Virus record (IMG/VR): IMGVR_UViG_3300042900_000355
Coordinates: 1 to 58,887 of that record
Direction: 5' to 3' (one strand)
DNA length: 58,887 nucleotides
From: a virus
The notes beneath the pieces were generated by a model. The model did not search any database, had not been told where the DNA came from, and saw only the letters and a list, made by a program, of their open reading frames with translations. This document shows positions 1-58,887 of this stretch, piece by piece. The translations under genes were made by a program, and so were the position numbers. Position 1 is the stretch's first letter. The number at the start of each line of letters is the position of its first letter.

Positions 1-41
1 ATGTACTTTTTAGATATTGGTTGTGGTCTAAATCGATTCAT
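1..41 (-). CDS. N-terminus of a gene running off the left edge (partial)
   Basis: An ATG at 41 opens a frame that stays open to the window edge (13 codons, beginning MNRFRPQP). It overlaps the stop of the next upstream gene as ATGA, and that gene's GAGGAAG tail supplies a Shine-Dalgarno. The arrangement copies the coupled junctions of the following genes, so it is probably a real gene start. The product cannot be identified from 13 residues. Confidence 0.55.
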   Translation of the reverse strand, partial: MNRFRPQPISKKY

Positions 42-406
42 TCTTCAACTTCCTCTACGGGTTGATTGGGAATGTTTTCTGTATCACCATCTTGTGCAGG
101 TACAAAGCCCATGCCTAACATTGTTTCCCTTTCAAAAGGCGTGCAGTGAGGACGAAACACAAACAGTCTACAAGTGAGATTATCTTGGCTGTAGTAGATC
201 CTGTACCGAACCTGTTCTACGCCCAAAGCATCAGCCAGTTCCTGCGATGAGAATGTTTCAGGCCAAGACTCGTTCACACTGGCCCGGGTCTTTTCAAAGT
301 AAAAATCCTGCATACGTTGTACAGCAGAACCCCTGCCCCAAAATGCATTTTGCTTGCACCATGCAATCTTGCGGTCTAGCATTTCTGTTGTGATTTCATT
401 GGTCAT
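38..406 (-). CDS. Hypothetical phage protein, 122 aa
   Basis: No family recognised. The protein is soluble, has an aromatic-rich N-terminal half and ends in an acidic tail VEEVEE. The start at 406 overlaps the stop of the upstream FGVEE gene as ATGA, and the codons for that gene's GVEE tail provide GGAG eight bases before the ATG. It belongs to the minus-strand run of small, probably early genes. Confidence 0.8.
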   Translation of the reverse strand: MTNEITTEMLDRKIAWCKQNAFWGRGSAVQRMQDFYFEKTRASVNESWPETFSSQELADALGVEQVRYRIYYSQDNLTCRLFVFRPHCTPFERETMLGMGFVPAQDGDTENIPNQPVEEVEE

Positions 407-609
407 TCTTCAACTCCGAAATGTTCAATCACTGCATAATTCAATTCTTTTGCAGGGTCATCCATTTTTTTATTCTCCAGGTCCATGCCGGCTTGATGTG
501 TGATTTGAACCATCGCAATTTCACGCATCAGCAGGAGGGCGAACTTTTTGTAATCAAACTCAGGAGCCTGATAACATTCTACTGCCAGTTTTTCAATTCG
601 TCCGTTCAT
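403..609 (-). CDS. Small conserved phage protein with FGVEE C-terminus, 68 aa
   Basis: One of four small proteins here that end in a (H/Y/L)FGVEE-like tail (403, 606, 764 and 1892). It starts MNGRIEKLAVECY, like the MNERIQQLAEQA start of its neighbour. I recall this layout from many phage genomes, where it has no known function. Start and stop both overlap neighbours as ATGA, so translation is coupled along the cluster. Confidence 0.8.
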   Translation of the reverse strand: MNGRIEKLAVECYQAPEFDYKKFALLLMREIAMVQITHQAGMDLENKKMDDPAKELNYAVIEHFGVEE

Positions 610-767
610 TTTCCAACTCCGAAATGTATTTTAATCCACCGGTTAATCTCCGCTAATACCTCTTCGGTAACATCTTTGACCTCACCTGTTAGAACACAAG
701 GTTCACATTCCCAAGTGCAGATTGTTTTACTTTTTCCATCTTGCTCGACCACAACCGATAGTTTCAT
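606..767 (-). CDS. Small protein of the FGV-tail group, 53 aa
   Basis: This frame runs from ATG at 767 to TGA at 606. It begins MKLSVVVEQDGKSKTI and ends HFGVGK, a variant of the FGVEE tail. Both ends make ATGA overlaps with the flanking genes, and GGAG in the upstream gene's tail codons lies at Shine-Dalgarno distance. It fills what would otherwise be the only hole in this coupled cluster. CxxxCxxC-like cysteines occur mid-protein. Function unknown. Confidence 0.75.
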   Translation of the reverse strand: MKLSVVVEQDGKSKTICTWECEPCVLTGEVKDVTEEVLAEINRWIKIHFGVGK

Positions 768-946
768 TCTTCAACTCCGAAATATTTTTTGATAGCATTC
801 ATATGATAGTCTTCGTTGTAGCCACCGACATTTTTTACGGCCTGGATACATTCCTTAACAATCAACTCGGCGAAATATCCAATAGATTCTTCATCTTTGT
901 TTAAGAATCCAGCCTGTTCAGCAAGTTGTTGAATTCGTTCGTTCAT
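764..946 (-). CDS. Small conserved phage protein with FGVEE C-terminus, 60 aa
   Basis: The protein has an MNERIQQLAEQA start, a central FAELIVKEC helix and a KKYFGVEE end. It is the clearest member of the small family shared with 403-609 and 1892-2068. Its last codons (GGA GTT GAA GAA TGA) contain GGAG followed by the ATG of the next gene, so the conserved tail doubles as a ribosome-binding site. Function unknown. Confidence 0.82.
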   Translation of the reverse strand: MNERIQQLAEQAGFLNKDEESIGYFAELIVKECIQAVKNVGGYNEDYHMNAIKKYFGVEE

Positions 947-1152
947 ATCATATCCTTAAACAATTCTTTGAATGTGATTGCCTTGCCTGTGGTATAAACA
1001 ATGTCAAAACTATCATTGGTAATGTGATATTTGTTTCTGTCACAATTCACATACTCACCTTTAGCATCAGTATATACCTGACGCATTTGTGTAAAGGTAC
1101 TATCCACAACACCGTCGAGCATAACACGGGTGGTAATTTTACGCTTGTTCAT
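943..1152 (-). CDS. Hypothetical protein, 69 aa
   Basis: Not recognised. It has a basic N-terminus (MNKRKITTRV) and a compact, mixed-polarity sequence with no membrane segment. ATGA overlaps on both sides place it inside the coupled small-gene operon. Confidence 0.72.
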   Translation of the reverse strand: MNKRKITTRVMLDGVVDSTFTQMRQVYTDAKGEYVNCDRNKYHITNDSFDIVYTTGKAITFKELFKDMI

Positions 1153-1325
1153 TTTTTAGCCCAAGCAATATAACCACCGTTGGTGCCACTCCACGGACAA
1201 TATTGTTCCCATAGTGCCGTGGCTGTTTCGGGATTTTCTGTCATGAGTTTATCCACGGCGGGCCTCATTAGATATCCAGCATGACTCCAGTCATGATTTT
1301 TTAGTGCAGTTTCAAGTTCGTTCAT
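1149..1325 (-). CDS. Hypothetical protein, 58 aa
   Basis: Starts MNELETALKNHDW and ends WAKK. I chose the ATG at 1325, which overlaps the kinase stop as TGATG and has GGAG six bases upstream, over a TTG four codons earlier. Two Trp-rich stretches are visible. No family recognised. Confidence 0.72.
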   Translation of the reverse strand: MNELETALKNHDWSHAGYLMRPAVDKLMTENPETATALWEQYCPWSGTNGGYIAWAKK

Positions 1326-1786
1326 CACACTCTCCAAATTTCTTCAAAACCTTCCGACAAGTCGGGCTCTTCCCAGTCTTCAATCATGCGTTCAATCACC
1401 TCGGGTGGGATTGTTTTGCCCGGACGGCTGGCCAATCGTCGTGCCAATTCTTCTGGCTCGGGCGTGGCGAACACCACAGCAATGGCTGAGTATTCCGGCA
1501 ACATGCGAAACTTTCGAGCACGGCTGGCCCGAGTGGTGCTGGTCTGATCCCATATGATGTCGTGGCCATTGGCCTGTGCCACAAGCGCATGGTTGGTCAT
1601 CATGCGAACAGCGATGGGCATGTATTCTTCAAACACTTCTGAATAAGTCTTGCCTTCTCGCTTGGCATGATCTTCCACCCAGGGATCAGTACTGACCACT
1701 GGCAAGCCCAACGCCCAGATTTGATTTTTGATCCAGGTGCTTTTGCCTGATCCTGGCACTCCCACCAACATGTATAACTTAGGCAC
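1325..1786 (-). CDS. Polynucleotide 5'-kinase-type P-loop protein (PseT kinase domain only)
   Basis: A nucleotide kinase of the T4 polynucleotide kinase/zeta-toxin group, predicted to phosphorylate 5'-OH ends of RNA or DNA. The Walker A motif GVPGSGKST lies at about residues 9-17. It is followed by STDPW, IIWDQTSTTRASR (the strand and Asp used by these kinases) and RRLASRPGKTIPPEVIERM, which resembles the T4 PseT lid region. At about 153 aa it has only the kinase half; the HAD 3'-phosphatase half of PseT is absent. The GTG at 1786 is preferred over a longer hydrophobic extension because GGAG lies five bases upstream and the protein then starts like PseT. It overlaps the upstream 38-aa frame by 8 bases. 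Confidence 0.82.
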   Translation of the reverse strand: MPKLYMLVGVPGSGKSTWIKNQIWALGLPVVSTDPWVEDHAKREGKTYSEVFEEYMPIAVRMMTNHALVAQANGHDIIWDQTSTTRASRARKFRMLPEYSAIAVVFATPEPEELARRLASRPGKTIPPEVIERMIEDWEEPDLSEGFEEIWRV

Positions 1787-1895
1787 AATAACTCCAAAAA
1801 TATTGTGCAACGCCAAACACAAACACAGCCACACCAAACACAAACAGGGCAGGCTGTATCACATAGAATACCAAGAATGCTTCAAAATCATTCAT
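1779..1895 (-). CDS. Single-span membrane microprotein, 38 aa
   Basis: A short frame between two coupled genes. It starts with ATG overlapping the upstream stop as ATGA, behind the GGAG of that gene's GVEE tail. The product is MNDFEAFLVFYVIQ followed by a strongly hydrophobic segment rich in Val, Phe and Gly (FVFGVAVFVFGVA). It ends at TAA, inside the start region of the kinase. The fit of both junctions supports a real gene. It may be a membrane-acting host-takeover peptide; this is a guess. Confidence 0.6.
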   Translation of the reverse strand: MNDFEAFLVFYVIQPALFVFGVAVFVFGVAQYFWSYCA

Positions 1896-2068
1896 TCTTC
1901 AACTCCTAAATGTTGTTTGGTTATTTTGGCACATTCTTCAATAACCAACTTGGTGTATTTCTCCAATTGTGCAGGGGTAAGCATAGCCGATCCATAAGGT
2001 GCAGCCTTGACCACATCAACAGGTTGATTACGGGCTTGAGCCAATAGTTCAAACATTCGTTCGTTCAT
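1892..2068 (-). CDS. Small conserved phage protein with LGVEE C-terminus, 58 aa
   Basis: Starts MNERMFELLAQARNQ and ends KQHLGVEE, so it belongs to the same family as 764-946. An upstream in-frame start exists, but the ATG at 2068 overlaps the previous stop as ATGA and matches the MNER start of its paralogue. Function unknown. Confidence 0.8.
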   Translation of the reverse strand: MNERMFELLAQARNQPVDVVKAAPYGSAMLTPAQLEKYTKLVIEECAKITKQHLGVEE

Positions 2069-2334
2069 TTCAAATCTCCACGCAAGGTGTGCCACATCCG
2101 GGGATCAGTGCCCAAGTAGATGCGATACTTTTGATAATTGCGCCATTGGCTCAGTCTGTTCACGCCACGCTCAACCCAGTCAAACATGGCACTACGGAAC
2201 CACAAGGGATTTACAATGGCTATCAGCAAAGCCACAGCCACAGGCACAATCAGCACAGCCACAACCACCCAATGAAAGGTCATTGCACGATAATAACGGC
2301 CACCACCGGGCACCAGTTCAATTTCTTTACTCAT
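2065..2334 (-). CDS. Hypothetical membrane protein, 89 aa
   Basis: One clear membrane segment (about 25 hydrophobic residues, VVVAVLIVPVAVALLIAIV) sits in the N-terminal third, followed by a Trp- and Arg-rich soluble part. I chose MSKEIELV at 2334 because it forms an ATGA overlap with the upstream stop. Function unknown; a membrane location is the only safe inference. Confidence 0.75.
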   Translation of the reverse strand: MSKEIELVPGGGRYYRAMTFHWVVVAVLIVPVAVALLIAIVNPLWFRSAMFDWVERGVNRLSQWRNYQKYRIYLGTDPRMWHTLRGDLK

Positions 2335-2717
2335 GTTGCGTTTACCTTTGCCAAAAATTCGCGGCATGCGGCTTCGGTGCGCTTGGTCACCACTACCTTG
2401 CCACCCCAGAAGCCTACGTATAGACTACGGTGCTCCACAAACTTCACTTCGCCGTCTGCACCCACATGCTTTTGACGAGCCGCTGGCCGGGCAGGTGCAG
2501 CCTTTTTTGCCGGAGCCTTTGGCACTACTGCCACAGCAGGCTTGACTGCCACTGCCTTTGCAGGCACAGGCACTGCAAGCGGACGATGTTCAAAGCCATG
2601 TTTGGCATCGTAGCGGGCTATGGCTTTTTCATCCATGCCCCATGTGGCCAGCAGTCGTTTGACTTCTGTGCCGGGCAGTTGATTCCAATGTATAATAGGG
2701 TCAGTCCAGTTGTTCAT
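2331..2717 (-). CDS. Hypothetical protein with Ala/Pro/Lys-rich linker, 128 aa
   Basis: An N-terminal segment with WNQLPGTEVKRLLATWG and a C-terminal segment with YVGFWGGKVVVTKRTEAA are joined by a low-complexity Ala-Pro-Lys-Val linker (about residues 45-80). It is the first gene after a strong sigma70 promoter at 2744-2772 and has GGAG before the ATG. It therefore heads the leftward small-gene operon. Function unknown; the basic linker suggests nucleic-acid or protein contact. Confidence 0.78.
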   Translation of the reverse strand: MNNWTDPIIHWNQLPGTEVKRLLATWGMDEKAIARYDAKHGFEHRPLAVPVPAKAVAVKPAVAVVPKAPAKKAAPARPAARQKHVGADGEVKFVEHRSLYVGFWGGKVVVTKRTEAACREFLAKVNAT

Positions 2718-2743
2718 TTCGAGCTCCTTGTTGCGATGTGTGT

Positions 2744-2772
2744 ATTATAGCAAATTGGGAATTATTGGTCAA
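2744..2772 (-). promoter_or_regulatory. Strong sigma70-type promoter
   Basis: On the minus strand, TTGACC, a 17-bp spacer, then TATAAT, followed by ACACACAT. It lies about 27 bases upstream of the ATG at 2717 and drives the leftward small-gene cluster. It is nearly identical to the promoters at 3149-3177 and 3510-3538. Confidence 0.88.
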
Positions 2773-2788
2773 TCAAAATTAATTTGTG

Positions 2789-3121
2789 TCAATTGAACAT
2801 ACACGGAGTAGGATCACAAATTTCGCCGTGTCGTCGTAATTGTATCTGCTCATAATCTGTAAGAAAGTCGTTGTCAACTAAATTATGCCAGGAGATTATT
2901 TCTCCATACCGGTTGGGATTCTCTTGTATTTTTTTATTATTCAATCGTATCCGGGGACCCAACTCGGTTATAACAAATTCCATTAATTTCCAATCTTTTC
3001 GAAAATGTTTTTTATACGTTTTCTCATCGGGAATATAAAAGTAGTTGTTATTACGTTTACCAAAAGCAAGGTGTCCGTCAAGGTGCGTGACAAAAAAATA
3101 TGTGTGAATGTGTAGTTTCAT
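2789..3121 (-). CDS. Hypothetical protein, 110 aa
   Basis: No family recognised. The sequence is rich in Tyr, Lys and Asn (MKLHIHTYFFVTHLDG at the start). It has its own strong promoter (3149-3177) and a GGAG Shine-Dalgarno. The repeated monocistronic promoter layout suggests an early, host-interaction gene. Confidence 0.75.
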   Translation of the reverse strand: MKLHIHTYFFVTHLDGHLAFGKRNNNYFYIPDEKTYKKHFRKDWKLMEFVITELGPRIRLNNKKIQENPNRYGEIISWHNLVDNDFLTDYEQIQLRRHGEICDPTPCMFN

Positions 3122-3148
3122 TCCCGCTCCGTTGTTGTGTATGTGTGT

Positions 3149-3177
3149 ATTATAGCAAAACGGTGATTATTGGTCAA
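3149..3177 (-). promoter_or_regulatory. Strong sigma70-type promoter
   Basis: On the minus strand, TTGACC, 17 bp, TATAAT, then ACACACAT. The -35 overlaps the stop codon of the GIY-YIG gene. It drives the 110-aa gene at 2789-3121. Confidence 0.88.
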
Positions 3178-3503
3178 CCGTTTTGCTTCACGCGAACATC
3201 GGTGTTCAGCGCAGGTGTATACTTTTGTATTAACTCGCGCTCCAATTTGTGTGCGGCATCTTTGCCACGCACAATGTCCACAATAGCCACGTTCATTGCT
3301 TCCACGCCGTTTGTGCGAATTGCTTCGTACAGGTTCCAGGCTTTGTCTTCTGTGCGGCTACGGTAGATATGCTTGTTAACACGGCTACGAAGCGACATGT
3401 TGATTGTGCGCTGAGTTTTGGCGGTAATACCAATGTAGTACTCAAATCCAATCTGGATACAGTACACTATGTGGCTGCGATCAATACGTTTCTTTCTCAT
3501 CAT
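3174..3503 (-). CDS. GIY-YIG nuclease
   Basis: A GIY-YIG endonuclease domain. The IVY and YYIG strands lie within about residues 12-25 ([17 protein letters not shown]). The conserved Arg follows in SLRSRVNKH, and ELIQKY with ..ALNTD supplies the Glu/Asn end of the fold. At 109 aa it is a free-standing domain, as in several T4-like phages, where such proteins are homing-type or DNA-degrading nucleases. The -10 box of its promoter ends six bases before the ATG, so the transcript probably begins at the start codon, and no Shine-Dalgarno is present. Confidence 0.82.
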
Positions 3504-3509
3504 GTGTGT

Positions 3510-3538
3510 ATTATAGCATTTCGGGCATTTTCAGTCAA
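3510..3538 (-). promoter_or_regulatory. Strong sigma70-type promoter giving a probable leaderless mRNA
   Basis: On the minus strand, TTGACT, 17 bp, TATAAT, then ACACAC and ATG. The expected start point (about 7 bases after the -10) coincides with the ATG of the GIY-YIG gene. Confidence 0.87.
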
Positions 3539-3565
3539 CCGAATTGCCTGTTGCAAAAATACAAC

Positions 3566-3608
3566 AAAAGTACTACTTTTTTGGAGTGTAAAAAGTACTA
3601 CTTTTTTG
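3566..3608. repeat. Tandem 18-bp direct repeat, each copy self-complementary
   Basis: AAAAGTACTACTTTTTTG occurs at 3566-3583 and again, identically, at 3591-3608 (25-base periodicity). Each copy can fold as AAAAGT-ACT-ACTTTT. The pair lies between the leftward GIY-YIG promoter and the rightward island starting at 3649. It could be a repressor operator or a pair of weak two-way terminators. Confidence 0.7.
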
Positions 3609-3648
3609 CTATTTTGGCTCAGGGCCATTGGTGTTACTAAGTATTGAC

Positions 3649-4731
3649 ATGACAGATTTATACCACCAAATTTATCAGGGAGAAATATTTCAAAAGAGTC
3701 AATGTATTTGGCATGAAAATACGCTCATGAATTTCTTTCGAAGCAATTTGTTATCACTTGGATATAAACCACTAAGCGACAATAATAAAGTTTATCAACG
3801 TGGCACACGCCAAGTTGTGATATGCCTGGTTGATGATTTTTCAACCTGTAGCACAAATCACAACACATCGTTACCGTATCTTTTTGATAAAGACACAGTA
3901 GTCATCACAGACAATTACATCACTGTCCCAACTCAATATCAAGTGTGTCAACTACCCCCTAGTTTTTTTGGCATATACAATCATACACCTTCTGATGCAA
4001 AATGGAATCCTGATAGACGTTTTAATTTTAGTGTAAACAGGTTGGATACTAAACGTATGTTGGTGCTATTAGAAATATGGAACCGTGTTATGTTAATGGC
4101 AGCTGACGGATTCACAGTTGACAATTTGGATTATATTAATTTTAATTGTTGGGCCTGGTCTGGCGATAACGGTTCAGTTAGTGGATTGAAAGAAAATTTT
4201 ACACAGCAATGGCAACAATTGGAATTGCATTATCAAGAAGTTTATCAACATGTATATGAAGACTTGTTACCACACATGCCGTTTTGTAATCATGATCTTG
4301 ATCACAAACAATCACATTTACAAGCCTGGGCTAATATTGTAATAGAAACTTACAGTTCGGATACCACTGTGGCCCTCAGTGAAAAAACGTTTAGAGCTTT
4401 GTGTTTGCCTGTGCCGTGGATTGTGTATGCGGGAAAACATACTGTGGCATACTTGCACAGTTTGGGATTTGATATTTTACATGACGCAATCAGCCATGAG
4501 TATGATGGTATGATTGTTAACAAGACTGCTGCCTATGGGGACAAAATGGTGGATTTTATCTTTGAAGGACATGATGCTGTTGAAAAGTTCAAAGCCATGC
4601 CGTGGCCTGAACTATCTCAACGCTGTGAACAAGCTGCACAACATAACCAAACCTTATTAGCTCAAATGCAATCCAACTGGCCTATAGATTTTGCCAACTG
4701 GTGGCCTAGTGTAATTGAAAAAATAAAATAA
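3649..4731 (+). CDS. Glycosyltransferase-like protein (GT10-like C-terminal motif), 360 aa
   Basis: The C-terminal half carries ETYSSDTTVALSEKTFRAL, then PWIVYAGKHTVAYLHSLGFD and EYDG. I associate this pattern (E-T...EKT.kAL...P.iv......L..LGF..EYD) with fucosyltransferase-like proteins common in phages. FNFSVNR at about residue 120 resembles the N-lobe Arg motif of that group. The donor and acceptor cannot be told. I chose ATG 3649 over TTG 3628. The stop overlaps the next start as TAATG, so it is coupled to the asparagine-synthetase homologue. A diverged relative is at 38596-39669, in the other plus-strand island. Confidence 0.65.
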   Translation: MTDLYHQIYQGEIFQKSQCIWHENTLMNFFRSNLLSLGYKPLSDNNKVYQRGTRQVVICLVDDFSTCSTNHNTSLPYLFDKDTVVITDNYITVPTQYQVCQLPPSFFGIYNHTPSDAKWNPDRRFNFSVNRLDTKRMLVLLEIWNRVMLMAADGFTVDNLDYINFNCWAWSGDNGSVSGLKENFTQQWQQLELHYQEVYQHVYEDLLPHMPFCNHDLDHKQSHLQAWANIVIETYSSDTTVALSEKTFRALCLPVPWIVYAGKHTVAYLHSLGFDILHDAISHEYDGMIVNKTAAYGDKMVDFIFEGHDAVEKFKAMPWPELSQRCEQAAQHNQTLLAQMQSNWPIDFANWWPSVIEKIK

Positions 4732-6266
4732 TGTGCGGCATATTGTTTGTGAAAAGTCAGCGGCCTCTTGGCATTGACCTACACCTACAAGCAGTTGATA
4801 AAATACATGCTCGTGGCCCAGACTTCACACATTACCAGCATCATAACAATATTTTTATAGCACAGACTGTGTTACATATCACAGGTGAAGATGAGTTTTA
4901 TCACCGACCACGATCAGACTTTTTGGCTTATAATGGTGAAGTTTATAACTATCGTTGGTTTGGCCGATACACTACAGACACAGAATTAGTGTATCGCACT
5001 GTGCGAGAACAAAACTACAAGAAGATTCCTTACTTTGAAGGGCCTTGGGCTTGGGTGTATACTGATTTTGAATCAGTGAGATTTGCAACAGATCCACAAG
5101 GCGAGCGTTGTTTGTATCGATATCAAGATGATAACATTTTGATTGTGACCAGTGAAGTATCGGCAATCTTGTGTTATACACAGCCCAAAGTTCATGTTGA
5201 CGCATGGAGTCAAAAGCACTGGCCTACCATACGTCGCACACCTTATGAAGGCATTGAACGCTGTGAACCAGGTCGATTGTATACCGAAACTGGCTTGAGT
5301 TTTCAGCTTGACAGCATATTTGACTGGGTCCACGCACCACAGTCTATGAGTGACTCAGAAGCTCAAGAAGAATTTGATTGGATATTTGACAAGGTCATAG
5401 CAGACATGCGCCCCACAGAACCTGCAGGATTGACCTTTAGTGGTGGCGTGGACTCTGGAATCATCCTGGCTGCCATGCCGGAGTTTGCAGGATTGTACAC
5501 CACAGTGTGTGAAGGCAAAGACACTGTGAGCATGAGAATTAGAGATTTCTTGACTGATCAACAATGTCAAAAACTCATTGAGTTGCCCATGACCGAACGT
5601 GACTGGGCGCAGGACCACATTGACATCATTGAGTGTTCACAAATGCCTGTGCAGAGTTGGAGTTTTGTTGGCCAATGGCACATTGCTCATCACTGTCAAC
5701 AACGTATCTTGTTCACTGGCATAGCCGCTGATGAATTATTTGGCGGATATCCTGCGTATCACAACATGGCATTTGACATCAAAACATCCGCAAGTCCTTA
5801 CAGTTGTTTTGATCCATCAGACACAGATAGTCAACGTCTTTGGGATCAGTGTGTGTCTGCTTCACAAGGGCATGCAGGTGCTGCCACACTGCTCATGGAT
5901 TATCTTGTGCAGATCACAGCAGTTGATGCACGTGGAGTAGACACCATGACCATGGCACACAGCATAGAACCGCGTTCACCTTTTATGCATCCTAAGATTA
6001 TAAAGTTTGCTCTCAATTTGCCTTGGCATTTGAGACAAGGCAAACCATTATTGCAGAACAAGTTTTTAAAAAAATGGCCTAGAGATTTGCTATTGCCCAA
6101 ACAAGGATTTGCAGGACACTGCAACGACAGCTTGCCTTGGATGGGAGTGAATGTTCCTGCATCGTCAGATCGATCTATACAGTGGAAACAGATTCAGTCA
6201 GCTACTTTTTTACAATATTGTGGTATTGATTCCAGTCAATCAACACATCAAACCATTCAGGAGTAA
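4731..6266 (+). CDS. Asparagine synthetase (glutamine-hydrolysing)-like amidotransferase
   Basis: Two-domain amidotransferase of 511 aa. The N-terminal class II glutaminase begins at Cys2 (MCGILFVKS) and has RGPD near residue 33 and YNGEVYNY near 68, residues that bind glutamine in AsnB. The C-terminal synthetase domain has the PP-loop TFSGGVDSG near 238 and TGIAADELFGGYP near 330, then the EPRSPFMHP and KQGFAG motifs. The family activates a carboxylate with ATP and transfers ammonia; free aspartate or a peptide or sugar carboxylate could be the substrate. Placement beside a glycosyltransferase-like gene suggests surface or capsular chemistry. The 3' end overlaps the convergent gene by 65 bases. 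Confidence 0.88.
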   Translation: MCGILFVKSQRPLGIDLHLQAVDKIHARGPDFTHYQHHNNIFIAQTVLHITGEDEFYHRPRSDFLAYNGEVYNYRWFGRYTTDTELVYRTVREQNYKKIPYFEGPWAWVYTDFESVRFATDPQGERCLYRYQDDNILIVTSEVSAILCYTQPKVHVDAWSQKHWPTIRRTPYEGIERCEPGRLYTETGLSFQLDSIFDWVHAPQSMSDSEAQEEFDWIFDKVIADMRPTEPAGLTFSGGVDSGIILAAMPEFAGLYTTVCEGKDTVSMRIRDFLTDQQCQKLIELPMTERDWAQDHIDIIECSQMPVQSWSFVGQWHIAHHCQQRILFTGIAADELFGGYPAYHNMAFDIKTSASPYSCFDPSDTDSQRLWDQCVSASQGHAGAATLLMDYLVQITAVDARGVDTMTMAHSIEPRSPFMHPKIIKFALNLPWHLRQGKPLLQNKFLKKWPRDLLLPKQGFAGHCNDSLPWMGVNVPASSDRSIQWKQIQSATFLQYCGIDSSQSTHQTIQE

Positions 6267-6909
6267 TGACAATTTCTGGATTGGCGTGAGCATAGGCCAC
6301 AAAGGCTGCAACACAATCTGATTCACCAGGTGTGACCCACCTGGTTTGGTCACTATTGTATTCGTACCAATACATGCCAAAAGGTGCAGCGGGATTTGTT
6401 AATCTAAAAGTAAACAACTGTCCAGGCCGTGCTCCGCATAATCCAGCAAATTGCTCTAGTGTGGTCACAGGCTCAAGATGCTGATACTGATCGGCTCTGC
6501 TGACATGTGTGCTTATGAATGCTGGTACAGTTTGGATTTCTGGTATGCGTTCCAAACATCTCAATCTACTGTCCCCAGTACCAGGGACTAGTGTACCATC
6601 TTGATCCAGCAACAACCAAGGTTTTACAATGCCTTGTGCCCGAATATCATGTATCCAAAGATTCAGTTTGACCAAATTGGCAATGTCGTAGTGATTGCGA
6701 GCATCGGCTGCAAACCCATCTATGCCGTCGTGATCAAGCCATTCCATGGCCCATCTGCACAATTCACTGAGTCGTTGATTGGTTGGTAAGTTTTGAAATT
6801 CTGCGGCCGGATTCCAAAATAAACAATGTGTGCCATTGTGTAAACTGTCATGAACAGGATCTAAATTACCAGGCCATTGTGCTTCAATTAAGGGATTGTT
6901 CCAATACAT
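6202..6909 (-). CDS. ParB/sulfiredoxin-like domain protein, 235 aa
   Basis: The central part reads like a ParB-type fold: QGIVKPWLLLDQDGTLVPG, then TGDSRLRCLERIP and TVPAFIS, matching the 'dG.lv.G..R..al' pattern of that superfamily. The flanking regions are unrecognised. ParB-like phage proteins act as nucleases, CTPases or kinases, so the role stays open. Its 3' end overlaps the convergent AsnB-like gene by 65 bases. Confidence 0.6.
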   Translation of the reverse strand: MYWNNPLIEAQWPGNLDPVHDSLHNGTHCLFWNPAAEFQNLPTNQRLSELCRWAMEWLDHDGIDGFAADARNHYDIANLVKLNLWIHDIRAQGIVKPWLLLDQDGTLVPGTGDSRLRCLERIPEIQTVPAFISTHVSRADQYQHLEPVTTLEQFAGLCGARPGQLFTFRLTNPAAPFGMYWYEYNSDQTRWVTPGESDCVAAFVAYAHANPEIVITPEWFDVLIDWNQYHNIVKK

Positions 6910-6913
6910 ACAA

Positions 6914-7279
6914 TTAAGTCCGATTCAAAAAAGTCATCCACTTTTCTAAATCGCCGTACATGACCAACATCACAGCTTGTCGGCTGCCAAACAGAACAAT
7001 TTGCGGATTCTTGCCAATTTTGATGTAGTAAGGGCAATCCAACTTTTTGTCCAAGGTCAACAAATGTCTAGAAATAGCAACCAAGTTGGGTGGCACAGCA
7101 AATGAGTATGTTTCAAATTCCCATGTGCTCAAGGCCATATATCCAGCATTGGTCAATCTAAACCCGCCACCTTCTCTAAAGTTCATCCACCATGATTTAC
7201 ACGCTTCTTCATAAGTGGGACGATCTTCTTCAGGAAGACCTTGGAGAATTTTCTGTGTAATTTCTTCTTTGGTAATCAC
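6914..7279 (-). CDS. Conserved T4-like phage protein, 121 aa
   Basis: The C-terminal half (YYIKIGKNPQIVLFGSRQAV and the following MYGDLEKW) matches a hypothetical family I recall from T4-like marine phages. The N-terminus resembles a small helical domain with a Trp pair. It lies four bases from its neighbours, in the radical SAM operon. Function unknown. Confidence 0.75.
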   Translation of the reverse strand: MITKEEITQKILQGLPEEDRPTYEEACKSWWMNFREGGGFRLTNAGYMALSTWEFETYSFAVPPNLVAISRHLLTLDKKLDCPYYIKIGKNPQIVLFGSRQAVMLVMYGDLEKWMTFLNRT

Positions 7280-7283
7280 CGAC

Positions 7284-8309
7284 TTACAAAGTAGGTTGGT
7301 TGTGTTGTGCTCGGAACCGTTCGGGCCATACTTCAGTCACTTGTTTTTGTTGCAACCGATCCGGCCAGTGACCATTGCCACACATATTTTTGCAAATCTC
7401 CATGGGGTTGGTTTCCCAACGATCACTCACTCGATGAAATAATTCAAGAGCATGATCAAGTCCGTTACTGCTGTGATATTGAGAAAAATCTCCTAGAACT
7501 TCTTCAATTTCTTTTTGCGTAGAAGGCATGGCAGGACCGTATGCATTTTCGTTGATAAAACAACATGGCATATAAAGTCCGTTGGCATTTAGAAACAGTT
7601 CATCAAATTGCTTGCCTATGCAATTGATTTTGACAGTTCCGGTGCCTTGATTTTCTTTCCAAGTTTTGGGTTGCTTGAGCCACTGAATTGGCCTGATAAG
7701 AGTTCGTTGACTGACTTTGACTCCGAATGAAAAAAATCCCATGCTCTTGGCCAATTTACGAGCCTTTAACACTTGATGTTCGTTGTGTTCAAACACAATC
7801 ATATCCCACACAGCCACTCCACCTGCATCAATGAATGCCTGAGCATTCTCCATGATCTTTTTCCACACAGTGCGCCTGCGATATATGTGATTGGTATCTT
7901 CAATGCCATCCAAACTAAAAGTCACTGCACTGCGTCGTTCCGGATTGTATTGAAAAAATTGTGCAAGCTCGCGCCACCATTCTTTATTTCTTGTACTGCC
8001 ATTGGTATGCAGTGCAAAGGTAACAGTGGGATTTACTTCTCTAAACCATCTGAGTATGTCAGTGCAATCTTTGGCCATGGTTGGTTCGCCATGTGTGCCT
8101 TCAAATTTAACATGCTTGGCTTGTTTTAACCATTCATGATCTATCAAAGTTTTTATCACATCCAAGGTCAATGTGTTTTGAGGCAGGTTGGGATTTTCTA
8201 CAATCCCAAGTTCAGGATCATCATCTAAATATCTAGAACACTGCGGACAGGCTGCGTTGCATGCGGTTGACAACTCAATGTTGAGTTTGGATGGCCATTT
8301 GTCGAACAT
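7284..8309 (-). CDS. Radical SAM protein with C-terminal cysteine cluster (SPASM/twitch-like)
   Basis: A 341-aa radical SAM enzyme. CNAACPQC at about residues 17-24 binds the SAM [4Fe-4S] cluster, FEGTHGEP replaces the usual GGEP strand, and HTNGS and FSLDG follow as in the TIM barrel. C-terminal cysteines (NCIGK, MPCCFIN, CKNMCGNGHW) look like an auxiliary cluster domain. Relatives modify peptides or carry out other C-H chemistry; the substrate is unknown. It resembles the plus-strand enzyme at 36664-37728, so the two may be paralogues. No precursor peptide was identified nearby. Confidence 0.85.
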   Translation of the reverse strand: MFDKWPSKLNIELSTACNAACPQCSRYLDDDPELGIVENPNLPQNTLTLDVIKTLIDHEWLKQAKHVKFEGTHGEPTMAKDCTDILRWFREVNPTVTFALHTNGSTRNKEWWRELAQFFQYNPERRSAVTFSLDGIEDTNHIYRRRTVWKKIMENAQAFIDAGGVAVWDMIVFEHNEHQVLKARKLAKSMGFFSFGVKVSQRTLIRPIQWLKQPKTWKENQGTGTVKINCIGKQFDELFLNANGLYMPCCFINENAYGPAMPSTQKEIEEVLGDFSQYHSSNGLDHALELFHRVSDRWETNPMEICKNMCGNGHWPDRLQQKQVTEVWPERFRAQHNQPTL

Positions 8310-8312
8310 ACG

Positions 8313-8600
8313 TTATGGATAAATTTTATCGCCAGCAGTTAATAACACTACTGAAAACTTTGTGGTCTGAAATTGTGTGTTGAGTTTGCGAGCTAGATTC
8401 TTGGCATGACCAGGATTGGAGAATGACACTTTTTTATATTTGGGTCCAGGATACTGGGTGAGCATGTTTGAAGTTTTTAAGTTGATTGGTTTGTTTTCGT
8501 AAAAAACTGCCCACACGCCTTCCGAGGCCAACACTTGCTCGGTCTTGTAAGTTTGTTTGTTGGTGATTTCAATTAGCACCTGTGGCTTGGGTCGTGACAT
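8313..8600 (-). CDS. Conserved hypothetical protein, 95 aa
   Basis: A small basic soluble protein (many Lys). No family function recognised. The ATG has GGAG upstream and a GATAAATA motif 17 bases upstream (8617-8624), suggesting late or middle transcription from here into the radical SAM gene. Confidence 0.72.
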   Translation of the reverse strand: MSRPKPQVLIEITNKQTYKTEQVLASEGVWAVFYENKPINLKTSNMLTQYPGPKYKKVSFSNPGHAKNLARKLNTQFQTTKFSVVLLTAGDKIYP

Positions 8601-8616
8601 AGATAAACTCCGTGTT

Positions 8617-8624
8617 TATTTATC
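8617..8624 (-). promoter_or_regulatory. NATAAATA late-promoter-like motif
   Basis: GATAAATA reads toward the ATG at 8600, 16 bases upstream, with GGAG between. It fits the T4-type late promoter core (TATAAATA) with one variable base. Confidence 0.5.
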
Positions 8625-8631
8625 CCAATAA

Positions 8632-8844
8632 CTATGCAGATTTAAAACTGCCACCTGACAAAACCACCTCAATTGGCTCATTTTGACTGGCCTGTTCTCG
8701 ACGTGATTGCTCCAACGCCAACAATAACTTGGTTATATCACCATGCAAGTCTTTGGCATCACGCAAGGACATGATAAGATCTTTTTGTCCACGGCTTTCT
8801 GCTGCCTTGATTGAGTCAATGAACCGATTGATGTGCAAACTCAT
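8632..8844 (-). CDS. Conserved small phage protein, 70 aa
   Basis: Helical, mixed-charge sequence (MSLHINRFIDSIKAAESRGQ; later LLLALEQSRR). It resembles a short family found in T4-like aquatic phages, with no known role. It overlaps the upstream gene as ATGA. Confidence 0.75.
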   Translation of the reverse strand: MSLHINRFIDSIKAAESRGQKDLIMSLRDAKDLHGDITKLLLALEQSRREQASQNEPIEVVLSGGSFKSA

Positions 8845-9440
8845 ATTTTATTCTCAAATAGCAGTTCTTTTATGTGTTCATCAATGCCCACGGTGATAGA
8901 AATTCTATCGCTAGTTTGCCCTTTGGTTCCGTGTACAATGTGAGTTGGAATAACAACCCATTGACCAACAGGAATTATTTCAACATGTACCAAATTTAAA
9001 TCAGTTCGAAGTCTCCAGTAACTCAATGACTTTCTTTTTTCGGGAATCAATGAGCATCCTTGTTCTTGTGCCCAGTAAGTCTCAACAGAAGTGCCGCCAG
9101 GATCAATAACATAATTCAAAGACCAGTTGTGTTGATAGTCTTGGTGCGGCCAAAGATCACCGCGAGTTGTCATTCCAACTTTAAGAGTTCGGTTATCAAG
9201 AAATGGTCCAATATTTTCTTTTGCCCACAGTTGATGTTGTTCTGGCAACACAACAAAATAGTGTTCGCCATAATTTTTTATTTCATTGCCTACCAATATG
9301 CTTTCTGCAGGAGATTGGCCAGCAGTAAAATCGTTTGAATCCAATGTATTATTATTATTTTGCATAATACGTACCGCAGATTCAATCAACTCGGCTGGCG
9401 GCGAAGGTAAATTTATTTTAGTAACAAATTGAAAAGTCAA
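8841..9440 (-). CDS. 2OG-Fe(II) oxygenase/aspartyl hydroxylase-like protein
   Basis: A double-stranded beta-helix candidate. WPHQDYQHNWSLNYVID supplies an HxD pair at about residues 99-101. IPTHIVHGTKGQTSDRISI supplies the distal His and the Arg that would bind 2-oxoglutarate. Phages of this type often encode such dioxygenases near sugar or nucleotide genes. The protein could hydroxylate a protein side chain or a base. It sits just downstream of MazG. The fold call rests on these motifs only. Confidence 0.6.
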   Translation of the reverse strand: MTFQFVTKINLPSPPAELIESAVRIMQNNNNTLDSNDFTAGQSPAESILVGNEIKNYGEHYFVVLPEQHQLWAKENIGPFLDNRTLKVGMTTRGDLWPHQDYQHNWSLNYVIDPGGTSVETYWAQEQGCSLIPEKRKSLSYWRLRTDLNLVHVEIIPVGQWVVIPTHIVHGTKGQTSDRISITVGIDEHIKELLFENKI

Positions 9441-9808
9441 CTTAACTTCCTAATATATGGTTTGAGATCGGGCGGTGTCCAACCTTGTGGTTTGAGTACC
9501 TTGCCATCTTCACGCTTGCGAACCTTGCCAGTATCTCGATCAATCTTGGCAAAGTTAGTTTTCATAACTTCTTTCCAAGCACCTTCGGCATCTGCGCCCA
9601 TACTGTGTAATGCACCAATAGTAACAACCAAAATGTCGATAAGTGCATCAACAGTTTCAACTTGGTCGTGTGCCGTGATTGCATCAGCCAATTCGTTGGC
9701 TTCTTCTTCAATCAATGTAACATACAAGTTAAATTGATCTTTGTTAAACTCGTTGACACTTTGGTCGCAGGCTCGCATAAATTTTTCTTGATCACGAAAG
9801 GGATTCAC
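9437..9808 (-). CDS. MazG-like nucleotide pyrophosphohydrolase
   Basis: All-alpha NTP pyrophosphatase: LIEEEANELADAI near residue 33 gives the ExxE half and DALIDILVVTIGALHS gives the ExxD-type half of the metal site. The end KVRKREDGKVLKPQGWTPPDL is typical of phage versions. The enzyme would hydrolyse (d)NTPs to monophosphates during replication. I chose the GTG at 9808 over an ATG 18 codons upstream because GGAG lies seven bases before it and the protein then begins VNPFRDQEKFM, as in relatives. It overlaps the upstream gene by 17 bases. Confidence 0.83.
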   Translation of the reverse strand: MNPFRDQEKFMRACDQSVNEFNKDQFNLYVTLIEEEANELADAITAHDQVETVDALIDILVVTIGALHSMGADAEGAWKEVMKTNFAKIDRDTGKVRKREDGKVLKPQGWTPPDLKPYIRKLS

Positions 9809-10238
9809 TGGCCAGCTCCTTGGTGTAAAATGGTCCTTGATACTTGTAACGATCAAGTGCAATCAGTTTAGGGTTGCGCACAATCTTCCATGAGCGATGT
9901 TGTTTTACTGTGTACCATCCGGCTGCGAACCATGACTTGGATTTCTCTTGTTTGGTAAACAGCGGCAACTTCAGTCTCACATTCCACAATCCATTGTAGG
10001 TCTTACACCCGGTTTCATAACCGTGAACTGAATCATTAGGTGGTGGGGTGACTGTTTCGGAAGGTTCAAACGTGATGTCAATCACTTCTCTAACCATGGG
10101 CATGGTCTTGTAATTGGATACTTGATTTTGTATTTTTACAACATAACCATCTGCACTGGCCTCAATGTTACCAATCTTTTGATTGTTTTGTTTGAGGATC
10201 CAGTATTGATTGTCAATTACTGGTTTTGCTACTATCAT
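9792..10238 (-). CDS. Conserved T4-like phage protein, 148 aa
   Basis: Begins MIVAKPVIDNQYWILKQNNQ and ends with SWKIVRNPKLIALDRYKYQ. I recall proteins of this pattern beside replication genes in aquatic T4-like phages. It overlaps the RNase H stop as ATGA. No enzymatic motif recognised. Confidence 0.78.
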   Translation of the reverse strand: MIVAKPVIDNQYWILKQNNQKIGNIEASADGYVVKIQNQVSNYKTMPMVREVIDITFEPSETVTPPPNDSVHGYETGCKTYNGLWNVRLKLPLFTKQEKSKSWFAAGWYTVKQHRSWKIVRNPKLIALDRYKYQGPFYTKELASESLS

Positions 10239-11272
10239 TTTAACACTCCTTGATATGTTTGATTCAGCCAGCGACCAATTGGCTCTGCTTGGTCACTCAG
10301 CTTGGTGAGTTCATACTTGCCACAGAATTTAAGAAAGTGTGCGCCCACCATGCCCGTGTCTTTGTTGCTGACTTGTTCACTGATCACAGCATCCACAGTA
10401 TCTTTTACTTCTTGTGGTTGTGCAGTGAGGTCAATCAGTGTGACATTACGTTCGTAGTCGTCAAGCACCTTGTGTTCTTTTTCTTCGTGGTCAGTCCAAC
10501 GTTGCAACATGAGATTGTTCCAATTGTAGCCTTTTTTGTTGCGATCTTCAAATGCTTCTGTAATGCCCACACGATTCTTTGTGCCTTTAACTGGTGCACC
10601 AGGGTATGCCGAGAACACATTGTCGCCGGGATCACCGCGTACACATTTCAAGAATAGCACCCATTTCTGATAGTCAGTTGGAGCCACAAAGCTACGATCG
10701 GCTTTGCCTACTTTGATCTTTGAATTGCTTTCGATTGTGAAACTCAATTGGTTGCCTTTGGCATCAGTTACGCCATCAACACTGAACAGGTGATCGTTTA
10801 TGCCATTGTACAGTTGCACATTTGGTGCAACCAACTGAACGAAATCTGAATCACTGCTGACAATAATATGTTCATCTTGGGGGTGTAGTGCAATCCAGCG
10901 GCCTATGATATCGTCCGCTTCTGCTGTTGCGCAACGAATCACGCTACAATTTGTTTTCTCAGACAAGTATTTAGTCAGTTCATCATAGGTTTCCCAAAAC
11001 AACTTGTCCTCTTCTGCTTCAGTTTCACTCATGGCACCGCGGGCCACAGCACGGTTAGCTTTGTAAGGTTTGTAGTGGTCTTTGCGCCAGCTACGACCCT
11101 CTAGTGCGAAAACCACATGGTCTACACCAAAACGTCTAGCTACTTTATTAGCACTCATCATGGTCAAGTGCAGTGCAAAGCCTAATTTAGTCCATGTGTC
11201 GCTGGCCCTGTGCGCCGAATGGCGGGCACGGAAGAACATGTTGGCAGTATCAATCAGTAGATATTTCATCAA
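10235..11272 (-). CDS. 5'-3' exonuclease / RNase H (FEN family)
   Basis: A FEN-type nuclease of 345 aa, related to T4 RNase H and T5/T7 exonucleases, which removes RNA primers and flaps. The acidic metal ligands are visible: LLIDTANMFFRAR at the start, EAEEDKLFWETY, then TAEADDIIGRW (E-ADD) and VSSDSDFVQL (DSD). CVRGDPGDNV marks the DNA-binding helix-turn. The start may be the first or second Met. It overlaps the SGNH gene by 23 bases and the downstream gene as ATGA. Confidence 0.88.
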   Translation of the reverse strand: MMKYLLIDTANMFFRARHSAHRASDTWTKLGFALHLTMMSANKVARRFGVDHVVFALEGRSWRKDHYKPYKANRAVARGAMSETEAEEDKLFWETYDELTKYLSEKTNCSVIRCATAEADDIIGRWIALHPQDEHIIVSSDSDFVQLVAPNVQLYNGINDHLFSVDGVTDAKGNQLSFTIESNSKIKVGKADRSFVAPTDYQKWVLFLKCVRGDPGDNVFSAYPGAPVKGTKNRVGITEAFEDRNKKGYNWNNLMLQRWTDHEEKEHKVLDDYERNVTLIDLTAQPQEVKDTVDAVISEQVSNKDTGMVGAHFLKFCGKYELTKLSDQAEPIGRWLNQTYQGVLK

Positions 11273-11978
11273 AGCGGTCCAGAAGTTTGTGTTGCTTTAA
11301 GTATTGTAACACATATTCCGACCAAAATCTATGGCCATCGGCTCCAAAGTGATAACTTTTGGGATTCACATGTTCGAATCCGTTGTTTTTTAGTATGGCA
11401 TTCCAACTGTGGTCTCTTGAGTAAGGTTGGATGTAGTGATTTTGCCAATCTCTTTGATTTGGCATATCACTAAACGTGCTGTTACCGCTGTAGAAAAGAT
11501 GCCGCACATTAAGGTCTTTTAGACGACAATGCAGGTGCCAGATTTTATTGTGCCACTCATCTGTTTTTTGATTCCAATTCACATCCAAAATATACTGACG
11601 ATATCTAGCTTCAAGTTCTGGCGGCACCATGTCTACACCACTGGCATTTACTTGATAGTGCTTGCCTTCGAACACCCATTCTTCTCGTTCCCATGTGGTC
11701 CATTGAATCACCATCACAGTATCATACAAGCGACTATAATTGTTGTGAATCCAATCTGTAGTAGTGCGCAGTATACGATCATTGCTGGCTGCTGTTTCGG
11801 CATCACAGTAAAATTCAGTGTTGAGCAATCGACTCAAATTCTTGCCCCAGCTGGCTTCCAAGTTGATGGGATGTGGGCGGCGGTCAATGCCGTATCGGCC
11901 ATCATCCACAGCAAACGCATCAGGAACCACAGCTTCAGCAGCCGCTGTATGGCTGCAACCATTCACATACAATATCAT
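11250..11978 (-). CDS. SGNH/GDSL hydrolase-like protein, 242 aa
   Basis: An SGNH-fold candidate. Block I is NGCSHT (the catalytic Ser in GCSH), TAASNDRI fits block III with the Asn, and HFGADGHRFW near the end gives the Asp-x-x-His pair. Such phage proteins may deacylate or deacetylate host surface polymers, but none is characterised. A second, diverged SGNH-like protein is at 39657-40466. Confidence 0.68.
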   Translation of the reverse strand: MILYVNGCSHTAAAEAVVPDAFAVDDGRYGIDRRPHPINLEASWGKNLSRLLNTEFYCDAETAASNDRILRTTTDWIHNNYSRLYDTVMVIQWTTWEREEWVFEGKHYQVNASGVDMVPPELEARYRQYILDVNWNQKTDEWHNKIWHLHCRLKDLNVRHLFYSGNSTFSDMPNQRDWQNHYIQPYSRDHSWNAILKNNGFEHVNPKSYHFGADGHRFWSEYVLQYLKQHKLLDRFDEISTD

Positions 11979-12451
11979 CGTTGTAGCAGTACTTTTTCTG
12001 TTTCGGCAGCCACCACACGCTTGCGCAGGCTTGAACTTGAGAATGAATGATCTCTGCTGTTAAACACATGCTCAATGTGTTGTCCGGTACCTTCATTGCG
12101 ACCAGTAAAGTTGGTATCTTCATATTCTCGACCAAGTATGCGTACATCGATTGGCAAGGTTAGTATCAAGTCAATTAGATCTTGTTCGGTAGTGTACACA
12201 ACAATTTCGTCTACAAATCTACATGCACTCAATTGTATCTGGCGTTCCACAATGCTTTGCACAGGGGGATTTTTAATTCCCGGTCGGTCAATGCTGGCAT
12301 CTGTTTGCAGGCCTGCAATTAGATAATCGCAATGATTCTTTGCTTCGGCCAACATGGCAATGTGTCCTGCATGTAGCATGTCAAATTGACTAAAAGTAAT
12401 GCCAATTTTTTTACCTTCGGCTTTGAGGTCTTTAATGTGATTGAATATCAT
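11975..12451 (-). CDS. Cytidylyltransferase-like nucleotidyltransferase
   Basis: Nucleotidyltransferase of the TagD/RfaE C-terminal group, 158 aa. FSQFDMLHAGHIAMLAEAK contains the HxGH active site. Downstream come ERQIQL and the terminal SFSSSSLRKRV (the SSSxxR strand). The family joins a nucleotide to a phosphorylated small molecule, for example glycerol-phosphate or heptose-phosphate activation. Coupled as ATGA on both sides. The true substrate is unknown. Confidence 0.8.
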   Translation of the reverse strand: MIFNHIKDLKAEGKKIGITFSQFDMLHAGHIAMLAEAKNHCDYLIAGLQTDASIDRPGIKNPPVQSIVERQIQLSACRFVDEIVVYTTEQDLIDLILTLPIDVRILGREYEDTNFTGRNEGTGQHIEHVFNSRDHSFSSSSLRKRVVAAETEKVLLQR

Positions 12452-12843
12452 CCTATTTCACTCCGTCCGTCTCCGAGATCACGTTTTTGCACATACATGC
12501 CGGAGTTTTTAATTGCTTGTTCTTGTTCCCATGTTTCCATCACAACATGTCGGCACACATTTTGAAACCACCGATCCACAATCTCACCGTCACTGTCAGC
12601 AGGTTTCAGCATATAGCCGGCCTTGACCAAGCGAGCCACAAAAATCTCATTCCAGTCTAGTTCAAATGCACCTTGATGCAGGTTGTTGGGATCCACATCC
12701 ATACTAAGCACAGCCACATAAGGCTCGCCCTTTTCGGTAGCAAGTTGCTTTTCAGTTTTAGGTGGTGGTTCCACAACTTTGGCCTTGGTAACTTTTTCTA
12801 CCACGGGTGATTTCTTTTGAGATTTTTTAAACCAATCAAACAT
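12448..12843 (-). CDS. Conserved hypothetical phage protein, 131 aa
   Basis: A Lys-rich N-terminal tail (MFDWFKKSQKKS, then a Pro/Lys linker) is followed by a compact domain with SMDVDPNNLHQGAFELDWN and QNVCRHVVMETWEQE. I recall this organisation from T4-like aquatic phages, without a known function. It overlaps DUF2061 by 8 bases. Confidence 0.75.
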   Translation of the reverse strand: MFDWFKKSQKKSPVVEKVTKAKVVEPPPKTEKQLATEKGEPYVAVLSMDVDPNNLHQGAFELDWNEIFVARLVKAGYMLKPADSDGEIVDRWFQNVCRHVVMETWEQEQAIKNSGMYVQKRDLGDGRSEIG

Positions 12844-13045
12844 CAGTTCTGCCCCATTTAATTTTCAACCAGATACGTTCGTGTATGTAATAATCAACAC
12901 TCAACAAAATGTGTAATGCAGTAGCAAACCCTGCTGAATTTCCTAAATTACCTGTGAACATGTAAGTCCAAAAGATTGTAAACAACCAAGCAGTCAATCT
13001 ATAGGTAAGCATCCTTACCACTGTGCGTTTTTTTGTTTCAGACAT
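12836..13045 (-). CDS. DUF2061 membrane protein
   Basis: 69 aa with the DUF2061 pattern: a KRTVVRMLTYRLTAW start, two hydrophobic segments (about residues 15-30 and 36-50) and the YYIHERIWLKIKWG signature. It is an inner-membrane protein of unknown role, common in aquatic phages. The start lies directly after the QueE stop. Confidence 0.88.
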   Translation of the reverse strand: MSETKKRTVVRMLTYRLTAWLFTIFWTYMFTGNLGNSAGFATALHILLSVDYYIHERIWLKIKWGRTDV

Positions 13046-13918
13046 TTATTTGCCCCAGCCATTGCCCCAGAGATCCACATGCAATCTTGGGCTATAATTA
13101 TAACCACGAGCCAGTGCCCAGTCTGCCACATTCACTCGGTTGCGTTCGTATGGAGTGACCACACCGCCTTGTGGCATCACATAGGTAACACCACGGAAAC
13201 CTGCTTCACGATATGCAGCCACAGCACGATCAACTTCTTCAAAGTGTGCCAGTGTTTCTACCACAAATTTTAAATATACTGTGCCATGCATTTGATAGTC
13301 TGCCACAATCTCGGGCTTGATAGCATCCGACCACGATTCACCTGATGCTGACAGCTTGGGACTTACTGAAAAAGTAATTTCTCGTGTGGGCACGGCCCCT
13401 AGTGCAGGGCGTCGCCACTCGTGCAAAAATGTTCGAAATGCTGGCTGTAACTTTTGAGTGCCATTGGTTTCAAATGTGATGTTCTTCAAATCACCCATGG
13501 CAGATTGACTCAGCAGTTCTTCATAGCCACGCTGCCAACCCAACAGCGGTTCACCACCTGTGATCACAAGATGCACATCATTGCCGTTGTCTTGTTGCCA
13601 GTGATGATTGGGTGTAAGAACCAACATCTTTTCAATCAGTTCATCATGTGTGAGTGTGTGACTTAGTTCCTTAAATGCAGGATGCCATGAAGCGTAGCTG
13701 TCACATCCGGTGTTCACAAGCGGCAGTTCAAGAAAATCCTTGTACAGGTGTATGTTCTTTGCCACTTCGTCTGCTTCAGTAGACTGCACGCCTGGAGCGC
13801 AGCCAAAGCCCGAACAAGTGAAGTTGCATCCGTATGTGCGTAAGAACACACTAGGAACACCAACAAAGCGTCCTTCGCCCTGTGCAGAATAAAATAACTC
13901 ACTAACTTTTAATTTCAT
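13046..13918 (-). CDS. queE: 7-carboxy-7-deazaguanine synthase QueE
   Basis: Radical SAM enzyme converting 6-carboxytetrahydropterin to 7-carboxy-7-deazaguanine, the ring-contraction step of 7-deazaguanine synthesis. SELFYSAQGEGRFVG at the start is the QueE signature, VFLRTYGCNFTC gives Cys31 and Cys35, and LVITGGEPLLG gives the SAM-binding GGEP. Family members have CxxxCxxCDSxxTW; here the CDSxxxW piece occurs at residue 72 (CDSYASW), after a roughly 36-residue insertion, so the third cluster Cys is probably Cys72. At 290 aa it is longer than usual (about 210-240). It works with FolE and QueD in this window and presumably feeds DpdA. Confidence 0.88.
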   Translation of the reverse strand: MKLKVSELFYSAQGEGRFVGVPSVFLRTYGCNFTCSGFGCAPGVQSTEADEVAKNIHLYKDFLELPLVNTGCDSYASWHPAFKELSHTLTHDELIEKMLVLTPNHHWQQDNGNDVHLVITGGEPLLGWQRGYEELLSQSAMGDLKNITFETNGTQKLQPAFRTFLHEWRRPALGAVPTREITFSVSPKLSASGESWSDAIKPEIVADYQMHGTVYLKFVVETLAHFEEVDRAVAAYREAGFRGVTYVMPQGGVVTPYERNRVNVADWALARGYNYSPRLHVDLWGNGWGK

Positions 13919-14688
13919 ATTTTTGTTGCTTTAACCAGTAGATGCCAACCCAAGTATTCGCGAACTGCTTGACGCATTTCTTCGCTCATTGCCGCAAACC
14001 AAGGTTCCAGTTCATAGATACCTTGCTTGTACTTAGGTACATTATACATGAAACAATGCGCTTGTCTAATGCGTCCGATATGGAATTTGCCCTCTAGCAA
14101 CTGATAGACTTCTTCTTTTGTGTAGGCTTTGGCATACGGACATCCGGCTTGTGCTTCGTATTGGTCCAGACCTTTTTGGATCATGGCATACTTCCAACTG
14201 TCACGAGCATACACTAGCATTTTGAACTCGCCACCGTCTACAGTCAAACTGTGTATGTTTTCAATCACACGATCAATGTCTGGGTAGTGATGCAACACAC
14301 CACAACTGTAAACCAAATCAAATTTGCCCAGGTGTGCAAGGTCATCGTCGCCACTGCCTTGAATGAACTGACCTTCTAGTCCCAACACTTCAAATCGTTT
14401 CCGGGCCAATGCAATGCTTTCACTGCTGAGATCAATGCCAACATATTCAGCACCATGCTTGGCAAATTCGGCTGCATCGGCACCAATGCCACATCCAATT
14501 TCCAACACACGTTTGCCAGCATACAAATGAAACTGTGCTAGATCTTTGAGATGTGGTTCAACAAAGTAGCGTTTTTCGCTATTCTCGTTAAAAAATTGTT
14601 CAGTACCAACTTCACTGGCGCTGTGGTTGATGTTACAGGGCTGGCGATCCCAGTACTGCACAATCTTGTCTATTAGTTCATTACTCAA
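13915..14688 (-). CDS. Class I SAM-dependent methyltransferase
   Basis: 257 aa. VLEIGCGIGADA (motif I, about residues 61-72), VGIDLSSES (motif II), DLVYSCGVLHHYPD (motif IV) and the following GGEF define a Rossmann methyltransferase of the UbiE/MT-11 type. The C-terminal part is unrecognised. It is coupled to QueE (ATGA) and to the upstream glycosyltransferase (8-base overlap), so it could modify a sugar, a lipid or a base. No substrate evidence. Confidence 0.83.
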   Translation of the reverse strand: MSNELIDKIVQYWDRQPCNINHSASEVGTEQFFNENSEKRYFVEPHLKDLAQFHLYAGKRVLEIGCGIGADAAEFAKHGAEYVGIDLSSESIALARKRFEVLGLEGQFIQGSGDDDLAHLGKFDLVYSCGVLHHYPDIDRVIENIHSLTVDGGEFKMLVYARDSWKYAMIQKGLDQYEAQAGCPYAKAYTKEEVYQLLEGKFHIGRIRQAHCFMYNVPKYKQGIYELEPWFAAMSEEMRQAVREYLGWHLLVKATKI

Positions 14689-15535
14689 AGGGACTGTCCT
14701 TCCATTGTCTTAATCGTTTGTGTGGATCTTGCAGGACCATTCTAGACCAGATGTTTGGATTTTTACCTGTCATTGAATCTCTAAACCACGTGGTATCGCG
14801 GCCCATGCTGTCAAGATAGTCTGCAATTTTTTCAGTTTCTTCAACCCTGCGTTTGCGCCAGGTAATGTGATTGAAATCTCTAGGATCATTGCCGGGCATG
14901 TTTTCCAACATGATACGTTCTTTGAATGTTTCATCCAAGTTCTCGCCAGTAAGATCATAGCGTTCATGGTGTACCATTACAGGAATTGTTTTCACAATAT
15001 CCAACATCCAAGCCACTTGGCTGGTCCAGGCATCGTTGATTTGATGCGGACTCAAATGGCCAGTAATTTCCACCCACTTCTTTGGCAGGATAGGAAAGAT
15101 AGCATAAGGATGTTCGTGATTGGTTTCGGCACGGAGCAAATTGAATTCTTGCCCGTTGTCTCGAATCACCTGATCCCAATCCTGTGTTTTCATCACAGCA
15201 TCGTCATTCCAAAAGAACAACCAAGAACCTTGACTGTGCTTGGCCAACTCATTGAGGTACTCGTTTAGTCGCATGTACCCTAATCTTTCAAACTGTATGG
15301 CGCTGTATTCTACACCAAGGTCATCAAGATAAGGTTGTACAACATCCACAAAGTGTTTGATGTTCTCAGTATCATCATTGTCAAATGCCAACATCACTTC
15401 TATTCGACTGGGGTCTTTGGCCCGGTCAAGTAGAGTGCGTAGGCATTGTTCTAGTGGTTTTGGTCTGCCACGAGTGGGCAATAAAATACTGATGTCGATG
15501 GGGTGGTCAGGGGGTAATAAGTTCTCTGTTGTCAT
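14681..15535 (-). CDS. Glycosyltransferase family 2-like protein
   Basis: GT-A fold, 284 aa: ISILLPTRGRPKPLEQCL is the GT2 N-terminal strand, VMLAFDNDD binds nucleotide, and SWLFFWNDDAV carries the DxD-like acidic motif. The C-terminal region is acceptor-type and unrecognised. It overlaps the B12-radical SAM gene by 29 bases, forming one operon with the methyltransferase and QueE. Confidence 0.78.
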   Translation of the reverse strand: MTTENLLPPDHPIDISILLPTRGRPKPLEQCLRTLLDRAKDPSRIEVMLAFDNDDTENIKHFVDVVQPYLDDLGVEYSAIQFERLGYMRLNEYLNELAKHSQGSWLFFWNDDAVMKTQDWDQVIRDNGQEFNLLRAETNHEHPYAIFPILPKKWVEITGHLSPHQINDAWTSQVAWMLDIVKTIPVMVHHERYDLTGENLDETFKERIMLENMPGNDPRDFNHITWRKRRVEETEKIADYLDSMGRDTTWFRDSMTGKNPNIWSRMVLQDPHKRLRQWKDSPFE

Positions 15536-17480
15536 ATTCTATTTCAGGTAAGTTGGCTGAATTAGTTTTTGTTATTGTTGTTTTTCCAAAATTCCGCTTG
15601 CGAGCAAAATACATGTTCTCTAAGAACCGATCCATGCTCATGGTTTTATCTTCCACGCTGTCAAATTTGTACAAGCATGGTGTGTTGATGTCGGCATCGT
15701 CCAGTAGATATCCAAGAAAGTCATAGTCAAACTTTTGTTGAATTGGTAATGCTGGTAAATCTTTGTAATCAATCACATAGTTTCTTTGAAACTGCAACAA
15801 CTGATTTAGTATGTTGCTGTCAATAGTATACGTGCTTCTCACAAAGTTGTCAATGATATCGAACACATGATTGATCTTTTGTTGCTGTTGCATATACAAA
15901 GTGGTTCGATGCACAAGATTCCATCCAAACACTTCAATGTTGCCAATTCGAGGATGATTGATACGACCATCTGTGGTCCAGTTTCTAAAGTAACTGCGTG
16001 TTTCATCAAACTGTTGTTGAAACCATGCATCGCTTTCAATATACTTGTACAAACTGTCGTAAAACTCACTGTAGTCGATATCATGAGCTTTGGCCAAGTA
16101 TCTAGCAATGTACGTGGTCAGCCCGTTGATGTGAAAAGTTTGAATAAAACTGTTCCATACCAGTGTGTCCAACATCATTTCTCGTGGAATGTCTTTGGTT
16201 CCTACCACAACATCCACACACTCGTCCATGTCTACATCGCCATAGCTGCCACTCATGTAGTCATACACTGGCACCGAGTCCAGCTTCCACATTCGTTTCT
16301 GCAAGAGATTCATCTCGGCATTTTCCAACAACTGTGCTTGGAGAATGTTTACACCAGTATGGTTACCTGCACGGAAGATTTGCCAAAAAGCATTTTTCCA
16401 AGTTTCCACAGTTTCGCCCGGCAAGCCCAAAATAACTTCTGTGTACACAGGAATATTGTTGCGATCACACAAGGCAAAGATTTCGTCAATCTTGTGTTGA
16501 TCAAGATTTCTACGCTTGATGTTTTCTAACACATCGTGGTCCATGCTTTGCACACTCACAGTAAGACCTTGACCAAAGTTAGGGCTTTCGTCGATCAATT
16601 TCTTTACAATACCCACTACTTCGTTCTTTTGATTCTTGGCCCAGGTCATTGAAAATGACGCCAGCTTGGCCCATTGCTTTTGTACTTCGATCAACTTGTC
16701 CACAATCATGTTGTCACGTTCAATGAACATGCCAAAGTTGGCATCTGTGATTGTGACAAATCCGCAATGGCGACCAATCCACTCTAGTTCATGAAACACT
16801 CTAGTGAGTTCAAATTTCTTGACCTTGTTGTAAGTGAGACTGCCCCAGTCACAAAAGGTGCACTGGTAAGGACATCCACGATTGGTTTCCAATGTGGCAT
16901 TCCAAATTACATCAGGATTTTCAGCTATGATTCGATCAAAAATACCAGCAAGATAGGGACTTGGAATTTGATCCAGATTGTCAATTCTTGCACAATCTCC
17001 AGTGTCTACTAGACCCGCTGGCGTGTTAATCAACAAGCCAGGAATGTGCGTGAAGTCTGTATCAAAATCTTCTAGTATGCGTTTGAATGTGATCTCGCCT
17101 TCCATCTTGCTCACAAGATCCATGAAAGGTTCTTTCACAAACAATTCAGGATCTGTAATGGCAGGCTCGGGACCACCAAATATAATTTTTACTCGAGGAT
17201 TGAGTTCTTTGATTCGACGTGCCAGTTTGTAGTTGTATCTGTGATTCCATACATAGGCACTAAACGCCACAATGTCATTGTGTTGCAATCTTGCGGCTGC
17301 TTCTTCAATGGGCTCTCTACGCCAAATTAACTCGTCAATTTCCCAGGCATTCTTAATATGCTCAAACCCAAAGGCATAGCTTAATATTACACCTGCAGAA
17401 TACGGCAAGTAGTAGGCATTGAATTCCTTAGGCCCTTGTTGAAAGTTGGGCTGTACAAAACTTATTGTTTTTTTGTTCAT
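15507..17480 (-). CDS. B12-binding-type radical SAM enzyme, 657 aa
   Basis: The N-terminal half is a Rossmann-like cobalamin-binding domain (IVAFSAYVWNHRY, then KIIFGGPEPAI; the His/GG pattern of the group). The radical SAM domain has ETNRGCPYQCTFCDWGS (CxxxCxxC at about residues 204-211), SFSMTWAKNQ and VILGLPGET. Relatives methylate unactivated carbons or modify bases and peptides. The roughly 250-residue C-terminal extension is not recognised. Start at 17480 with TAAATA four bases upstream of the ATG and no clear Shine-Dalgarno. It begins the operon that contains QueE. Confidence 0.82.
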   Translation of the reverse strand: MNKKTISFVQPNFQQGPKEFNAYYLPYSAGVILSYAFGFEHIKNAWEIDELIWRREPIEEAAARLQHNDIVAFSAYVWNHRYNYKLARRIKELNPRVKIIFGGPEPAITDPELFVKEPFMDLVSKMEGEITFKRILEDFDTDFTHIPGLLINTPAGLVDTGDCARIDNLDQIPSPYLAGIFDRIIAENPDVIWNATLETNRGCPYQCTFCDWGSLTYNKVKKFELTRVFHELEWIGRHCGFVTITDANFGMFIERDNMIVDKLIEVQKQWAKLASFSMTWAKNQKNEVVGIVKKLIDESPNFGQGLTVSVQSMDHDVLENIKRRNLDQHKIDEIFALCDRNNIPVYTEVILGLPGETVETWKNAFWQIFRAGNHTGVNILQAQLLENAEMNLLQKRMWKLDSVPVYDYMSGSYGDVDMDECVDVVVGTKDIPREMMLDTLVWNSFIQTFHINGLTTYIARYLAKAHDIDYSEFYDSLYKYIESDAWFQQQFDETRSYFRNWTTDGRINHPRIGNIEVFGWNLVHRTTLYMQQQQKINHVFDIIDNFVRSTYTIDSNILNQLLQFQRNYVIDYKDLPALPIQQKFDYDFLGYLLDDADINTPCLYKFDSVEDKTMSMDRFLENMYFARKRNFGKTTITKTNSANLPEIEYDNRELITP

Positions 17481-17484
17481 GTCT

Positions 17485-17490
17485 TATTTA
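17485..17490 (-). promoter_or_regulatory. TAAATA late-promoter-like motif
   Basis: TTAAATA followed by AGAC and the ATG of the B12-radical SAM gene. It sits just downstream of the terminator at 17521-17546, so the operon needs a start here. A T4-type start point would fall at the ATG. Confidence 0.45.
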
Positions 17491-17520
17491 ATCTGTTCTG
17501 TGCCCTGGGCATAACTTGTT

Positions 17521-17546
17521 AAAAACCCAGAGTTACCTGGGTTTTT
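17521..17546. terminator. Two-way rho-independent terminator
   Basis: A perfect 10-bp stem (AAAAACCCAG with CTGGGTTTTT) closes a 6-base loop. The A- and T-runs make it work in both directions. On the minus strand it ends the QueD-YhhQ unit, about 20 bases after the YhhQ stop. Confidence 0.92.
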
Positions 17547-17563
17547 GTTATGGTCAACATCCA

Positions 17564-18190
17564 TTAGTTAGGTTGTTTAATATCTTCTACTATTTTTTTC
17601 TGCAAATGATTCAATAGCAAACCGTAAGCAGGCAGGATAACCGCAAGACTCACAATGACTTTGCTGATTGAATTGTTGGTTGCAACAATGTGCCAGTTGG
17701 CAGCCATAAACTCATTGGCACCACCGGCAAATGCAGTAAAGAAGAACACATAGGTATCAAAGAATGTACTAACAACCGAACTCAATGCAGGAGCAATCCA
17801 CCAAGTGGCATACTTCTCACGAATGTATTGGAACACATATACATCAAGCAAGTTGCTCACAAAGTATGCAACACCTGAACCAAGACCAATACGGAAGGCT
17901 ACGGAGTCAGGGGCACCGCCCAGTTTGACCACTGCCATTGACACAATGATAGCAGGAATAAATGCCAATGCAATCACAGCACGACCAGTTTGTTTGCCCA
18001 ACATTCGCACAGTCAAGTCGGTCAACACAACCACTAGTGGGAATGTAAACGCAGCCGCTGCCAATGGTGCACCAAACACTGAGAATTTGAATTGCACAAT
18101 GTAGTTGCTGATAGCAATAATAATGATATGTGCCAGCATGAGCTTGTAAGCCAATGCACGGTCAACGCCATTTAAGATTCGATCTAACAT
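17564..18190 (-). CDS. yhhQ: Queuosine precursor transporter YhhQ-like (VUT family)
   Basis: A 208-aa integral membrane protein with about six hydrophobic segments. The family signature is visible in AAAAFTFPLVVVLTDLTVRMLG near residues 45-65 and NLLDVYVFQYIREKY near 115. YhhQ proteins import preQ0/preQ1. It follows QueD by 17 bases and ends before a strong terminator, so the two form a unit. Carrying both an importer and biosynthetic enzymes suggests that 7-deazaguanine supply limits phage DNA synthesis. Confidence 0.87.
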   Translation of the reverse strand: MLDRILNGVDRALAYKLMLAHIIIIAISNYIVQFKFSVFGAPLAAAAFTFPLVVVLTDLTVRMLGKQTGRAVIALAFIPAIIVSMAVVKLGGAPDSVAFRIGLGSGVAYFVSNLLDVYVFQYIREKYATWWIAPALSSVVSTFFDTYVFFFTAFAGGANEFMAANWHIVATNNSISKVIVSLAVILPAYGLLLNHLQKKIVEDIKQPN

Positions 18191-18207
18191 GATTTTTCCT
18201 TTTTATA

Positions 18208-18714
18208 TTAAACGAATAGATCTTCCATCCATTCGCGATGGCCTTCTCGGAAAGCCATGTTGCTCTGTGTTTCGCGCACTTCCACACGATAGCACCAGAG
18301 ACGCTCTGCTTCACCTGGACCCCATAGGTCCGGAATGTAAACACCGTTAACATACTTGTACAGCATGTCTGCCAGTCCTTCACAGCCCAGTCTAGGCAGG
18401 ACGGTGAGTTTGGCCATTTTCTTTTGTTGCAAGAGTTTGTAAGTTTCCAGCTCTGGATCATCAGCAGACACCAGCAAGGTGTGATCAAACTGATCTTCCA
18501 ATTGCTTTTTGAGTTCTTTGAGACCGCCATAGTCAGCGGCCCAGTTGCGCACATCCAAATTGTCTGTGCCAAAGTAGAACTTCATTGAGAAACTGTAACC
18601 GTGAATTAAGTTGCAGTGGCTGTCAGCACGCCATTGACGGTATGCGCAGGGAAAAGCATCATGATACTCTTTGGTGCTGGTGTACTTGTATTGTACTGGT
18701 TGATTTGTTGCCAT
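18208..18714 (-). CDS. queD: 6-carboxytetrahydropterin synthase QueD-like
   Basis: T-fold enzyme converting dihydroneopterin triphosphate to 6-carboxytetrahydropterin. AFPCAYRQWRADSHCNLIHG carries the catalytic Cys and zinc His region in variant form (HGYS instead of HGHS). NWAADYGGLKELKKQLEDQF matches the D.g.lk..l...lDH strand, with FDHTLL following, and VEVRETQSN gives the pterin-binding Glu. At 168 aa it is longer than E. coli QueD (about 120), as in other phages. It is first in the QueD-YhhQ unit with an extended -10 promoter at 18733-18761. Confidence 0.86.
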   Translation of the reverse strand: MATNQPVQYKYTSTKEYHDAFPCAYRQWRADSHCNLIHGYSFSMKFYFGTDNLDVRNWAADYGGLKELKKQLEDQFDHTLLVSADDPELETYKLLQQKKMAKLTVLPRLGCEGLADMLYKYVNGVYIPDLWGPGEAERLWCYRVEVRETQSNMAFREGHREWMEDLFV

Positions 18715-18732
18715 TGTGTTCTCCTATGTTAA

Positions 18733-18761
18733 ATTATAGCATAGGCAGCAGAGTTTGTATA
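18733..18761 (-). promoter_or_regulatory. Sigma70-type promoter with extended -10
   Basis: On the minus strand, TATACA, 17 bp, TATAAT, with TG one base before the -10 (TGCTATAAT). It drives QueD and YhhQ up to the terminator at 17521-17546. The -35 is the weakest of the nine promoters found, matching the consensus in four of six positions. Confidence 0.78.
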
Positions 18762-18813
18762 GCGGGAGTGATGCCAAAGACCGCTGGGGTGAATCAAATA
18801 TTTAGTTGTGGTA

Positions 18814-19431
18814 TTATTGTAAATCCCTAACGTAAATTTTATTACTATTAACAGTAGACTCTACATGTAATACAAAGTTATTTTTGCGTAATACTTTTTC
18901 TGCTTTGGGAGTGAGTGTTTCGACAAAGACCATACGGCATTGATTTAGTTCCTTCCATGGCAAGCTTCTTATAATATCAGAGTCAGATCCTTCTGCGTCA
19001 ATGCTAATTAGTGCTAGATTATTTCCTATAAAACTAATTAAATCTTCTGATTTAAGAGTATTAACAACAATTTTTCTTATATCTGGATTTGGTACTACTT
19101 GTCTATTACTGTCTGCATGACTTTTGTGTAAACTCGAAGTCCCGATACCATTGGTACAAATATACATGGGTGCCAGTCCAGAGGTGTGTAGGATTGCGCT
19201 GTTTATAATTGTAACCTGATCTTTAAATGGGGCGGTTTTTACTATTAATTCCGAGCATTCCATTGGTGCTGGTTCACAATAGATACCTTGCCATCCTTGT
19301 GATAATAGTGGAAACAAGTGATCGTTGCCATCACTGGAGCCAATGCACAAAAAACAAAAAGCAATGCCATTGAAGTAATCAGTAATTATCTTATTTTCAT
19401 TAACAAGTCGGTGATTAAAGTCTTCAAACAT
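18814..19431 (-). CDS. FkbM-type methyltransferase
   Basis: 205 aa. FLCIGSSDGNDHLFPLLSQGW is the FkbM motif I region, YCEPAPMEC the motif II acidic turn, and LISIDAEGSDSDIIRSLPW the typical FkbM core. These enzymes O-methylate sugars or polyketides. I start it at the ATG at 19431, one base after the HIT stop. It is last in the long FolE-headed operon. Confidence 0.8.
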   Translation of the reverse strand: MFEDFNHRLVNENKIITDYFNGIAFCFLCIGSSDGNDHLFPLLSQGWQGIYCEPAPMECSELIVKTAPFKDQVTIINSAILHTSGLAPMYICTNGIGTSSLHKSHADSNRQVVPNPDIRKIVVNTLKSEDLISFIGNNLALISIDAEGSDSDIIRSLPWKELNQCRMVFVETLTPKAEKVLRKNNFVLHVESTVNSNKIYVRDLQ

Positions 19432-19432
19432 T

Positions 19433-19825
19433 TTAATTTGGTATGTAGCCTGCGGCTTTGTAGTTGGCCTGGCCAGCAATCACACCACGCACACCGCCAA
19501 CAGGATCCTCACAGTCGCCTGATCTGCGTGGAATCAAATGCACATGTGGATACATCACAGTCTGACCTGCTTCACGGCCCATGTTGATACCAATGTTAAA
19601 TGCATCACACTTGCCATCAGCTACCATACGACGACCATGCAACATAGCCGATTCAAAACATTCTATGATTACATCATCAGTATTGTATTGTGGCACAAAC
19701 AACAAATGACCGGGTGCCACAGGATAACGGTCACGGAACACAGACACATGGTAGTCTGAAAGTTCTTCCACACGATCATCCCAGGGAGCAATGTCTTGTT
19801 GATGCGCAATTTCTAAATCAGTCAT
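19433..19825 (-). CDS. HIT-family nucleotide hydrolase/transferase
   Basis: 130 aa with the histidine triad MYPHVHLIPRR (HxHxI pattern), preceded by VAPGHLLFVPQYN and FNIGINMGREAGQTV. HIT proteins cleave nucleotide phosphoramidates or adenylylated species. Its position next to a PP-loop ATPase and an aminotransferase suggests hydrolysis of an adenylylated or phosphoramidate intermediate or by-product (inference). Overlaps the PP-loop gene as ATGA. Confidence 0.86.
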   Translation of the reverse strand: MTDLEIAHQQDIAPWDDRVEELSDYHVSVFRDRYPVAPGHLLFVPQYNTDDVIIECFESAMLHGRRMVADGKCDAFNIGINMGREAGQTVMYPHVHLIPRRSGDCEDPVGGVRGVIAGQANYKAAGYIPN

Positions 19826-20655
19826 GCAGTTCCTTTTAATAATTTGATAGCAGTTTGTTGATTGCCAAATTCATGTCTTTGAGAATTAGCAAATTTTTTA
19901 ATAAAAGCAGATATAACAATACGTGACTTGGTCGAAAAATCATAAAGTTCTGAAGTCCAATTAAACTTGGGTCTAGCAGGCACTTGATAAAACTTAACCT
20001 TATTATACTGTTCATTGAGAGCAATGTCAAATTGTTTGATGTAACTCAACACAAATTCAGGAGTATAAGAAAAAAATCCTGACGGATGTTTGCCTGCATC
20101 AAACAAATTCAATACATAATCTACAGTGTTTGAATAAAAAGTTTGTTGGTGCAAGTCCCAATTGAGTTCGCCTACTCCGGTAATCAAGTAACCACCTTGC
20201 GATGCCACATGATTGGCCATCCACAAAGGTATAATAATTCCTGTCTGATGTGTGTTAGAAATTTTAGCAAGTAGTGGTAAACAATCCTGCTCAAACTCTT
20301 GCATAGTCATGTTGTAGATTACAGGTTCAATCTGATTTTTCCAGCACCAATGCTCGGCATACCAGGACTCAAGGTCGTTTACATCTTGAATTTTAAGTAT
20401 AAACGGAACAAATGGTATTTGGTTTCTCACAAATACATCTGCAATTAATTCACTATCTACTCCGCCACTGAGTCCAAGATACAAAGGATAATCACTCCAG
20501 TCTTTATACAATGTTTGGGCATTGTAGTCACATGCTGATTGAAAATCCAATTCTTTAGTTGCAACACTATTGACTTGAAATGCAAAACGTTCCGGCGTAA
20601 GATTCACACTGCACCATCCTTGGTGTCCGGCTGGATACCATGTATCAACGCTCAT
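19822..20655 (-). CDS. PP-loop (N-type) ATP pyrophosphatase, asparagine-synthase-like
   Basis: 277 aa. LYLGLSGGVDSELIADVFVR is the PP-loop, near residues 57-76, and ITGVGELNWD fits the second ATP-site strand of asparagine-synthase-type domains. There is no glutaminase domain. The C-terminal CxxC zinc knuckle of QueC is absent, so it is probably not QueC even though QueD is close by. It would activate a carboxylate as an adenylate. It overlaps the aminotransferase by 11 bases and the HIT gene by 4, forming a coupled three-gene set. Confidence 0.72.
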   Translation of the reverse strand: MSVDTWYPAGHQGWCSVNLTPERFAFQVNSVATKELDFQSACDYNAQTLYKDWSDYPLYLGLSGGVDSELIADVFVRNQIPFVPFILKIQDVNDLESWYAEHWCWKNQIEPVIYNMTMQEFEQDCLPLLAKISNTHQTGIIIPLWMANHVASQGGYLITGVGELNWDLHQQTFYSNTVDYVLNLFDAGKHPSGFFSYTPEFVLSYIKQFDIALNEQYNKVKFYQVPARPKFNWTSELYDFSTKSRIVISAFIKKFANSQRHEFGNQQTAIKLLKGTA

Positions 20656-21568
20656 CTACCACTAACTTTCCAGCCTCATAGTAACGACTAAAACACAATC
20701 TATTGGTTTGCATACTGCCACGATTGTAGTGGTCATATTTGTGCGAGGTATCTATACCAAACAGTACTGTATCACTTGGGTCAAGCTCTAACTGATTGCA
20801 AAACTCTAGTTGTTTGGTACGCCATTTGGTAAAAGTGGTGTCTGGACTTCTACTGGTCATTAATTTGAGGCCAATCGCAGCCGATAACTTGTTTACGTAC
20901 TGAGTGCTGTGATAGATTTGCATGCCGTCTTCAAAATCTTCTTTAGAAAATCTAATACCAATACGCAAGGCGTTTACCGGAAAACTTTTGCTAAGACTAA
21001 ACACCACCTCTTGGATGGCCGGATGGGAAAAGTCATAATGTTGATTTGCGCACACACCAAAGAAGGCAGCGTCAATTAGCACAGGCACACCCAAGTCATA
21101 ACACTTGTCCAAGAACTTCTGATTAAAATGTTCATGTGTGTTTCCGGTATCAGCAAATGGCCAACTCACAATCACTGCATCATTTGTTTTGATATCATCA
21201 ACATCTATAAACGCCCATTGGTCTGCATAGTGACGCTGCCATATACGTTTGTGATAGATGTATTCTCCACGAAATACTCTGAACCGTCGATCATGATGTC
21301 GGATATAAAAATTATCAAAGGCTTCTGTAGTGCCTTGACTAAATGCCACAACTGGCATTGTATCCAAGCCAGTCACAGTGTTTAGTTGGCTGCTCAAAAT
21401 CCAATCTCGATATTGAGCACAGTAGTCGGGTACCACCGAATCGCCCAAGTTGTTAAGTGCAGTAGATTGCAAAACTTGATGGGTTAGATCAAGTTGCTGT
21501 TGCTCCACAACACATTCAGCCGGCGCATAAGGCCGTCCAATCAATTCAGGCTGTAATGGTAGGGTCAT
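20645..21568 (-). CDS. PLP-dependent aminotransferase-like protein (fold type I)
   Basis: 307 aa. VFSLSKSFPVNALRIGIRF carries the Schiff-base Lys in an aspartate-aminotransferase-like SxSKxF...RxG context. PVLIDAAFFGVCAN gives the PLP-binding Asp and DTMPVVAFSQGTTEAF the phosphate-cup Gly-Thr region. The length is short of the usual 380-400 aa. The substrate is unknown. It is coupled to the PP-loop ATPase, suggesting a small-molecule pathway that adds an amino group and activates a carboxylate. Confidence 0.7.
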   Translation of the reverse strand: MTLPLQPELIGRPYAPAECVVEQQQLDLTHQVLQSTALNNLGDSVVPDYCAQYRDWILSSQLNTVTGLDTMPVVAFSQGTTEAFDNFYIRHHDRRFRVFRGEYIYHKRIWQRHYADQWAFIDVDDIKTNDAVIVSWPFADTGNTHEHFNQKFLDKCYDLGVPVLIDAAFFGVCANQHYDFSHPAIQEVVFSLSKSFPVNALRIGIRFSKEDFEDGMQIYHSTQYVNKLSAAIGLKLMTSRSPDTTFTKWRTKQLEFCNQLELDPSDTVLFGIDTSHKYDHYNRGSMQTNRLCFSRYYEAGKLVVDER

Positions 21569-21948
21569 GCTTGTTCCAGTTCCAGTTCACCGTAGAACCA
21601 GTATTCAGTATCATCATTGCTCCAGCCCAGACCTTCCATACCATCGTAAAAGTCTTCGTCCCAGGCTGCTTCGATTGCTTGTTGTTCTTCTTCAGTCATG
21701 TCATCTGGAAATGTCCAGTCTGCCCAACAGCCATCATCAAGGTGATCAAGTTCCCAGTCATACTCACTGTCGCCAAGTTCATAGCCATCTGGGTTGGCAA
21801 GATCCACATCAGGGCGCTCGTCGCTTTCGCAGTAGAACTTGCCCCAACGATAGCCTTCTTCACGGATGATGGTCCGACTATCTTTGGTCCAAAACTGCCG
21901 TTCAACAGCGTTCTTTTTGGTCTTGGTAGTTAGCACCCAGGTGGCCAT
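21565..21948 (-). CDS. Acidic conserved hypothetical protein, 127 aa
   Basis: Very acidic and Trp-rich C-terminal half (many Asp/Glu; DDMTEEEQQAIEAAWDEDFY). DNA-mimic or protein-binding roles are possible but not shown. ATGA overlap with the aminotransferase and TAATG with the upstream gene. Confidence 0.75.
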   Translation of the reverse strand: MATWVLTTKTKKNAVERQFWTKDSRTIIREEGYRWGKFYCESDERPDVDLANPDGYELGDSEYDWELDHLDDGCWADWTFPDDMTEEEQQAIEAAWDEDFYDGMEGLGWSNDDTEYWFYGELELEQA

Positions 21949-22274
21949 TAGTCTGCTCGCTCAATTTCAGTTGCTTCGCGAACCAATACCAACAGTTCTT
22001 CCACAGTGTCAACAATGATCTTGGCAGTCTTCCAGTTGTCTTCGTCGTCTCTGCCGCCCACCTCGATCATGTAGCCATTGTCATACATGTTGATGGTAAA
22101 GTTTTCATTGACCTTGGTCAACTTGTCGCTGAGTTTTTTAACAGACCCTGCGGCCTTTGTTTTTGATTTTGCCATTTGATTTTCCTCTGTAGTTAATGCT
22201 TCAAATTCCTGTTTCAACTCTTCAAGAGCTGCTGCCAGTTCTGCTTCGGATACCTTTGGTTTTTTTCGAGCCAT
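21948..22274 (-). CDS. Hypothetical protein, 108 aa
   Basis: An N-terminal charged coiled-coil-like helix (EAELAAALEELKQEFEAL) is followed by a Lys-rich linker and a small beta-containing domain (NFTINMYDNGYMIEVGG). An internal Met at about residue 34 (MAKSKTKAAG) could give a shorter form. Function unknown. It starts directly after the 37-aa frame. Confidence 0.72.
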   Translation of the reverse strand: MARKKPKVSEAELAAALEELKQEFEALTTEENQMAKSKTKAAGSVKKLSDKLTKVNENFTINMYDNGYMIEVGGRDDEDNWKTAKIIVDTVEELLVLVREATEIERAD

Positions 22275-22388
22275 TTAAATCTCCGCCAAGTGGTACTGAG
22301 AGTAGGGATAGGTTGCTTGCAACCATTCCAGTAATCCTTCTTCAACTGGAAATTGAATGTTACCAGTTTTGTTAGATATAATAATCAT
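22275..22388 (-). CDS. Small protein coupled to FolE, 37 aa
   Basis: A frame from ATG 22388, overlapping the FolE stop as ATGA, to TAA immediately before the next ATG. The product begins MIIISNKTGNIQFPVEE and ends YHLAEI. Its stop codon abuts the next start and GGAG in its last codons serves the next gene. It therefore fills the gap between FolE and the 108-aa gene exactly. Function unknown. Confidence 0.65.
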   Translation of the reverse strand: MIIISNKTGNIQFPVEEGLLEWLQATYPYSQYHLAEI

Positions 22389-23077
22389 CGTGGTGCAAAG
22401 TCCTGTTGTAGTTTGATGTTGTCAAAGAATTCTTTCTTCACGCTTTGGTCTGACTTAAACGCACCGTGTAAAACTGTGGTTTGTGTAAGACTAGAGTGTG
22501 CCATGATACCGCGATTCTCACAACAACCATGGGTAGCTTGAATATAAACTGCGACATCTTTTGACCCGGTCGCAAATTCAATTTCGCGAGCAATATCCAT
22601 ACATAGTTCTTCTTGGAGAGTCCCACGTCTTGCACACCACTGCGCGATCCGCGTGTACTTGGATAGACCAATGAGCACGGGTCCAGCAATGATTCCAATA
22701 TAAGCCACACCCGTAACAGGTTGGTGATGATGGCTACACATGCTCTTAAGCTCTGAACGCACCACCAACATACCTTCGTACGCTCCTTCTGTGTCATTTG
22801 GAAACGCTGTAGCATTAGGGCTCTCCTCATAACGGCCAGCCATAATTTCATTGAAGTACATTTTGGCAAGACGCTGTGCGGTACCTTTTGAGTTTGGATC
22901 ATTTTCCCTGTCGATTAGTAATACATCAAGCACTTGTTCAAATGCGTTGGTAGCTTCGTTGATTAAACTGTGTTTGGTCTCTTCATCAACATACTCACTG
23001 ATGTTGTCTCCTGCCCAGAATCTTTTGCCTTCTGCCTTCATCTGTTCGCGAAGGACTTGTGATAAGTGTTTTTCCAA
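22385..23077 (-). CDS. folE: GTP cyclohydrolase I FolE
   Basis: 230 aa. Converts GTP to dihydroneopterin triphosphate, the first step of both folate and 7-deazaguanine synthesis. SMCSHHHQPVTGVAYIGI carries the zinc Cys and the catalytic His residues, IGLSKYTRIAQW the substrate strand, and IQATHGCCENRGI the second zinc Cys (CCENRG). Normal family length. Preceded by a promoter at 23118-23146 and followed by the operon that runs to FkbM. Its product would be the substrate of QueD in this window. Confidence 0.93.
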   Translation of the reverse strand: MEKHLSQVLREQMKAEGKRFWAGDNISEYVDEETKHSLINEATNAFEQVLDVLLIDRENDPNSKGTAQRLAKMYFNEIMAGRYEESPNATAFPNDTEGAYEGMLVVRSELKSMCSHHHQPVTGVAYIGIIAGPVLIGLSKYTRIAQWCARRGTLQEELCMDIAREIEFATGSKDVAVYIQATHGCCENRGIMAHSSLTQTTVLHGAFKSDQSVKKEFFDNIKLQQDFAPR

Positions 23078-23117
23078 TTTTATTCTCCGAGTTTAGGTCG
23101 TGGATGACCTTTGTGTA

Positions 23118-23146
23118 ATTGTAAAGTATTTAGACGGAATCGTCAA
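23118..23146 (-). promoter_or_regulatory. Sigma70-type promoter for folE
   Basis: On the minus strand, TTGACG, 17 bp, TACAAT, then about 40 bases and a GGAG Shine-Dalgarno before the folE ATG. It overlaps the end of the mini-DegT gene. Confidence 0.82.
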
Positions 23147-23726
23147 CGATTTTGATATTTCTCAAGTCAGGGTATGGCACATATACGGGTTTGGGATTGT
23201 GTTCTTTAACACCTTGCAACAATGCCACACCTTGAACAGCATCTTCAATACTGGGTTTGTAATGATAACCTACGTGGAAGGTCTTTTGATCTTGCCATGG
23301 CGCCACAGTTAAATCTCTGCCATCATAGCGTTGACGCAATATAGTTTCATATGCTATCTTGTCATCTAACAATATGGCACCACCATGCCCAATTGCCAAT
23401 GGCTTGTTATGGCCAAAGCTCAAACACTGCATGGTACCCGGGCGATACATGCCTGATTCGAGCCTACGAGCCGAGTCCCATATGCGGGTGCCATGGAACC
23501 GGTATTCGCCGGTCCACTCCTCTTCTCGATAGTAGTATTTGATACCCAATTTGTGCATGGTCATGGGTATGCTGAGATAGGTATATGGAGTCATTACAAC
23601 TTCTCGCACTCGATTATATCGCAAGCAAAGTTCAATGGCATGTGTACAGCAATCAGTCATGACAGCATACGGTGCTCCAGTAAACTCTGCTAGAGAGTCT
23701 TCAAACTTTTTTATCTTGTCGAACAT
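23130..23726 (-). CDS. Short DegT/DnrJ/EryC1-type aminotransferase homologue
   Basis: 198 aa, about half the usual 370. FTGAPYAVMTDCCTHAIELCL matches the DegT cofactor-phosphate region, VVMTPYTYLSIP the next strand, WDSARRL the PLP Asp (Asp84), and LSFGHNKPLAIGHGGAILLDD the Schiff-base Lys (Lys108). The C-terminal small domain is nearly gone, yet the frame is intact and ends just before the folE promoter, so it looks like a deliberate short form rather than a decayed gene. Sugar aminotransfer is the family role. It overlaps GalE by 26 bases. Confidence 0.75.
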   Translation of the reverse strand: MFDKIKKFEDSLAEFTGAPYAVMTDCCTHAIELCLRYNRVREVVMTPYTYLSIPMTMHKLGIKYYYREEEWTGEYRFHGTRIWDSARRLESGMYRPGTMQCLSFGHNKPLAIGHGGAILLDDKIAYETILRQRYDGRDLTVAPWQDQKTFHVGYHYKPSIEDAVQGVALLQGVKEHNPKPVYVPYPDLRNIKIVDDSV

Positions 23727-24666
23727 ACCAGTTCCATGCGTGTTGTATCATTGCATCTAGATCGTGGTGACGCCATGCTCCTGCAACCATATCAAATTTA
23801 GTAGGGCTTGCAGTTAGTTCAGGCGGATCGCCTGCTCGTCGAGCCTCTGTGCCAATGTGAGGCATGTTACCAACAATAGTTCTTGCTGCTTCCATTACTT
23901 GTTTGACGCTGGTTCCTTGATTTGATCCAAGGTTGTAGACCCCTGCAGGGATTTTGTGATACAGCGCCAAAGCGTGGGCTCGGGCGATATCATCCACATG
24001 CACGTAATCGCGAATGCAGGTACCATCGGTAGTAGGGTAATCATCACCATATATTCTAAACTGTCCATTATCTCTTGCAGCCTCTAAAAATTTAGCAATC
24101 AAGTGTGTGGCACCAGGCTCTTGTCCATGCCGGCCTTTGGGGTCTGCACCACATGCATTGAAGTAGCGAAAACTAACATAATCAGTGCCGTATGCCCGAT
24201 GATAGCTTTCCAACATCATGTCAATCATCAGTTTAGATTCGCCATATGGACTGACAGGTTCTTTGGGATCCACTTCATGTATGGGATTCATAATAGGCTC
24301 ACCATATGTGGCTGCCGAACTTGAAAACACCAATCTACAACGAGGCATGCTTTGTTTAACAATGTCCAACAACTTCAATGTTTTGGCCACATTGTTGTTG
24401 TAGTATTCACTGGGATTCTTTACTGAAGGACCCACAAGACTGGTGCCAGCACAATGAATGATAGCATTGGGCTGTTTTTGTATGATCCAACTTAGTGCCG
24501 TATCAGTAGAAAAATCTTCACACAAGAATCCATCAGGCACACCTTGAAGATGCGCAGGAGGATGTCTGCAATCAATGCCGTATACTTCATGCCCGGCATC
24601 TTTCAATGTGAGCATGGTCTGACCACCAATATATCCAGCTGAGCCGGTTACAATTACAACACTCAT
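23701..24666 (-). CDS. galE: UDP-glucose 4-epimerase-like (GalE)
   Basis: 321-aa extended short-chain dehydrogenase. TGSAGYIGGQT (residues 7-17) binds NAD, SSSAATYGEP supplies the catalytic Ser, and Tyr141-x3-Lys145 (YGESK) is the catalytic pair. FRYFNACGADPKGRHGQ and TCIRDYVHVDDIA are GalE-specific. It would interconvert UDP-glucose and UDP-galactose or their N-acetyl forms, giving donor sugar for the GT-B enzyme two genes upstream. Confidence 0.9.
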   Translation of the reverse strand: MSVVIVTGSAGYIGGQTMLTLKDAGHEVYGIDCRHPPAHLQGVPDGFLCEDFSTDTALSWIIQKQPNAIIHCAGTSLVGPSVKNPSEYYNNNVAKTLKLLDIVKQSMPRCRLVFSSSAATYGEPIMNPIHEVDPKEPVSPYGESKLMIDMMLESYHRAYGTDYVSFRYFNACGADPKGRHGQEPGATHLIAKFLEAARDNGQFRIYGDDYPTTDGTCIRDYVHVDDIARAHALALYHKIPAGVYNLGSNQGTSVKQVMEAARTIVGNMPHIGTEARRAGDPPELTASPTKFDMVAGAWRHHDLDAMIQHAWNWYVRQDKKV

Positions 24667-24866
24667 TCAATTTCCTTGAACAATGGCATACTTTCACTCA
24701 GCATTCTAACAAACTCTAAGTTAGTTGGAAATGTGTCCAGTGCGCCTTTGTGGTTTGTGATATTAATTTTCATGTTTTCTATCGGGCCATATCCTGATTC
24801 TAGCCCATAGAAAAACATTTCTGTAGCACCTTGTTCAATTTGTTTTGTAAAATGTTCGCTAATCAT
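24663..24866 (-). CDS. Hypothetical protein, 67 aa
   Basis: A small soluble protein between the glycosyltransferase and GalE, with ATGA overlaps on both sides. No motif recognised (start MISEHFTKQIEQGATEMFFY). Confidence 0.7.
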   Translation of the reverse strand: MISEHFTKQIEQGATEMFFYGLESGYGPIENMKINITNHKGALDTFPTNLEFVRMLSESMPLFKEIE

Positions 24867-26077
24867 TCTTCGATCTTTACAACTTGATATTTTTCGTGAG
24901 CAGCGTGGTCACGATAGCGGTTGCCCGCTCTATTCCATTGCTCGCCTTGTCCAAGAATGATATCAACCACACGATCCACAGTGGCATTGTTCCAATTGCT
25001 AATAAGTCCCATGTTGTGGTGCGGCTCACGCAGGAGGTTTTGCATTTTGTGGTAGGCATCATCTATGCTCCAAGGCACGTAGAGCCTATTAGGGTCATTA
25101 GAGAATGTTTCGGGGAAACTACGATAAGCAGGATATAACACATTACACCCAAGAGTATCGGCTTCAGAAACAGTGTTAGATACCCAGTCTTGTAAAGCAC
25201 AATTGAATAGCACCCGAGTATCATTAACAAGATTATAGTAGTCATTTTTGCTTAGATTATCATAGATCCGGAGTTTGCCTTCCGCCTCCATACGGCGGGC
25301 ACGTTCCACATACTCAGGGTTATTGGATCGTAAAGGTCCACCTGAGTATATGGCAAATTCACAAGGTTCGCTGGTGAGTTCGCTATACATTTCAATAAGG
25401 TCCATGAAGAAGCCAGGTTGCTTTTCCTGATCAAAACGAGCTGCGAAGCCGACTCTGCGGGCACGTTGAACAAAGGGCGTGATGTTTTCCACGCCACCGA
25501 TCCGCTCCAAGACTTCTGATTTGCCAAATGCAAGGCCGGAAATGTTGTAGATTGGAGCAGTCCATCCAGCGATGCGCATGTGCGCGACCATTTCCTCATT
25601 GGTTGCCAATACTGCACCCCCCGAGAAAGCCACCATTTCATTGACCATTTGTTCATACAAGTTCATCCACTTTGCCATACCCCACACATGCACAAAGTCA
25701 TCTGGATCGATGGCCTGTGCCAAACAACGAACATAGATCCGGGGACATTGTTCCTGTGGAATCTGATTCATGATGTAACCAAGACTTTCAAAGCCCGGTT
25801 GAAACATGTCTTCGAAGTAGATCACATCGTCACCAGTTACGTCACCGTTCTTCATGAGCTGAACCAAGTTCATCATTTGGCTCATGGCAAAGAAACTGCG
25901 CCCGTGTGCGTCTAACACTTGACCTACTGAGATGGCCTGCGTATTGTCGATAGTTGTGCCGGGCACATACACAACATCCAAGCCACGGCGGTCGAACACT
26001 CTGCGGTTCCACTCTGTGAGCTGTAGTGTGTATCGGGCTTCGTAACTTTCCAAGCCCATGTAAAATAGTTTTCTCAT
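24863..26077 (-). CDS. GT-B glycosyltransferase-like protein, 404 aa
   Basis: Rossmann-like C-terminal lobe: VGFAARFDQEKQPGFFMDLI opens it, FAIYSGGPLRS and LRIYDNLSKNDYYNLV follow, then FNCALQDWVSNTVSEADTLG, where GT4-type enzymes have the nucleotide-sugar E-x7-E region. The N-terminal lobe has FYMGLESYEARYTLQL. I start at ATG 26077 (TAATG overlap), 13 codons inside the longest frame. T4-type phages use GT-B enzymes to glucosylate DNA; here it lies in the operon with DpdA and GalE. DNA or surface glycan are both possible acceptors. Confidence 0.7.
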   Translation of the reverse strand: MRKLFYMGLESYEARYTLQLTEWNRRVFDRRGLDVVYVPGTTIDNTQAISVGQVLDAHGRSFFAMSQMMNLVQLMKNGDVTGDDVIYFEDMFQPGFESLGYIMNQIPQEQCPRIYVRCLAQAIDPDDFVHVWGMAKWMNLYEQMVNEMVAFSGGAVLATNEEMVAHMRIAGWTAPIYNISGLAFGKSEVLERIGGVENITPFVQRARRVGFAARFDQEKQPGFFMDLIEMYSELTSEPCEFAIYSGGPLRSNNPEYVERARRMEAEGKLRIYDNLSKNDYYNLVNDTRVLFNCALQDWVSNTVSEADTLGCNVLYPAYRSFPETFSNDPNRLYVPWSIDDAYHKMQNLLREPHHNMGLISNWNNATVDRVVDIILGQGEQWNRAGNRYRDHAAHEKYQVVKIEE

Positions 26078-26298
26078 TAGAACCTTCCGGCAAAGCGACG
26101 AGTGTCTTCGTCCCACATGTTCTTGGCATTTTTGCCTTGTGAGTATTTGTTAAACTGTTGCCACGCATAACTCTTAAAATTGTACAAATCGGCCTCATTG
26201 TAACGGTAGCCATAGTCCTGACAGAACTCCAAGAGTTTTTCCAAGTCTTCTTGGATTTCAATCACGCGGGGATTAGATTTGTATGTAATTTTTGCCAT
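26077..26298 (-). CDS. Conserved small phage protein, 73 aa
   Basis: Basic, helical (MAKITYKSNPRVIEIQEDLE; later WQQFNKYSQGKNAKNMW). I recall similar short proteins in T4-like aquatic phages. TAATG junction to the glycosyltransferase. Function unknown. Confidence 0.75.
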   Translation of the reverse strand: MAKITYKSNPRVIEIQEDLEKLLEFCQDYGYRYNEADLYNFKSYAWQQFNKYSQGKNAKNMWDEDTRRFAGRF

Positions 26299-26309
26299 TT
26301 TGTTTCCTA

Positions 26310-26753
26310 TTAGATAGCAATGTTGATATTGGGGCGGTGAGTTTCATATTTAATAAGGGCTCCATTTTCACCATCTTCAGAGACCTCAATCCAGACTGAG
26401 CGTCCGGGATACCTGCCAGCGATTTGCAAATACAAATCGTCCGACATCATTTCACATGACTTGTAGTCAAGTTGGATGGTTCCTTCTTTGTAGAGCTTTT
26501 CGAGCCATCGCTTGAACTGGATGAATTCGATGTCTCTATCATTGTGTACAACATCAATCCACACCCGGAAGTGGAAGATATGACGGTGAGGAGTGCCAAG
26601 GAAACTAACATCATACTCATCGCCCGTCTTAAGGGCTGGATCTGTTGCGGCTGCTGGGTAGCAGTGGATTCCTTCTTTTTGGAAGGTGACCCAGATTTGT
26701 CTTTGAGCGGCATGCTTGATTCTTTCTACAGTGTCTCGTTCAGCTTGTATCAT
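26310..26753 (-). CDS. Possible T-fold (PTPS/QueD-like) protein, 147 aa
   Basis: TPHRHIFHFRVWIDV holds an H-x-H-x2-H array that could bind a metal like the PTPS zinc site. DIEFIQFKRWLEKLY follows, then SCEMMSDDLYLQI and VEVSEDGENGALI. The second half resembles the 'E.ta.n...i...v.v.E..en.a' pattern of 6-pyruvoyltetrahydropterin synthase relatives. The catalytic Cys of QueD is not evident. I use the ATG at 26753 (ATGA overlap) rather than a start 11 codons upstream. It lies two genes downstream of DpdA in the same operon. Confidence 0.5.
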   Translation of the reverse strand: MIQAERDTVERIKHAAQRQIWVTFQKEGIHCYPAAATDPALKTGDEYDVSFLGTPHRHIFHFRVWIDVVHNDRDIEFIQFKRWLEKLYKEGTIQLDYKSCEMMSDDLYLQIAGRYPGRSVWIEVSEDGENGALIKYETHRPNINIAI

Positions 26754-27283
26754 TTGATTACTTCGTCCTTTGTGTATTGATCCCATGAGGTAAATGTTTT
26801 TCTATCCAGCAAATTATGCAGGCTGTGACACCATACTCCGGGGTTGGTTGCTTTGAAATCTTTGTCGTCCAGTTTGATTGTGGTATTGTAACCTAGCAGT
26901 TTGACGTAAGGTAGTTTTACAGATATCATTGGGATAAATTGTGACTGTTCGCACAAACTGCCTTCAGCTAGGCCTTCCACAGCACTGACATCAAGATCTA
27001 GTGTACACCAATATCCTTTGTCCAACCACGGTTGAATCATGCGTTCCCACGCAGTCCAGGCTTCGGCATCATTGATAGTGGGATTTGGAAAACTTTGATT
27101 GGCACCAAAATAGATGTGTGTGATTGGTAGTTTTGATCGTGCATCAATTTCGCCACGCTTCCAGTCAATATCCGATGCAGTTTGCAATCCTACCACAAAC
27201 AATGTGCGGTGTCCAGCAACAGGGCTGGCCTCAACTTCTGTACCTACAAAGAAGTTGGTGTCTGCGTGTCCTTGGCGATTCAT
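26750..27283 (-). CDS. Conserved protein encoded next to DpdA, 177 aa
   Basis: Begins MNRQGHADTNFFVGTEVEAS, with HRTLFVVGLQTASDI, THIYFGANQSFPN, YWCTLDLDVSAVEGL and PMISVKLPYVKLLG. The alternating strands suggest an alpha/beta barrel or sandwich, but I cannot assign a family. Coupled as ATGA to DpdA upstream and to the T-fold candidate downstream, which points to a part in the 7-deazaguanine system. Confidence 0.72.
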   Translation of the reverse strand: MNRQGHADTNFFVGTEVEASPVAGHRTLFVVGLQTASDIDWKRGEIDARSKLPITHIYFGANQSFPNPTINDAEAWTAWERMIQPWLDKGYWCTLDLDVSAVEGLAEGSLCEQSQFIPMISVKLPYVKLLGYNTTIKLDDKDFKATNPGVWCHSLHNLLDRKTFTSWDQYTKDEVIK

Positions 27284-28830
27284 TTGATTTGCTCACTTTC
27301 AAGCAGTTGTAATGCTTCTAATTGTAACTGGTCTTCGGGTTCTGTGTCAACTTCTGGTTGTTCGAAAGAGAACAGTGCGTTGAATTGTGTGCGAGCGTTT
27401 TTGGTCTTCTTACCTTTGAATCCTCGTGTGCCCACAATCTCCATCCAATAACTATCATATGTTTCAATAATAGCGTCAGCAGTTTCTCGATCTGGTGCGG
27501 CAAAGATTGCTTCCACAATGTCTTCAAATCGAGCATAATCGCCTGTGCTACGGCGCATCATGGCAGGATGTTCACCTGCATCAAATCGTCGATTGGCTTC
27601 TTGCACAGCAGTTAGATGCATCCAAACATTGTGCCCCATCAGCAGTGCATATGAGAATGAATCCCATGATGTCTTGCCTTCTTTGCCAATCTTATTTAGG
27701 TCGCCGGGCTTGTAAATGCAAATATCTTTCATCTGAAACAAGTCACTTAGTGGGCTGTCTTCCCAGCGTGGATAGATTCCATCTGCTACTACGCCAGTTG
27801 ACCACTTGCGTGTGTCTAGGCTGTATTTTTTATCGTCGGCACTAGGACCCATGCGATACGACCACTTTGAATCATGTTCAAATACATTTTCGTAATACAC
27901 TTGTCCGTTGGCTGTGGCAAGGAATGGACTGGCACAATCAAAGGAGATAGTAAAAGCCGGGTTAACGTATTTTCTAACTGCTCGTTGAATTACGGTCAGT
28001 AGCACAGCCCATTCCAACTTTGATGTACCCAAGAAGTGCATCCAATCATGCACACCCTCTTGCAACAAATTATCATAACGCAAGGCTACCAGTCGTCTAA
28101 GCACCAAGTGAACATCGCACATGTTCTGTCCGCCCATTGACCAACCATCAAAGTGCGTGTCTGGATACTTGACAGGATCACAGTATTCTTTCATGGTTTC
28201 GTACCATTGGTCCGCGCTACTATGATTGTCGCCTTGCAGTACATTTAAAATCCTGGTGCCACCATTACGAATACCCTTACGATGTTTCATAAAGTATTCG
28301 TTGTTGAACTTAGTAGCATCTACTGCTTCTTGCAGTGTGGTAATTTGACAAGCCTTGCTGGCTTTCTTGTCATGAATGACCCAGGTTGGAATATCAAGTG
28401 TCATGCAGTAATCAGAAACGTTATCCAGCCAGTTAAGCACAAGCTCTCGTTTCTTTTGAGCTTTGGCACAACCCGAGTTGGCCTTCCAATCACCTTCCCA
28501 CAGGCCCTTGGCAATCTGGAAACCACCTGAATCTCCCAGAAGAAATGTGCCAGGCTCTCGGTTTCGTACCATGTCTTCCGACCAGTCTTGTTTTGAGAGA
28601 TCGAGATTGGCATGGCCTCCAGACGCAAGTGACCAACGATACGGAAATAAAGCCTTGGTGGAGTTGAGCCAATTAAGCTGTTCCATATCTGTAAGGCCCT
28701 GTGGAAACCGTGCGGGATCTACATATTGTTCATTTCTTTGCTTGCCCACAAATGTGGAATAGAACCCGCTGATGGCCGGAAGGAACACGGCGTAGTCCGA
28801 TTGCTTGGTAGTTAAGTTGTCTTGTGTCAT
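27280..28830 (-). CDS. dpdA: DpdA-like tRNA-guanine transglycosylase homologue (DNA 7-deazaguanine insertion)
   Basis: 516-aa TGT-superfamily protein. FLLGDSGGFQIAKG carries the Asp-Ser-Gly-Gly-Phe-Gln substrate pocket, SDYCMTLDIPTW and GWSMGGQ follow the barrel, and LGTSKLEWAV and SFDCASPF give the later strand with a conserved Asp. The C-terminal zinc site (CxCxxC) of tRNA enzymes is not seen. This and the length fit DpdA, which swaps guanine in DNA for a 7-deazaguanine base. The modification shields phage DNA from restriction. ATGA overlaps with a radical SAM gene upstream and the 177-aa gene downstream. The clamp promoter at 30569-30597 drives the operon. Confidence 0.85.
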   Translation of the reverse strand: MTQDNLTTKQSDYAVFLPAISGFYSTFVGKQRNEQYVDPARFPQGLTDMEQLNWLNSTKALFPYRWSLASGGHANLDLSKQDWSEDMVRNREPGTFLLGDSGGFQIAKGLWEGDWKANSGCAKAQKKRELVLNWLDNVSDYCMTLDIPTWVIHDKKASKACQITTLQEAVDATKFNNEYFMKHRKGIRNGGTRILNVLQGDNHSSADQWYETMKEYCDPVKYPDTHFDGWSMGGQNMCDVHLVLRRLVALRYDNLLQEGVHDWMHFLGTSKLEWAVLLTVIQRAVRKYVNPAFTISFDCASPFLATANGQVYYENVFEHDSKWSYRMGPSADDKKYSLDTRKWSTGVVADGIYPRWEDSPLSDLFQMKDICIYKPGDLNKIGKEGKTSWDSFSYALLMGHNVWMHLTAVQEANRRFDAGEHPAMMRRSTGDYARFEDIVEAIFAAPDRETADAIIETYDSYWMEIVGTRGFKGKKTKNARTQFNALFSFEQPEVDTEPEDQLQLEALQLLESEQIK

Positions 28831-29822
28831 AGTACTCGTTTAAGACTCGATCCAATGGTTATGTGTTTATACGTTGAAATCTCAAGCAATTTTTGTACAG
28901 CCAATTCATGATTTGGATGTTGCTTATTGCCAATAACATCGTGGCTATCAAAGTCCTTGAAAGTATTCCAATTATCAATTTTACTAACTTCTCCTACAAA
29001 CCCATACTCAAGACACATATTAGAAAAGTTTTCAAGATCATTAAAGTTTTTTGATTGTAACACAAATTTTAATATTACATTTATGTTTGGTCTACGGGTT
29101 TTAGATAACCAACTAAGATTATCCTGTAGTACATCAAACCGCCCAGGACGTCTGACTACTTCGTAAACATCTTTGCTACCAGCATCTACACTAATTTGAA
29201 ATTCTCGAATGTTTGGTAATATATTACTGTCTGGTAATAATTTTTTCATCAACAATCCATTGGTAAAAAGTATAACATTTTGGATTGATTTTGGTTTCCA
29301 ATTTAACACCAATGGGCGCATGATCAAACTGGCCAATGGATCACCATTACCTGTCATAACAATTGACATTGGTTTTGTAAATTCATTGATCAGTTTAACA
29401 AAATGGTTAACCTGTGCAAGTTTATGTTCAAACACAGGGCCTTCAGTATAGTTAATAGCACCGACGCGACAACTTGGACAGGCCAAATTGCAACTATCAT
29501 CAATGGCAAAATTAATTCTGTAGTGCGGTGTTCTTATATTTTTGTACCTAACACCGCACGTATCTACAGCACAATAGGTAAATTTACGATCCTTGACAGT
29601 TTGTTGTAGTTCCTGTGCTATAGGATTGTTCCAAATATCACTCAGTGATTCAAAATCAAGTATGTTGCCTACGCTGACCGGTAACCATGCATCACATATA
29701 CATAAAAAACAATTTCCATCAAGATTGACAGTCAAAGTTTTAAACGGAGCCCCACAGTCGTGTGCAATCTCAGTACTTCCTCTTGAATAACTTGAAAAAA
29801 TAAAAGGATTTACTTGTATCAT
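28827..29822 (-). CDS. Radical SAM protein with N-terminal twitch/SPASM-like cluster (permuted order)
   Basis: 331 aa. The N-terminal about 95 residues look like a SPASM/twitch tail moved to the front: CGAPFKTLTVNLDGNCFLCI, then GNILDFESLSDIWNN and YCAVDTCG. The radical SAM motif CNLACPSC follows at about residues 110-117, with NGDP in the GGEP position (VMTGNGDPLASL) and SVDAGS later. It overlaps the DpdA start as ATGA and directly follows the clamp, so it may act on the same DNA-modification pathway, although peptide chemistry is equally possible. Confidence 0.8.
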   Translation of the reverse strand: MIQVNPFIFSSYSRGSTEIAHDCGAPFKTLTVNLDGNCFLCICDAWLPVSVGNILDFESLSDIWNNPIAQELQQTVKDRKFTYCAVDTCGVRYKNIRTPHYRINFAIDDSCNLACPSCRVGAINYTEGPVFEHKLAQVNHFVKLINEFTKPMSIVMTGNGDPLASLIMRPLVLNWKPKSIQNVILFTNGLLMKKLLPDSNILPNIREFQISVDAGSKDVYEVVRRPGRFDVLQDNLSWLSKTRRPNINVILKFVLQSKNFNDLENFSNMCLEYGFVGEVSKIDNWNTFKDFDSHDVIGNKQHPNHELAVQKLLEISTYKHITIGSSLKRVL

Positions 29823-29825
29823 CTA

Positions 29826-30548
29826 TTACTTGCTTTGTGCCGGTAAGATGTAGTTGTAAACAACAATACCTGAATCCACAGTGATCTTGGCAGCACCATC
29901 ATCACTGATGCGAATGGTCTTGTCACCTGTGAGCGCCAAGATACTCATGACTTGTTGGGCAGGCCAAGACCATGCACGTTTCAACTGACCATTCACGCCA
30001 GGATGAAACACAAAGTTGCCAGAGTGTGTGCTATGGTCACCAAAGAAAAACTTCAAGTCGCCGTTTTCAGTTTTGGCCTGGAAGTGTGGCTCTTCAGCAT
30101 TGGCCTGTGCTTGCATACGCAATCGATTGATTGCAGCCACAGTGGGTTCAAATTCAATATGCCAGTTAACACCTTTGAACTTGGGCGTCTTGAGCTTTTC
30201 AGTCACAATTGCTTCGGCCATAAACCGATAGTTGTTTTTAAAGTCGCCCACAGCATTTTCAAAGTTGATGCCATCAGGTTCTCCACCTGCACGACGACTC
30301 AAGCTGAGTTTGGCATTTTCTTTGTACTCTTGCAAGTTCAACAGAATTTTCAACTTGCTCAAGTTTGGCATGCCAAATGTGCCCACAAAATCAGGATGTG
30401 GGTTTTTAAATTCACCTTCCACGACCACACTCATATCTTCGGCCAAGCCTACGATCTGTGTGGATTTGTCATCACCCACAATCTTGATCAAGTCAATGCA
30501 ACCAAGGTCATGTGTGTGTTGTACTAAGTCTAATAGATAATCTCTCAT
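29826..30548 (-). CDS. Sliding clamp (gp45-like DNA polymerase processivity factor)
   Basis: 240 aa, close to T4 gp45 (228). The sequence has the clamp pattern of repeated beta-strands: IDLIKIVGDDKSTQIVGLAE followed by SVVVEGEF, LKILLNLQEYKENAKLSL, and a C-terminal KTIRISDDGAAKITVDSG. It forms a trimeric ring tethering DNA polymerase. In T4 it also activates late promoters. It has its own promoter with AGGAG Shine-Dalgarno and lies beside the polymerase. Assigned by pattern and context. Confidence 0.78.
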   Translation of the reverse strand: MRDYLLDLVQHTHDLGCIDLIKIVGDDKSTQIVGLAEDMSVVVEGEFKNPHPDFVGTFGMPNLSKLKILLNLQEYKENAKLSLSRRAGGEPDGINFENAVGDFKNNYRFMAEAIVTEKLKTPKFKGVNWHIEFEPTVAAINRLRMQAQANAEEPHFQAKTENGDLKFFFGDHSTHSGNFVFHPGVNGQLKRAWSWPAQQVMSILALTGDKTIRISDDGAAKITVDSGIVVYNYILPAQSK

Positions 30549-30568
30549 TGTATACTCCTAAGTGTTTA

Positions 30569-30597
30569 ATTATAACAGATGTATTTAGAATTTGCAA
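30569..30597 (-). promoter_or_regulatory. Sigma70-type promoter for the clamp-DpdA operon
   Basis: On the minus strand, TTGCAA, 17 bp, TATAAT. AGGAG precedes the clamp ATG. A TAAATA motif (30582-30587) lies within the spacer. Confidence 0.83.
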
Positions 30598-31539
30598 TCA
30601 TTCTTGGCGAATTACTTTTGCCAGAACTTGCCCGCCACGCAAGCTACGGACTTCTCCGGGCTTGTGCATTTCAAACCAAGCAATGTCACCGGCACCGGTA
30701 CATTGTTCGATAATTTTATAACCAAGATTTCTGGCTATTGTTTGTATCCGACTGCCTGGTGTGTAGCACATCCAAGCGTTTTCTACTGCCCCAACCCCGT
30801 ACCAGTTGTCGCATTCATTGTAGGTAAACACCAATGCACCACCAGGCCGTAGTTTTTGGTATATTTCTGTAAGAAACTTTTCAATCATCTCAATGGGTTT
30901 CCAATTGAAATAGTTGTAGGCAAAAACTAGTCCAAATTGGTTGGATGGCAGTGCTGTAAAAATTTCTGTGTCTTTCCAGTCGTTGATCACATAAGGTCTC
31001 AGTCGCCGTTGATATTCTTGAGTGAACGGGCTCATTGCAACATTAATCAATTCTCGATCATGATCCACAAGATACAGCGGATCCATAGGCACCATATCTT
31101 CTATAAATGTTTCGCGTCTGGCACCAAGAACCATACCGGGCAATCTCCAATCGGTATAGTTTTTTATTGTGTTGCGCAGGCGTTCGTGATCGTCAAATTC
31201 AATATTCAATTTGCGATTGATCAAATGTTCTACTGTTTCAAAACACATCTCTTGCTCGTATCTCTTCCAACTTTCTGCATAATATTCAGGGGCCAAACGA
31301 TCAACGTCGTTTTGTAATTGTTGTTTTAGTGCCTGAAGTGATTGATCAAATTTACCAATAGAATGTTTGACACCTGCAAGTTTTTCATCAAGATCTGAGT
31401 TAGTGGAATGATATTGCAAGTCTCGATTTTTTACCGCGTGCAAAATGTTATCTAACTTGTCAGTTATATTACCATAAGAAGGATCCATGTCAGTGCTGTC
31501 TAACATGTTTAAGTATGCAACAACTTGGCTTAGCTTCAT
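30598..31539 (-). CDS. Methyltransferase-like protein with N-terminal coiled coil, 313 aa
   Basis: The first about 110 residues are charged and heptad-like (LDEKLAGVKHSIGKFDQSLQ). The second half has a Rossmann-like end: FGLVFAYNYFNWKPIEMI, LRPGGALVFTYNECDN and FEMHKPGE, as in class I methyltransferases (post-motif II Gly-Gly), but motif I is weak (YVINDWKDTEIFTAL). The ATG at 31539 overlaps the polymerase stop as ATGA, so it is coupled to gp43. A SAM-binding role is likely but not certain. Confidence 0.6.
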   Translation of the reverse strand: MKLSQVVAYLNMLDSTDMDPSYGNITDKLDNILHAVKNRDLQYHSTNSDLDEKLAGVKHSIGKFDQSLQALKQQLQNDVDRLAPEYYAESWKRYEQEMCFETVEHLINRKLNIEFDDHERLRNTIKNYTDWRLPGMVLGARRETFIEDMVPMDPLYLVDHDRELINVAMSPFTQEYQRRLRPYVINDWKDTEIFTALPSNQFGLVFAYNYFNWKPIEMIEKFLTEIYQKLRPGGALVFTYNECDNWYGVGAVENAWMCYTPGSRIQTIARNLGYKIIEQCTGAGDIAWFEMHKPGEVRSLRGGQVLAKVIRQE

Positions 31540-34196
31540 TCGAATGAAAATAGTGATGTAAAAGTGTTTTCTGTGTTGGTAGCAGCCGCAAGGTCCCACT
31601 CCAACACACCCAGCAAGTTGTCGACCTTTTGATCCACAACAGTTGCTTCCATTAACCCATCGTCAAACGGCAGTTCAGTAAACCATGCAGGCAATCTTTG
31701 TTCATCGGTAGGATAGCCAATTGACGTCCATCCAAGTGCATTTGATTTAAGTTTGCACACAATGGTTTTCATACCATCCACAACCTGCATTGAGTAGTTG
31801 TCTGAATTCATTCTACGCATTTGATTCCAGTTCATTGCGGCTCTAACATGCCCGGGCATGTTTGCTTTGCCTAGTCGTGCTTCTTCTGCCGCATATTTGG
31901 TCAAGTTGTTCACACGCTTGGGCGACCCTTTCTCCCAGCCTGGACGCTCTTTGAATTCATACTTGAATTCTCTAATGCGTTCAATAATTTCATCTCGTTG
32001 CGTACCTGCCAGTACTTTATTTAGAATTTCCAACAAGAAGTCTTGAATTACTTTAGGGGTATCACTGCGTTTCAAATCCAAGCCCATGGCCTTGGTCTTG
32101 CCAATCTTACCATCCACATCCAGTCGCTTGCCCTCCAAGTCAATGATGTTCACAGCATAACGCTTCTTGGTAATGAACAAACTGCGGTCAGCAACCAGTT
32201 CACGACCTGCCTTGATCAAGGATCCCATGTCTCGGGGACAATGGAATGCCTGTTCCATAAACGCTGGAAAGCTCTCGTTTACTTGATCTGCAATTGAGTC
32301 ATACAGTTGGATGCAAGTTTCTTTTGACCATTCCATACGTCCTTCTGCGACTTCTTTTTCCAGTATGGGCCATGCAGAGAAATAGCATGAGTCTGTGTCA
32401 CCATAGATGATGGCCTTGCCTGTGTGATCATATTCACCTGTGATACACTCGTTGATGTGAGCATCCATGTGCTTGGCAATTGATCTTCCGGCCAGCGTAG
32501 TTGACTGCCCAATGCGCTTGTCAAAGAAACGGCAGCCTGGATTCAAAATAGCACCATACAAGCTATTCAAGTTAATCTTCTTGACCAGCTGGCGCTTGTC
32601 CCAGAACGCAATTTCTTTGGGATCCTTGGTTTCTTTCTTCTTGGCCTGTAGCTCTTGTCGTTCACGATACCAGCGTTCCAGCAGGCCGGGGATGATACCT
32701 TTCTTTTCGTAAGTGAGAATGGTACCATTGGCAGTAAGGATCCACGGCTGGTTTGAGTCAAAGATCATGTGCCAGATTTCCATAGCTGAATGCACACTCT
32801 CTTCGCCACCTTCCCAGTCAATGGTTATTTCTGTGCCACGTTGCTGTTCCATTACCGCAGTGTATTCTAAGCTGGCAAACAAGCCTTCCCATGCAGCCGC
32901 AAAACTTTGTCCCTTGGCCATGTTGGCTTTGATCAAATGATCAGTCATGGTCTGGCGCAGTTGGCCTACCACAGTTTCTGGACCCATGTTCATGGCACGA
33001 ATAGCAGATGGGTACAGTGAGTTAATGTCCACTGATCCAATCCACATGTGCAGGCCCTTTTTAGGATATGCCACATACGCACCTGCGGCCTGTGTGTCGT
33101 CATCTGTAAGGCGTTGCTTGCGATTGGGCACAACCATGCCACGCTCGTGTGCTTCATTGATAATGGCCTGTTCGGTCACTGCCACAGCACCCATTGTGGT
33201 TTGTAGCAACACAGTATTGGCATGTGCCAGTTCATTGGCTAGATCCAAGAAACGCAATTTCTTGTCCAGTTTGGCAATGATCATGGTGTCTTGACGGTTG
33301 TACTCAATAAACTTTTTAAAGTGTTGGTTGTACAACTGATCCAGTGTGCCTTCAAACTGTGTTTTGCGTTCGCCCAGTTCATACTCACCAATCGCATCCA
33401 AACTGTATGAGTGGCGTTCTTCGTATGTGTACTTGCGATACAACTGCATATAGTCCATATGCACACGACCAATCAAGTCGTAAGTTTGATTCTCTGCGCC
33501 AAAGCGTTCAAACATACGTTGCTTGGGAAACTGTCCCCACAAACAAAAACGCCTTGTGTCATCCTTGCTGAGTATTCTTGTGGTACGATTTACTGTGTAA
33601 GGAATGTCATAGCCTTCTGAGTTCCAACCTGTAAGTACATCTGCACCTTCAATCACATCCAAGAACATCTTGATCATGTCTTCTTCACGCTCAAACAAGA
33701 TGGTGTTTTCAAACTCACTCACCAGCTCTTGTGCAGTATCCCAACTTAGATGTTTGGGCGGCACTGCCAGTGTGATCATCTGATCCAACCAGTCCAAGTA
33801 TACGGATATAGCAGTGATGGGATTGAATGGATCTGCCACAGGTGAGAATCCACGCTCTTGGTCAAATGCAACTTCAATGTCAAAAAATGCTGTGTGTAAT
33901 TCAGGAGCATCTTGGTCTTTGTAGTTTTCTTCCAGGCATCTAAAGATAGGATTGATGTCTGATTCATACAATTGCTTGCCAGACTGGCTGCGAACTTCCT
34001 TGCGAAATTCTTTGTTGTTGCGCGATGAGAATCTATTTACAGGTGTGCCGTAGATGCTTTGGAACTTGCCTCTAGGATCGTCATAATAGAAGATGTAGTT
34101 GGCAGGATATTCCTTGTAGACTCGTTCGCCATTGCGGCGTTCTACAACATGAATGCGATCGTGTTCACGATCAAAAAGTGCGTCGATATAACTCAT
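31536..34196 (-). CDS. Family B DNA polymerase (gp43-like)
   Basis: 886 aa, near T4 gp43 (898). The N-terminal 3'-5' exonuclease has AFFDIEVAFD (Asp106, Glu108) and GWNSEGYDIPY. The polymerase domain has DINSLYPSAIRA (motif A, about 390), NLNSLYGA-type motif B (about 545) and IIYGDTDSCYF (motif C, about 600). The C-terminus ends LFSFE, plausibly the clamp-binding tail. It replicates the phage genome together with the adjacent clamp. A perfect TATAAATA lies 62 bases upstream. No intein or split was seen. Confidence 0.95.
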   Translation of the reverse strand: MSYIDALFDREHDRIHVVERRNGERVYKEYPANYIFYYDDPRGKFQSIYGTPVNRFSSRNNKEFRKEVRSQSGKQLYESDINPIFRCLEENYKDQDAPELHTAFFDIEVAFDQERGFSPVADPFNPITAISVYLDWLDQMITLAVPPKHLSWDTAQELVSEFENTILFEREEDMIKMFLDVIEGADVLTGWNSEGYDIPYTVNRTTRILSKDDTRRFCLWGQFPKQRMFERFGAENQTYDLIGRVHMDYMQLYRKYTYEERHSYSLDAIGEYELGERKTQFEGTLDQLYNQHFKKFIEYNRQDTMIIAKLDKKLRFLDLANELAHANTVLLQTTMGAVAVTEQAIINEAHERGMVVPNRKQRLTDDDTQAAGAYVAYPKKGLHMWIGSVDINSLYPSAIRAMNMGPETVVGQLRQTMTDHLIKANMAKGQSFAAAWEGLFASLEYTAVMEQQRGTEITIDWEGGEESVHSAMEIWHMIFDSNQPWILTANGTILTYEKKGIIPGLLERWYRERQELQAKKKETKDPKEIAFWDKRQLVKKINLNSLYGAILNPGCRFFDKRIGQSTTLAGRSIAKHMDAHINECITGEYDHTGKAIIYGDTDSCYFSAWPILEKEVAEGRMEWSKETCIQLYDSIADQVNESFPAFMEQAFHCPRDMGSLIKAGRELVADRSLFITKKRYAVNIIDLEGKRLDVDGKIGKTKAMGLDLKRSDTPKVIQDFLLEILNKVLAGTQRDEIIERIREFKYEFKERPGWEKGSPKRVNNLTKYAAEEARLGKANMPGHVRAAMNWNQMRRMNSDNYSMQVVDGMKTIVCKLKSNALGWTSIGYPTDEQRLPAWFTELPFDDGLMEATVVDQKVDNLLGVLEWDLAAATNTENTFTSLFSFE

Positions 34197-34257
34197 TGTT
34201 CTCCGTTTGTGGCCGGGTGGGCCTTGCTACATGCTCGTAATGTGAGCGACTCATAGG

Positions 34258-34265
34258 TATTTATA
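34258..34265 (-). promoter_or_regulatory. Perfect T4-type late promoter core TATAAATA
   Basis: TATAAATA on the minus strand, including the stop codon of the DsbA-like gene, 61 bases upstream of the DNA polymerase ATG. It may give late transcripts of the polymerase operon. Confidence 0.5.
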
Positions 34266-34518
34266 GAGTTTTACCAACTGTTTCTAAAATAGTTTCCAGG
34301 GTCTCGTGATCTTGTTTCTCTTTGCCAAACTCGGCTTTGTGCGCCAGCTTGATGGCCTTCTTGAGAATAGCAGGTTTGATTTCCAGTTCTTCAGCCACAG
34401 CCTTGATAGTGTCAGTGAGTCCGCCATTGAGTGTTTCGATCTCGTGAAGCACTTGCATGCCTTCGTTGATAATTTGGGTAAGTTTGAGTTTTTGTTCGCC
34501 GTTAAATGTCTTGCTCAT
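34261..34518 (-). CDS. DsbA-like small double-strand DNA-binding protein, 85 aa
   Basis: All-helical 85-aa protein: TQIINEGMQVLHEIETLNGG, TDTIKAVAEELEIKPAILKK, then KLAHKAEFGKEKQDHETLE. The arrangement resembles T4 DsbA (89 aa), the late-promoter-binding protein, in the 'K.i...a.eel.i....l..l...h......e..e.l' pattern. It has a consensus promoter and an AGGAGG Shine-Dalgarno, so it is highly expressed. The call is by pattern, not by strong identity. Confidence 0.6.
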   Translation of the reverse strand: MSKTFNGEQKLKLTQIINEGMQVLHEIETLNGGLTDTIKAVAEELEIKPAILKKAIKLAHKAEFGKEKQDHETLETILETVGKTL

Positions 34519-34537
34519 AGAGCCTCCTAAAAAAACA

Positions 34538-34566
34538 AGTATACAGTTTTAGCAGAAGAATGTCAA
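34538..34566 (-). promoter_or_regulatory. Consensus sigma70-type promoter
   Basis: On the minus strand, TTGACA, 17 bp, TATACT, followed by a T-run and AGGAGG before the ATG at 34518. Confidence 0.9.
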
Positions 34567-34583
34567 GATGAATTTGCTCACTT

Positions 34584-34649
34584 TGGATCGCAAGGTAGCG
34601 AATCCATTGACCCAGGCAGCAGCCGCCCACTCGGTCCTAAGGCTGAGTT
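34584..34649. other. Non-coding segment with two hairpins downstream of the 34653-36626 operon
   Basis: Between the stop at 34653 and the promoter at 34538-34566 lie two inverted repeats. One is TGGATCGC paired with GCGAATCCA (34584-34606, one bulge). The other is ACTCGGTC paired with GGCTGAGT (34629-34648). In the second, the mismatches become G-U pairs only on the plus-strand RNA. There is no T-run, so a classical terminator is not supported. It could be a 3'-end processing element or a plus-strand RNA. Confidence 0.4.
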
Positions 34650-34652
34650 TGG

Positions 34653-35021
34653 TTAGCCACCTGCGGCTTGAATTCTTCTCGCTAGAGAATTGATCTGTTG
34701 GTGCAACGCCTGTGCTTCGAGGTCTCTGGGCATCATGCGGTCAGCATATTGATAACTTGTGCCGCCCAGTTGATCAAACTGTGCCTGTTTGGCAGACAGT
34801 TCTCTTTTCAATGCATCAACATCAACTGACGCTGCATCTGCTGCCGCAGATTTTGCTGCTTGTGTTTGCCGAGCCAGGTACGCTGTACGATCTTGTTTGC
34901 GTAACTCGTCATGTTCTGGATCACCATGTATGCGGAGATTGGCAAATCGAGGATTATTTTTTTGTAATTGTTTGAAATAATCTGTCAAACTATCGTTTTC
35001 AAATAAGTCGGCAAGTTTCAT
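34653..35021 (-). CDS. Late protein with capsid-targeting-like N-terminus, 122 aa
   Basis: Begins MKLADLFENDSL, fitting M-x3-acidic-hydrophobic-x-E as in T4 internal head proteins (MKTYQEFIAE). The rest is helical, Gln/Ala/Arg-rich (LARQTQAAKSAAADAA) with coiled-coil potential and ends RRIQAAGG. It is last in the operon that starts at 36626, whose members include the Dps-like protein. A virion-internal role is inferred. Confidence 0.72.
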   Translation of the reverse strand: MKLADLFENDSLTDYFKQLQKNNPRFANLRIHGDPEHDELRKQDRTAYLARQTQAAKSAAADAASVDVDALKRELSAKQAQFDQLGGTSYQYADRMMPRDLEAQALHQQINSLARRIQAAGG

Positions 35022-35022
35022 A

Positions 35023-35709
35023 TTATCGTTCTTCTATGTAATCTTGATTGAGATTTTGTTCTGGCCGATTACGCTGTTTATGAGCGCGGAACAAATCAAC
35101 TGCTATGCCTGCTTCGTCAGATGTTCGGAATCTGCTGGGTAAGCTACGACCACGATGGCGTATTTCATAACCGTTGCCTTCATCACCGTGTATTTCAAAT
35201 ATGGCGCCGTCATCCAGTTCCATGACTTTGATGGGCTGCTGCGGATTGCCTAGTTGGGTATCTATGTTGTCTTCGATACCATGTACTGTGCTAGGATCAG
35301 TTAGTTCATAATCGTTTTCTTCAATTTCTTCTTCGGCTGTGTGTTTTTCAATAGCGTCTTTGGCTTTGTCTTTGAGTTCACGATCAATTTTGACTTTTTG
35401 TTCCAGCTGATCAAGATATTGTGTGAGGTCTTTCTTGACCTTGCTCAACATGTCTTCTTCAACTTCTTGCATGGCTTCGCCAAGTGATGGCTTTTTAGGC
35501 TCAACTGAGTCACCTACCAACTTGCCATGCATGGGGTGTTGAGGATCTGTTTTAGACCCTAGTGCTCGGATGCTGTGCGGCTTGAACAATGCTGGCAATT
35601 GATGCACTGATTTTTGTTGTTGATTAAGTCCATGTTTAACGTTTACTGGAGTAGTTTTGCCTTCTACTATACTCAAACGTTGCAGTATGTCTCTAATGTC
35701 GTTGCTCAT
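35023..35709 (-). CDS. Late protein, 228 aa, with DYIDER C-terminal tail
   Basis: The N-terminus MSNDIRDILQRLSIVEGKTT contains IVE before Gly17, a possible prohead-protease site. A charged, helical middle (DMLSKVKKDLTQYLDQLEQK) is followed by a small beta-rich C-terminal domain (VMELDDGAIFEIHGDEGNGY). The last residues, DYIDER, also occur at the end of the 365-aa nucleotidyltransferase fusion (52021-53118). Function unknown; the shared tail suggests a common targeting or binding role. Confidence 0.75.
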   Translation of the reverse strand: MSNDIRDILQRLSIVEGKTTPVNVKHGLNQQQKSVHQLPALFKPHSIRALGSKTDPQHPMHGKLVGDSVEPKKPSLGEAMQEVEEDMLSKVKKDLTQYLDQLEQKVKIDRELKDKAKDAIEKHTAEEEIEENDYELTDPSTVHGIEDNIDTQLGNPQQPIKVMELDDGAIFEIHGDEGNGYEIRHRGRSLPSRFRTSDEAGIAVDLFRAHKQRNRPEQNLNQDYIEER

Positions 35710-36149
35710 GCTCGTTGGTCTTTCAAGAAACTTCTCAACATCCAGCCATGCTTGCCGTGTGCGTCAATACGTGCGGCCAGAAAATCCATAATGCCTTGTT
35801 GATTTTCAGATTCAGCAATAGCGAATGTTTGGTTAAGTAGTTCTATCATTTGAGCATTGTTGGCATACAACTCTTCAATCATGAGTCGTGCCCGAGGAAT
35901 TTTTGTCTGTCCGGCGATTTTTGAAAGTTCACCAAAGCGTTCAAAACTACCTGGGGTGTAGTCGTCAAGAATACGAATGAACTCAGCTGTTTGATCAATG
36001 CTGTTGTCGTAAACTTCTTCGTAGATGTTGCCAAAAAATTCATGCAGCTGAGCAAAGTCCGGTCCCTCCACGTTCCAGTGAAACAGCTGGGCCTTGATTA
36101 CGAATGCGTATTCAGTTGCCAGGAGAGTTTTTAAAGCGTCCGCTAACAT
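35706..36149 (-). CDS. Dps/ferritin-like protein
   Basis: 147-aa four-helix bundle. IKAQLFHWNVEGPDFAQLHE is the Dps signature with its ferroxidase His and acidic residues, and DNSIDQTAEFIRIL supplies the second ligand set. Dps proteins oxidise and store iron and bind DNA. Phage versions are known in T4-like aquatic phages. The location among virion-type proteins suggests it may protect DNA or be packaged (inference). Coupled as ATGA to the 228-aa gene. Confidence 0.85.
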   Translation of the reverse strand: MLADALKTLLATEYAFVIKAQLFHWNVEGPDFAQLHEFFGNIYEEVYDNSIDQTAEFIRILDDYTPGSFERFGELSKIAGQTKIPRARLMIEELYANNAQMIELLNQTFAIAESENQQGIMDFLAARIDAHGKHGWMLRSFLKDQRA

Positions 36150-36330
36150 GTTTATTCCTTTTGTATTCCTTAGGCGTGTTCGGTGTAGGATCAGAGCCTG
36201 TTACATATTTACCACTTAACATGGATCCACCAGATCTTGACACCATGCCCATGGGCTGACTTACAGGTGCTATAGACCCTGAACTAGTGCCGCCTACTGA
36301 CGCATTTTCCATAATTTCTTTCATTCTCAT
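36112..36330 (-). CDS. Small protein with capsid-targeting-like N-terminus, 72 aa
   Basis: Starts MRMKEIMENASVGGTSSGSI, then APVSQPMG. The first nine residues fit M-[KR]-x2-E-I-x-E. The ENAS-GGTSSGSI-PMG string is a module I recall from many aquatic phages. The remainder is Gly/Ser/Lys-rich and disordered. It overlaps the Dps start by 38 bases. Likely virion-associated; function unknown. Confidence 0.75.
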   Translation of the reverse strand: MRMKEIMENASVGGTSSGSIAPVSQPMGMVSRSGGSMLSGKYVTGSDPTPNTPKEYKRNKHVSGRFKNSPGN

Positions 36331-36626
36331 GATGATGGTATTTCCAATGTTATTTGATCTTCGTGTATTGCAGCATTTTTACTGGCTACTCGCATGTTTC
36401 TTATTTTTAATTTGCTGCCACACGGTTCCACCAGTTCATATTTAATTTTGTACAATCCTGGAGGTGCTTCAATTGCTATCACTTCTTCTAAGTAATAGTC
36501 TTTGCCATTCCAGATCCATGATCTTTCTGTAAACAACTCGTCATTTACGTACAATCTATAGCGAGTGTCATTGCCATCCCACTTGCAATAGACATCACAA
36601 TGAACTTGAACTGATTTGGTCTGCAT
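36327..36626 (-). CDS. Small beta-rich phage protein, 99 aa
   Basis: I start it at MQTKSVQVHCDVYCKWDG (36626), because a TAAATATC motif sits directly before this ATG; the longer frame would read through the divergent promoter. The sequence looks like a beta-sandwich (YRLYVNDELFTERSWIWNGK; then YKIKYELVEP). It shares design with 53135-53572, a small virion-type beta domain. Function unknown. Confidence 0.75.
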   Translation of the reverse strand: MQTKSVQVHCDVYCKWDGNDTRYRLYVNDELFTERSWIWNGKDYYLEEVIAIEAPPGLYKIKYELVEPCGSKLKIRNMRVASKNAAIHEDQITLEIPSS

Positions 36627-36630
36627 TAGA

Positions 36631-36658
36631 TATTTAGTCAAATATACAGCTATAAATA
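36631..36658. promoter_or_regulatory. Divergent late-promoter-like pair
   Basis: An inverted repeat GATATTTA/TAAATATC (36629-36636 and 36653-36660) puts TAAATATC facing both ways. On the minus strand it is two bases before the ATG at 36626. On the plus strand (TATAAATA at 36651-36658) it is five bases before the ATG at 36664. It lies between the virion-type operon and the plus-strand island. Confidence 0.62.
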
Positions 36659-36663
36659 TCACA

Positions 36664-37728
36664 ATGTTAAAACTATCAGAAATTCGTCGATTGCACATTG
36701 AATTGACCACAAGATGCAATGCTAGATGCCCCATGTGCATGCGAAACTATAGAGGATTAGAATACAATTCTGGATATCCGCTGTGTGAACTGTCATTGGC
36801 AGATTTCAAACACATTGTTACTCCTGAGTTGTTGGCACAATTGACTCAGGACGAAGCACCTGTCAATGGACTGATACCAAAAATGTTTACATTTAGGGGT
36901 GTTGAATTCAATGGCAATCTTGGTGATTTTGCATCAGCTCGAGATGCTGTAGAAATAGTTGAATATATTGCTGAACATAACGTTCCAGTTCGAATCAACA
37001 CCAATGGCAGTTTAAGAAATTCAGCTTGGTGGAGTAGACTGGCCTTGCCCAATGTCACAGTGGGATTTGCTATTGACGGCATGAGTGACACTCACAAATT
37101 ATATAGACAAGACACAGACTGGCACAGAATTATTGAACATGCACAAGCACTAATTCAAGCAGGAGGTCGGGCTGTGTGGAGATTTGTACCGTTTGACCAC
37201 AATCGTCATCAAGAACAAGAATGCCGACAGCTGGCTCAAAAATTGGGGTTTTTTGGATTTGACAACATATACGATGGGCGAGACCATGGACCAGTATACA
37301 CTAGGAACGGCGAATTCAGTCACACTATTGGGCCTGCGCAACCCGGAAATGCGCCACCTATTGCAGCGTTATTAGAAAGTCATATCACCTGGTACGATGC
37401 CAAAACTTATCGCTCACACAAAGATGTTCCAGATCTCACAATGAATTGTATTCACAAACAAAATCGAGAAATATACATTGCCGCTGATGGCAGTGTGTAT
37501 CCATGTTGCTTTTTAGGGTTTTATCCACACACCATGAGTCATCCAGGCAACAAGGAACTGGCGCCCATGGTACAAGAAAACAATGCATTGCAGTATCCAT
37601 TGGAACATTGCTTGGCTTGGTTCGAAAGTGTAGAACAAGCATGGAGCAATCCCAGCATTGCCGAAGGCAGACCATATCAGTGTGTTAGCACTTGCGGAAA
37701 AACAGCCTCTGCTGTGGCTACTCTATAA
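36664..37728 (+). CDS. Radical SAM protein with C-terminal cysteine cluster, 354 aa
   Basis: CNARCPMCMRN at about residues 17-27 is the SAM cluster motif, RINTNGSLRN and FAIDGMSD follow as in the paralogue at 7284-8309, and C-terminal cysteines (NCIHKQ, YPCCFLG, CVSTCGK) form a SPASM-like cluster. The WGxL-type Trp pair (SAWWSRL) is also shared with 7284-8309. I choose ATG 36664, preceded by TATAAATA, over an upstream frame start. It is first in the second plus-strand island. Substrate unknown. Confidence 0.84.
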   Translation: MLKLSEIRRLHIELTTRCNARCPMCMRNYRGLEYNSGYPLCELSLADFKHIVTPELLAQLTQDEAPVNGLIPKMFTFRGVEFNGNLGDFASARDAVEIVEYIAEHNVPVRINTNGSLRNSAWWSRLALPNVTVGFAIDGMSDTHKLYRQDTDWHRIIEHAQALIQAGGRAVWRFVPFDHNRHQEQECRQLAQKLGFFGFDNIYDGRDHGPVYTRNGEFSHTIGPAQPGNAPPIAALLESHITWYDAKTYRSHKDVPDLTMNCIHKQNREIYIAADGSVYPCCFLGFYPHTMSHPGNKELAPMVQENNALQYPLEHCLAWFESVEQAWSNPSIAEGRPYQCVSTCGKTASAVATL

Positions 37729-37736
37729 TTAATGAT

Positions 37737-38621
37737 ATGACCAGCGCAAAAATCTTATACCTAGCACGTTATCGTGTGCCGCATGCTATCATGAGCCTGC
37801 AACCAGAATTTACTCGACACCTCATTGGTGTGGATAGAACTTGCATTGCCAGCCCTGTACCCAAAGATGAACTTTGGGAAGTATTTGAAAAGCACGGTAT
37901 AGACACTGCAAAATTTGACTACGCACCTGACTCAGAAATTTACAGAATATATCCCGAAGTTAACGACTGGGTGTTTGAAGGCGACTACAGAACATATTGG
38001 TTGCGTCAACAGGCCATTAAGTTTGCATTTTTAGATTACCTCAATTACGATCTTATGATCATGCATGACTGTGATTGCTTGTTGATCAAAGACTACGAGC
38101 CCTTTAAAGATGGCAAGCTGAACTTTATGGTGTTAGAAAACGAACGGCACAGTTGGGGTTACTATGAGAGCATCAAGAATGCTCTGGGCTTTGAACGACT
38201 CACACCACACTGTTTTATTTCAGAGTTTGTGCCTGTGCTGAAAAAAGACTTCAACGACCTTGTGAAGTTCCTGGAACAAACACACAACAAAAAATGGCTG
38301 AATGCCATGATTGACTCATGCCCGCCCGAGCCCACTGTGCCACCTTGGGGCAATGGTGAACTGATTCGTTGGTTCTCTGAATACGAATTCATTGGCAACT
38401 GGGCCATGAGTCGTCAGGATATCACAATGGAATTCCAGCGTAGATATCACTATGACGACATGGAAAAGATTGGCGACTTTGATCCTACTTACCATACTGC
38501 TGTGTGTGACGCAGTACCGGACCTAAGTCGCAGTTTGCAGTTTGACTGGAATAAAAAAGAGATTCCTAAGTTTGATTACTACATGGACAAGATTCGTGAA
38601 AGACTTGCACGCCATACTTAA
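37737..38621 (+). CDS. GT-A-like protein (DUF6492-type), 294 aa
   Basis: LRQQAIKFAFLDYLNYDLMI then MHDCDCLLIKDYEPF gives the D-x-D acidic strand of a GT-A nucleotide-sugar enzyme. PPWGNGELIRWFSEYEF near the C-terminus is also typical of DUF6492-like proteins. It lies between the radical SAM gene and the GT10-like gene, overlapping the latter by 26 bases. Probably surface-glycan modification. A diverged relative is at 40975-41784. Confidence 0.65.
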   Translation: MTSAKILYLARYRVPHAIMSLQPEFTRHLIGVDRTCIASPVPKDELWEVFEKHGIDTAKFDYAPDSEIYRIYPEVNDWVFEGDYRTYWLRQQAIKFAFLDYLNYDLMIMHDCDCLLIKDYEPFKDGKLNFMVLENERHSWGYYESIKNALGFERLTPHCFISEFVPVLKKDFNDLVKFLEQTHNKKWLNAMIDSCPPEPTVPPWGNGELIRWFSEYEFIGNWAMSRQDITMEFQRRYHYDDMEKIGDFDPTYHTAVCDAVPDLSRSLQFDWNKKEIPKFDYYMDKIRERLARHT

Positions 38622-39669
38622 GGTATTTTCTCCAGGTTACCAAGCAACTGAATGGGGATTTGGTTACGATCAGATTGTGGATTTACAAACTGCCCTAGCA
38701 CAACCGCATCGCATAGCAGTGATGCCAGTGTTTTATAGCCTGCCTAACAAGTTTGATTATCGTCCAGAGTACATGCAGATTCCCTTGCATGAGTTTGATC
38801 TTGTGTTGTTTACTGACATTGAATGGCACAGCAAAAAAGAACTTGTGGCATGGATTGAAACCACAGGAGTCAAAAACTGGCTGTTGCATACAGCTGGTAT
38901 TTGGCTAGACGAACCCACTGACCCAAGAGTAATTTACAGACCAGCCTGGAGTTTTAACTTCCTACGTTGGAATCCACCACGTATGGATTTTCCACTTGAC
39001 CGCCCGTATGCATTTGAATGTTTGCTAGGAGCCAGGCGCGAGCACAGAGACTTTGCCATGCTGGGCCTACAACAATCAGGACTGCTGGAGCAAGGCATTG
39101 TGACCTACAGAGATCTGTTTGTTGGACACTGGATCGACCAGACTCCCAAGCGTGTGGCTGCACTGTTTGGCAACACAAAATTGCAGTATCCTTATGTAAG
39201 CCCACACCTTGACCCGGCATGGGAAGTAAAATCTCAAATGGATCATTCAGTCAGTGGACTTGTGCCTTGGGAAATATACAATCGTACTTGGTTTTCAGTA
39301 GTGTGTGAAACCCTGGGCAAAGACCGCGACGCAGACCGCATATTTTTGTCAGCAGAAAAAATGGCCAAATGCCTGCAGGCTCGCAGACTGTTTGTGGTGT
39401 TTGCTATACAAGGATTTCTGCAACATTACCGAGACTGGGGATTTGAAACCTTTGGTGATATCATAGACGAATCATACGACAACGAATCAGATGACATTGT
39501 GCGCTGGGGCAAGGCATTTGAACAAGTGCAATGGTTGTGCAGTCAAGATCTGTCTGCACTGCTGGAAAAATTAAAACCTAGGCTGGATCACAATCACAAT
39601 AGACTGTATGAGTTTGAACAGGAAAAAACTCAACAGCTACAGAATTTTGTTGTCGATCACTTGAAGTGA
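38596..39669 (+). CDS. Glycosyltransferase-like protein (GT10-like C-terminal motif), 357 aa
   Basis: The C-terminal part SVVCETLGKDRDADRIFLSA leads to EKMAKCLQARR and WGFETFGDIIDESYDNES, the 'vvsEt...f.sEK..k.l...GF.tF...iDEsYD' pattern shared with 3649-4731. The N-terminal half is unrecognised. No ATG is near the expected start; I use GTG 38596 (MKDLHAILKVF), while the longest frame reaches 38542. It closes the plus-strand island and converges with the SGNH gene, with a 13-base overlap. Confidence 0.65.
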   Translation: MKDLHAILKVFSPGYQATEWGFGYDQIVDLQTALAQPHRIAVMPVFYSLPNKFDYRPEYMQIPLHEFDLVLFTDIEWHSKKELVAWIETTGVKNWLLHTAGIWLDEPTDPRVIYRPAWSFNFLRWNPPRMDFPLDRPYAFECLLGARREHRDFAMLGLQQSGLLEQGIVTYRDLFVGHWIDQTPKRVAALFGNTKLQYPYVSPHLDPAWEVKSQMDHSVSGLVPWEIYNRTWFSVVCETLGKDRDADRIFLSAEKMAKCLQARRLFVVFAIQGFLQHYRDWGFETFGDIIDESYDNESDDIVRWGKAFEQVQWLCSQDLSALLEKLKPRLDHNHNRLYEFEQEKTQQLQNFVVDHLK

Positions 39670-40466
39670 GCAAGCCAATGCTGATAGAAGTTTTCAGCAA
39701 TGATTTCTTGTCCGGCAGCACTAGAATGATAGCCAGGATCTTCACCCTTAAAAGGATTGTTACCGCATATGGCCTGAGGCGAGCGTGTGTCATCTAAATT
39801 AATGTAGTGATCAGGCACAAGAGCAGGAAATGCTTCGCGCCACTGATTGACATTGGCAGGATCAAAGGGCCATAGTAAGTTGGGCAGCACCAAGAACTGG
39901 ATGTCTTCTAAGAACATGGTGATCACACCTTCGCGTATCATCCACTCGTCCTGTTGTTTTTTCCAAGCATTGTCATAGATTGAATCAATCCAATGCCTCA
40001 CACCCGTTTGCGCTTGTTTAGTAATGCGACCCATTCTATACGGATGATCAAAGTTTTCAGCTAGTGTAAAGATAGTTTCACAAATCATGTTTGATGACTC
40101 CCGACCATAGTTTACATTGCGTATGCCATCTTCTCTGCGGTAGCCATTGCCCAGTTTTCTATTTTGCAAGTGGCGTTCCAGTGGAGGGTTTTCTCCTGCA
40201 CTAGGTGCTTGTGACCAGTCATAAGGCACAGAGTTGGCGGGGATTTCCATTCTGTCCCAAAAGGTAGGACCAATTATAGCAAAATCTGGACGCTGTCTAC
40301 GAATTTCATCTATTTGAATGCGTATGCCGCCATTTGAACAGCCTTGTCTAGCAAGATTGACCAATTCCCAGCCACCTAGTTTTTCAGCCAGGCGTTCACT
40401 CCAGGCAGTGCCCGGCAAAGTTTGACTCACAGCTGAAAATGAACAGCCTGCTACCATTAATTTCAT
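39657..40466 (-). CDS. SGNH hydrolase-like protein, 269 aa
   Basis: VAGCSFSAVSQTLPGTAWSE gives the nucleophile-Ser block (GCSFS), NLARQGCSNGG block II with Asn and Gly, and EDPGYHSSAAGQEIIAENFY the Asp-x2-His block near the C-terminus. Such DUF6071-like phage proteins are thought to be sugar-ester hydrolases, but this is unproven. It overlaps the PIG-L stop as ATGA. Confidence 0.7.
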   Translation of the reverse strand: MKLMVAGCSFSAVSQTLPGTAWSERLAEKLGGWELVNLARQGCSNGGIRIQIDEIRRQRPDFAIIGPTFWDRMEIPANSVPYDWSQAPSAGENPPLERHLQNRKLGNGYRREDGIRNVNYGRESSNMICETIFTLAENFDHPYRMGRITKQAQTGVRHWIDSIYDNAWKKQQDEWMIREGVITMFLEDIQFLVLPNLLWPFDPANVNQWREAFPALVPDHYINLDDTRSPQAICGNNPFKGEDPGYHSSAAGQEIIAENFYQHWLAHFK

Positions 40467-40978
40467 TGGGGTTCCTTGTAATCGTTTTGATGTGTTATGG
40501 GATGAAAGCCACGCACAATCTCGCCATGCAGTGGTAGTTCATCTATGCTATATGTATCTGGTGGCACAGTGTAGGTCACAGTTCCTTGGCCCGGCGGAGC
40601 AAAAGTAATCACCTGTGGATGATTGGCTACAGCTCGGTAAACCAAGCAATGATGTATGTGTCCATAATCCCCCTGCTTGTCGTGTGTGAGAATCAAGTCG
40701 TAGTTGGCTGCCAACTGTGCGCAGGCTGTTTCTGCATCTAGTGCAGACCAGCATGTGAATCGTTGTTGTTCGTTGTCGTGCCAATGATCTTCAAAGCCCA
40801 AGAACACACAGTTGATTCCACGCTTGTGCCAAAAGTCAGCCAGTTCCTGACCACGAGGATCTTGCTCTGTATAGGTTAAGTATCCAATGGTCCATTTGTG
40901 CTCGGGATGATTGTGTATGAAACTGTAGGCAAATATCACACAGTCATCAGGGTGTGCTACCAAACACAAGGCTTTCAT
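40463..40978 (-). CDS. PIG-L/LmbE-family deacetylase-like protein
   Basis: 171 aa from ATG 40978 (MKALCLVAHPDDCVI; ATGA overlap with the upstream stop). AHPDDC carries the zinc-binding His-x2-Asp-Asp with Cys in place of the usual Glu. DLILTHDKQGDYGHIHHCLV supplies the distal His. The family removes N-acetyl groups from GlcNAc-containing molecules. Works plausibly with the neighbouring SGNH and GT genes on a surface glycan. Confidence 0.82.
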   Translation of the reverse strand: MKALCLVAHPDDCVIFAYSFIHNHPEHKWTIGYLTYTEQDPRGQELADFWHKRGINCVFLGFEDHWHDNEQQRFTCWSALDAETACAQLAANYDLILTHDKQGDYGHIHHCLVYRAVANHPQVITFAPPGQGTVTYTVPPDTYSIDELPLHGEIVRGFHPITHQNDYKEPQ

Positions 40979-41784
40979 AGGATGCCTCGTTCGGCTAACA
41001 ATGTATGATATTGTTGCTGTTGTTCTTTGCTTAGTTGTGACCATGCATTTCTGTGTATGCTTACTGTGAGAGTTTTGGGCTGACTCATTGTGTTAAATTT
41101 TGAATCAAAGATGCCTGTTTCACTGTGACAAAGATTAGCAGGATGAATGCGTGATTGTGGGTGATATCTCTTGTCAAATGTGCGATCTCGGTACCACACA
41201 TAGCCTGAATACAATATGAACTCTGTAAGCCGACCCTGTTGTTGAAAGTAGTCACTAAAGTCTTGGCCAGTTCTGTGTTCTACTTCTTGAATCATTTCTC
41301 TTGTTAAACTGGGTTCAACAAAAAATGGCACACCACCGGGGCCTAACTGTGCTGGCAAATCAATGTCAAACAACTGGTTGGTTATGTTTCGGCTGGCATC
41401 AAATACAGGATAGATTGGCATACTTCCTGTAGCAGCACGCCCGTCTACTATCACTTGATCCAACTCAATTGGTCGCACAAATAGTGTTTTGGCATCTACA
41501 ATCATGCACCAAGCATTCTTACTCTGGGCTGCACCTAATATCTTTAACACTTGTTGACTGACCCAACCGTTGTCACTCCAGGCGCAACCAAATGAAGATC
41601 TTGGAACGATTCTCACATGATCAGCAAATGCACCATACCAGGCAGGATCTACTCGGCTAAGATCATTCACCATTACAAAGATATTTTTCAAGCCGATGTC
41701 TTTACAATATAGCTCAATGCTACGGGCTTGTAGTTTTAGAATGTCAAGTTCGGATTCAAATACAACTGTGCAGATATCAATCAT
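40975..41784 (-). CDS. GT-A-like protein (DUF6492-type), 269 aa
   Basis: ESELDILKLQARSIELYCKD begins a GT-like fold, WVSQQVLKILGAAQSKNAWC leads into MIVDAKTLFVRP, where DAK replaces DxD, and SETGIFDSKF is C-terminal. Related in design to 37737-38621. Acceptor unknown. Confidence 0.62.
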   Translation of the reverse strand: MIDICTVVFESELDILKLQARSIELYCKDIGLKNIFVMVNDLSRVDPAWYGAFADHVRIVPRSSFGCAWSDNGWVSQQVLKILGAAQSKNAWCMIVDAKTLFVRPIELDQVIVDGRAATGSMPIYPVFDASRNITNQLFDIDLPAQLGPGGVPFFVEPSLTREMIQEVEHRTGQDFSDYFQQQGRLTEFILYSGYVWYRDRTFDKRYHPQSRIHPANLCHSETGIFDSKFNTMSQPKTLTVSIHRNAWSQLSKEQQQQYHTLLAERGIL

Positions 41785-41799
41785 GCACTTATGTATGTG

Positions 41800-42315
41800 T
41801 CAATGTCCAGTGGCTGCTAATTCAGCGCCTTTGTTGAATGAGTTTGACCAGGAGGCTGCGCTCTTACGACCCTTTGAGATGCTCCAGTTGTATCCAGCAC
41901 GGTGTCCGGAACAGTCTTTGGTGCATTGTGAACCCATGAAGGTGAGTTCGTCCAGTTGTTCTTCTGTGACATCTTGTTCCCAAACTCTAACATCTTCTCC
42001 ACGGTGCCTGTTCCAAAAGCCTGCACCTGCATCTGTTTGGTCCCAACTGCGGTTGATAACAAATCCACGACTCTTAATGTAGTCGTACATGACTCTAGCA
42101 ATACCTTGACCTTGATACTTTTCATCAACTTGTAAATCTTGTGGATCAAGTGCTCGACCATCCATGTTAAAAATAACATGACCCATTGCATTTCCAAAAT
42201 CATTAAGTGCTTTGACGATTAATTCACCGTCTTTTTCCGCCATAGTAAAAGTAACACCCTCAAATTCTTGTGTAGGATATTTTTTGTATTCAACTATGAA
42301 CTCTTGGGCTCTCAT
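41800..42315 (-). CDS. GNAT acetyltransferase fused to a CTKDCSGH module, capsid-targeting-like N-terminus
   Basis: The N-terminus MRAQEFIVEYKK matches the T4 internal-protein targeting peptide pattern. Residues about 20-110 are a GNAT domain (VDEKYQGQGIARVMYDYIKS is the acetyl-CoA loop). DVTEEQLDEL (Glu118, a possible cleavage site) separates it from a C-terminal module, GSQCTKDCSGHRAGYNW and FNKGAELAATGH. I recall this C-terminal module from many aquatic phages, often in large late proteins. It might be an injected acetyltransferase. Confidence 0.75.
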   Translation of the reverse strand: MRAQEFIVEYKKYPTQEFEGVTFTMAEKDGELIVKALNDFGNAMGHVIFNMDGRALDPQDLQVDEKYQGQGIARVMYDYIKSRGFVINRSWDQTDAGAGFWNRHRGEDVRVWEQDVTEEQLDELTFMGSQCTKDCSGHRAGYNWSISKGRKSAASWSNSFNKGAELAATGH

Positions 42316-44441
42316 TTTTTAGGTTGAACTGCTGTGGGCATGTTGCGATACACACGTTTGGCGGGATCGTACACAGTTTTTAACGGTCCCAGGCCAGCCA
42401 GCTTTTTTACTCTGGCAACCATGTCTTGGTAGTCATCGCCGTAGTCGGCTTCGGGCGGATCACGATAGTCTGCACCCTTTTGTTGCTCGCCTTCGTCCAT
42501 GCCTGATTGTTTATTTCCATGTGGCCATTTGATACCCATGCTCTTGTCCAATTTAGAAGTCAAGTCTTTGTCTAAATGATCAATGTCTTTGGCATATTTG
42601 CCTGGATCATACGGAGCACGCGGTGCTTCGCCACCACCATATGCACCACTGCTACGATGTATGATGCCTGTTTTGGTTTTTTCAACTTCGCCTTCTGTGG
42701 TGCGAGCAGGTAATTTTTTGTAGTTGCTGCCTTTATCCGCCTTGTTAAACTCTCGAGCAACATCTTGACTGATGCCAACTTTCTTGGCAAACTTGGGATT
42801 GTGTGCGGCTGCTGCCATGGTGCGGAATTGTGCTTGGCTTACTGACTTTTCATTGACTTGGTCTTCCGCCATACCTTGTTCTTTTGCAAAGTCCATGTCT
42901 GTTTTTCCAGCATCAATTTTTGCTTTTTCAGCATCAATTTCTTTTTGTTTTTCTGCGTCTAACCAATACTTGTCATTCTTTTCAATGATAGCTTCGGCTT
43001 CATCTTTCTGTAATGTCACTGGCCATTGTTCACCGCGCCATCTAAATTCAGATTTCCCTTGATATGCATTTTTGGCATGCAATATCATAAACTCTACTTT
43101 TTCAGCTTCACTTCCAAAATATTTTTCAACCATCATCTGAATCACACCTGGCACTTTGTTTTGTTGATTTTGTAATGTTTGGAATAACTGATTACCAACT
43201 GCGGTGCTGGCTGCCGCGGCTGCAAACGGACCTATCAATGCTGTTGTTGCTGCGTATGTGCTTATTGCACCTATTCCTATAGGCAAAAAGTCACTAACAA
43301 ATCTAGACGCAGCTCTCATAAAGATTGCCAGCATCGAACTTGGATTAAAGATTTCATCGATCTGTTCAACTTTGCTCCATCCAATTTTTCTACCGTCCGG
43401 TAAAGTTGCTTGCATTGGCCCGTCAATCATTTTAGCCTGTGTAATTTTAGCACCCGGAAACTTGCTCATGACTAGTTGTGCCCATTGCGCTTGTGTGCGA
43501 CCTTTGGCGTCAACTGCTCTTTCCATTCCTTCTGCCATGCCTTCTTGCATGTTCTTTAATAGTTCTTTTGCTTTTTCAACACTAACCATTGGTCTTGGGT
43601 GCTTACCGTCTACTACACTTTGCAAATATTCTTTGCTAAAGCCTTTTGGTGCTTCTGCAGCCGGTTTATTATCAGCAGGTGCTGTCACTGTTGCACTTGG
43701 CTTTAATCCGCCGGTGAAACCACCTTGACCATCAGGAGTAACTCTGGCATTGGCACCACCTGCACCCAGAGCCATGGCACCTGCTAATGCGGCTGAACCC
43801 AATGCGCTTTTCCACCCTTCAGTTAAATCAGTTACACCAAAACCAATATAGCTGTCACCGTGTTCGTCGCCTGATCGAACAACAAATGCGCCGCCCTCTT
43901 CACTTTCAATTTCACCAATTTCCCAACCTTGGCGAGCTAGAGCTTGTTCAACTTGTTGTTGTACAGCATCATCACCATTGTACCACATACGAGCGTACTT
44001 GTGTAGTGTATCTTCTTCACCACTGTCACCGCCATCACCTGGCGCAAATTCATTCAACGAGCCCTCCGCCACACCTTGCTTTTTGTTTAACTCTTTGTTT
44101 AGAATCTTTTCACCATGTTTGGCTACTTTTTCGGGTGTGGTTGCTTTAGCGGTGTATTCTTTCTTGCCAGCGTTTGAATCATTACTACCATCACGACCTG
44201 GAGGTGTTTGTGATTTGTCCATTTCCATCACACCTTCCGACTTGTTGCCATAGTTGTCTGCACCTTTTTTACGGCACTGAACCAAGCGTCCTGATGCATA
44301 GGCTGACGGCCAAACTTTAGCACTTGCTTTGACCTTGTAGTAGCAGGCATCTTTCTTTTCCGCCAGGATCAAGTCTGAAAAACTAATGCCACCGCATTCG
44401 GGACACAGTTGTGGGGATTCGTATAAGTCGTGTATGATCAT
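42312..44441 (-). CDS. Modular late protein with putative prohead-protease sites, 709 aa
   Basis: Short modules are separated by repeated [VLM]-x-E-[GD] strings. The N-terminus MIIHDLYESPQL is targeting-like, followed by CPECGG (zinc knuckle), then the YYKVKASAKVWPSAYASGRL module (34-53), GVAEG (Glu126), LTEGWKSAL (Glu208) before a hydrophobic span (213-228), GMAEG (Glu304), a long hydrophobic region (369-415), GMAED (Glu526), the AAAAHNPKFAKKVGISQDVA module (543-562), GMDEG (Glu650), and the tail LAGLGPLKTVYDPAKRVYRN. The regular placement suggests a packaged polyprotein cut by the phage head protease. Coupled as ATGA to both neighbours. No enzymatic domain identified. Confidence 0.75.
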   Translation of the reverse strand: MIIHDLYESPQLCPECGGISFSDLILAEKKDACYYKVKASAKVWPSAYASGRLVQCRKKGADNYGNKSEGVMEMDKSQTPPGRDGSNDSNAGKKEYTAKATTPEKVAKHGEKILNKELNKKQGVAEGSLNEFAPGDGGDSGEEDTLHKYARMWYNGDDAVQQQVEQALARQGWEIGEIESEEGGAFVVRSGDEHGDSYIGFGVTDLTEGWKSALGSAALAGAMALGAGGANARVTPDGQGGFTGGLKPSATVTAPADNKPAAEAPKGFSKEYLQSVVDGKHPRPMVSVEKAKELLKNMQEGMAEGMERAVDAKGRTQAQWAQLVMSKFPGAKITQAKMIDGPMQATLPDGRKIGWSKVEQIDEIFNPSSMLAIFMRAASRFVSDFLPIGIGAISTYAATTALIGPFAAAAASTAVGNQLFQTLQNQQNKVPGVIQMMVEKYFGSEAEKVEFMILHAKNAYQGKSEFRWRGEQWPVTLQKDEAEAIIEKNDKYWLDAEKQKEIDAEKAKIDAGKTDMDFAKEQGMAEDQVNEKSVSQAQFRTMAAAAHNPKFAKKVGISQDVAREFNKADKGSNYKKLPARTTEGEVEKTKTGIIHRSSGAYGGGEAPRAPYDPGKYAKDIDHLDKDLTSKLDKSMGIKWPHGNKQSGMDEGEQQKGADYRDPPEADYGDDYQDMVARVKKLAGLGPLKTVYDPAKRVYRNMPTAVQPKK

Positions 44442-44791
44442 TTCTTTTTAGTGGCCACGTTGATGGCCTTTCCTGTGCGGTTGGGGTTGGGATCTTCTCT
44501 GCGCTTTCTTCTGGCTGCTGACGCACGACCTTTTTTGCCCAGAGCATGTGCCTTGCTCTGTGGCAAACACTTGGGCTTGCCTTCTTTTTCACTGCCTCTA
44601 GCACAGTCGCCACGGATTTTGCCATCGGGCCCAAATCTCACCCACTTGTCTTTGAACCAATCACGAAGATTTTCTTCCAACTCAGTTTCGCTCACAGGCA
44701 CACAATTGGGCACCTGACGACCACCTTTGTTTTTCATGCCTGCTTGGCGATAACCGTCCCAGCAGGCTTCGAGAATTTCTTTATATCTCAT
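44438..44791 (-). CDS. DUF5872-like basic late protein, 117 aa
   Basis: MRYKEILEACWDGYRQAG starts with the targeting-like MRYKEILE, with a possible cut after Glu8. The body is the conserved DUF5872-type sequence (KDKWVRFGPDGKIRGDCARG; then KPKCLPQSKAHALGKKGRAS) with conserved Cys residues and a strongly basic C-terminus. I recall it from many aquatic phages, often as part of larger proteins. It probably binds DNA inside the capsid (inference). The ATG follows AATAAATA and seven bases, without a Shine-Dalgarno. Confidence 0.78.
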   Translation of the reverse strand: MRYKEILEACWDGYRQAGMKNKGGRQVPNCVPVSETELEENLRDWFKDKWVRFGPDGKIRGDCARGSEKEGKPKCLPQSKAHALGKKGRASAARRKRREDPNPNRTGKAINVATKKK

Positions 44792-44797
44792 GATTGT

Positions 44798-47700
44798 TTA
44801 TTTATTGCGTTTGGCTTTAGCCCGTCCAGCCTTCATGTTGGCCATCCAATGTGCCAATTGTCCTTTGCGACCGCCTTGTTTGGCCACTTTACGCAGGGTG
44901 CCAACTGATGCTTTGGTGGGCACACCGTATCTTTTTGAGTCGCCTTTGTCCTGCGGATTCCGACCATCCGCAAAGTTTTCATTCTCAATACTTTTGCCAC
45001 CGCTGTCGCCTACGCCCAGATACTTTATAGCATATTCTCGGGCACGTTGCTGGCCTTCAGGAGTGTATGCTTTGTCAAGAGCATCCCATCCGCGCAACAC
45101 AATCCATTTTTCTTGCGCCTCGTCCCATTCCATATAGCTGCTGACGTTTACTAAGTCTTTAATCTCAGCTGGGAATTTGTTATGTCTAGTGGCATTGAAG
45201 TCATGCCCAATATTGGGAGGAGAATCATGACTGCCCCTAGCATCTATGTATTTTTGAGTTTTTACATCATACACATAAGCATGAGTCAGGGACCAATTTT
45301 GATGATTGTATTGTATATCCTGTTGCCGTGCCGGGTCGAGTTCATCGAACTCGTCAGGTTCTATATACATGTCTGGCATAGAATCAAAAAATTCATAGAC
45401 AAATCCTAATGGAAATCTTTGAGGATCCATTTTGTGTATTGTAAGTGCTAACACTGCACATTCACCTTGCATGTACTGAGCTTGTGCAATGGCCCGCTCA
45501 TCTGATTCAACAATAAATTCATTTGCTTCTGCAAGTTCTTCTTTGCCCAAGAATGTTTGAGCAAACAACTGACACTCGCCCCATAGTTTATCATTTTCTG
45601 TCACATACACACGGAAGTCAGCGTCTCGATCGTCATGCTGTGTGGGGTCTTGATAGCCTGCATACACCTTGTGTATGCCCACAGAGTTCAGTAGGTCTTT
45701 GCAACTTTCACCGTGGCGTTCTTCCATGGGTGAGTTGCAGGGACTGCAAGTGGTCACAACAATTGAACCGTCGGGTATCTCACCTATGCTTTTTCTATAC
45801 TTGTCTATGGCCACTCGTTCAGCATGGCGGCGTGTGCCATCTCGGGCAGGCAAGTTGATGCCGTAGATCATTCTGTTGTCAGGGTCAATCACACAGGCAG
45901 CAACTTGTCCATAGCGTTCAGGATCTCGCTGTTGACCTTGCACTACCATGCGGCAGCATTTGGCCAGCACACGATCTAGCTTGGGTCTATCATGCAGTTC
46001 ATAGTCGCCGGCTGACTCTGCTAGGCCTTCTGTCATGATCGGAACAACTTCAATTTGTACCAAGTCTGTATTTGGCGCATTACTTCTTATCCATTGTAAG
46101 GCAATACCATTGGCATCTGACTGCGAATTACCAATGCCGCTGAATCTATACAATTCTTCACCAGTGTCAACATTCATTACTTTCCAGGCACCAGAGAATG
46201 TGCCAGGTGTGGCTCGTTGTCGTGCAAGGTCTGCTGTGCTCCCAGGATAGACCACCTCCACATCTGGCTCGACATCAATTATACCACCCGATGCTGCGTC
46301 AGTGCTACCGGCAGTTTGCCGAGTTCTTACTTCAAAGTCATTGGGATTATAGCCGTTTTGGCTTAGCCACGTTCTTGCTTCTGTTTCAGCAGCACCGCGA
46401 TTTGTGAACTCAGGATTGTAGTAAACTTGGTTATTGCTTCTACTAGCCACTTCCCATGGTCCTGGTCCAGTTGGTCTTAGAGGGTTCACATCTGTTTGTA
46501 CTGTGTCTGCAGGCTGGTCCCATTGTTCAGTATCCACCACCATGTAGTCAGCAGGAACTACATTGTTTCTAGCAGCCCATGCTTGGAGAATATATCTGCC
46601 TTGTGCCTGCTCTGCTGGATTGCCCATGTTGAATCTAAACAGATATTCAGGTCGTCGACCACTTCGTCCATACAAGGCTGGATCTGAGCGTGGCACAACA
46701 GCATAGCGACCATTGGGATCGTTAGGTCTACCGCTTTGGCTTCTGTCAGTATTTGGTCCGTACACAATGTTTTCGTCACCAGGATGTGCTTCTTCCCACT
46801 GCTGTAATACTGTGTATGCATCTTGGTAATTAACAGCATTAAATCTATAAATGATTTCATTAGTATCTGAATTCTTCAAAAACCAGTTACCGTCAGGATT
46901 ACTTGGGCGGCCGTTCAAAGTTGGCACAGTTGCTTCTTCATACGGACGCACAGGCTCGGCAACAATGGATTGTCGGGTGTTAGCCCAAGACGGATAGCCA
47001 TCGTCACCCAAGGCTTTTTCAATAGCTTCTTTTTTACTTGACGCAACAACTTCTACACTGGCATAACTATTGCCAGGATTGGAAACACGCCACCACATCT
47101 TTTCACCGCTTGTTTCGCCGCGTTTTTCTTTGCGTTGTAGTTGTGCTTGTTTCACAAAACTACGCAAGGCTGCCCGGGGAATCTTGCCAGCAACATAATC
47201 AGCAAAGTATTTGATGGTGTCTGAGCCCTTTTGGTCCTGTGTCAATAGTTTGTACAGTTTCTTTTGGTATTCTTCCCGGTATGCGTCAGGGTTGAGTGCC
47301 GCACTCATGGCCACTGTAAAACGCAACAGAGTGTTTTCAATTTGGCTAAAGTTTTCATCCAACCAGTCACCACCAGGTGAACGGAATTCAATGTGTCCGT
47401 CCTTGGTATTGATTGATGTGTACTTATCTGTGTAGCCTCCGTGAATGGCCTTGGAAGCCAGTTCACCCATTTGGCCTTTCATCTTATCCAACAACTGCTG
47501 TGCTTCTTCGGGCCGTTGTCGTACACGATCACGCACTTTGCCCAGAGCAGATTTGGCGTAGGTATTTGATGCACGACCAAACAAGTCTAACACATACTCG
47601 TCACCTAATAATAAAGCCAACTTCACAAAGTCCAAGCGGTCTTTACTGTATTCAGGCACAGAAATGTTAATGTGCAGGCCAGTGGACTGATTGGTATAAA

Positions 47701-49927
47701 CGCCCATGCGTCCGGCCCAGGCCTTCACTGCATTCAAATCTTTCAACAGTTCATCTATGGGCATGGGTGGTGATACAAACTCTAGGCCTTCGTCTCCGTC
47801 ATTGTCGCCTTCCAAACTGCCGTCTGGTTCTACTATATAAAACTGATTGTTGGGTCCGGGTCTGTCGCCTGACTGATGGTATCTTGTGTTGACTCTGACT
47901 TCACGACCCACAGCACGACTGAATTCGTCAGCCACTTGATCTGCATCAATCTCGCCGCTGTTCATGCTAGTCCAATAGGGCCAATTCATACCATACATTT
48001 GCTCGACACCACTCATACGGTCAAGGTCTGTGGCGTCTAGCCAGTCGCTTTCGTCCCAGTTGTCCTGATTTTCTTCACGGTATTCATCAAAGGCCTGATT
48101 GTAGTAATCACTAGAAGGATCAGCATAAACATTAGCAACAAATTGATCAAGTGAATCGGTCTTGTCTGCATCAAGGTCTGCCCACTCGTCTTCATCTACA
48201 TTATTCACAATCCATTCTCTGAGGTATTCTTCGCCGTCCATGCCCCAGGAATCGCGAATTTTATCATCCAGCCATTCCTGGAAATCTTCCTGCATTCGTT
48301 CACGCAGGAGTTCAACATCTCTGCGACCGTTGTAGTCGCCATCATGAAAAAATCGCACAGCATCATCAATGCTACGGCAGCGTTCGTCCTGATCATAATC
48401 TGGTTCCTGTTCAGGATCGTCTGACTTGATGCCGGGCACAATCATTTCAAATTCCATGCCAGCAATAGCACCTGTTTTGGCAGCTTCCCGACGTAAGTTT
48501 TTGCTGCCCATGTTTATTTCAAACAGGTCTTGTTCTTCAAACAATTCAAATTCTCGTGCTAGACTTTCTGACAAACTTACCTTGCCGTCTGCTCGCAACA
48601 GTTGTGGATGACCTTGTGCGTCTGTGACTAGACGCATTTTGTTGGCTTCTCGGCCTGTTTGTCCCGGATGCACATCAACAGTTAGTGCCATCTTGAAACG
48701 TGGATCATCTGCTTGTGCCTTGGTAGGAATGTATCCAGATGACTCACGAATGGCTTCTTGGTCAAACAGTTCTGGATGTGCATCTGCAAAGTCTCGCATG
48801 ATGATGCCTGCCACAGCGTGTGCTTCATTTTCTATAGGCGACCCTGTGTTGCCAGATGTGTGATCCAATTGTTCTAATTCATTTTGACGACAGTGTGCCA
48901 GTTCATGTGCTGTGGTTCGCAAAATATCCATGATATGACGATTGCGAATGTTCACATGCAACACATGTTGATCGGGAATGTACATGCCAAACGAATGATT
49001 TTCTTCACTCCATCCATCATTGTCATGCAGCACAATTTCAGGCATGCGTTCAATACCTAAACGATCAGCAGTGTCTTGAATAAACTGTTGCACCATGTTC
49101 TCAGTGTCATCTTCGTTCAAGAACATTTGTGTGCTGGGTGCCACGCCATCTGGTGAGCTGTAGGGTTGACCTTGATGGCCTTCTGAAAAGCCCCAATGGA
49201 ATTGCGGAGCATGGCCTTGTTCTTTTAGACTTAGTTCGTGATCTTGTGCGGATGTTCTAGCTGTGCGCAAATCTTTGATGCAACCTTTGTTGCGCAAGAT
49301 TTTGAACACAATGTTTTCACAACCAAACTCACCGTGTTTGTCCAGGCCACTTTGACGCATGGCTTTGATCTTGTCCCATAGTCTGCCCATAGCTTCGGCA
49401 TTGCCAGATTTAATGGCACTATGTATTCTAGCATCTAAATCTTCTACCTTGGCTCGCACACAGGTGTCATCTACACGAGCTCGTTTTCTACGTGGTACTT
49501 GAATCCATTCTTCACGTGGGATAGAATACTCGCCTTGACTCACAGGAGACTCGGCTGCGTTTTGCACATACAATTCCACAGGCACGCCGCCAATGCTCAA
49601 TGTGTGTTCGTCGTTGTATTGATATTTTTTGGCGTTGAACAGTTCCTGATATATTTCATTGTCAGCAGGAAATTCCACCACAAGGTGTAGATCAATGTCG
49701 GAATATGGAGTGTAATTGTAGGCAGCATTGCTACCCGAGATAGTGATGTCACGGACGTCAAGGTCGCCCACGCCAAGAAATTCGCGAAAATTGTCAGCAA
49801 TGGCTGTGAGTTTTTCACGCACCTCGGGCAACAAGTGCTCGTCTCGCCCCCAAATTTTAGGGTTGAGACGATTGTGAAACTTTACAGCATCGCTTAGTTT
49901 AAAGGAGTCCAGTTCTGTAATATGCAT
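44798..49927 (-). CDS. 1709-aa multidomain protein: nucleotidyltransferase, zincin, amidoligase, repeats, deaminase, papain-like
   Basis: Domains in order. Residues 1-235: nucleotidyltransferase (ISGSNAAYNY, then SDIDLHLVV 76-84). 265-400: zinc peptidase-like (HELAH 341-345, with ENEAHA giving the third ligand). 488-870: amidoligase of the ATP-grasp-related/GCS group (GMEFE 490-494, GLEFVSPP, STGLHINIS, HIEFRSPGG). 944-1296: five repeats of about 55-90 residues built on a Trp start and an 'A...A..W' helix. 1306-1460: deaminase (RRHAERVA with HAE 1358-1360; TCSPC with Cys1394 and Cys1397). 1475-1640: papain-like (Cys1490, His1549, Asp1562). 1653-1709: basic tail module. LSE|S (454), MTE|G and LAE|S (1300, 1304), LAE|A (1467) and IVE|S (1474) lie at domain borders. 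No frameshift was seen. Confidence 0.82.
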   Translation of the reverse strand: MHITELDSFKLSDAVKFHNRLNPKIWGRDEHLLPEVREKLTAIADNFREFLGVGDLDVRDITISGSNAAYNYTPYSDIDLHLVVEFPADNEIYQELFNAKKYQYNDEHTLSIGGVPVELYVQNAAESPVSQGEYSIPREEWIQVPRRKRARVDDTCVRAKVEDLDARIHSAIKSGNAEAMGRLWDKIKAMRQSGLDKHGEFGCENIVFKILRNKGCIKDLRTARTSAQDHELSLKEQGHAPQFHWGFSEGHQGQPYSSPDGVAPSTQMFLNEDDTENMVQQFIQDTADRLGIERMPEIVLHDNDGWSEENHSFGMYIPDQHVLHVNIRNRHIMDILRTTAHELAHCRQNELEQLDHTSGNTGSPIENEAHAVAGIIMRDFADAHPELFDQEAIRESSGYIPTKAQADDPRFKMALTVDVHPGQTGREANKMRLVTDAQGHPQLLRADGKVSLSESLAREFELFEEQDLFEINMGSKNLRREAAKTGAIAGMEFEMIVPGIKSDDPEQEPDYDQDERCRSIDDAVRFFHDGDYNGRRDVELLRERMQEDFQEWLDDKIRDSWGMDGEEYLREWIVNNVDEDEWADLDADKTDSLDQFVANVYADPSSDYYNQAFDEYREENQDNWDESDWLDATDLDRMSGVEQMYGMNWPYWTSMNSGEIDADQVADEFSRAVGREVRVNTRYHQSGDRPGPNNQFYIVEPDGSLEGDNDGDEGLEFVSPPMPIDELLKDLNAVKAWAGRMGVYTNQSTGLHINISVPEYSKDRLDFVKLALLLGDEYVLDLFGRASNTYAKSALGKVRDRVRQRPEEAQQLLDKMKGQMGELASKAIHGGYTDKYTSINTKDGHIEFRSPGGDWLDENFSQIENTLLRFTVAMSAALNPDAYREEYQKKLYKLLTQDQKGSDTIKYFADYVAGKIPRAALRSFVKQAQLQRKEKRGETSGEKMWWRVSNPGNSYASVEVVASSKKEAIEKALGDDGYPSWANTRQSIVAEPVRPYEEATVPTLNGRPSNPDGNWFLKNSDTNEIIYRFNAVNYQDAYTVLQQWEEAHPGDENIVYGPNTDRSQSGRPNDPNGRYAVVPRSDPALYGRSGRRPEYLFRFNMGNPAEQAQGRYILQAWAARNNVVPADYMVVDTEQWDQPADTVQTDVNPLRPTGPGPWEVASRSNNQVYYNPEFTNRGAAETEARTWLSQNGYNPNDFEVRTRQTAGSTDAASGGIIDVEPDVEVVYPGSTADLARQRATPGTFSGAWKVMNVDTGEELYRFSGIGNSQSDANGIALQWIRSNAPNTDLVQIEVVPIMTEGLAESAGDYELHDRPKLDRVLAKCCRMVVQGQQRDPERYGQVAACVIDPDNRMIYGINLPARDGTRRHAERVAIDKYRKSIGEIPDGSIVVTTCSPCNSPMEERHGESCKDLLNSVGIHKVYAGYQDPTQHDDRDADFRVYVTENDKLWGECQLFAQTFLGKEELAEANEFIVESDERAIAQAQYMQGECAVLALTIHKMDPQRFPLGFVYEFFDSMPDMYIEPDEFDELDPARQQDIQYNHQNWSLTHAYVYDVKTQKYIDARGSHDSPPNIGHDFNATRHNKFPAEIKDLVNVSSYMEWDEAQEKWIVLRGWDALDKAYTPEGQQRAREYAIKYLGVGDSGGKSIENENFADGRNPQDKGDSKRYGVPTKASVGTLRKVAKQGGRKGQLAHWMANMKAGRAKAKRNK
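44799..44806 (-). promoter_or_regulatory. NATAAATA late-promoter-like motif
   Basis: AATAAATA followed by AACAATC and ATG of the DUF5872 gene. It overlaps the stop of the 1709-aa gene and no Shine-Dalgarno is present. Confidence 0.52.
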
Positions 49928-49935
49928 ACGAACTG

Positions 49936-49941
49936 TATTTA
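49936..49941 (-). promoter_or_regulatory. TAAATA late-promoter-like motif
   Basis: GTAAATACAG reading toward the ATG at 49927, eight bases upstream, without a Shine-Dalgarno. It would drive the 1709-aa gene and those downstream. Confidence 0.48.
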
Positions 49942-49944
49942 CCG

Positions 49945-50865
49945 TTAAGCCGCGGCTGCTTCTTTCTTGGATTTCTTCTTGCTACTTGCCAACACTTCTG
50001 TTTTGACTTCTGCAGGGGCAGAATCAGCCAACACAGCCGGTGTGGCTGCAAGAGTGGCATTCATTGCTGCCACTTCTTCAGTGGCCTTGGCAGCCTTTGC
50101 AGCGGCAGCTTGAGCAGCTTCGGGATCAAACATCACACGTAGATCCTTATACAGTTGTTCGTGTGTGTTGTAATCAAACACATAGGTGCCTGTGTGACGC
50201 AACAAGATACGCTTGTCAATCCAAACCTGACCACCTAGATCACGCCAGTTTTCACAGAATGTCCAGTCTTCTGAGTAATAGCGATTTTCACGCACAGCAG
50301 TGTCAAAGTAGGTTTTCATGTACTTGTCCAAACTAGAGTCAAGTCCAATGTCATTGTTGAAATGACGCACAGCAGGGTGAGCATTCAATTTCTCAAATAC
50401 TTCACGTTTCATCAACAAGAAACCAGTGCCAGTTTTTGTAACTTCAACATGGTTGGAGTTGGGATCTTCTGCTTGTCCAGGAATGCCGTTCACGCACCAT
50501 TTTACAGGCAGAGATTTCATTGGGTACAGGCCGCCTATGACATCTTTTTGTGCGTCTAGCAATACCAGCAGGTGCCATGGCTCCCAGCCAATGTCAGCGT
50601 CAATAAACATCAAGTGTGTGGAACCTTCTGTGTTCAAGAACTTGGCTGTGAGTGTGTTTCTAGCACGACTGATCAAACTTTCGTTTGTCATGGTTTCTAC
50701 TGTCCAATCAATGCCCAATTGGCGTGCGGTATTGGCCCATTTGATAAAACTCATAAAAGTTGATTCTGTTAGCTGGCCGCCATAACAGGGCATGCAGATA
50801 TGAACTCGAGTGGTTTTCAAGTAATCGATGTTGACTTGAATTTGTGTTTGTGCTTGATCAGCCAT
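49945..50865 (-). CDS. Glycosyltransferase-like protein (GT2-type) with Ala-rich tail, 306 aa
   Basis: RVHICMPCYGGQLTESTFMS is the first strand, THLMFIDADIGWEPWHLLVL carries the DxD motif (IDADIG), YPMKSLPVKWCVNG and TGTGFLLMKREVFEKL follow. The layout matches a large family of aquatic-phage GT-A proteins. The last 60 residues are an Ala/Lys/Glu-rich disordered tail ending in KKSKKEAAAA. The ATG follows GGAG. A TAAATA lies about 30 bases upstream. Confidence 0.78.
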   Translation of the reverse strand: MADQAQTQIQVNIDYLKTTRVHICMPCYGGQLTESTFMSFIKWANTARQLGIDWTVETMTNESLISRARNTLTAKFLNTEGSTHLMFIDADIGWEPWHLLVLLDAQKDVIGGLYPMKSLPVKWCVNGIPGQAEDPNSNHVEVTKTGTGFLLMKREVFEKLNAHPAVRHFNNDIGLDSSLDKYMKTYFDTAVRENRYYSEDWTFCENWRDLGGQVWIDKRILLRHTGTYVFDYNTHEQLYKDLRVMFDPEAAQAAAAKAAKATEEVAAMNATLAATPAVLADSAPAEVKTEVLASSKKKSKKEAAAA

Positions 50866-50903
50866 TGAAGGTCTCCATAAAAGTTGTGTATTATTTACTA
50901 GGG

Positions 50904-52073
50904 TTATAAAGACTCGGATTTTTTCCAGGCCTCATGTAGTTTAGGCAAGCACGTGGTCCAATCTAAATTGCGTCTAGAATCAATCATTTCAAGATGTCTT
51001 TGCCAACCTTTGTTATCCTGGGCATTGGGAGATTTTTCTATTATACTGCGAATCGTGGAGTGGACATAGTTATGCCCAGCATATTTTTCCATCCAAACTT
51101 GTTTTAGTTTTTCAGAACTGTACTCCAATGCTAAAATTCCGTAGCAGGGATGAATTGCAAATCCTGACATTTTTTTGTAAGTTTGGCGCATATTCTTAAA
51201 CCAATTGTAAGTGTCTTCGGCAATGTCAATATTGTACACACCCAATACAAAGGCCACGTTAAAACTCACAACAGGTATGTTTTGTTCATGCCACCAACAA
51301 ATATTTTGTTCAACAGTTTCCCAGCTCAGGGGATTTCTAATGTATTCAAATGCTGATCCAGTGCCATCAATGCTGAAATTCACCACTAGGGATTTACACC
51401 GGGCCGCCAACTCTACAAACTCCTGTGACGGTCTAATACTACCATTGGTATTTAATGATAGATTCAATTGAGAAATAGTACCAATTTGATCAATTTTTCT
51501 TAAAAACTTCAAGGGCTCTTTGCTCAACATGGGTTCACCGCCGTTGAAATAAAGGCTTGTTAATTGAGATACATCAATGGATTCCCAGGCAGAGTTGTGC
51601 CTGGTGGCGTTAGTTACTCGCACATCAATGATTACGCCATGTGCCGCATCCTCTGCTGCCCAGGCACTACTAAAGTGTGAACTGCACTGAATGCAACGAG
51701 CATTACAAATGGGATCCACATTCCAGTCTAATTTGGTAAGAGTTGGTCGATTCAGATTTACAGCAACTGAGTTAAACTGTTGAATTGCACTGTCTCTTAA
51801 ACTGAAGTTTTTGGGATTATTATCACAACGATCACAACCAGGCACCAATTGACGTGATCTAACTAACTCACGCTGTGATTGGAGATATAAGTCATTATCA
51901 AAGTCGATTGTATCTGTTTCTGGGCCAAGAGTATTGACACAGCATGCGGATATTTTTACTTTGTCTTGATTGACTTTTTCCACATACATTCCGTTAAAAA
52001 TTAACGGGCAGTAGTAAGGATTATCGGTTTGATCGTTCGTCAATGTAATCTTCTGCGATGGGTTGATTTTCAC
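50904..52073 (-). CDS. Radical SAM protein with N-terminal twitch-like cysteines (permuted order), 389 aa
   Basis: Cysteines come first: YYCPLIFNGMYVEK, ISACCVNTLG and PGCDRCDNNPKN lie within the first about 90 residues, resembling a SPASM/twitch tail at the front. The radical SAM motif CNARCIQCSSH follows at about 124-134, then YFNGGEPMLSK (GGEP) and FSIDGTGS. Same order as 28827-29822. The GTG at 52073 lies inside the upstream gene's end (53-base overlap); a TTG ten codons later is an alternative start. Substrate unknown. Confidence 0.82.
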   Translation of the reverse strand: MKINPSQKITLTNDQTDNPYYCPLIFNGMYVEKVNQDKVKISACCVNTLGPETDTIDFDNDLYLQSQRELVRSRQLVPGCDRCDNNPKNFSLRDSAIQQFNSVAVNLNRPTLTKLDWNVDPICNARCIQCSSHFSSAWAAEDAAHGVIIDVRVTNATRHNSAWESIDVSQLTSLYFNGGEPMLSKEPLKFLRKIDQIGTISQLNLSLNTNGSIRPSQEFVELAARCKSLVVNFSIDGTGSAFEYIRNPLSWETVEQNICWWHEQNIPVVSFNVAFVLGVYNIDIAEDTYNWFKNMRQTYKKMSGFAIHPCYGILALEYSSEKLKQVWMEKYAGHNYVHSTIRSIIEKSPNAQDNKGWQRHLEMIDSRRNLDWTTCLPKLHEAWKKSESL

Positions 52074-53118
52074 GTTGTTGATAACTGGCGGTCATTCCGC
52101 CCACAAAGTTTTGTCCGTCCATTTCTGCCACATCAGGTTTGTCCATCAGAGGACCACCTGTGACCCAGGCATCGCAAGTTCTGCGACTGGCGCATTTGAA
52201 CTTTAAAAATTTACAGTAGCCTAGATCTCCTGCGTCAATCACACCTTCGGCGTCCTTGGGTGAGTCGCTGTCAATACCTTGGGCAATGCAGTCTAGTGTG
52301 TCTTGTCGTATGTCAAATGCCGCACAGTTGCCGCACAGACTTTGCTGTGCTTCTTCCATGCTGTCGAGATTCCATTCGTCAACCTTCTTCATCCAAAACT
52401 TGGTGTTGGGCATGTCTGGGTTGAGTGGTCCGTAGCCATATTCGTCGATGGCTTTTTGTCTGTTCTTGAGATTCAGTGTAATGTCTTGTGTGGCAGGAGG
52501 GCACTTTTTGACAGCTTCGGTAACACTTTCTGTGCTGCCTATTGCTGCGTCTAATATTTTGACCACAGTCTGTGCCAGCTTGAGATTGCCTTGAGTCTTT
52601 GGGTACAGACTCATTACTAGTGCAGTTTTTCGCTGATTATTCAATTGTGGCCATGCTGAGCGAATCTCTGTAGCTGACGTCATTCCGGGACCAAACTCCA
52701 CTGTGGGCAAGTAGGCCATGTAGGCGTGCTTGGCAAACGGCTCCAGTCGCTTGGCACCTATCAGTGGTTGCAAGTACGCAGGATTGCCATCTTTCTTTAT
52801 GCCGCCGGCCTGTGGCTGTTTTGTAGCGTCTTTGTCTGAACGCACAAAAATTAACGTGTCCCGAGCAGGATCAAATTTACTAGTAATTTCTTCAGCACGA
52901 AATGGTGATTTAACCTGTACAAAATGACCAGCATCTACCCCAGCCAGCTTGGCCAGTTTTTCTTTTACTGCAAACGGAAATGGTCTAGCTGAGGTATCAT
53001 TGGTGGCTGCCACAAAAACTTCAGCATCAGGGAATGCCCGTTGCGCAGATTGATAAAGTGCTAGGTGCCCTGCATGGAAAGGATGAAATCCCCCGGGCAT
53101 GATTACTACAGTGGTCAT
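52021..53118 (-). CDS. Nucleotidyltransferase fused to a Cys-rich module, 365 aa
   Basis: Residues 1-195 form an NMN-adenylyltransferase-like nucleotidyltransferase: MPGGFHPFHAGHLALYQSA (HAGH 15-18) and MTSATEIRSAW, the [ST]x2xIR strand. VTEAVKKCPPATQDITLNLK begins the second module, with VTE (199-201) as a possible protease site. The module has six cysteines (262, 265, 277, 302, 309, 315), plausibly a metal or Fe-S site, and ends PIAEDYIDERSNR. IAE|D (356) is another candidate site, and the DYIDER tail is shared with 35023-35709. Late-type motif immediately before the ATG. Confidence 0.8.
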   Translation of the reverse strand: MTTVVIMPGGFHPFHAGHLALYQSAQRAFPDAEVFVAATNDTSARPFPFAVKEKLAKLAGVDAGHFVQVKSPFRAEEITSKFDPARDTLIFVRSDKDATKQPQAGGIKKDGNPAYLQPLIGAKRLEPFAKHAYMAYLPTVEFGPGMTSATEIRSAWPQLNNQRKTALVMSLYPKTQGNLKLAQTVVKILDAAIGSTESVTEAVKKCPPATQDITLNLKNRQKAIDEYGYGPLNPDMPNTKFWMKKVDEWNLDSMEEAQQSLCGNCAAFDIRQDTLDCIAQGIDSDSPKDAEGVIDAGDLGYCKFLKFKCASRRTCDAWVTGGPLMDKPDVAEMDGQNFVGGMTASYQQRENQPIAEDYIDERSNR

Positions 53119-53124
53119 ACACTG

Positions 53125-53130
53125 TATTTA
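53125..53130 (-). promoter_or_regulatory. TAAATA late-promoter-like motif
   Basis: ACTAAATACAGTGT directly before the ATG at 53118; the start point would lie about at the ATG. No Shine-Dalgarno. Confidence 0.5.
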
Positions 53131-53134
53131 GTAG

Positions 53135-53572
53135 TTACATATTTTCCAGCAACCACAGATAAATTGGTGTGGAAAATTCTACAATTACCTGGCCATTACA
53201 ACCCATATTTCCATAAAAAGGATTGATAGTTTTGTCACCTGTGCCGTTGAAATTGTGTTCGTATTTGAATGTTTTGATGTTGTCTAACGATATCTCATCA
53301 ATACTAAAATTGGTTAATGTCAACAGTGCATCTTTAACAATTTCGCCAGCGTCATTGACCACAGTATGTTGCTGTGTTTTGCCCGACATTTCAAATATCA
53401 ATGTATGTTCTTGTTCAGCATCTGGAATCCAACATTCAAATGGTATGGTTTCTTTTACATGTTGTTGATCAAGTATCACCAGGCCGTTTAAAATCACACG
53501 CAGGTTTAACGGCACAGTTGGATCAGTGGTGTTAATAATGCAACGAAATGGGGTGAGATTTTCTTGTGTCAT
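53135..53572 (-). CDS. Virion-type beta-rich protein, 145 aa
   Basis: Short beta-sandwich-like sequence: LNLRVILNGLVILDQQHVKE, FECWIPDAEQEHTLIFEMSG, DEISLDNIKTFKYEHNFNGT. The style is like 36327-36626 and probably a decoration or carbohydrate-binding-type domain. It sits two bases from the next virion-type gene. No family assigned. Confidence 0.72.
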   Translation of the reverse strand: MTQENLTPFRCIINTTDPTVPLNLRVILNGLVILDQQHVKETIPFECWIPDAEQEHTLIFEMSGKTQQHTVVNDAGEIVKDALLTLTNFSIDEISLDNIKTFKYEHNFNGTGDKTINPFYGNMGCNGQVIVEFSTPIYLWLLENM

Positions 53573-53574
53573 AG

Positions 53575-53940
53575 TTAATAAGTGATAGTTACAGAATTTA
53601 TAGTGCCACCTTCAAATGCAGTGACATTTGTTCGAACCCATACAAAGTTGCCCACAATGCTTTCGGGATGATAATCAGTAAGTGGGATACTACTGCCATC
53701 ACCAATTTCATACACATCAAACCATGTGGCAGTAGCAGGCACAGTATCTAATGTAGCCTGTAACACAATTCTTCCTTCAAATTGATCCAGGCTAAATGTC
53801 ACAGTTTGTAAACCACCACGCCCACGATAATAATCTGCGGCTTGCGCAGGATCTGAGTACCAGTCTTGGCTGCTTCCGTCATAGTTACCAGATGCTTGCC
53901 CGTAAACTGTGGTAGCCAAAATGATCTGCGTTTGTGACAT
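53575..53940 (-). CDS. Virion-type small protein, 121 aa
   Basis: Thr/Gly-rich beta protein. VYEIGDGSSIPLTDYHPESI and VWVRTNVTAFEGGTINSVTI resemble a small structural family I recall from aquatic T4-like phages. Start at 53940 overlaps the stop of the 54-aa gene as TAATG. Confidence 0.75.
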   Translation of the reverse strand: MSQTQIILATTVYGQASGNYDGSSQDWYSDPAQAADYYRGRGGLQTVTFSLDQFEGRIVLQATLDTVPATATWFDVYEIGDGSSIPLTDYHPESIVGNFVWVRTNVTAFEGGTINSVTITY

Positions 53941-54104
53941 TATGCGCGGTCCGCTTCCACAACAACACCGGCGCCAGCCAGTTCTTCTGCTACTGATTGC
54001 AATGCTGCCACAATGTCATCAGTGGCAATTGCTTGCACTGAGGCATCGTCTTTGACCAATTTTGATAGTTTGATCACAACTATTTCTTCGTGTATTTTTG
54101 CCAT
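53940..54104 (-). CDS. Small protein, 54 aa
   Basis: The frame from ATG 54104 to TAA 53940 gives MAKIHEEIVVIKLSKLVKDD followed by a helical part (DDIVAALQSVAEELAGAG) and an acidic end. It is shorter than 60 codons but has a TAATG junction to the next gene and an AATAAATA motif seven bases before its ATG. Function unknown. Confidence 0.72.
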   Translation of the reverse strand: MAKIHEEIVVIKLSKLVKDDASVQAIATDDIVAALQSVAEELAGAGVVVEADRA

Positions 54105-54111
54105 AGTATAT

Positions 54112-54119
54112 TATTTATT
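54112..54119 (-). promoter_or_regulatory. NATAAATA late-promoter-like motif
   Basis: AATAAATA on the minus strand, overlapping the stop codon of the 231-aa gene and seven bases before the ATG at 54104. No Shine-Dalgarno. Confidence 0.52.
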
Positions 54120-54810
54120 GTTTTTTTACTATGGGCATGGTTTTCCTAACCATGCCCGGGCAAACCATGCTCAGCATGGTTTCATATTGCAGGCTGTTGT
54201 GCTCAATGTAGTAGTAGCTTTCGGTAGCATCATTGCGCCACCAATACACCCGTGTTGGCCTGGTTTCAATATCTAAAAATTCTCGCAAACTCTTGCTGGC
54301 TGCAATGTCATCGCCTTGGGTGGTTACCCATGCAGACAGTCGGGCCTTTTGTGTTTTGCCAAGTGATCGCCCACGGAAATAAGTGCGGTATTGATACTGT
54401 GGATTTTTTAACAGTATGGTATTGGGTGGCAAGTTAAGTTCTGCTCGTTTGAGATCTACAGATTCAATCCAATCGCACGCCATCAATCGACCATGCAAGC
54501 CAAGATTGTTTGTGTACACTGTGAGATAACTGTTAAAGAACACCATTTTCTTTGGGTGAGTTTCTGCGGCCAACAGTGCTCGCATGCCTTCTAAATTGTC
54601 GCGACAGCGTGTGGTAAATTTACTTTCAAATTTTTCGCCATAGCGTTGGTAATGATTATTTCTACTGTGTTCGTACTCCATTCTCATGCGAATGTGTGAC
54701 TGCATTTTCTTTTGATCAAGACTGCGAATACACCCAATCTCGTCCTGCCGCCAGGTCATGGCATATTCATATGCGTTGTAATACAACGAACTGCGCGATT
54801 CACTTCTCAT
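54115..54810 (-). CDS. Conserved hypothetical phage protein, 231 aa
   Basis: Tyr/Arg-rich soluble protein (MRSESRSSLYYNAYEYAMTW; SLREFLDIETRPTRVYWWRN). No family recognised. It overlaps the ClpA-like stop by 11 bases. Its last 50 bases form two nested hairpins (54133-54182) that are also coding. Confidence 0.75.
   Translation of the reverse strand: MRSESRSSLYYNAYEYAMTWRQDEIGCIRSLDQKKMQSHIRMRMEYEHSRNNHYQRYGEKFESKFTTRCRDNLEGMRALLAAETHPKKMVFFNSYLTVYTNNLGLHGRLMACDWIESVDLKRAELNLPPNTILLKNPQYQYRTYFRGRSLGKTQKARLSAWVTTQGDDIAASKSLREFLDIETRPTRVYWWRNDATESYYYIEHNSLQYETMLSMVCPGMVRKTMPIVKKQ
54133..54182. repeat. Two adjacent perfect hairpins with interchangeable arms
   Basis: GGGCATGGTT-TTCCT-AACCATGCCC (54133-54157) and AAACCATGC-TCA-GCATGGTTT (54162-54182). 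The stems share ACCATGC/GCATGGT, so alternative pairings between the two are possible. They lie inside the C-terminal codons of the 231-aa gene. No T-run follows on the minus strand, so this is not a standard terminator. Confidence 0.8.
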
Positions 54811-57079
54811 TGTCCACCACTATGATTCCATCAGCGTTTACACTGGCCACAACTTCCACCGGGATGTCTGCTTGAACATCAAACACAATTTCGTCCGCCA
54901 CAACATCAGCAGTGATTGAGCAATCACGCAAGCGATCAAACAAGATCCGCTTGCTCAGTGGCACACGAATCAACTCGTCAATCTTGCGCGAGAGTGGTCG
55001 CGCACCCATCTTCGAATCGTAGCCTTTGTCAGCAAGTGTGTCAACGGCTGATTCGGATAGATTGAGGCGTATACCTTTTGCAAGCAAACTCGTTTTGAGT
55101 TCATCCACAAACTTGACCACAACTTTCTTAATGGCCAGGGTGTCCAGCTTGGCAAACTTGACAATTTGATCGATCCTGTTGCGCAGTTCAGGCCTAAAGA
55201 ATTCTTTGAGGGCTCGGTCATCTTCGCCAGTCTTTTCAAAACTGCCAAAGCCAATGTTATTTGCTTCCGAATCTCGTGCTCCTAAGTTTGAAGTCATGAT
55301 GATGATAGTGTTCTTTAGATCCACACTCTTGCCGTTAGCACCTGTAATCTTGCCTTCGTCCAACATCTGCAACATGATGTTTACCACATCAGGGTGTGCT
55401 TTTTCAATTTCGTCAAACAACAACACAGCAAACGGGCTCTTGCTGATGTCACTGATCAGCTTGCCACCACTCACATTAGAATCATCAAAGCCCACATAGC
55501 CTGGGGGAGCACCAATCAAACTTGATACTGTGTGACGTTCTTGATATTCACTCATGTCATATTTCAGCAGTTTCATGTCTAGGTTATCTGCCAACAGTCG
55601 AGCCAGTTCTGTTTTACCGGTACCAGTTGGGCCCAGGAACAAGAAACTTGCAATGGGCTTTTTGTCTTGTCCAATGCCCGAGAAGTTGATGTACACACGC
55701 TCTAACACCGAATCTACTGCGGCGTCTTGACCATACAGCCGTTGTTTGATGTTTGAATCCAGTTCCACAATCTTTGCTGAACGTTCATTCTGCAAGCGAT
55801 CCATGGGTACAGAAGTCACACGCGATACCTGTGCCATGATTTGATCTCTAGTGACTTTCACAGTGCCGGCATCTTTCACACGCTCTCTAGCACAGGCAGC
55901 ATCCAACAGGTCAATGGCTTTGTCCGGATTCTTCCGGTCATGAATGTATCTGTTGCCAAACTCCACAGCACTCATGATAGCATCAGTTTCAATCAGCACA
56001 TTGTGAAACGTTTCCAGCCGGGGACTCAAGCCAATAAGAATCTGCTCCGTGGTCGCAGTATCCGGTTCATCAATACTCAAACGATAGAATCTGCGCATGA
56101 GTGCGCGATCTTTCTCAAATGATTCATAGTATTCTTCCCAAGTGGTTGATCCAATAACTTTCAAACTGCCCTTGGTAATAGCAGGCTTCAGCATGTTGGC
56201 AAAGTCTAGCGAACTGTTTGAACCTGATCCAGCACCACGCATGGTGTGTGCTTCGTCAATGAACAAGATACATTTTTTCTTGGCTTCCAGTGCTGCAATC
56301 ACTGCCTTGAACTTTTCTTCAAACTCGCCGCGATACTTGGACCCTGCTAACAGTGTGCCAATCTCCAGACTCCATACTTCATGATCCTTCAAGAACTCAG
56401 GCACATTACCGGCTATGAGTTCTTGTGCCAGTCCATCTACAATACAAGTCTTGCCCACACCTGGATCGCCAACCATCAGCACGTTTGATTTGAATCTACG
56501 AGCCAACACAGCAATCATTTCTGCCAGTTCTTCTCGACGGCCAATCAAGGGCTCCAACTGATTGTTTCGCGCACTGTCTGTTAGATTGGTACAGTACTCT
56601 GTTAAGATTTCTGTGGCCTGTTTGTCAGTCATTTTGACGTCTTGTCGATTGTAGCTGGACTCCCAGTGTTTTACAAACTCTGTCTTTTTCACGCCATACT
56701 TGAGAAAGAAGTAGTGTGCATGACTGTTGGTTTCGGCCATGATTGATAGGTACAAGTCAATAGTGGTCATTGCTCGCCGCCCTGTAAACATCACCTGCAC
56801 ATTGGCCCTGTTGAATATGCGTTCAATGGTCTGTGTTTTCTTTGGCTGATAGTCTTCTGTTTTTGTGATACTGCGCAGACTGCTCAAGTAGCTCACAATT
56901 TCTTGTTCCATTTGTGAGACTTCCACACCAAATCGATCCAAGCACTTGCGGAATGGATCGTACTGAATCAGTGCCAGCAATAAATGCTCTGTGATCACAA
57001 ACTCATGTTTCTCAACACGAGCAATGCTCACTGCTTGTTCAATGATGTGTTCAATTTCGGGATTTTGTTGCATTGGCAT
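54800..57079 (-). CDS. ClpA-like AAA+ unfoldase (Hsp100)
   Basis: 759 aa with the Hsp100 layout: an N-terminal repeat domain (ITEHLLLALIQYDPFRKCL), AAA-1 with GDPGVGKT (204-211) and LFIDEAHT, and AAA-2 with FLFLGPTGTGKTELAR (about 482) and LLFDEIEKAHPDV. There is no ClpB-type middle coiled coil between the AAA modules, so it is ClpA/C-like. NNIGFG occupies the position of the IGL/IGF ClpP-binding loop, so it could recruit host ClpP. Promoter at 57097-57125. DnaJ follows upstream in the same orientation. Confidence 0.88.
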   Translation of the reverse strand: MPMQQNPEIEHIIEQAVSIARVEKHEFVITEHLLLALIQYDPFRKCLDRFGVEVSQMEQEIVSYLSSLRSITKTEDYQPKKTQTIERIFNRANVQVMFTGRRAMTTIDLYLSIMAETNSHAHYFFLKYGVKKTEFVKHWESSYNRQDVKMTDKQATEILTEYCTNLTDSARNNQLEPLIGRREELAEMIAVLARRFKSNVLMVGDPGVGKTCIVDGLAQELIAGNVPEFLKDHEVWSLEIGTLLAGSKYRGEFEEKFKAVIAALEAKKKCILFIDEAHTMRGAGSGSNSSLDFANMLKPAITKGSLKVIGSTTWEEYYESFEKDRALMRRFYRLSIDEPDTATTEQILIGLSPRLETFHNVLIETDAIMSAVEFGNRYIHDRKNPDKAIDLLDAACARERVKDAGTVKVTRDQIMAQVSRVTSVPMDRLQNERSAKIVELDSNIKQRLYGQDAAVDSVLERVYINFSGIGQDKKPIASFLFLGPTGTGKTELARLLADNLDMKLLKYDMSEYQERHTVSSLIGAPPGYVGFDDSNVSGGKLISDISKSPFAVLLFDEIEKAHPDVVNIMLQMLDEGKITGANGKSVDLKNTIIIMTSNLGARDSEANNIGFGSFEKTGEDDRALKEFFRPELRNRIDQIVKFAKLDTLAIKKVVVKFVDELKTSLLAKGIRLNLSESAVDTLADKGYDSKMGARPLSRKIDELIRVPLSKRILFDRLRDCSITADVVADEIVFDVQADIPVEVVASVNADGIIVVDNEK

Positions 57080-57096
57080 CCTTGGTAGTTTTAGTT

Positions 57097-57125
57097 ATTA
57101 TACTGCAATTTCAAACAGCATGCAA
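57097..57125 (-). promoter_or_regulatory. Sigma70-type promoter for the ClpA-like gene
   Basis: On the minus strand, TTGCAT, 17 bp, TATAAT, 18 bases before the ATG at 57079. Confidence 0.82.
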
Positions 57126-57135
57126 GTGTGTTTGG

Positions 57136-57143
57136 TATTTATT
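57136..57143 (-). promoter_or_regulatory. NATAAATA late-promoter-like motif
   Basis: AATAAATACC on the minus strand, overlapping the DnaJ stop codon and about 57 bases upstream of the ClpA-like ATG. It pairs with the sigma70 promoter just downstream. Confidence 0.45.
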
Positions 57144-57924
57144 CACGGTATTTTTCAATAGCTTCCAGCAATTCGGGGCGAATGGTTTTGGGTATTGTGG
57201 GCATCACACGAATCATGAGATCACCAGTGTTGCCTGATCGATCACGCAGACCATGTCCACGCAATCTTATGAGTGTTTTGGGCTGTGTTCCAGCCGGCAT
57301 CACAGTGGTCAATGCAGATCCGGTAAGTGTTCGCACAGTAATATCTGATCCCAAGATCATGCTCCAGATATCTGCTGTGACATCAGTCACAAGATCCAGA
57401 CCATTACGTTGCCATATGGGATCTGGATGCACTCTAAACTGTATGACCAAATCTCCGCCACCAGGTGCTAGACCCTGATACTGCACGTTGTCACCATCAT
57501 TGATACCAAGTGGTATTTCCACTTCGATGGTGCTTTGTCCGTGCGGTGTGCCCACTGCTACTGGTCGAGTACCACCTTGTGCCACATCGGTCATGCGGAT
57601 CCATAACGTCATTCTGGTGTGCGATTGCTGTCTACGTGGTTGTTGTCCGAATGGTGATTGGCCACCAAACATGCTTGAAAAGATATCATTCATGTTGAAG
57701 TGTGCGCCACCAGGCATGCCAGAAAACTGAGGGCGTGGATTGTCGTAGTCAGCTCGTTTCACAGCATCGCCTAGGGTGTCATAGGCTGCTTGTATCTCTT
57801 GAAACTTTTGGGTATTGCCACCTTTGTCAGGATGATGCTGTGAGGCCAACTTGCGAAAGGCTCGTTTGATTTCGTCCGGGGTGGCAGTTTTAGCAACGCC
57901 TAATGTGGCATAATGATCAGACAT
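57139..57924 (-). CDS. DnaJ/CbpA-type co-chaperone
   Basis: 261 aa: J-domain (about 4-62) with HPD at 31-33, a Gly/Phe/Met-rich linker (NMNDIFSSMFGGQSPFG), and a C-terminal substrate-binding domain (VEVPLGINDGDNVQ-like; RLRGHGLRDRSGNTGD). The zinc-finger region of DnaJ is absent, so it is CbpA-type. It would stimulate host DnaK, with the ClpA-like ATPase downstream. Strong promoter at 57933-57961. Confidence 0.88.
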   Translation of the reverse strand: MSDHYATLGVAKTATPDEIKRAFRKLASQHHPDKGGNTQKFQEIQAAYDTLGDAVKRADYDNPRPQFSGMPGGAHFNMNDIFSSMFGGQSPFGQQPRRQQSHTRMTLWIRMTDVAQGGTRPVAVGTPHGQSTIEVEIPLGINDGDNVQYQGLAPGGGDLVIQFRVHPDPIWQRNGLDLVTDVTADIWSMILGSDITVRTLTGSALTTVMPAGTQPKTLIRLRGHGLRDRSGNTGDLMIRVMPTIPKTIRPELLEAIEKYRE

Positions 57925-57932
57925 AGCTAGTA

Positions 57933-57961
57933 ATTATACTATGTCTGCTCAAGGTTGTCAA
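57933..57961 (-). promoter_or_regulatory. Consensus sigma70-type promoter for dnaJ
   Basis: On the minus strand, TTGACA, 17 bp, TATAAT, about nine bases before the ATG at 57924, giving a very short leader. Confidence 0.9.
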
Positions 57962-57962
57962 T

Positions 57963-58037
57963 TCAGTGTTTGTTGTAATAGTCCCAGCACCAAATCCCAA
58001 AACCCACTGCACACACAAAAAACAGTATCCATTCCAT
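57963..58037 (-). CDS. Membrane microprotein, 24 aa
   Basis: ATG 58037 overlaps the stop of the secreted 68-aa gene as TAATG, and the frame ends at 57963, adjacent to the dnaJ promoter. The product MEWILFFVCAVGFGIW continues to CWDYYNKH, one membrane span with a Trp/Tyr-rich face. I recall similar tiny WCWD.Y proteins in other phages. Possible lysis or membrane role (inference). Confidence 0.6.
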   Translation of the reverse strand: MEWILFFVCAVGFGIWCWDYYNKH

Positions 58038-58243
58038 TATTTCTTCTCAGGAACTTTTTCGCCGTCTAGCTTTTTGTGCTGTTTGATTTCTTTACAGTTC
58101 TGTTTGACTTTGCCGTTTTTGTCCTTGACTTCTTTGCCTTCTTTGTCCTTGACATCCACGCATACTCGTTTGGTTTCTTTTGGCTCGTCAGCTACAGCTG
58201 GCAAGCAAAGAATCAATCCTGCTACAAATATAACATTTTTCAT
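58037..58243 (-). CDS. Secreted small protein, 68 aa
   Basis: N-terminal signal peptide MKNVIFVAGLILCLPAVA, then an acidic/Lys-rich mature part with two cysteines (RVCVDV and QNCKEIK) and a Lys-rich end. A periplasmic location is predicted. It lies between the holin and a membrane microprotein, so a lysis role is conceivable. No family function known. Confidence 0.75.
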   Translation of the reverse strand: MKNVIFVAGLILCLPAVADEPKETKRVCVDVKDKEGKEVKDKNGKVKQNCKEIKQHKKLDGEKVPEKK

Positions 58244-58244
58244 T

Positions 58245-58784
58245 TTATCTCTCCGGAAAATCTGTAATAACTGGGGGTGCTTTTTTGCCGCCCCATCCTG
58301 CGGTCACATCTGCTGTGGAGGTTCCCATGCCGCTGGCAACGCCCAAGGGTTGTGATCCCCATGAGTTGGTGACTGGGGCATGGGAGCCGAAACTTTGGGT
58401 AATTGTTGTGGCCACTGGTGCACCAAAGTTACTGGGCTGTTGTCCCACTGCTGGCGGCGGCGTATATGTTGTACCCACATTTGGTGGTAAGGTGATTCCG
58501 CCATTGTTTGCTCCTGCTAGTTTTTCTTGTGTGCGACCATATGCTGCCAAGCCAAGCACAGCACCCATGCTAATATGGAATAGGCCTGCACCTTGTAGTG
58601 TTAGTGGTTGCCATTGCACATTCACTCCGCCGTGGAACATTGCTTGTGTCAGGCTCCACAGCACTGGTGCAACCACAAAGTCAAATATACACACACCCAT
58701 GTACATCCAGCCCATCATTGGACGCCATTTAGAGTTCATCCAATCTTCTTTTTTCTTTTCTGACTCTGACATTTTTTCAGCCAT
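58245..58784 (-). CDS. Holin of the 3TM type
   Basis: 179 aa. KWRPMMGWMYMGVCIFDFVV and a second hydrophobic span with LTLQGAGLFHISMGAVLGLA form the 3TM holin pattern common in aquatic phages (KWRP...GWMYM). The C-terminal 80 residues are a Pro/Gly/Ser-rich tail. Forms holes in the inner membrane to trigger lysis. The ATG has GAGG and follows TAAATACAG. Confidence 0.82.
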   Translation of the reverse strand: MAEKMSESEKKKEDWMNSKWRPMMGWMYMGVCIFDFVVAPVLWSLTQAMFHGGVNVQWQPLTLQGAGLFHISMGAVLGLAAYGRTQEKLAGANNGGITLPPNVGTTYTPPPAVGQQPSNFGAPVATTITQSFGSHAPVTNSWGSQPLGVASGMGTSTADVTAGWGGKKAPPVITDFPER

Positions 58785-58802
58785 GATTTTTCCTCGATAC
58801 TG

Positions 58803-58808
58803 TATTTA
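58803..58808 (-). promoter_or_regulatory. TAAATA late-promoter-like motif
   Basis: GTTAAATACAGTATC, 18 bases before the holin ATG, with GAGG between. It shares the TAAATACAGT extension with 49936 and 53125, suggesting a common motif wider than TAAATA. Confidence 0.5.
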
Positions 58809-58825
58809 ACGGATCTTGACGCTAG

Positions 58826-58842
58826 ATTAACCAGTGGTTAAT
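58826..58842. repeat. Short palindrome upstream of the holin
   Basis: ATTAACC-AGT-GGTTAAT, a perfect 7-bp stem, about 45 bases before the holin start. It could be an operator. The remaining bases to 58887 show no other feature. Confidence 0.5.
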
Positions 58843-58887
58843 TGGGTGTTTATTGACCGACGGAGTAACTGATTATGGAAATGTTAT

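Follow-up and report, generated by a model that had tools for sequence, protein, structure and literature searches.

Why do several small genes, packed one against the next in a viral genome, end in almost the same word, and does that word serve the protein that it closes or the gene that it precedes? The question is raised by the window analysed here, i.e., the whole of a 58,887-bp IMG/VR virus record, on the minus strand of which short overlapping ORFs form a chain from position 2717 down to 38 (Table 1). A preliminary description had proposed that a C-terminal FGVEE doubles as the Shine-Dalgarno (SD) motif of the next gene, and that it may persist partly because it is a portable ribosome-binding site for gene cassettes.

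Results

Tail words in a chain of overlapping genes

The word GGAGTTGAAGAATGA occurs exactly three times on the minus strand of the window (403-417, 764-778 and 1892-1906), and the same strand carries two near-matches, GGAGTTGGAAAATGA at 606-620 and GAAGTTGAAGAATGA at 38-52. These five matches within two mismatches compare with 0.26 expected from dinucleotide shuffles, and none of 100 shuffles reached five. All five are ORF ends at which the TGA overlaps the ATG of the next ORF, so that the last codon contributes the A of this ATG and the stop its TG. In the four genes with GGAG (W, Z, Y and X), 7 nt lie between GGAG and the ATG. In the window's own large genes, only 17% of the glycine codons are GGA.

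Table 1. ORFs of the minus-strand chain, listed from its start to its end
ORF	Position	Strand	Length (aa)	Protein features	DNA end	Remarks
P	2331-2717	minus				ORF at start of chain
M	2065..2334	minus			GGAGATTTGAAATGA	End gives GGAG 7 nt before the ATG of W, in a different reading frame
W	1892..2068	minus	58	Family-like; ends QHLGVEE	GGAGTTGAAGAATGA
38-aa ORF	1779..1895	minus	38	MNDFEAFLVFYVIQPALF...		Downstream of the tail of W; its ATG overlaps at 1895
K	1325..1786	minus		P-loop kinase-like (Pfam AAA_33)		GTG start
C	1149..1325	minus	58	...YIAWAKK		Directly joined to B in L257, L267 and L268
D	943..1152	minus	69			Cassette between C and Z; follows an X homologue in L016
Z	764..946	minus	60	Family member; MNERI..., YFAELIVKEC, YFGVEE	GGAGTTGAAGAATGA	ATG of Y overlaps at 767
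Y	606..767	minus	53	Unrelated body; ends IHFGVGK	GGAGTTGGAAAATGA	ATG of X overlaps at 609
X	403..609	minus	68	Ends AVIEHFGVEE	CATTTCGGAGTTGAAGAATGA (403-423)	GGAG at 414-417; end overlaps the ATG of B (A at 406)
B	38..406	minus	122	MTNEITTEML...VEEVEE; unrelated to the family	GAAGTTGAAGAATGA	Follower runs off the window

The claims that four small genes end in the word or its variants and that the next ATG overlaps the stop held for all four genes (three ends are exactly GGAGTTGAAGAATGA and the fourth is GGAGTTGGAAAATGA, all on the minus strand). The GGAG-ATG distance, given as eight bases, is corrected to 7 nt. The label FGVEE held in part, since the ends are HLGVEE, YFGVEE, HFGVGK and HFGVEE (W, Z, Y and X, respectively) and it is thus literal in only two of four, Z and X. 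In addition, the protein encoded at 606-767 (Y) is no obvious relative of the other three.

Several other ORFs of the window were noted by eye only. Some resemble QueE, a queuosine-precursor transporter, QueD, FolE and a TGT/DpdA-like enzyme (13046-13918, 17564-18190, 18208-18714, 22385-23077 and 27280-28830 (minus)), a resemblance that would suggest 7-deazaguanine DNA modification in the phage. An asparagine-synthase-like ORF and several radical-SAM-like ORFs (4731-6266 (plus), 7284-8309 (minus), 36616-37728 (plus) and 50904-52073 (minus)) would represent an unusual metabolic load for a phage. The ORF at 3174-3503 (minus) looks like a GIY-YIG nuclease, and a GIY-YIG-like ORF ending in HFGVEE is present in L183.

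Conservation of the word as DNA

Two degenerate scans of IMG/VR for His-Phe-Gly-Val-Glu-Glu-stop returned more than 120 stretches with TGA, many contigs contributing more than one, but no more than 59 with TAA. The codons of 210 unique GVEE-TGA tails were GGA (208), GTT (199), GAA (209) and GAA (210), compared with background frequencies of 23% for GGA, 37% for GTT and 76% for GAA in the long ORFs of the same loci, the background glycine codons being GGT (45%), GGC (25%) and GGA (23%). HFGVEE-TGA spelled with GGC, GGG or GGT was found in only 21 stretches in all of IMG/VR. GGCGTCGAGGAATG is a synonymous spelling of the wild-type GGAGTTGAAGAATG.

A sample independent of the tail was obtained by picking members by the internal motif FAELIVxEC, which was then sought in all collected loci, including those that had been fetched by their tails. 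Of the 276 members sampled in this way, 248 end in FG-x, with a tail glycine encoded by GGA in 233, GGG in 11, GGT in 4 and GGC in none. The preference for GGA in the tail is high at every G+C level, while the background remains at 16-32% at every level.

In aligned pairs with 45-65% identity, the proportion of synonymous differences at shared residues was lowest in the tail (9.6%), intermediate in the internal motif (24%) and highest in the remainder of the gene (39%), i.e., synonymous change in the tail is about four times rarer than elsewhere in the same genes. By residue, the values for tail versus rest were 13 versus 63% for glycine, 2 versus 20% for glutamate and 4 versus 38% for histidine; no constraint on the phenylalanine codon of the tail was found in the synonymous differences of these pairs. 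GGAG is matched in its constancy by the TTGAAGA spacer and by the CAT codon, which exceeds the need of simple SD pairing. It should be noted that the aligned pairs are not phylogenetically independent, that related sequences, capped scans and possible assembly chimeras affect the counts, and that the sample definitions differ slightly among analyses, so that each percentage is tied to its own analysis.

Spacing, downstream starts and relaxation

When the tail is shorter, the ATG usually moves by 3 nt and the 7-nt spacing is kept: in tails with two residues after FGV (FGVxx), the ATG lies at -1 relative to the stop (157 cases), in tails that are one residue shorter (FGVE/FGVK) it lies at +2 (TGATG or TAATG, 23 cases), and GGAG is 7 nt from the ATG in both. 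For 15 more one-residue tails an ATG at -1 (4 nt) was listed first, and some of these also carry an ATG at +2. Tails ending in FGVES terminate in TCG-TGA, giving an overlapping GTG, in places GTGAACGAACG.

In the tail-independent sample, an overlapping start (-1 or +2, counted as ATGA or TRATG) followed 87% of the FG-tailed members when an ATG and an ORF of at least 30 aa were required, and 93% when any start and at least 20 aa were accepted; with the same two cut-offs, such a start followed 23% and 29% of the other ORFs when these had at least 150 aa, and 28% and 35% when they had 55-149 aa. At junctions with an overlapping ATG, GGAG was found at exactly 7 nt in 167 of 213 family cases; in other genes, the corresponding counts were 12 of 263 and 30 of 703. 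According to the preliminary description, its idea would be refuted by tails that are equally common where no gene follows or by free use of synonymous codons without GGAG. Both checks were negative, as shown by the 87-93% of FG-tailed members with an overlapping start versus 23-35% of other ORFs, and by the tail glycine codons (GGA 233, GGG 11, GGT 4, GGC 0).

Among members ending in GVEE, non-consensus tail codons made up 10 of 656 (1.5%) where an overlapping start was present and 7 of 52 (13.5%) where it was absent (Fisher p=8e-5), and the tail glycine was not GGA in 1 of 164 versus 2 of 13 (p=0.014). Tails without an overlapping start still mostly have GGA (11 of 13), and thus inheritance also plays a part. 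It has to be added that a first, cruder comparison of GGA usage with and without a start (ATG, ORFs of at least 35 aa) revealed no difference (194 of 206 versus 39 of 42), because many of the tails classified as lacking a start are followed by a GTG or TTG start (GAATCGTGAACGAACG) or by a short ORF. The relaxation became significant only after restriction to GVEE tails, a looser ORF limit and the use of four tail codons; this refined definition was chosen after the first result had been seen and has not been repeated with an independent sample, and several of the thirteen start-less GVEE tails are near-orthologues.

Copies in other frames and on unrelated proteins

The word is also present in both of the remaining reading frames and in non-coding DNA: the upstream gene does not read it as GVEE in 32 of 283 copies. 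Some of these are read as ...TFRS-stop, some as ...ELKNE, and some follow directly after a stop, as in CAATTTCAATAAGGAGTTGAAGAATGA. At GGAG-N7-ATG sites outside the FG frame, the spacer was TTGAAGA 42 times and the next commonest spacer 4 times. Several copies start exactly at GGAG and lack the usual CATTTC. Frameshifts, either real or introduced by assembly, could possibly account for some of the off-frame copies, but not for those without CATTTC.

Sixteen tailed ORFs had no similarity to the family once the last 12 residues were removed. One of them, L135:4541 (tail GGTGTAGAG), was rejected as an unrelated carrier, as it is probably a chance match. Excluding this ORF, about 15 unrelated proteins end in the word, and Y of the window (HFGVGK) is one more unrelated carrier. 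The portability that the preliminary description had proposed was thus borne out, with regard both to unrelated proteins and to other frames.

Cassette exchange at the start codon

In related genomes, entire cassettes have been added, removed or exchanged, with breakpoints precisely at the ATG. The followers of TGA-ending tails were 175 other genes, 63 family members and 28 genes with a family-like start only, i.e., 175 of 266 ATGA tails precede genes outside the family. Where the same upstream gene has different followers, identity is high through ATGA and near background from the next base; where the same follower has different upstream genes, identity reaches back about 26 nt, which comprises the word and its flank, and no positional conservation was seen upstream of about -26.

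ORF B, with 63 homologues, was used as a fixed point. It is found directly after the FGVEE tails of many different genes, and elsewhere after other genes. The gene order is P-M-W-K-C-D-Z-Y-X-B in the window, P-M-W-K-C-D-Z-Y-other-B in L261, P-M-family-K-C-B in L257 and P-M-W-Z-B in L263, and L016 has X-D. Comparison of the gene orders thus revealed that C and B, which are neighbours in three loci (Table 1), are separated in the window by four genes, each bounded by an overlapping ATG.

The end of ORF B itself varies. Although ORF B is unrelated to the family, it ends in VEGVEE (= GGAGTTGAAGAATGA) in several genomes and in EEVEE or EEIEE in others (window 38-406 (minus), L027:7314, L257-L319).

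Mosaic genes and conserved DNA blocks

In 47 of 56 pairs of family members with N-parts at least 80% identical, the C-parts were unrelated (<30%); conversely, among 81 pairs whose C-parts share at least 80% identity, 51 had unrelated N-parts. The point at which the parts switch is the DNA-conserved middle block TTCGCCGAGTTGATTGTnnnGAATGT. In the internal motif, GCC accounts for 84% and GAG for 87% of the respective codons, compared with a background of 24% for GAG, and this use of GAG opposes the local preference for GAA. A start block, ATGAACGAACGAATT, is similarly constant, with a sharp onset at the ATG. Between the blocks, family members differ almost completely. Mosaics that switch at short constant blocks indicate that recombination is really involved, and some of the constancy of the tail is probably due to it. 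Block recombination does not explain the spacing, the relaxation and the off-frame copies.

Examples of mosaics that switch at the KFAELIVxEC block are L096 and L004, as well as L104, L137 and L191. The internal block TTCGCCGAGTTGATTGT and the tail have TTCG and GAGTTGA in common. GAGTTGA was rejected as a Chi-like or otherwise general motif, because it is not over-represented outside the blocks (326 occurrences versus 306 expected; the mask was applied only to the strand read, leaving the reverse complements of blocks unmasked, with little effect on the count). In the absence of a general enrichment, the likeness of block and tail remains unexplained.

The protein family

In an alignment of 62 members, which were chosen for carrying these motifs, M1, N2, F25-V30, E32, C33, F56 and G57 are invariant. 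In the tail, F, G and V show (nearly) no variation among the aligned members. The two final positions can hold E, K, Q, S or L, and the start nevertheless keeps its place. An AlphaFold model comprises three helices (mean pLDDT 84), the last of which ends at F56 and is followed by GVEE. As inferred from this model, Gly57-Val58 may cap the last helix, which would account for a protein-level constraint on F-G-V, with the final two residues left to drift. It is thus likely that these residues also have a protein reason, and GGN-GTN would offer an SD motif once GGA is chosen.

No consistent match to Pfam or PHROGs was found among the 62 members, and neither a sequence nor a fold match to the PDB was found for the family proteins. 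The isolate-phage collection contained no relative of the window protein and only one weak partial match to a second member, among prokaryote genomes the word occurred in only six MAG contigs, and peptide strings of the family were absent from the literature searched.

Discussion

The explanation that we regard as likely is that of a dual-purpose word, which is both a C-terminus and a portable translation initiation region of the next gene. The nucleotide conservation, the preferred spacing between GGAG and ATG, the association with downstream starts, the unrelated and off-frame copies and the exchange breakpoints at the ATG are seen in the sequences themselves. It is inferred from sequence alone that initiation or reinitiation is truly driven by the word, and that its constancy is due to selection for this function together with recombination at the word; initiation has not been measured, and the hosts and their anti-SD sequences are undetermined. 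As protein, CATTTCGGAGTTGAAGAATGA would close the last helix (His-Phe-Gly-Val, with Gly at the helix end) and add two acidic residues; as mRNA, it would place a GGAG SD core 7 nt before an ATG that shares bases with the stop. The ribosome that ends one gene would be placed to start the next, whatever that gene is, and therefore a cassette would restore initiation for whatever gene follows. It should be noted that GGAG is only a 4-base core, and that the internal motif and the start are also conserved as DNA, and therefore recombination or recent spread could yield part of the pattern without any ribosome role. Nevertheless, the idea of a portable ribosome-binding site is, in the absence of translation measurements, supported by codon constancy, spacing, overlapping starts, relaxation, and unrelated carriers and off-frame copies.

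The most serious rival, for which we see as many reasons to accept as to doubt it, is that the word is primarily a recombination joint: the blocks at the start, middle and end would let phage recombinases swap pieces, and the SD match would be what a joint at a gene boundary must preserve. This would fit the mosaic structure of the family genes (47 of 56 and 51 of 81 pairs, with the switch at TTCGCCGAGTTGATTGTnnnGAATGT), the tail word shared by cassettes that differ on both sides and the DNA conservation of a middle block that has no known ribosome role. However, a joint does not predict that the ATG shifts to keep 7 nt in tails one residue shorter, that the word relaxes where no gene overlaps, that synonymous change is lower in the tail than in the middle block or that units start exactly at GGAG, and GAGTTGA is not over-represented outside the blocks. 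As a recombination joint and an initiation word are compatible, our confidences in the two overlap.

Two further explanations fare less well. Cassettes might have spread so recently that their ends have had no time to change; the DNA conservation of the internal and start blocks and the retention of GGA in most tails without a following gene would agree with recent common ancestry, but the aligned pairs have diverged synonymously by 39% elsewhere versus 9.6% in the tail, and members differ almost completely between the blocks, making ancestry as the sole cause unlikely. Least credible is conservation of the protein combined with codon bias, i.e., that HFGVEE is needed and the phage prefers GGA, GTT and GAA. 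The (near) invariance of F, G and V and a modelled helix end at F56 followed by GVEE, which fits a helix-capping Gly-Val, speak for it; against it, only 23% of background glycine codons are GGA (16-32% at every G+C level), unrelated proteins and other frames also carry the word, and the start stays put although the two final residues can be E, K, Q, S or L. In its pure form, amino-acid conservation is contradicted by the codon usage and the off-frame copies.

The dual-purpose word has relatives among known systems. SD motifs inside the upstream gene of overlapping pairs and termination-reinitiation have been described for coli pairs (Huber et al. 2019, PMC6728339), and adaptation of stop and spacer to the SD of the neighbour by Palleja et al. 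(2009, PMC2784483, citing Eyre-Walker). The ATGA/TGATG overlap, the SD in the upstream 3' end and the adapted stop and spacing are common to those pairs and the present case; however, there each pair has its own solution, whereas here one constant word serves many downstream genes, and this word, a conserved C-terminus, moves both with a gene family and outside it. Among phages, the closest parallel to a constant word with an SD motif is the Start Associated Sequence (SAS) of Cluster K mycobacteriophages, with a 13-bp consensus GGGATAGGAGCCC and, at about half of the sites, 17-bp inverted repeats upstream (ESAS; PMC3203893). It is likewise a short word with an SD core before the starts of many gene families, conserved beyond rRNA pairing, but the word here is GGAGTTGAAGAATG and not GGGATAGGAGCCC, and PMC3203893 does not describe the SAS as a C-terminus shared by a family of proteins. 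In integrons, gene cassettes are likewise small genes that can be exchanged, that share one orientation and that rely on the array for expression, but they move by integrase at attC/attI, whereas the shared joint here is a coding word overlapping a start codon. Mosaic lambdoid phages have boundary or linker sequences, short homologies at module borders that permit exchange; in contrast, a genome has several copies of the present word, which is part of the coding sequence and brings initiation signals with it. Each single ingredient is known, and the present case differs in their combination, in which a conserved C-terminus would be both a transferable initiation region and a recombination joint.

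A bolder reading, which at present could equally well prove right or wrong, is that of a natural standard-connector system: N- and C-modules would be joined at the middle block and flanked by the start and tail blocks, and recombination at the three blocks would build new genes and operon orders, with the products kept in frame and translated.

The findings indicate how small genes can be added to, taken out of and reordered within a tightly packed phage operon while translation is preserved, since each C-terminus itself contains the connector to the next gene. They offer a concrete case of a protein end that has apparently been shaped by the initiation signal of its neighbour. They also provide a 21-nt tag with which a large, so far undescribed gene family can be searched for; its occurrence in this analysis was essentially confined to contigs of uncultured viruses. 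The word would be a natural counterpart to standardised DNA-assembly joints.

What the first reader, a model, noticed from the sequence alone, without database searches (positions are those of the whole stretch)
44798..49927. 1709-aa fusion of six enzymatic or repeat modules, some with toxin-like catalytic cores
One intact frame links nucleotidyltransferase, HExxH peptidase, amidoligase, five small repeats, HAE/CxxC deaminase and papain-like Cys-His-Asp modules, then a basic tail. Each core has recognisable catalytic residues, and motif-like cut sites separate the modules. I know of no phage protein described with this set; it looks like a delivered effector bundle.
Basis: partly seen in the sequence, partly recalled or inferred. 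Interest (0 to 1): 0.88.

Follow-up and report, generated by a model that had tools for sequence, protein, structure and literature searches.

The report
Phage head-cargo polyprotein with cleavable modules
A giant lake-water phage appears to make several different enzymes as one long chain that is loaded into the virus head and cut apart there by the head's own protease, probably to be released into the bacterium with the viral DNA; related phages swap the enzymes in and out exactly at the cutting sites.

Summary
The 1709-aa ORF (44798-49927, minus) is real, and homologues occur in 33 non-redundant phage contigs of up to 364 kb. Four catalytic modules hold up: Pol-beta nucleotidyltransferase, HExxH peptidase, glutamine-synthetase-fold amidoligase (with five small repeats) and Zn deaminase. 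The "papain-like" call is not confirmed.

The main result concerns the junctions. Almost every place where modules are swapped, inserted or split into separate genes carries hydrophobic-x-E, the recognition motif of T4 gp21 prohead protease. The same modules occur as separate genes that begin with a 9-residue leader (MRAQEFITE|, MRANEFIVE|) close to T4's capsid-targeting sequence (MKTYQEFIAE|). The window ORF keeps a fossil leader inside it (LAE-ANEFIVE|SDERAI). Related polyproteins carry Sec/Tat-like export signals directly behind these sites. Such signals should work only if the chain is cut there. A gp21-type protease with T4-like active-site motifs, a scaffold and gp23 are encoded in related genomes.

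Best reading: a T4-type internal-head-protein polyprotein, cut by the prohead protease, whose products are probably ejected into the host. It is a new variant combining T4 internal proteins/Alt with "polyvalent" effectors. Cleavage and delivery are inferred, not shown.

The parts
44798..49927 (-). 1709-aa cargo polyprotein ORF
49913..49927 (-). N-terminal mini-leader MHITE| (res 1-5); relatives M-x-[ILF]-x-[E/D]|; compare T4 Alt MELITE|LF
49220..49912 (-). Pol-beta-type nucleotidyltransferase module (res 6-236), G65-S66 and D77-x-D79 invariant
49112..49219 (-). linker with hxE sites LKE236, FSE249, LNE272; AF2 pLDDT <50 at 241-272
48743..49111 (-). HExxH metallopeptidase module (res 273-395)
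48566..48742 (-). mobile mini-module SSGYIPT... (res 396-454), between IRE395 and LSE454; other modules are inserted at E395 in L037-L040 and L047
48518..48565 (-). linker with hxE sites LFE464/FEE465/LFE470
47123..48517 (-). amidoligase module (res 471-935), glutamine-synthetase-like fold
46028..47122 (-). five small repeats (to res 1300); no hxE between 992 and 1298, so part of the amidoligase product; ends at MTE1300
46016..46027 (-). spacer GLAE (res 1301-1304) ending in a second site, LAE1304
45527..46015 (-). cytidine/dCMP-type deaminase module (res 1305-1467), H1368 E1370 C1397 C1409
45506..45526 (-). fossil capsid-targeting leader ANEFIVE| (res 1468-1474); stand-alone relative in L041 starts MRANEFIVE|SDERAI
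44978..45505 (-). C-H-D module of unconfirmed fold (res 1475-1650)
44801..44977 (-). basic tail module NFADGRNP... (res 1651-1709); in this window preceded by ENE (P3 not hydrophobic); the DNA word GAAAACTTTGC starts at 44980
44438..44791 (-). adjacent cargo-like gene, leader MRYKEILE|
42312..44441 (-). adjacent cargo-like gene, leader MIIHDLYE|, with internal LTE| followed by a Sec-like signal GWKSALGSAALAGAMALGAGGANA (signal starts about 43817)
41800..42315 (-). adjacent cargo-like gene, leader MRAQEFIVE|, GNAT-like (sub-threshold)
34653..35021 (-). further gene with a leader, MKLADLFE|

Best explanation
The ORF encodes a polyprotein of virion cargo in a T4-type jumbo phage. INFERRED STEPS: (1) made late, it is taken into the prohead core through its N-terminal MxIxE leader and possibly its basic tail; (2) the gp21-type S77 prohead protease cuts after E in hydrophobic-x-E sites in the linkers, freeing a nucleotidyltransferase, a metallopeptidase, a short SGY peptide, an amidoligase with five repeats, a deaminase, a C-H-D module and (possibly) a basic tail peptide; (3) the products stay with the packaged DNA and enter the host on infection, like T4 Alt and IPI-III, where they modify host proteins or nucleotides or block defence; in relatives some modules carry a Sec/Tat-like signal directly behind the cut and would be exported to the periplasm. 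SHOWN HERE FROM SEQUENCE: module swapping with junctions at hxE; interchange of internal linkers with N-terminal leaders; the leader's similarity to the T4 capsid-targeting sequence; export-like signals placed directly behind hxE; gp21, gp22 and gp23 homologues in related genomes. NOT SHOWN: cleavage, packaging, ejection or any enzyme activity.
For: Leader-to-linker equivalence: for 84 ORFs with a strict leader, homologous modules inside other ORFs carry hxE within 5 residues of the expected cut in 32 of 43 cases against a background of 16.7%, p 1e-16, e.g. MRAQEFIIE|GKLSVDVPNEEW vs QTVTE|GKLSVDVPNEEW and MRANEFIVE|SDERAI vs LAEANEFIVE|SDERAI. Strict leader in 73 of 631 ORFs vs 0.8 expected by shuffling and 0 of 497 internal windows; T4 IPII/IPIII start MKTYQEFIAE|, Alt MELITE|. 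Exchange junctions carry hxE in 74 of 75 cases (about 59 by shuffling); non-exchanging amidoligase-repeat and repeat-repeat junctions in 6 of 50 (about 13 by shuffling). Glu residues at junctions have a hydrophobic P3 in 48% vs 22.5% inside modules, p 4e-20. Tail junction: in 63 unseen contigs P3 is L/I/V/M/F in 46. Internal hydrophobic export-like segments start within 12 aa after hxE in 12 of 14 cases vs 18% background, p 8e-8. S77 protease with the LGE-x-x-HP and GVSSRG motifs aligned to T4 gp21, a gp22-type scaffold and gp23 with LKE|NASSG at its N-terminus lie in related genomes. Low AF2 confidence (<50) at 241-272, 389-474 and 1642-1657. Relatives carry ADP-ribosyltransferase (2.9e-14), NUDIX (1.4e-18), GNAT, GH19, LysM and NT5C-like modules.
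Against: No proteomics. The window's own last junction reads ENE|NFAD, without a hydrophobic P3, so the tail may stay attached. The NT mini-leader has D instead of E in some relatives (L017, L026); D at the cut position of T4 IPIII blocks processing but not targeting (PMC9026906). hxE is a short motif that also occurs inside folded modules. The window fragment itself lacks the head genes, so the protease link rests on relatives. A blind HSP-boundary test gave only modest enrichment (33-40% vs 24%), because HSP ends are fuzzy. Loci and leaders are related to one another, so p-values overstate independence.
Confidence: 0.8

Rival explanations
1. A polyvalent protein in the sense of Iyer et al. 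2017: one multi-domain injected protein, uncut or self-processed by its own embedded peptidase (the HExxH module).
For: Multi-domain conflict-type content with a metallopeptidase and a Pol-beta NTase, both listed among polyvalent-protein domains; phage P1 DdrB is processed and packaged (PMC5512222).
Against: The sites match the gp21 motif and T4-like leaders. Many leader genes without a peptidase carry the same sites, and the peptidase itself appears as leader-tagged cargo (L048 MRLREFAE|).
Confidence: 0.1
2. A genuine multi-enzyme fusion working as one protein in the infected cell (metabolic or regulatory), with hxE merely a feature of acidic linkers.
For: hxE is common by chance (16.7% of 11-residue windows); linkers are acidic.
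Against: Repeat-repeat linkers that are also low-confidence in AF2 lack hxE; leaders and linkers interchange; export-like signals sit inside the chains.
Confidence: 0.05
3. Head-structural or scaffold-like protein that is cut and discarded, with domains no longer catalytic.
For: Same motif as scaffold and MCP processing; T4 core proteins are cut and lost.
Against: Catalytic residues invariant in 12-27 relatives; accessory enzyme repertoire varies from phage to phage.
Confidence: 0.05

Closest known systems
T4 internal head proteins IPI-III (capsid-targeting sequence plus gp21)
   Same: Leader of near-identical form (M[KR]xxQEFIxE|), hydrophobic-x-E cut, encoded by phages with gp21/gp22/gp23; IPs are injected and IPI-III block type IV restriction enzymes (PMC9026906, PMC12373910)
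   Different: T4 IPs are single small proteins; here up to seven modules are strung in one chain and leaders have become inter-module spacers
T4 Alt ADP-ribosyltransferase
   Same: Large packaged enzyme with a mini-leader of 6-7 residues (MELITE|LF vs MHITE|LD); an ART module is present in a relative (L020)
   Different: Alt is a single enzyme; no ADP-ribosyltransferase domain is detected in the window protein
Polyvalent proteins of phages and conjugative elements
   Same: 2-15 dissimilar effector domains in one chain, predicted to be injected with DNA; NTase and peptidase domains
   Different: Different domain set ('amidoligase' and 'papain' do not occur in that paper's text); proposed processing there is by embedded peptidases, here by the prohead protease
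phiKZ/SPN3US head ejection proteins
   Same: Packaged, prohead-protease processed (A-x-E in SPN3US), ejected (PMC7411985, PMC9026906)
   Different: N-terminal propeptides rather than enzyme modules separated by sites; motif differs at P3

Membership tests
T4-type gp21-processed internal head protein | N-terminal capsid-targeting leader ending in (L/I)-x-E | tested here: met
   Mini-leader MHITE| on this ORF; full-length leaders on neighbours and on stand-alone versions of its modules
T4-type gp21-processed internal head protein | gp21-family (S77) protease, scaffold and gp23 in the same phage | tested here: met
   Met in relatives: protease found in 6 and MCP in 7 of 11 related contigs; not in the 58.9-kb window fragment itself
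T4-type gp21-processed internal head protein | present in the virion and cleaved | not testable with these tools
   needs virion proteomics
T4-type gp21-processed internal head protein | ejected into the host with DNA | not testable with these tools
   needs an infection experiment
Polyvalent protein (Iyer et al. 2017) | several biochemically unrelated effector domains in one polypeptide of a mobile element | tested here: met
Polyvalent protein (Iyer et al. 2017) | processing, where proposed, by an embedded peptidase | tested here: inconclusive
   An HExxH module is present, but the sites and leaders match gp21
Amidoligase_2 (PF12224) | profile match above the curated cut-off; GS/GCS fold | tested here: met
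   26.7 bits vs 22; top structural matches are glutamine synthetases, though weak, E 0.026
dCMP/cytidine deaminase (PF00383) | profile match and HxE + PC...C zinc site | tested here: met
   41.3 bits vs 25; H1368, E1370, C1397 and C1409 invariant, with an 11-residue loop between the two Cys
Papain-like peptidase | papain-like fold with Cys-His-Asp geometry | tested here: inconclusive
   Residues present, but no significant PDB or BFVD fold match and only 5 relatives
Pol-beta nucleotidyltransferase | GS...DxD core | tested here: met
   G65 S66 D77 D79 invariant in 27 sequences; Pfam match just below cut-off

The most novel reading that the evidence does not exclude
Jumbo T4-type phages have turned the prohead protease into a maturation system for a combinatorial, recombination-built payload: multi-effector polyproteins whose capsid-targeting leaders double as inter-module cut sites, with the cut also unmasking Sec/Tat export signals so that one packaged chain supplies products to both cytoplasm and periplasm of the host.
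Probability: 0.55. Interest if true: 0.87.

Novelty: new variant of a known kind. Interest (0 to 1): 0.76.

Why it matters
It would be a polyprotein strategy for effector delivery by a tailed DNA phage, run by the capsid maturation protease. It gives a simple sequence rule (leader M[KR]..[EDQ][FIL]..E and internal hxE) for reading off the injected arsenal of large uncultured phages, many of whose products are now 'hypothetical'. It predicts exact N-termini, so one virion proteomics run would test it. The modular, leader-addressed design also suggests how phages acquire new injected proteins quickly.

Tried and rejected
Cut at 940 (amidoligase/repeats): rejected, no site there in relatives. Papain-like fold: not recovered by AF2 + Foldseek against PDB or BFVD, nor by profile search of PDB sequences. 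CxxC zinc site C1394/C1397: rejected by conservation. Full-length relatives in isolated phages: none; INPHARED shows only single modules, and a tail-domain search there finds nothing. Near-DNA relatives of a 25-kb stretch in INPHARED: none. Identification with the bS21 Bacteroidetes phages of PMC9723584: not established; 9 of 11 related contigs have bS21, but not next to the head genes as that paper describes. Blind HSP-boundary test: only modest enrichment, replaced by the leader-equivalence test. Literature: no paper among those searched describes a prohead-protease-processed effector polyprotein; subscription journals and preprints are not covered.

Full report
OBSERVATION. The frame is real: 1709 codons from ATG at 49927 to the stop at 44798, minus strand. 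An identical copy is in contig L001 and relatives are in 48 IMG/VR loci, 33 of them non-redundant, on contigs up to 364 kb. The window record is a 58,887-base virus fragment. Its neighbourhood has T4-type DNA polymerase, ClpA-like ATPase, radical-SAM and glycosyltransferase-like genes (names of the last from reading the sequences, inference).

MODULES. Nucleotidyltransferase, res 6-236 (phrog_36119 1.5e-44; G65-S66 and D77-x-D79 invariant in 27 sequences). HExxH peptidase, 273-395 (H341, E342, H345, E366 invariant in 22). A mobile 59-residue SGYIPT segment, 396-454. Amidoligase, 471-935 (PF12224 above cut-off; the AF2 model's best PDB matches are glutamine synthetases, E 0.026). Five small beta-alpha-beta repeats to 1300. 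Deaminase, 1305-1467 (PF00383 1.5e-10; zinc site H1368/C1397/C1409 with E1370, a PC-x11-C form). A Cys-His-Asp module, 1475-1650, whose papain-like fold could not be confirmed. A basic tail, 1651-1709.

JUNCTIONS. Comparing relatives, modules are lost, replaced, inserted or split into consecutive genes, and the breakpoints fall right after a [LIVMF]-x-E tripeptide. Exchange junctions carry it in 74 of 75 cases (about 59 expected by shuffling the linkers); junctions that never exchange (amidoligase-repeat, repeat-repeat) carry it in 6 of 50, below the 13 expected (an exact test on a slightly smaller tally, 67/68 against 6/50, is). In the window protein the stretch 992-1298 contains 19 Glu and no hxE, although its repeat-repeat linkers also have pLDDT below 50. 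So the motif is not simply a property of flexible linkers. T4 gp21 cuts after L/I-x-E (PMC9026906).

LEADERS. The same modules exist as separate genes that begin with a short leader, MRAQEFITE|, MRANEFIVE|, MKYLELKE|. A strict leader pattern is found in 73 of 631 distinct ORFs in these loci, against 0.8 expected by shuffling and 0 of 497 internal windows. T4 IPII and IPIII begin MKTYQEFIAE| and Alt MELITE|LF (read from NC_000866); the window protein begins MHITE|LD. Where a leader gene has a homologue inside another protein, the leader's last Glu aligns with an internal hxE in 32 of 43 cases against 16.7% background (p 1e-16). The window protein keeps a whole leader as a fossil: EELAE-ANEFIVE|SDERAIAQAQ, against MRANEFIVE|SDERAIAQAQ in L041.

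TAIL AND DNA WORD. The tail starts ENFADG everywhere. In the first set every tail had E before it. A search by the DNA word alone returned 80 further loci; 63 distinct new tail junctions have L/I/V/M/F at P3 in 46 (P1 = E is fixed by the search pattern and is not evidence there). Some are leader + tail only (e.g. MRFREIIE|NFADG..., MRAREFVIE|NFADG...), that is, stand-alone small basic leader-tagged proteins. GAAAACTTTGC is nearly fixed at synonymous sites (35/37 at each of three codons; AAC p 1e-8), while the next codons vary freely. This suggests, but does not prove, a DNA-level recombination seed at the module border.

EXPORT SIGNALS. In relatives, and in the neighbouring window gene 42312-44441 (LTE|GWKSALGSAALAGAMALGAGGANA), hydrophobic Sec-, Tat- or lipoprotein-like segments sit inside polyproteins directly behind hxE: 12 of 14 such segments, against 18% background, p 8e-8. 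Examples are IAE|DMSRRGFLKGAGAMAAG and LEE|DWKSALATGAMAGAMAMGASA followed by LysM and GH19. An internal signal peptide should be useful only if the chain is cut there. This was found independently of the leader test, though some of these loci are homologous to one another and no signal-peptide predictor was run.

HEAD GENES. Related contigs carry an S77 protease in which T4 gp21's conserved LGE-x-x-HP and GVSSRG motifs are kept, a gp22-type scaffold, and gp23 whose N-terminus shows LKE|NASSGST.

MECHANISM. Late expression, uptake into the prohead core via the leader, cutting by the S77 protease during head maturation, retention with DNA and ejection into the host is the most likely course, by analogy with IPs and Alt. 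The varied enzymes in the pool (ADP-ribosyltransferase, NUDIX, GNAT, GH19, LysM, deaminase, amidoligase, NTase) fit host take-over or counter-defence. Cleavage, packaging, ejection and activities are inferred.

WHAT IS KNOWN. Single modules occur as separate genes in isolated phages. A Maribacter phage Molly NTase gene starts MNLKTLVE|T and the Atu_ph07 amidoligase has LTE|LKMNSS; a cyanophage S-N03 gene near its NTase starts MKGFSNFLIE|A. In the S-SRM01 phage the peptidase homologue sits among DNA-metabolism genes without a leader, so this architecture is not universal. Polyvalent proteins share the multi-effector idea but not the domain set or the proposed processing (PMC5512222). No paper found describes a prohead-protease-cut effector polyprotein.

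LIMITS. No virion data; related loci inflate p-values; the papain-like call stays open; the window's last junction (ENE|NFAD) departs from the motif; which host is infected is unknown.

Noticed in passing
window 44970-44980 (-); 37 tail junctions in L001-L048: 11-base word GAAAACTTTGC nearly invariant at synonymous sites exactly at the tail-module border; within the cargo genes of the first set it occurs nowhere else (33 hits, all ENF). Leader DNA likewise uses AGA for Arg2 in 41 of 45 versus 25% usage.
   Followed up: partly
window about 43745-43817 (-), in gene 42312-44441: Sec-like signal sequence inside a protein, directly behind LTE|, as in many related cargo genes.
   Followed up: yes
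L010, L018, L020, L021, L026, L027, L032, L036, L045 and others: Small 60-73 aa leader genes (MRAHEIMENASxGxTxSGxIAPVxxPMG) whose post-leader sequence resembles the predicted start of mature gp23 (LKE|NASSGSTVSGNIA).
   Followed up: no
L016:15931-16509, L036, L037, L040: Tat-type twin-arginine signals immediately behind the predicted cut, i.e. a leader-tagged protein that would be exported after processing.
   Followed up: partly
related contigs of L003, L013, L014, L045, L021, L019, L032, L047, L011: 9 of 11 large related contigs encode ribosomal protein bS21.
   Followed up: no
L077-L156: The basic NFADG tail domain is widespread in many other metagenomic phage contigs, sometimes as leader + tail alone.
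   Followed up: partly
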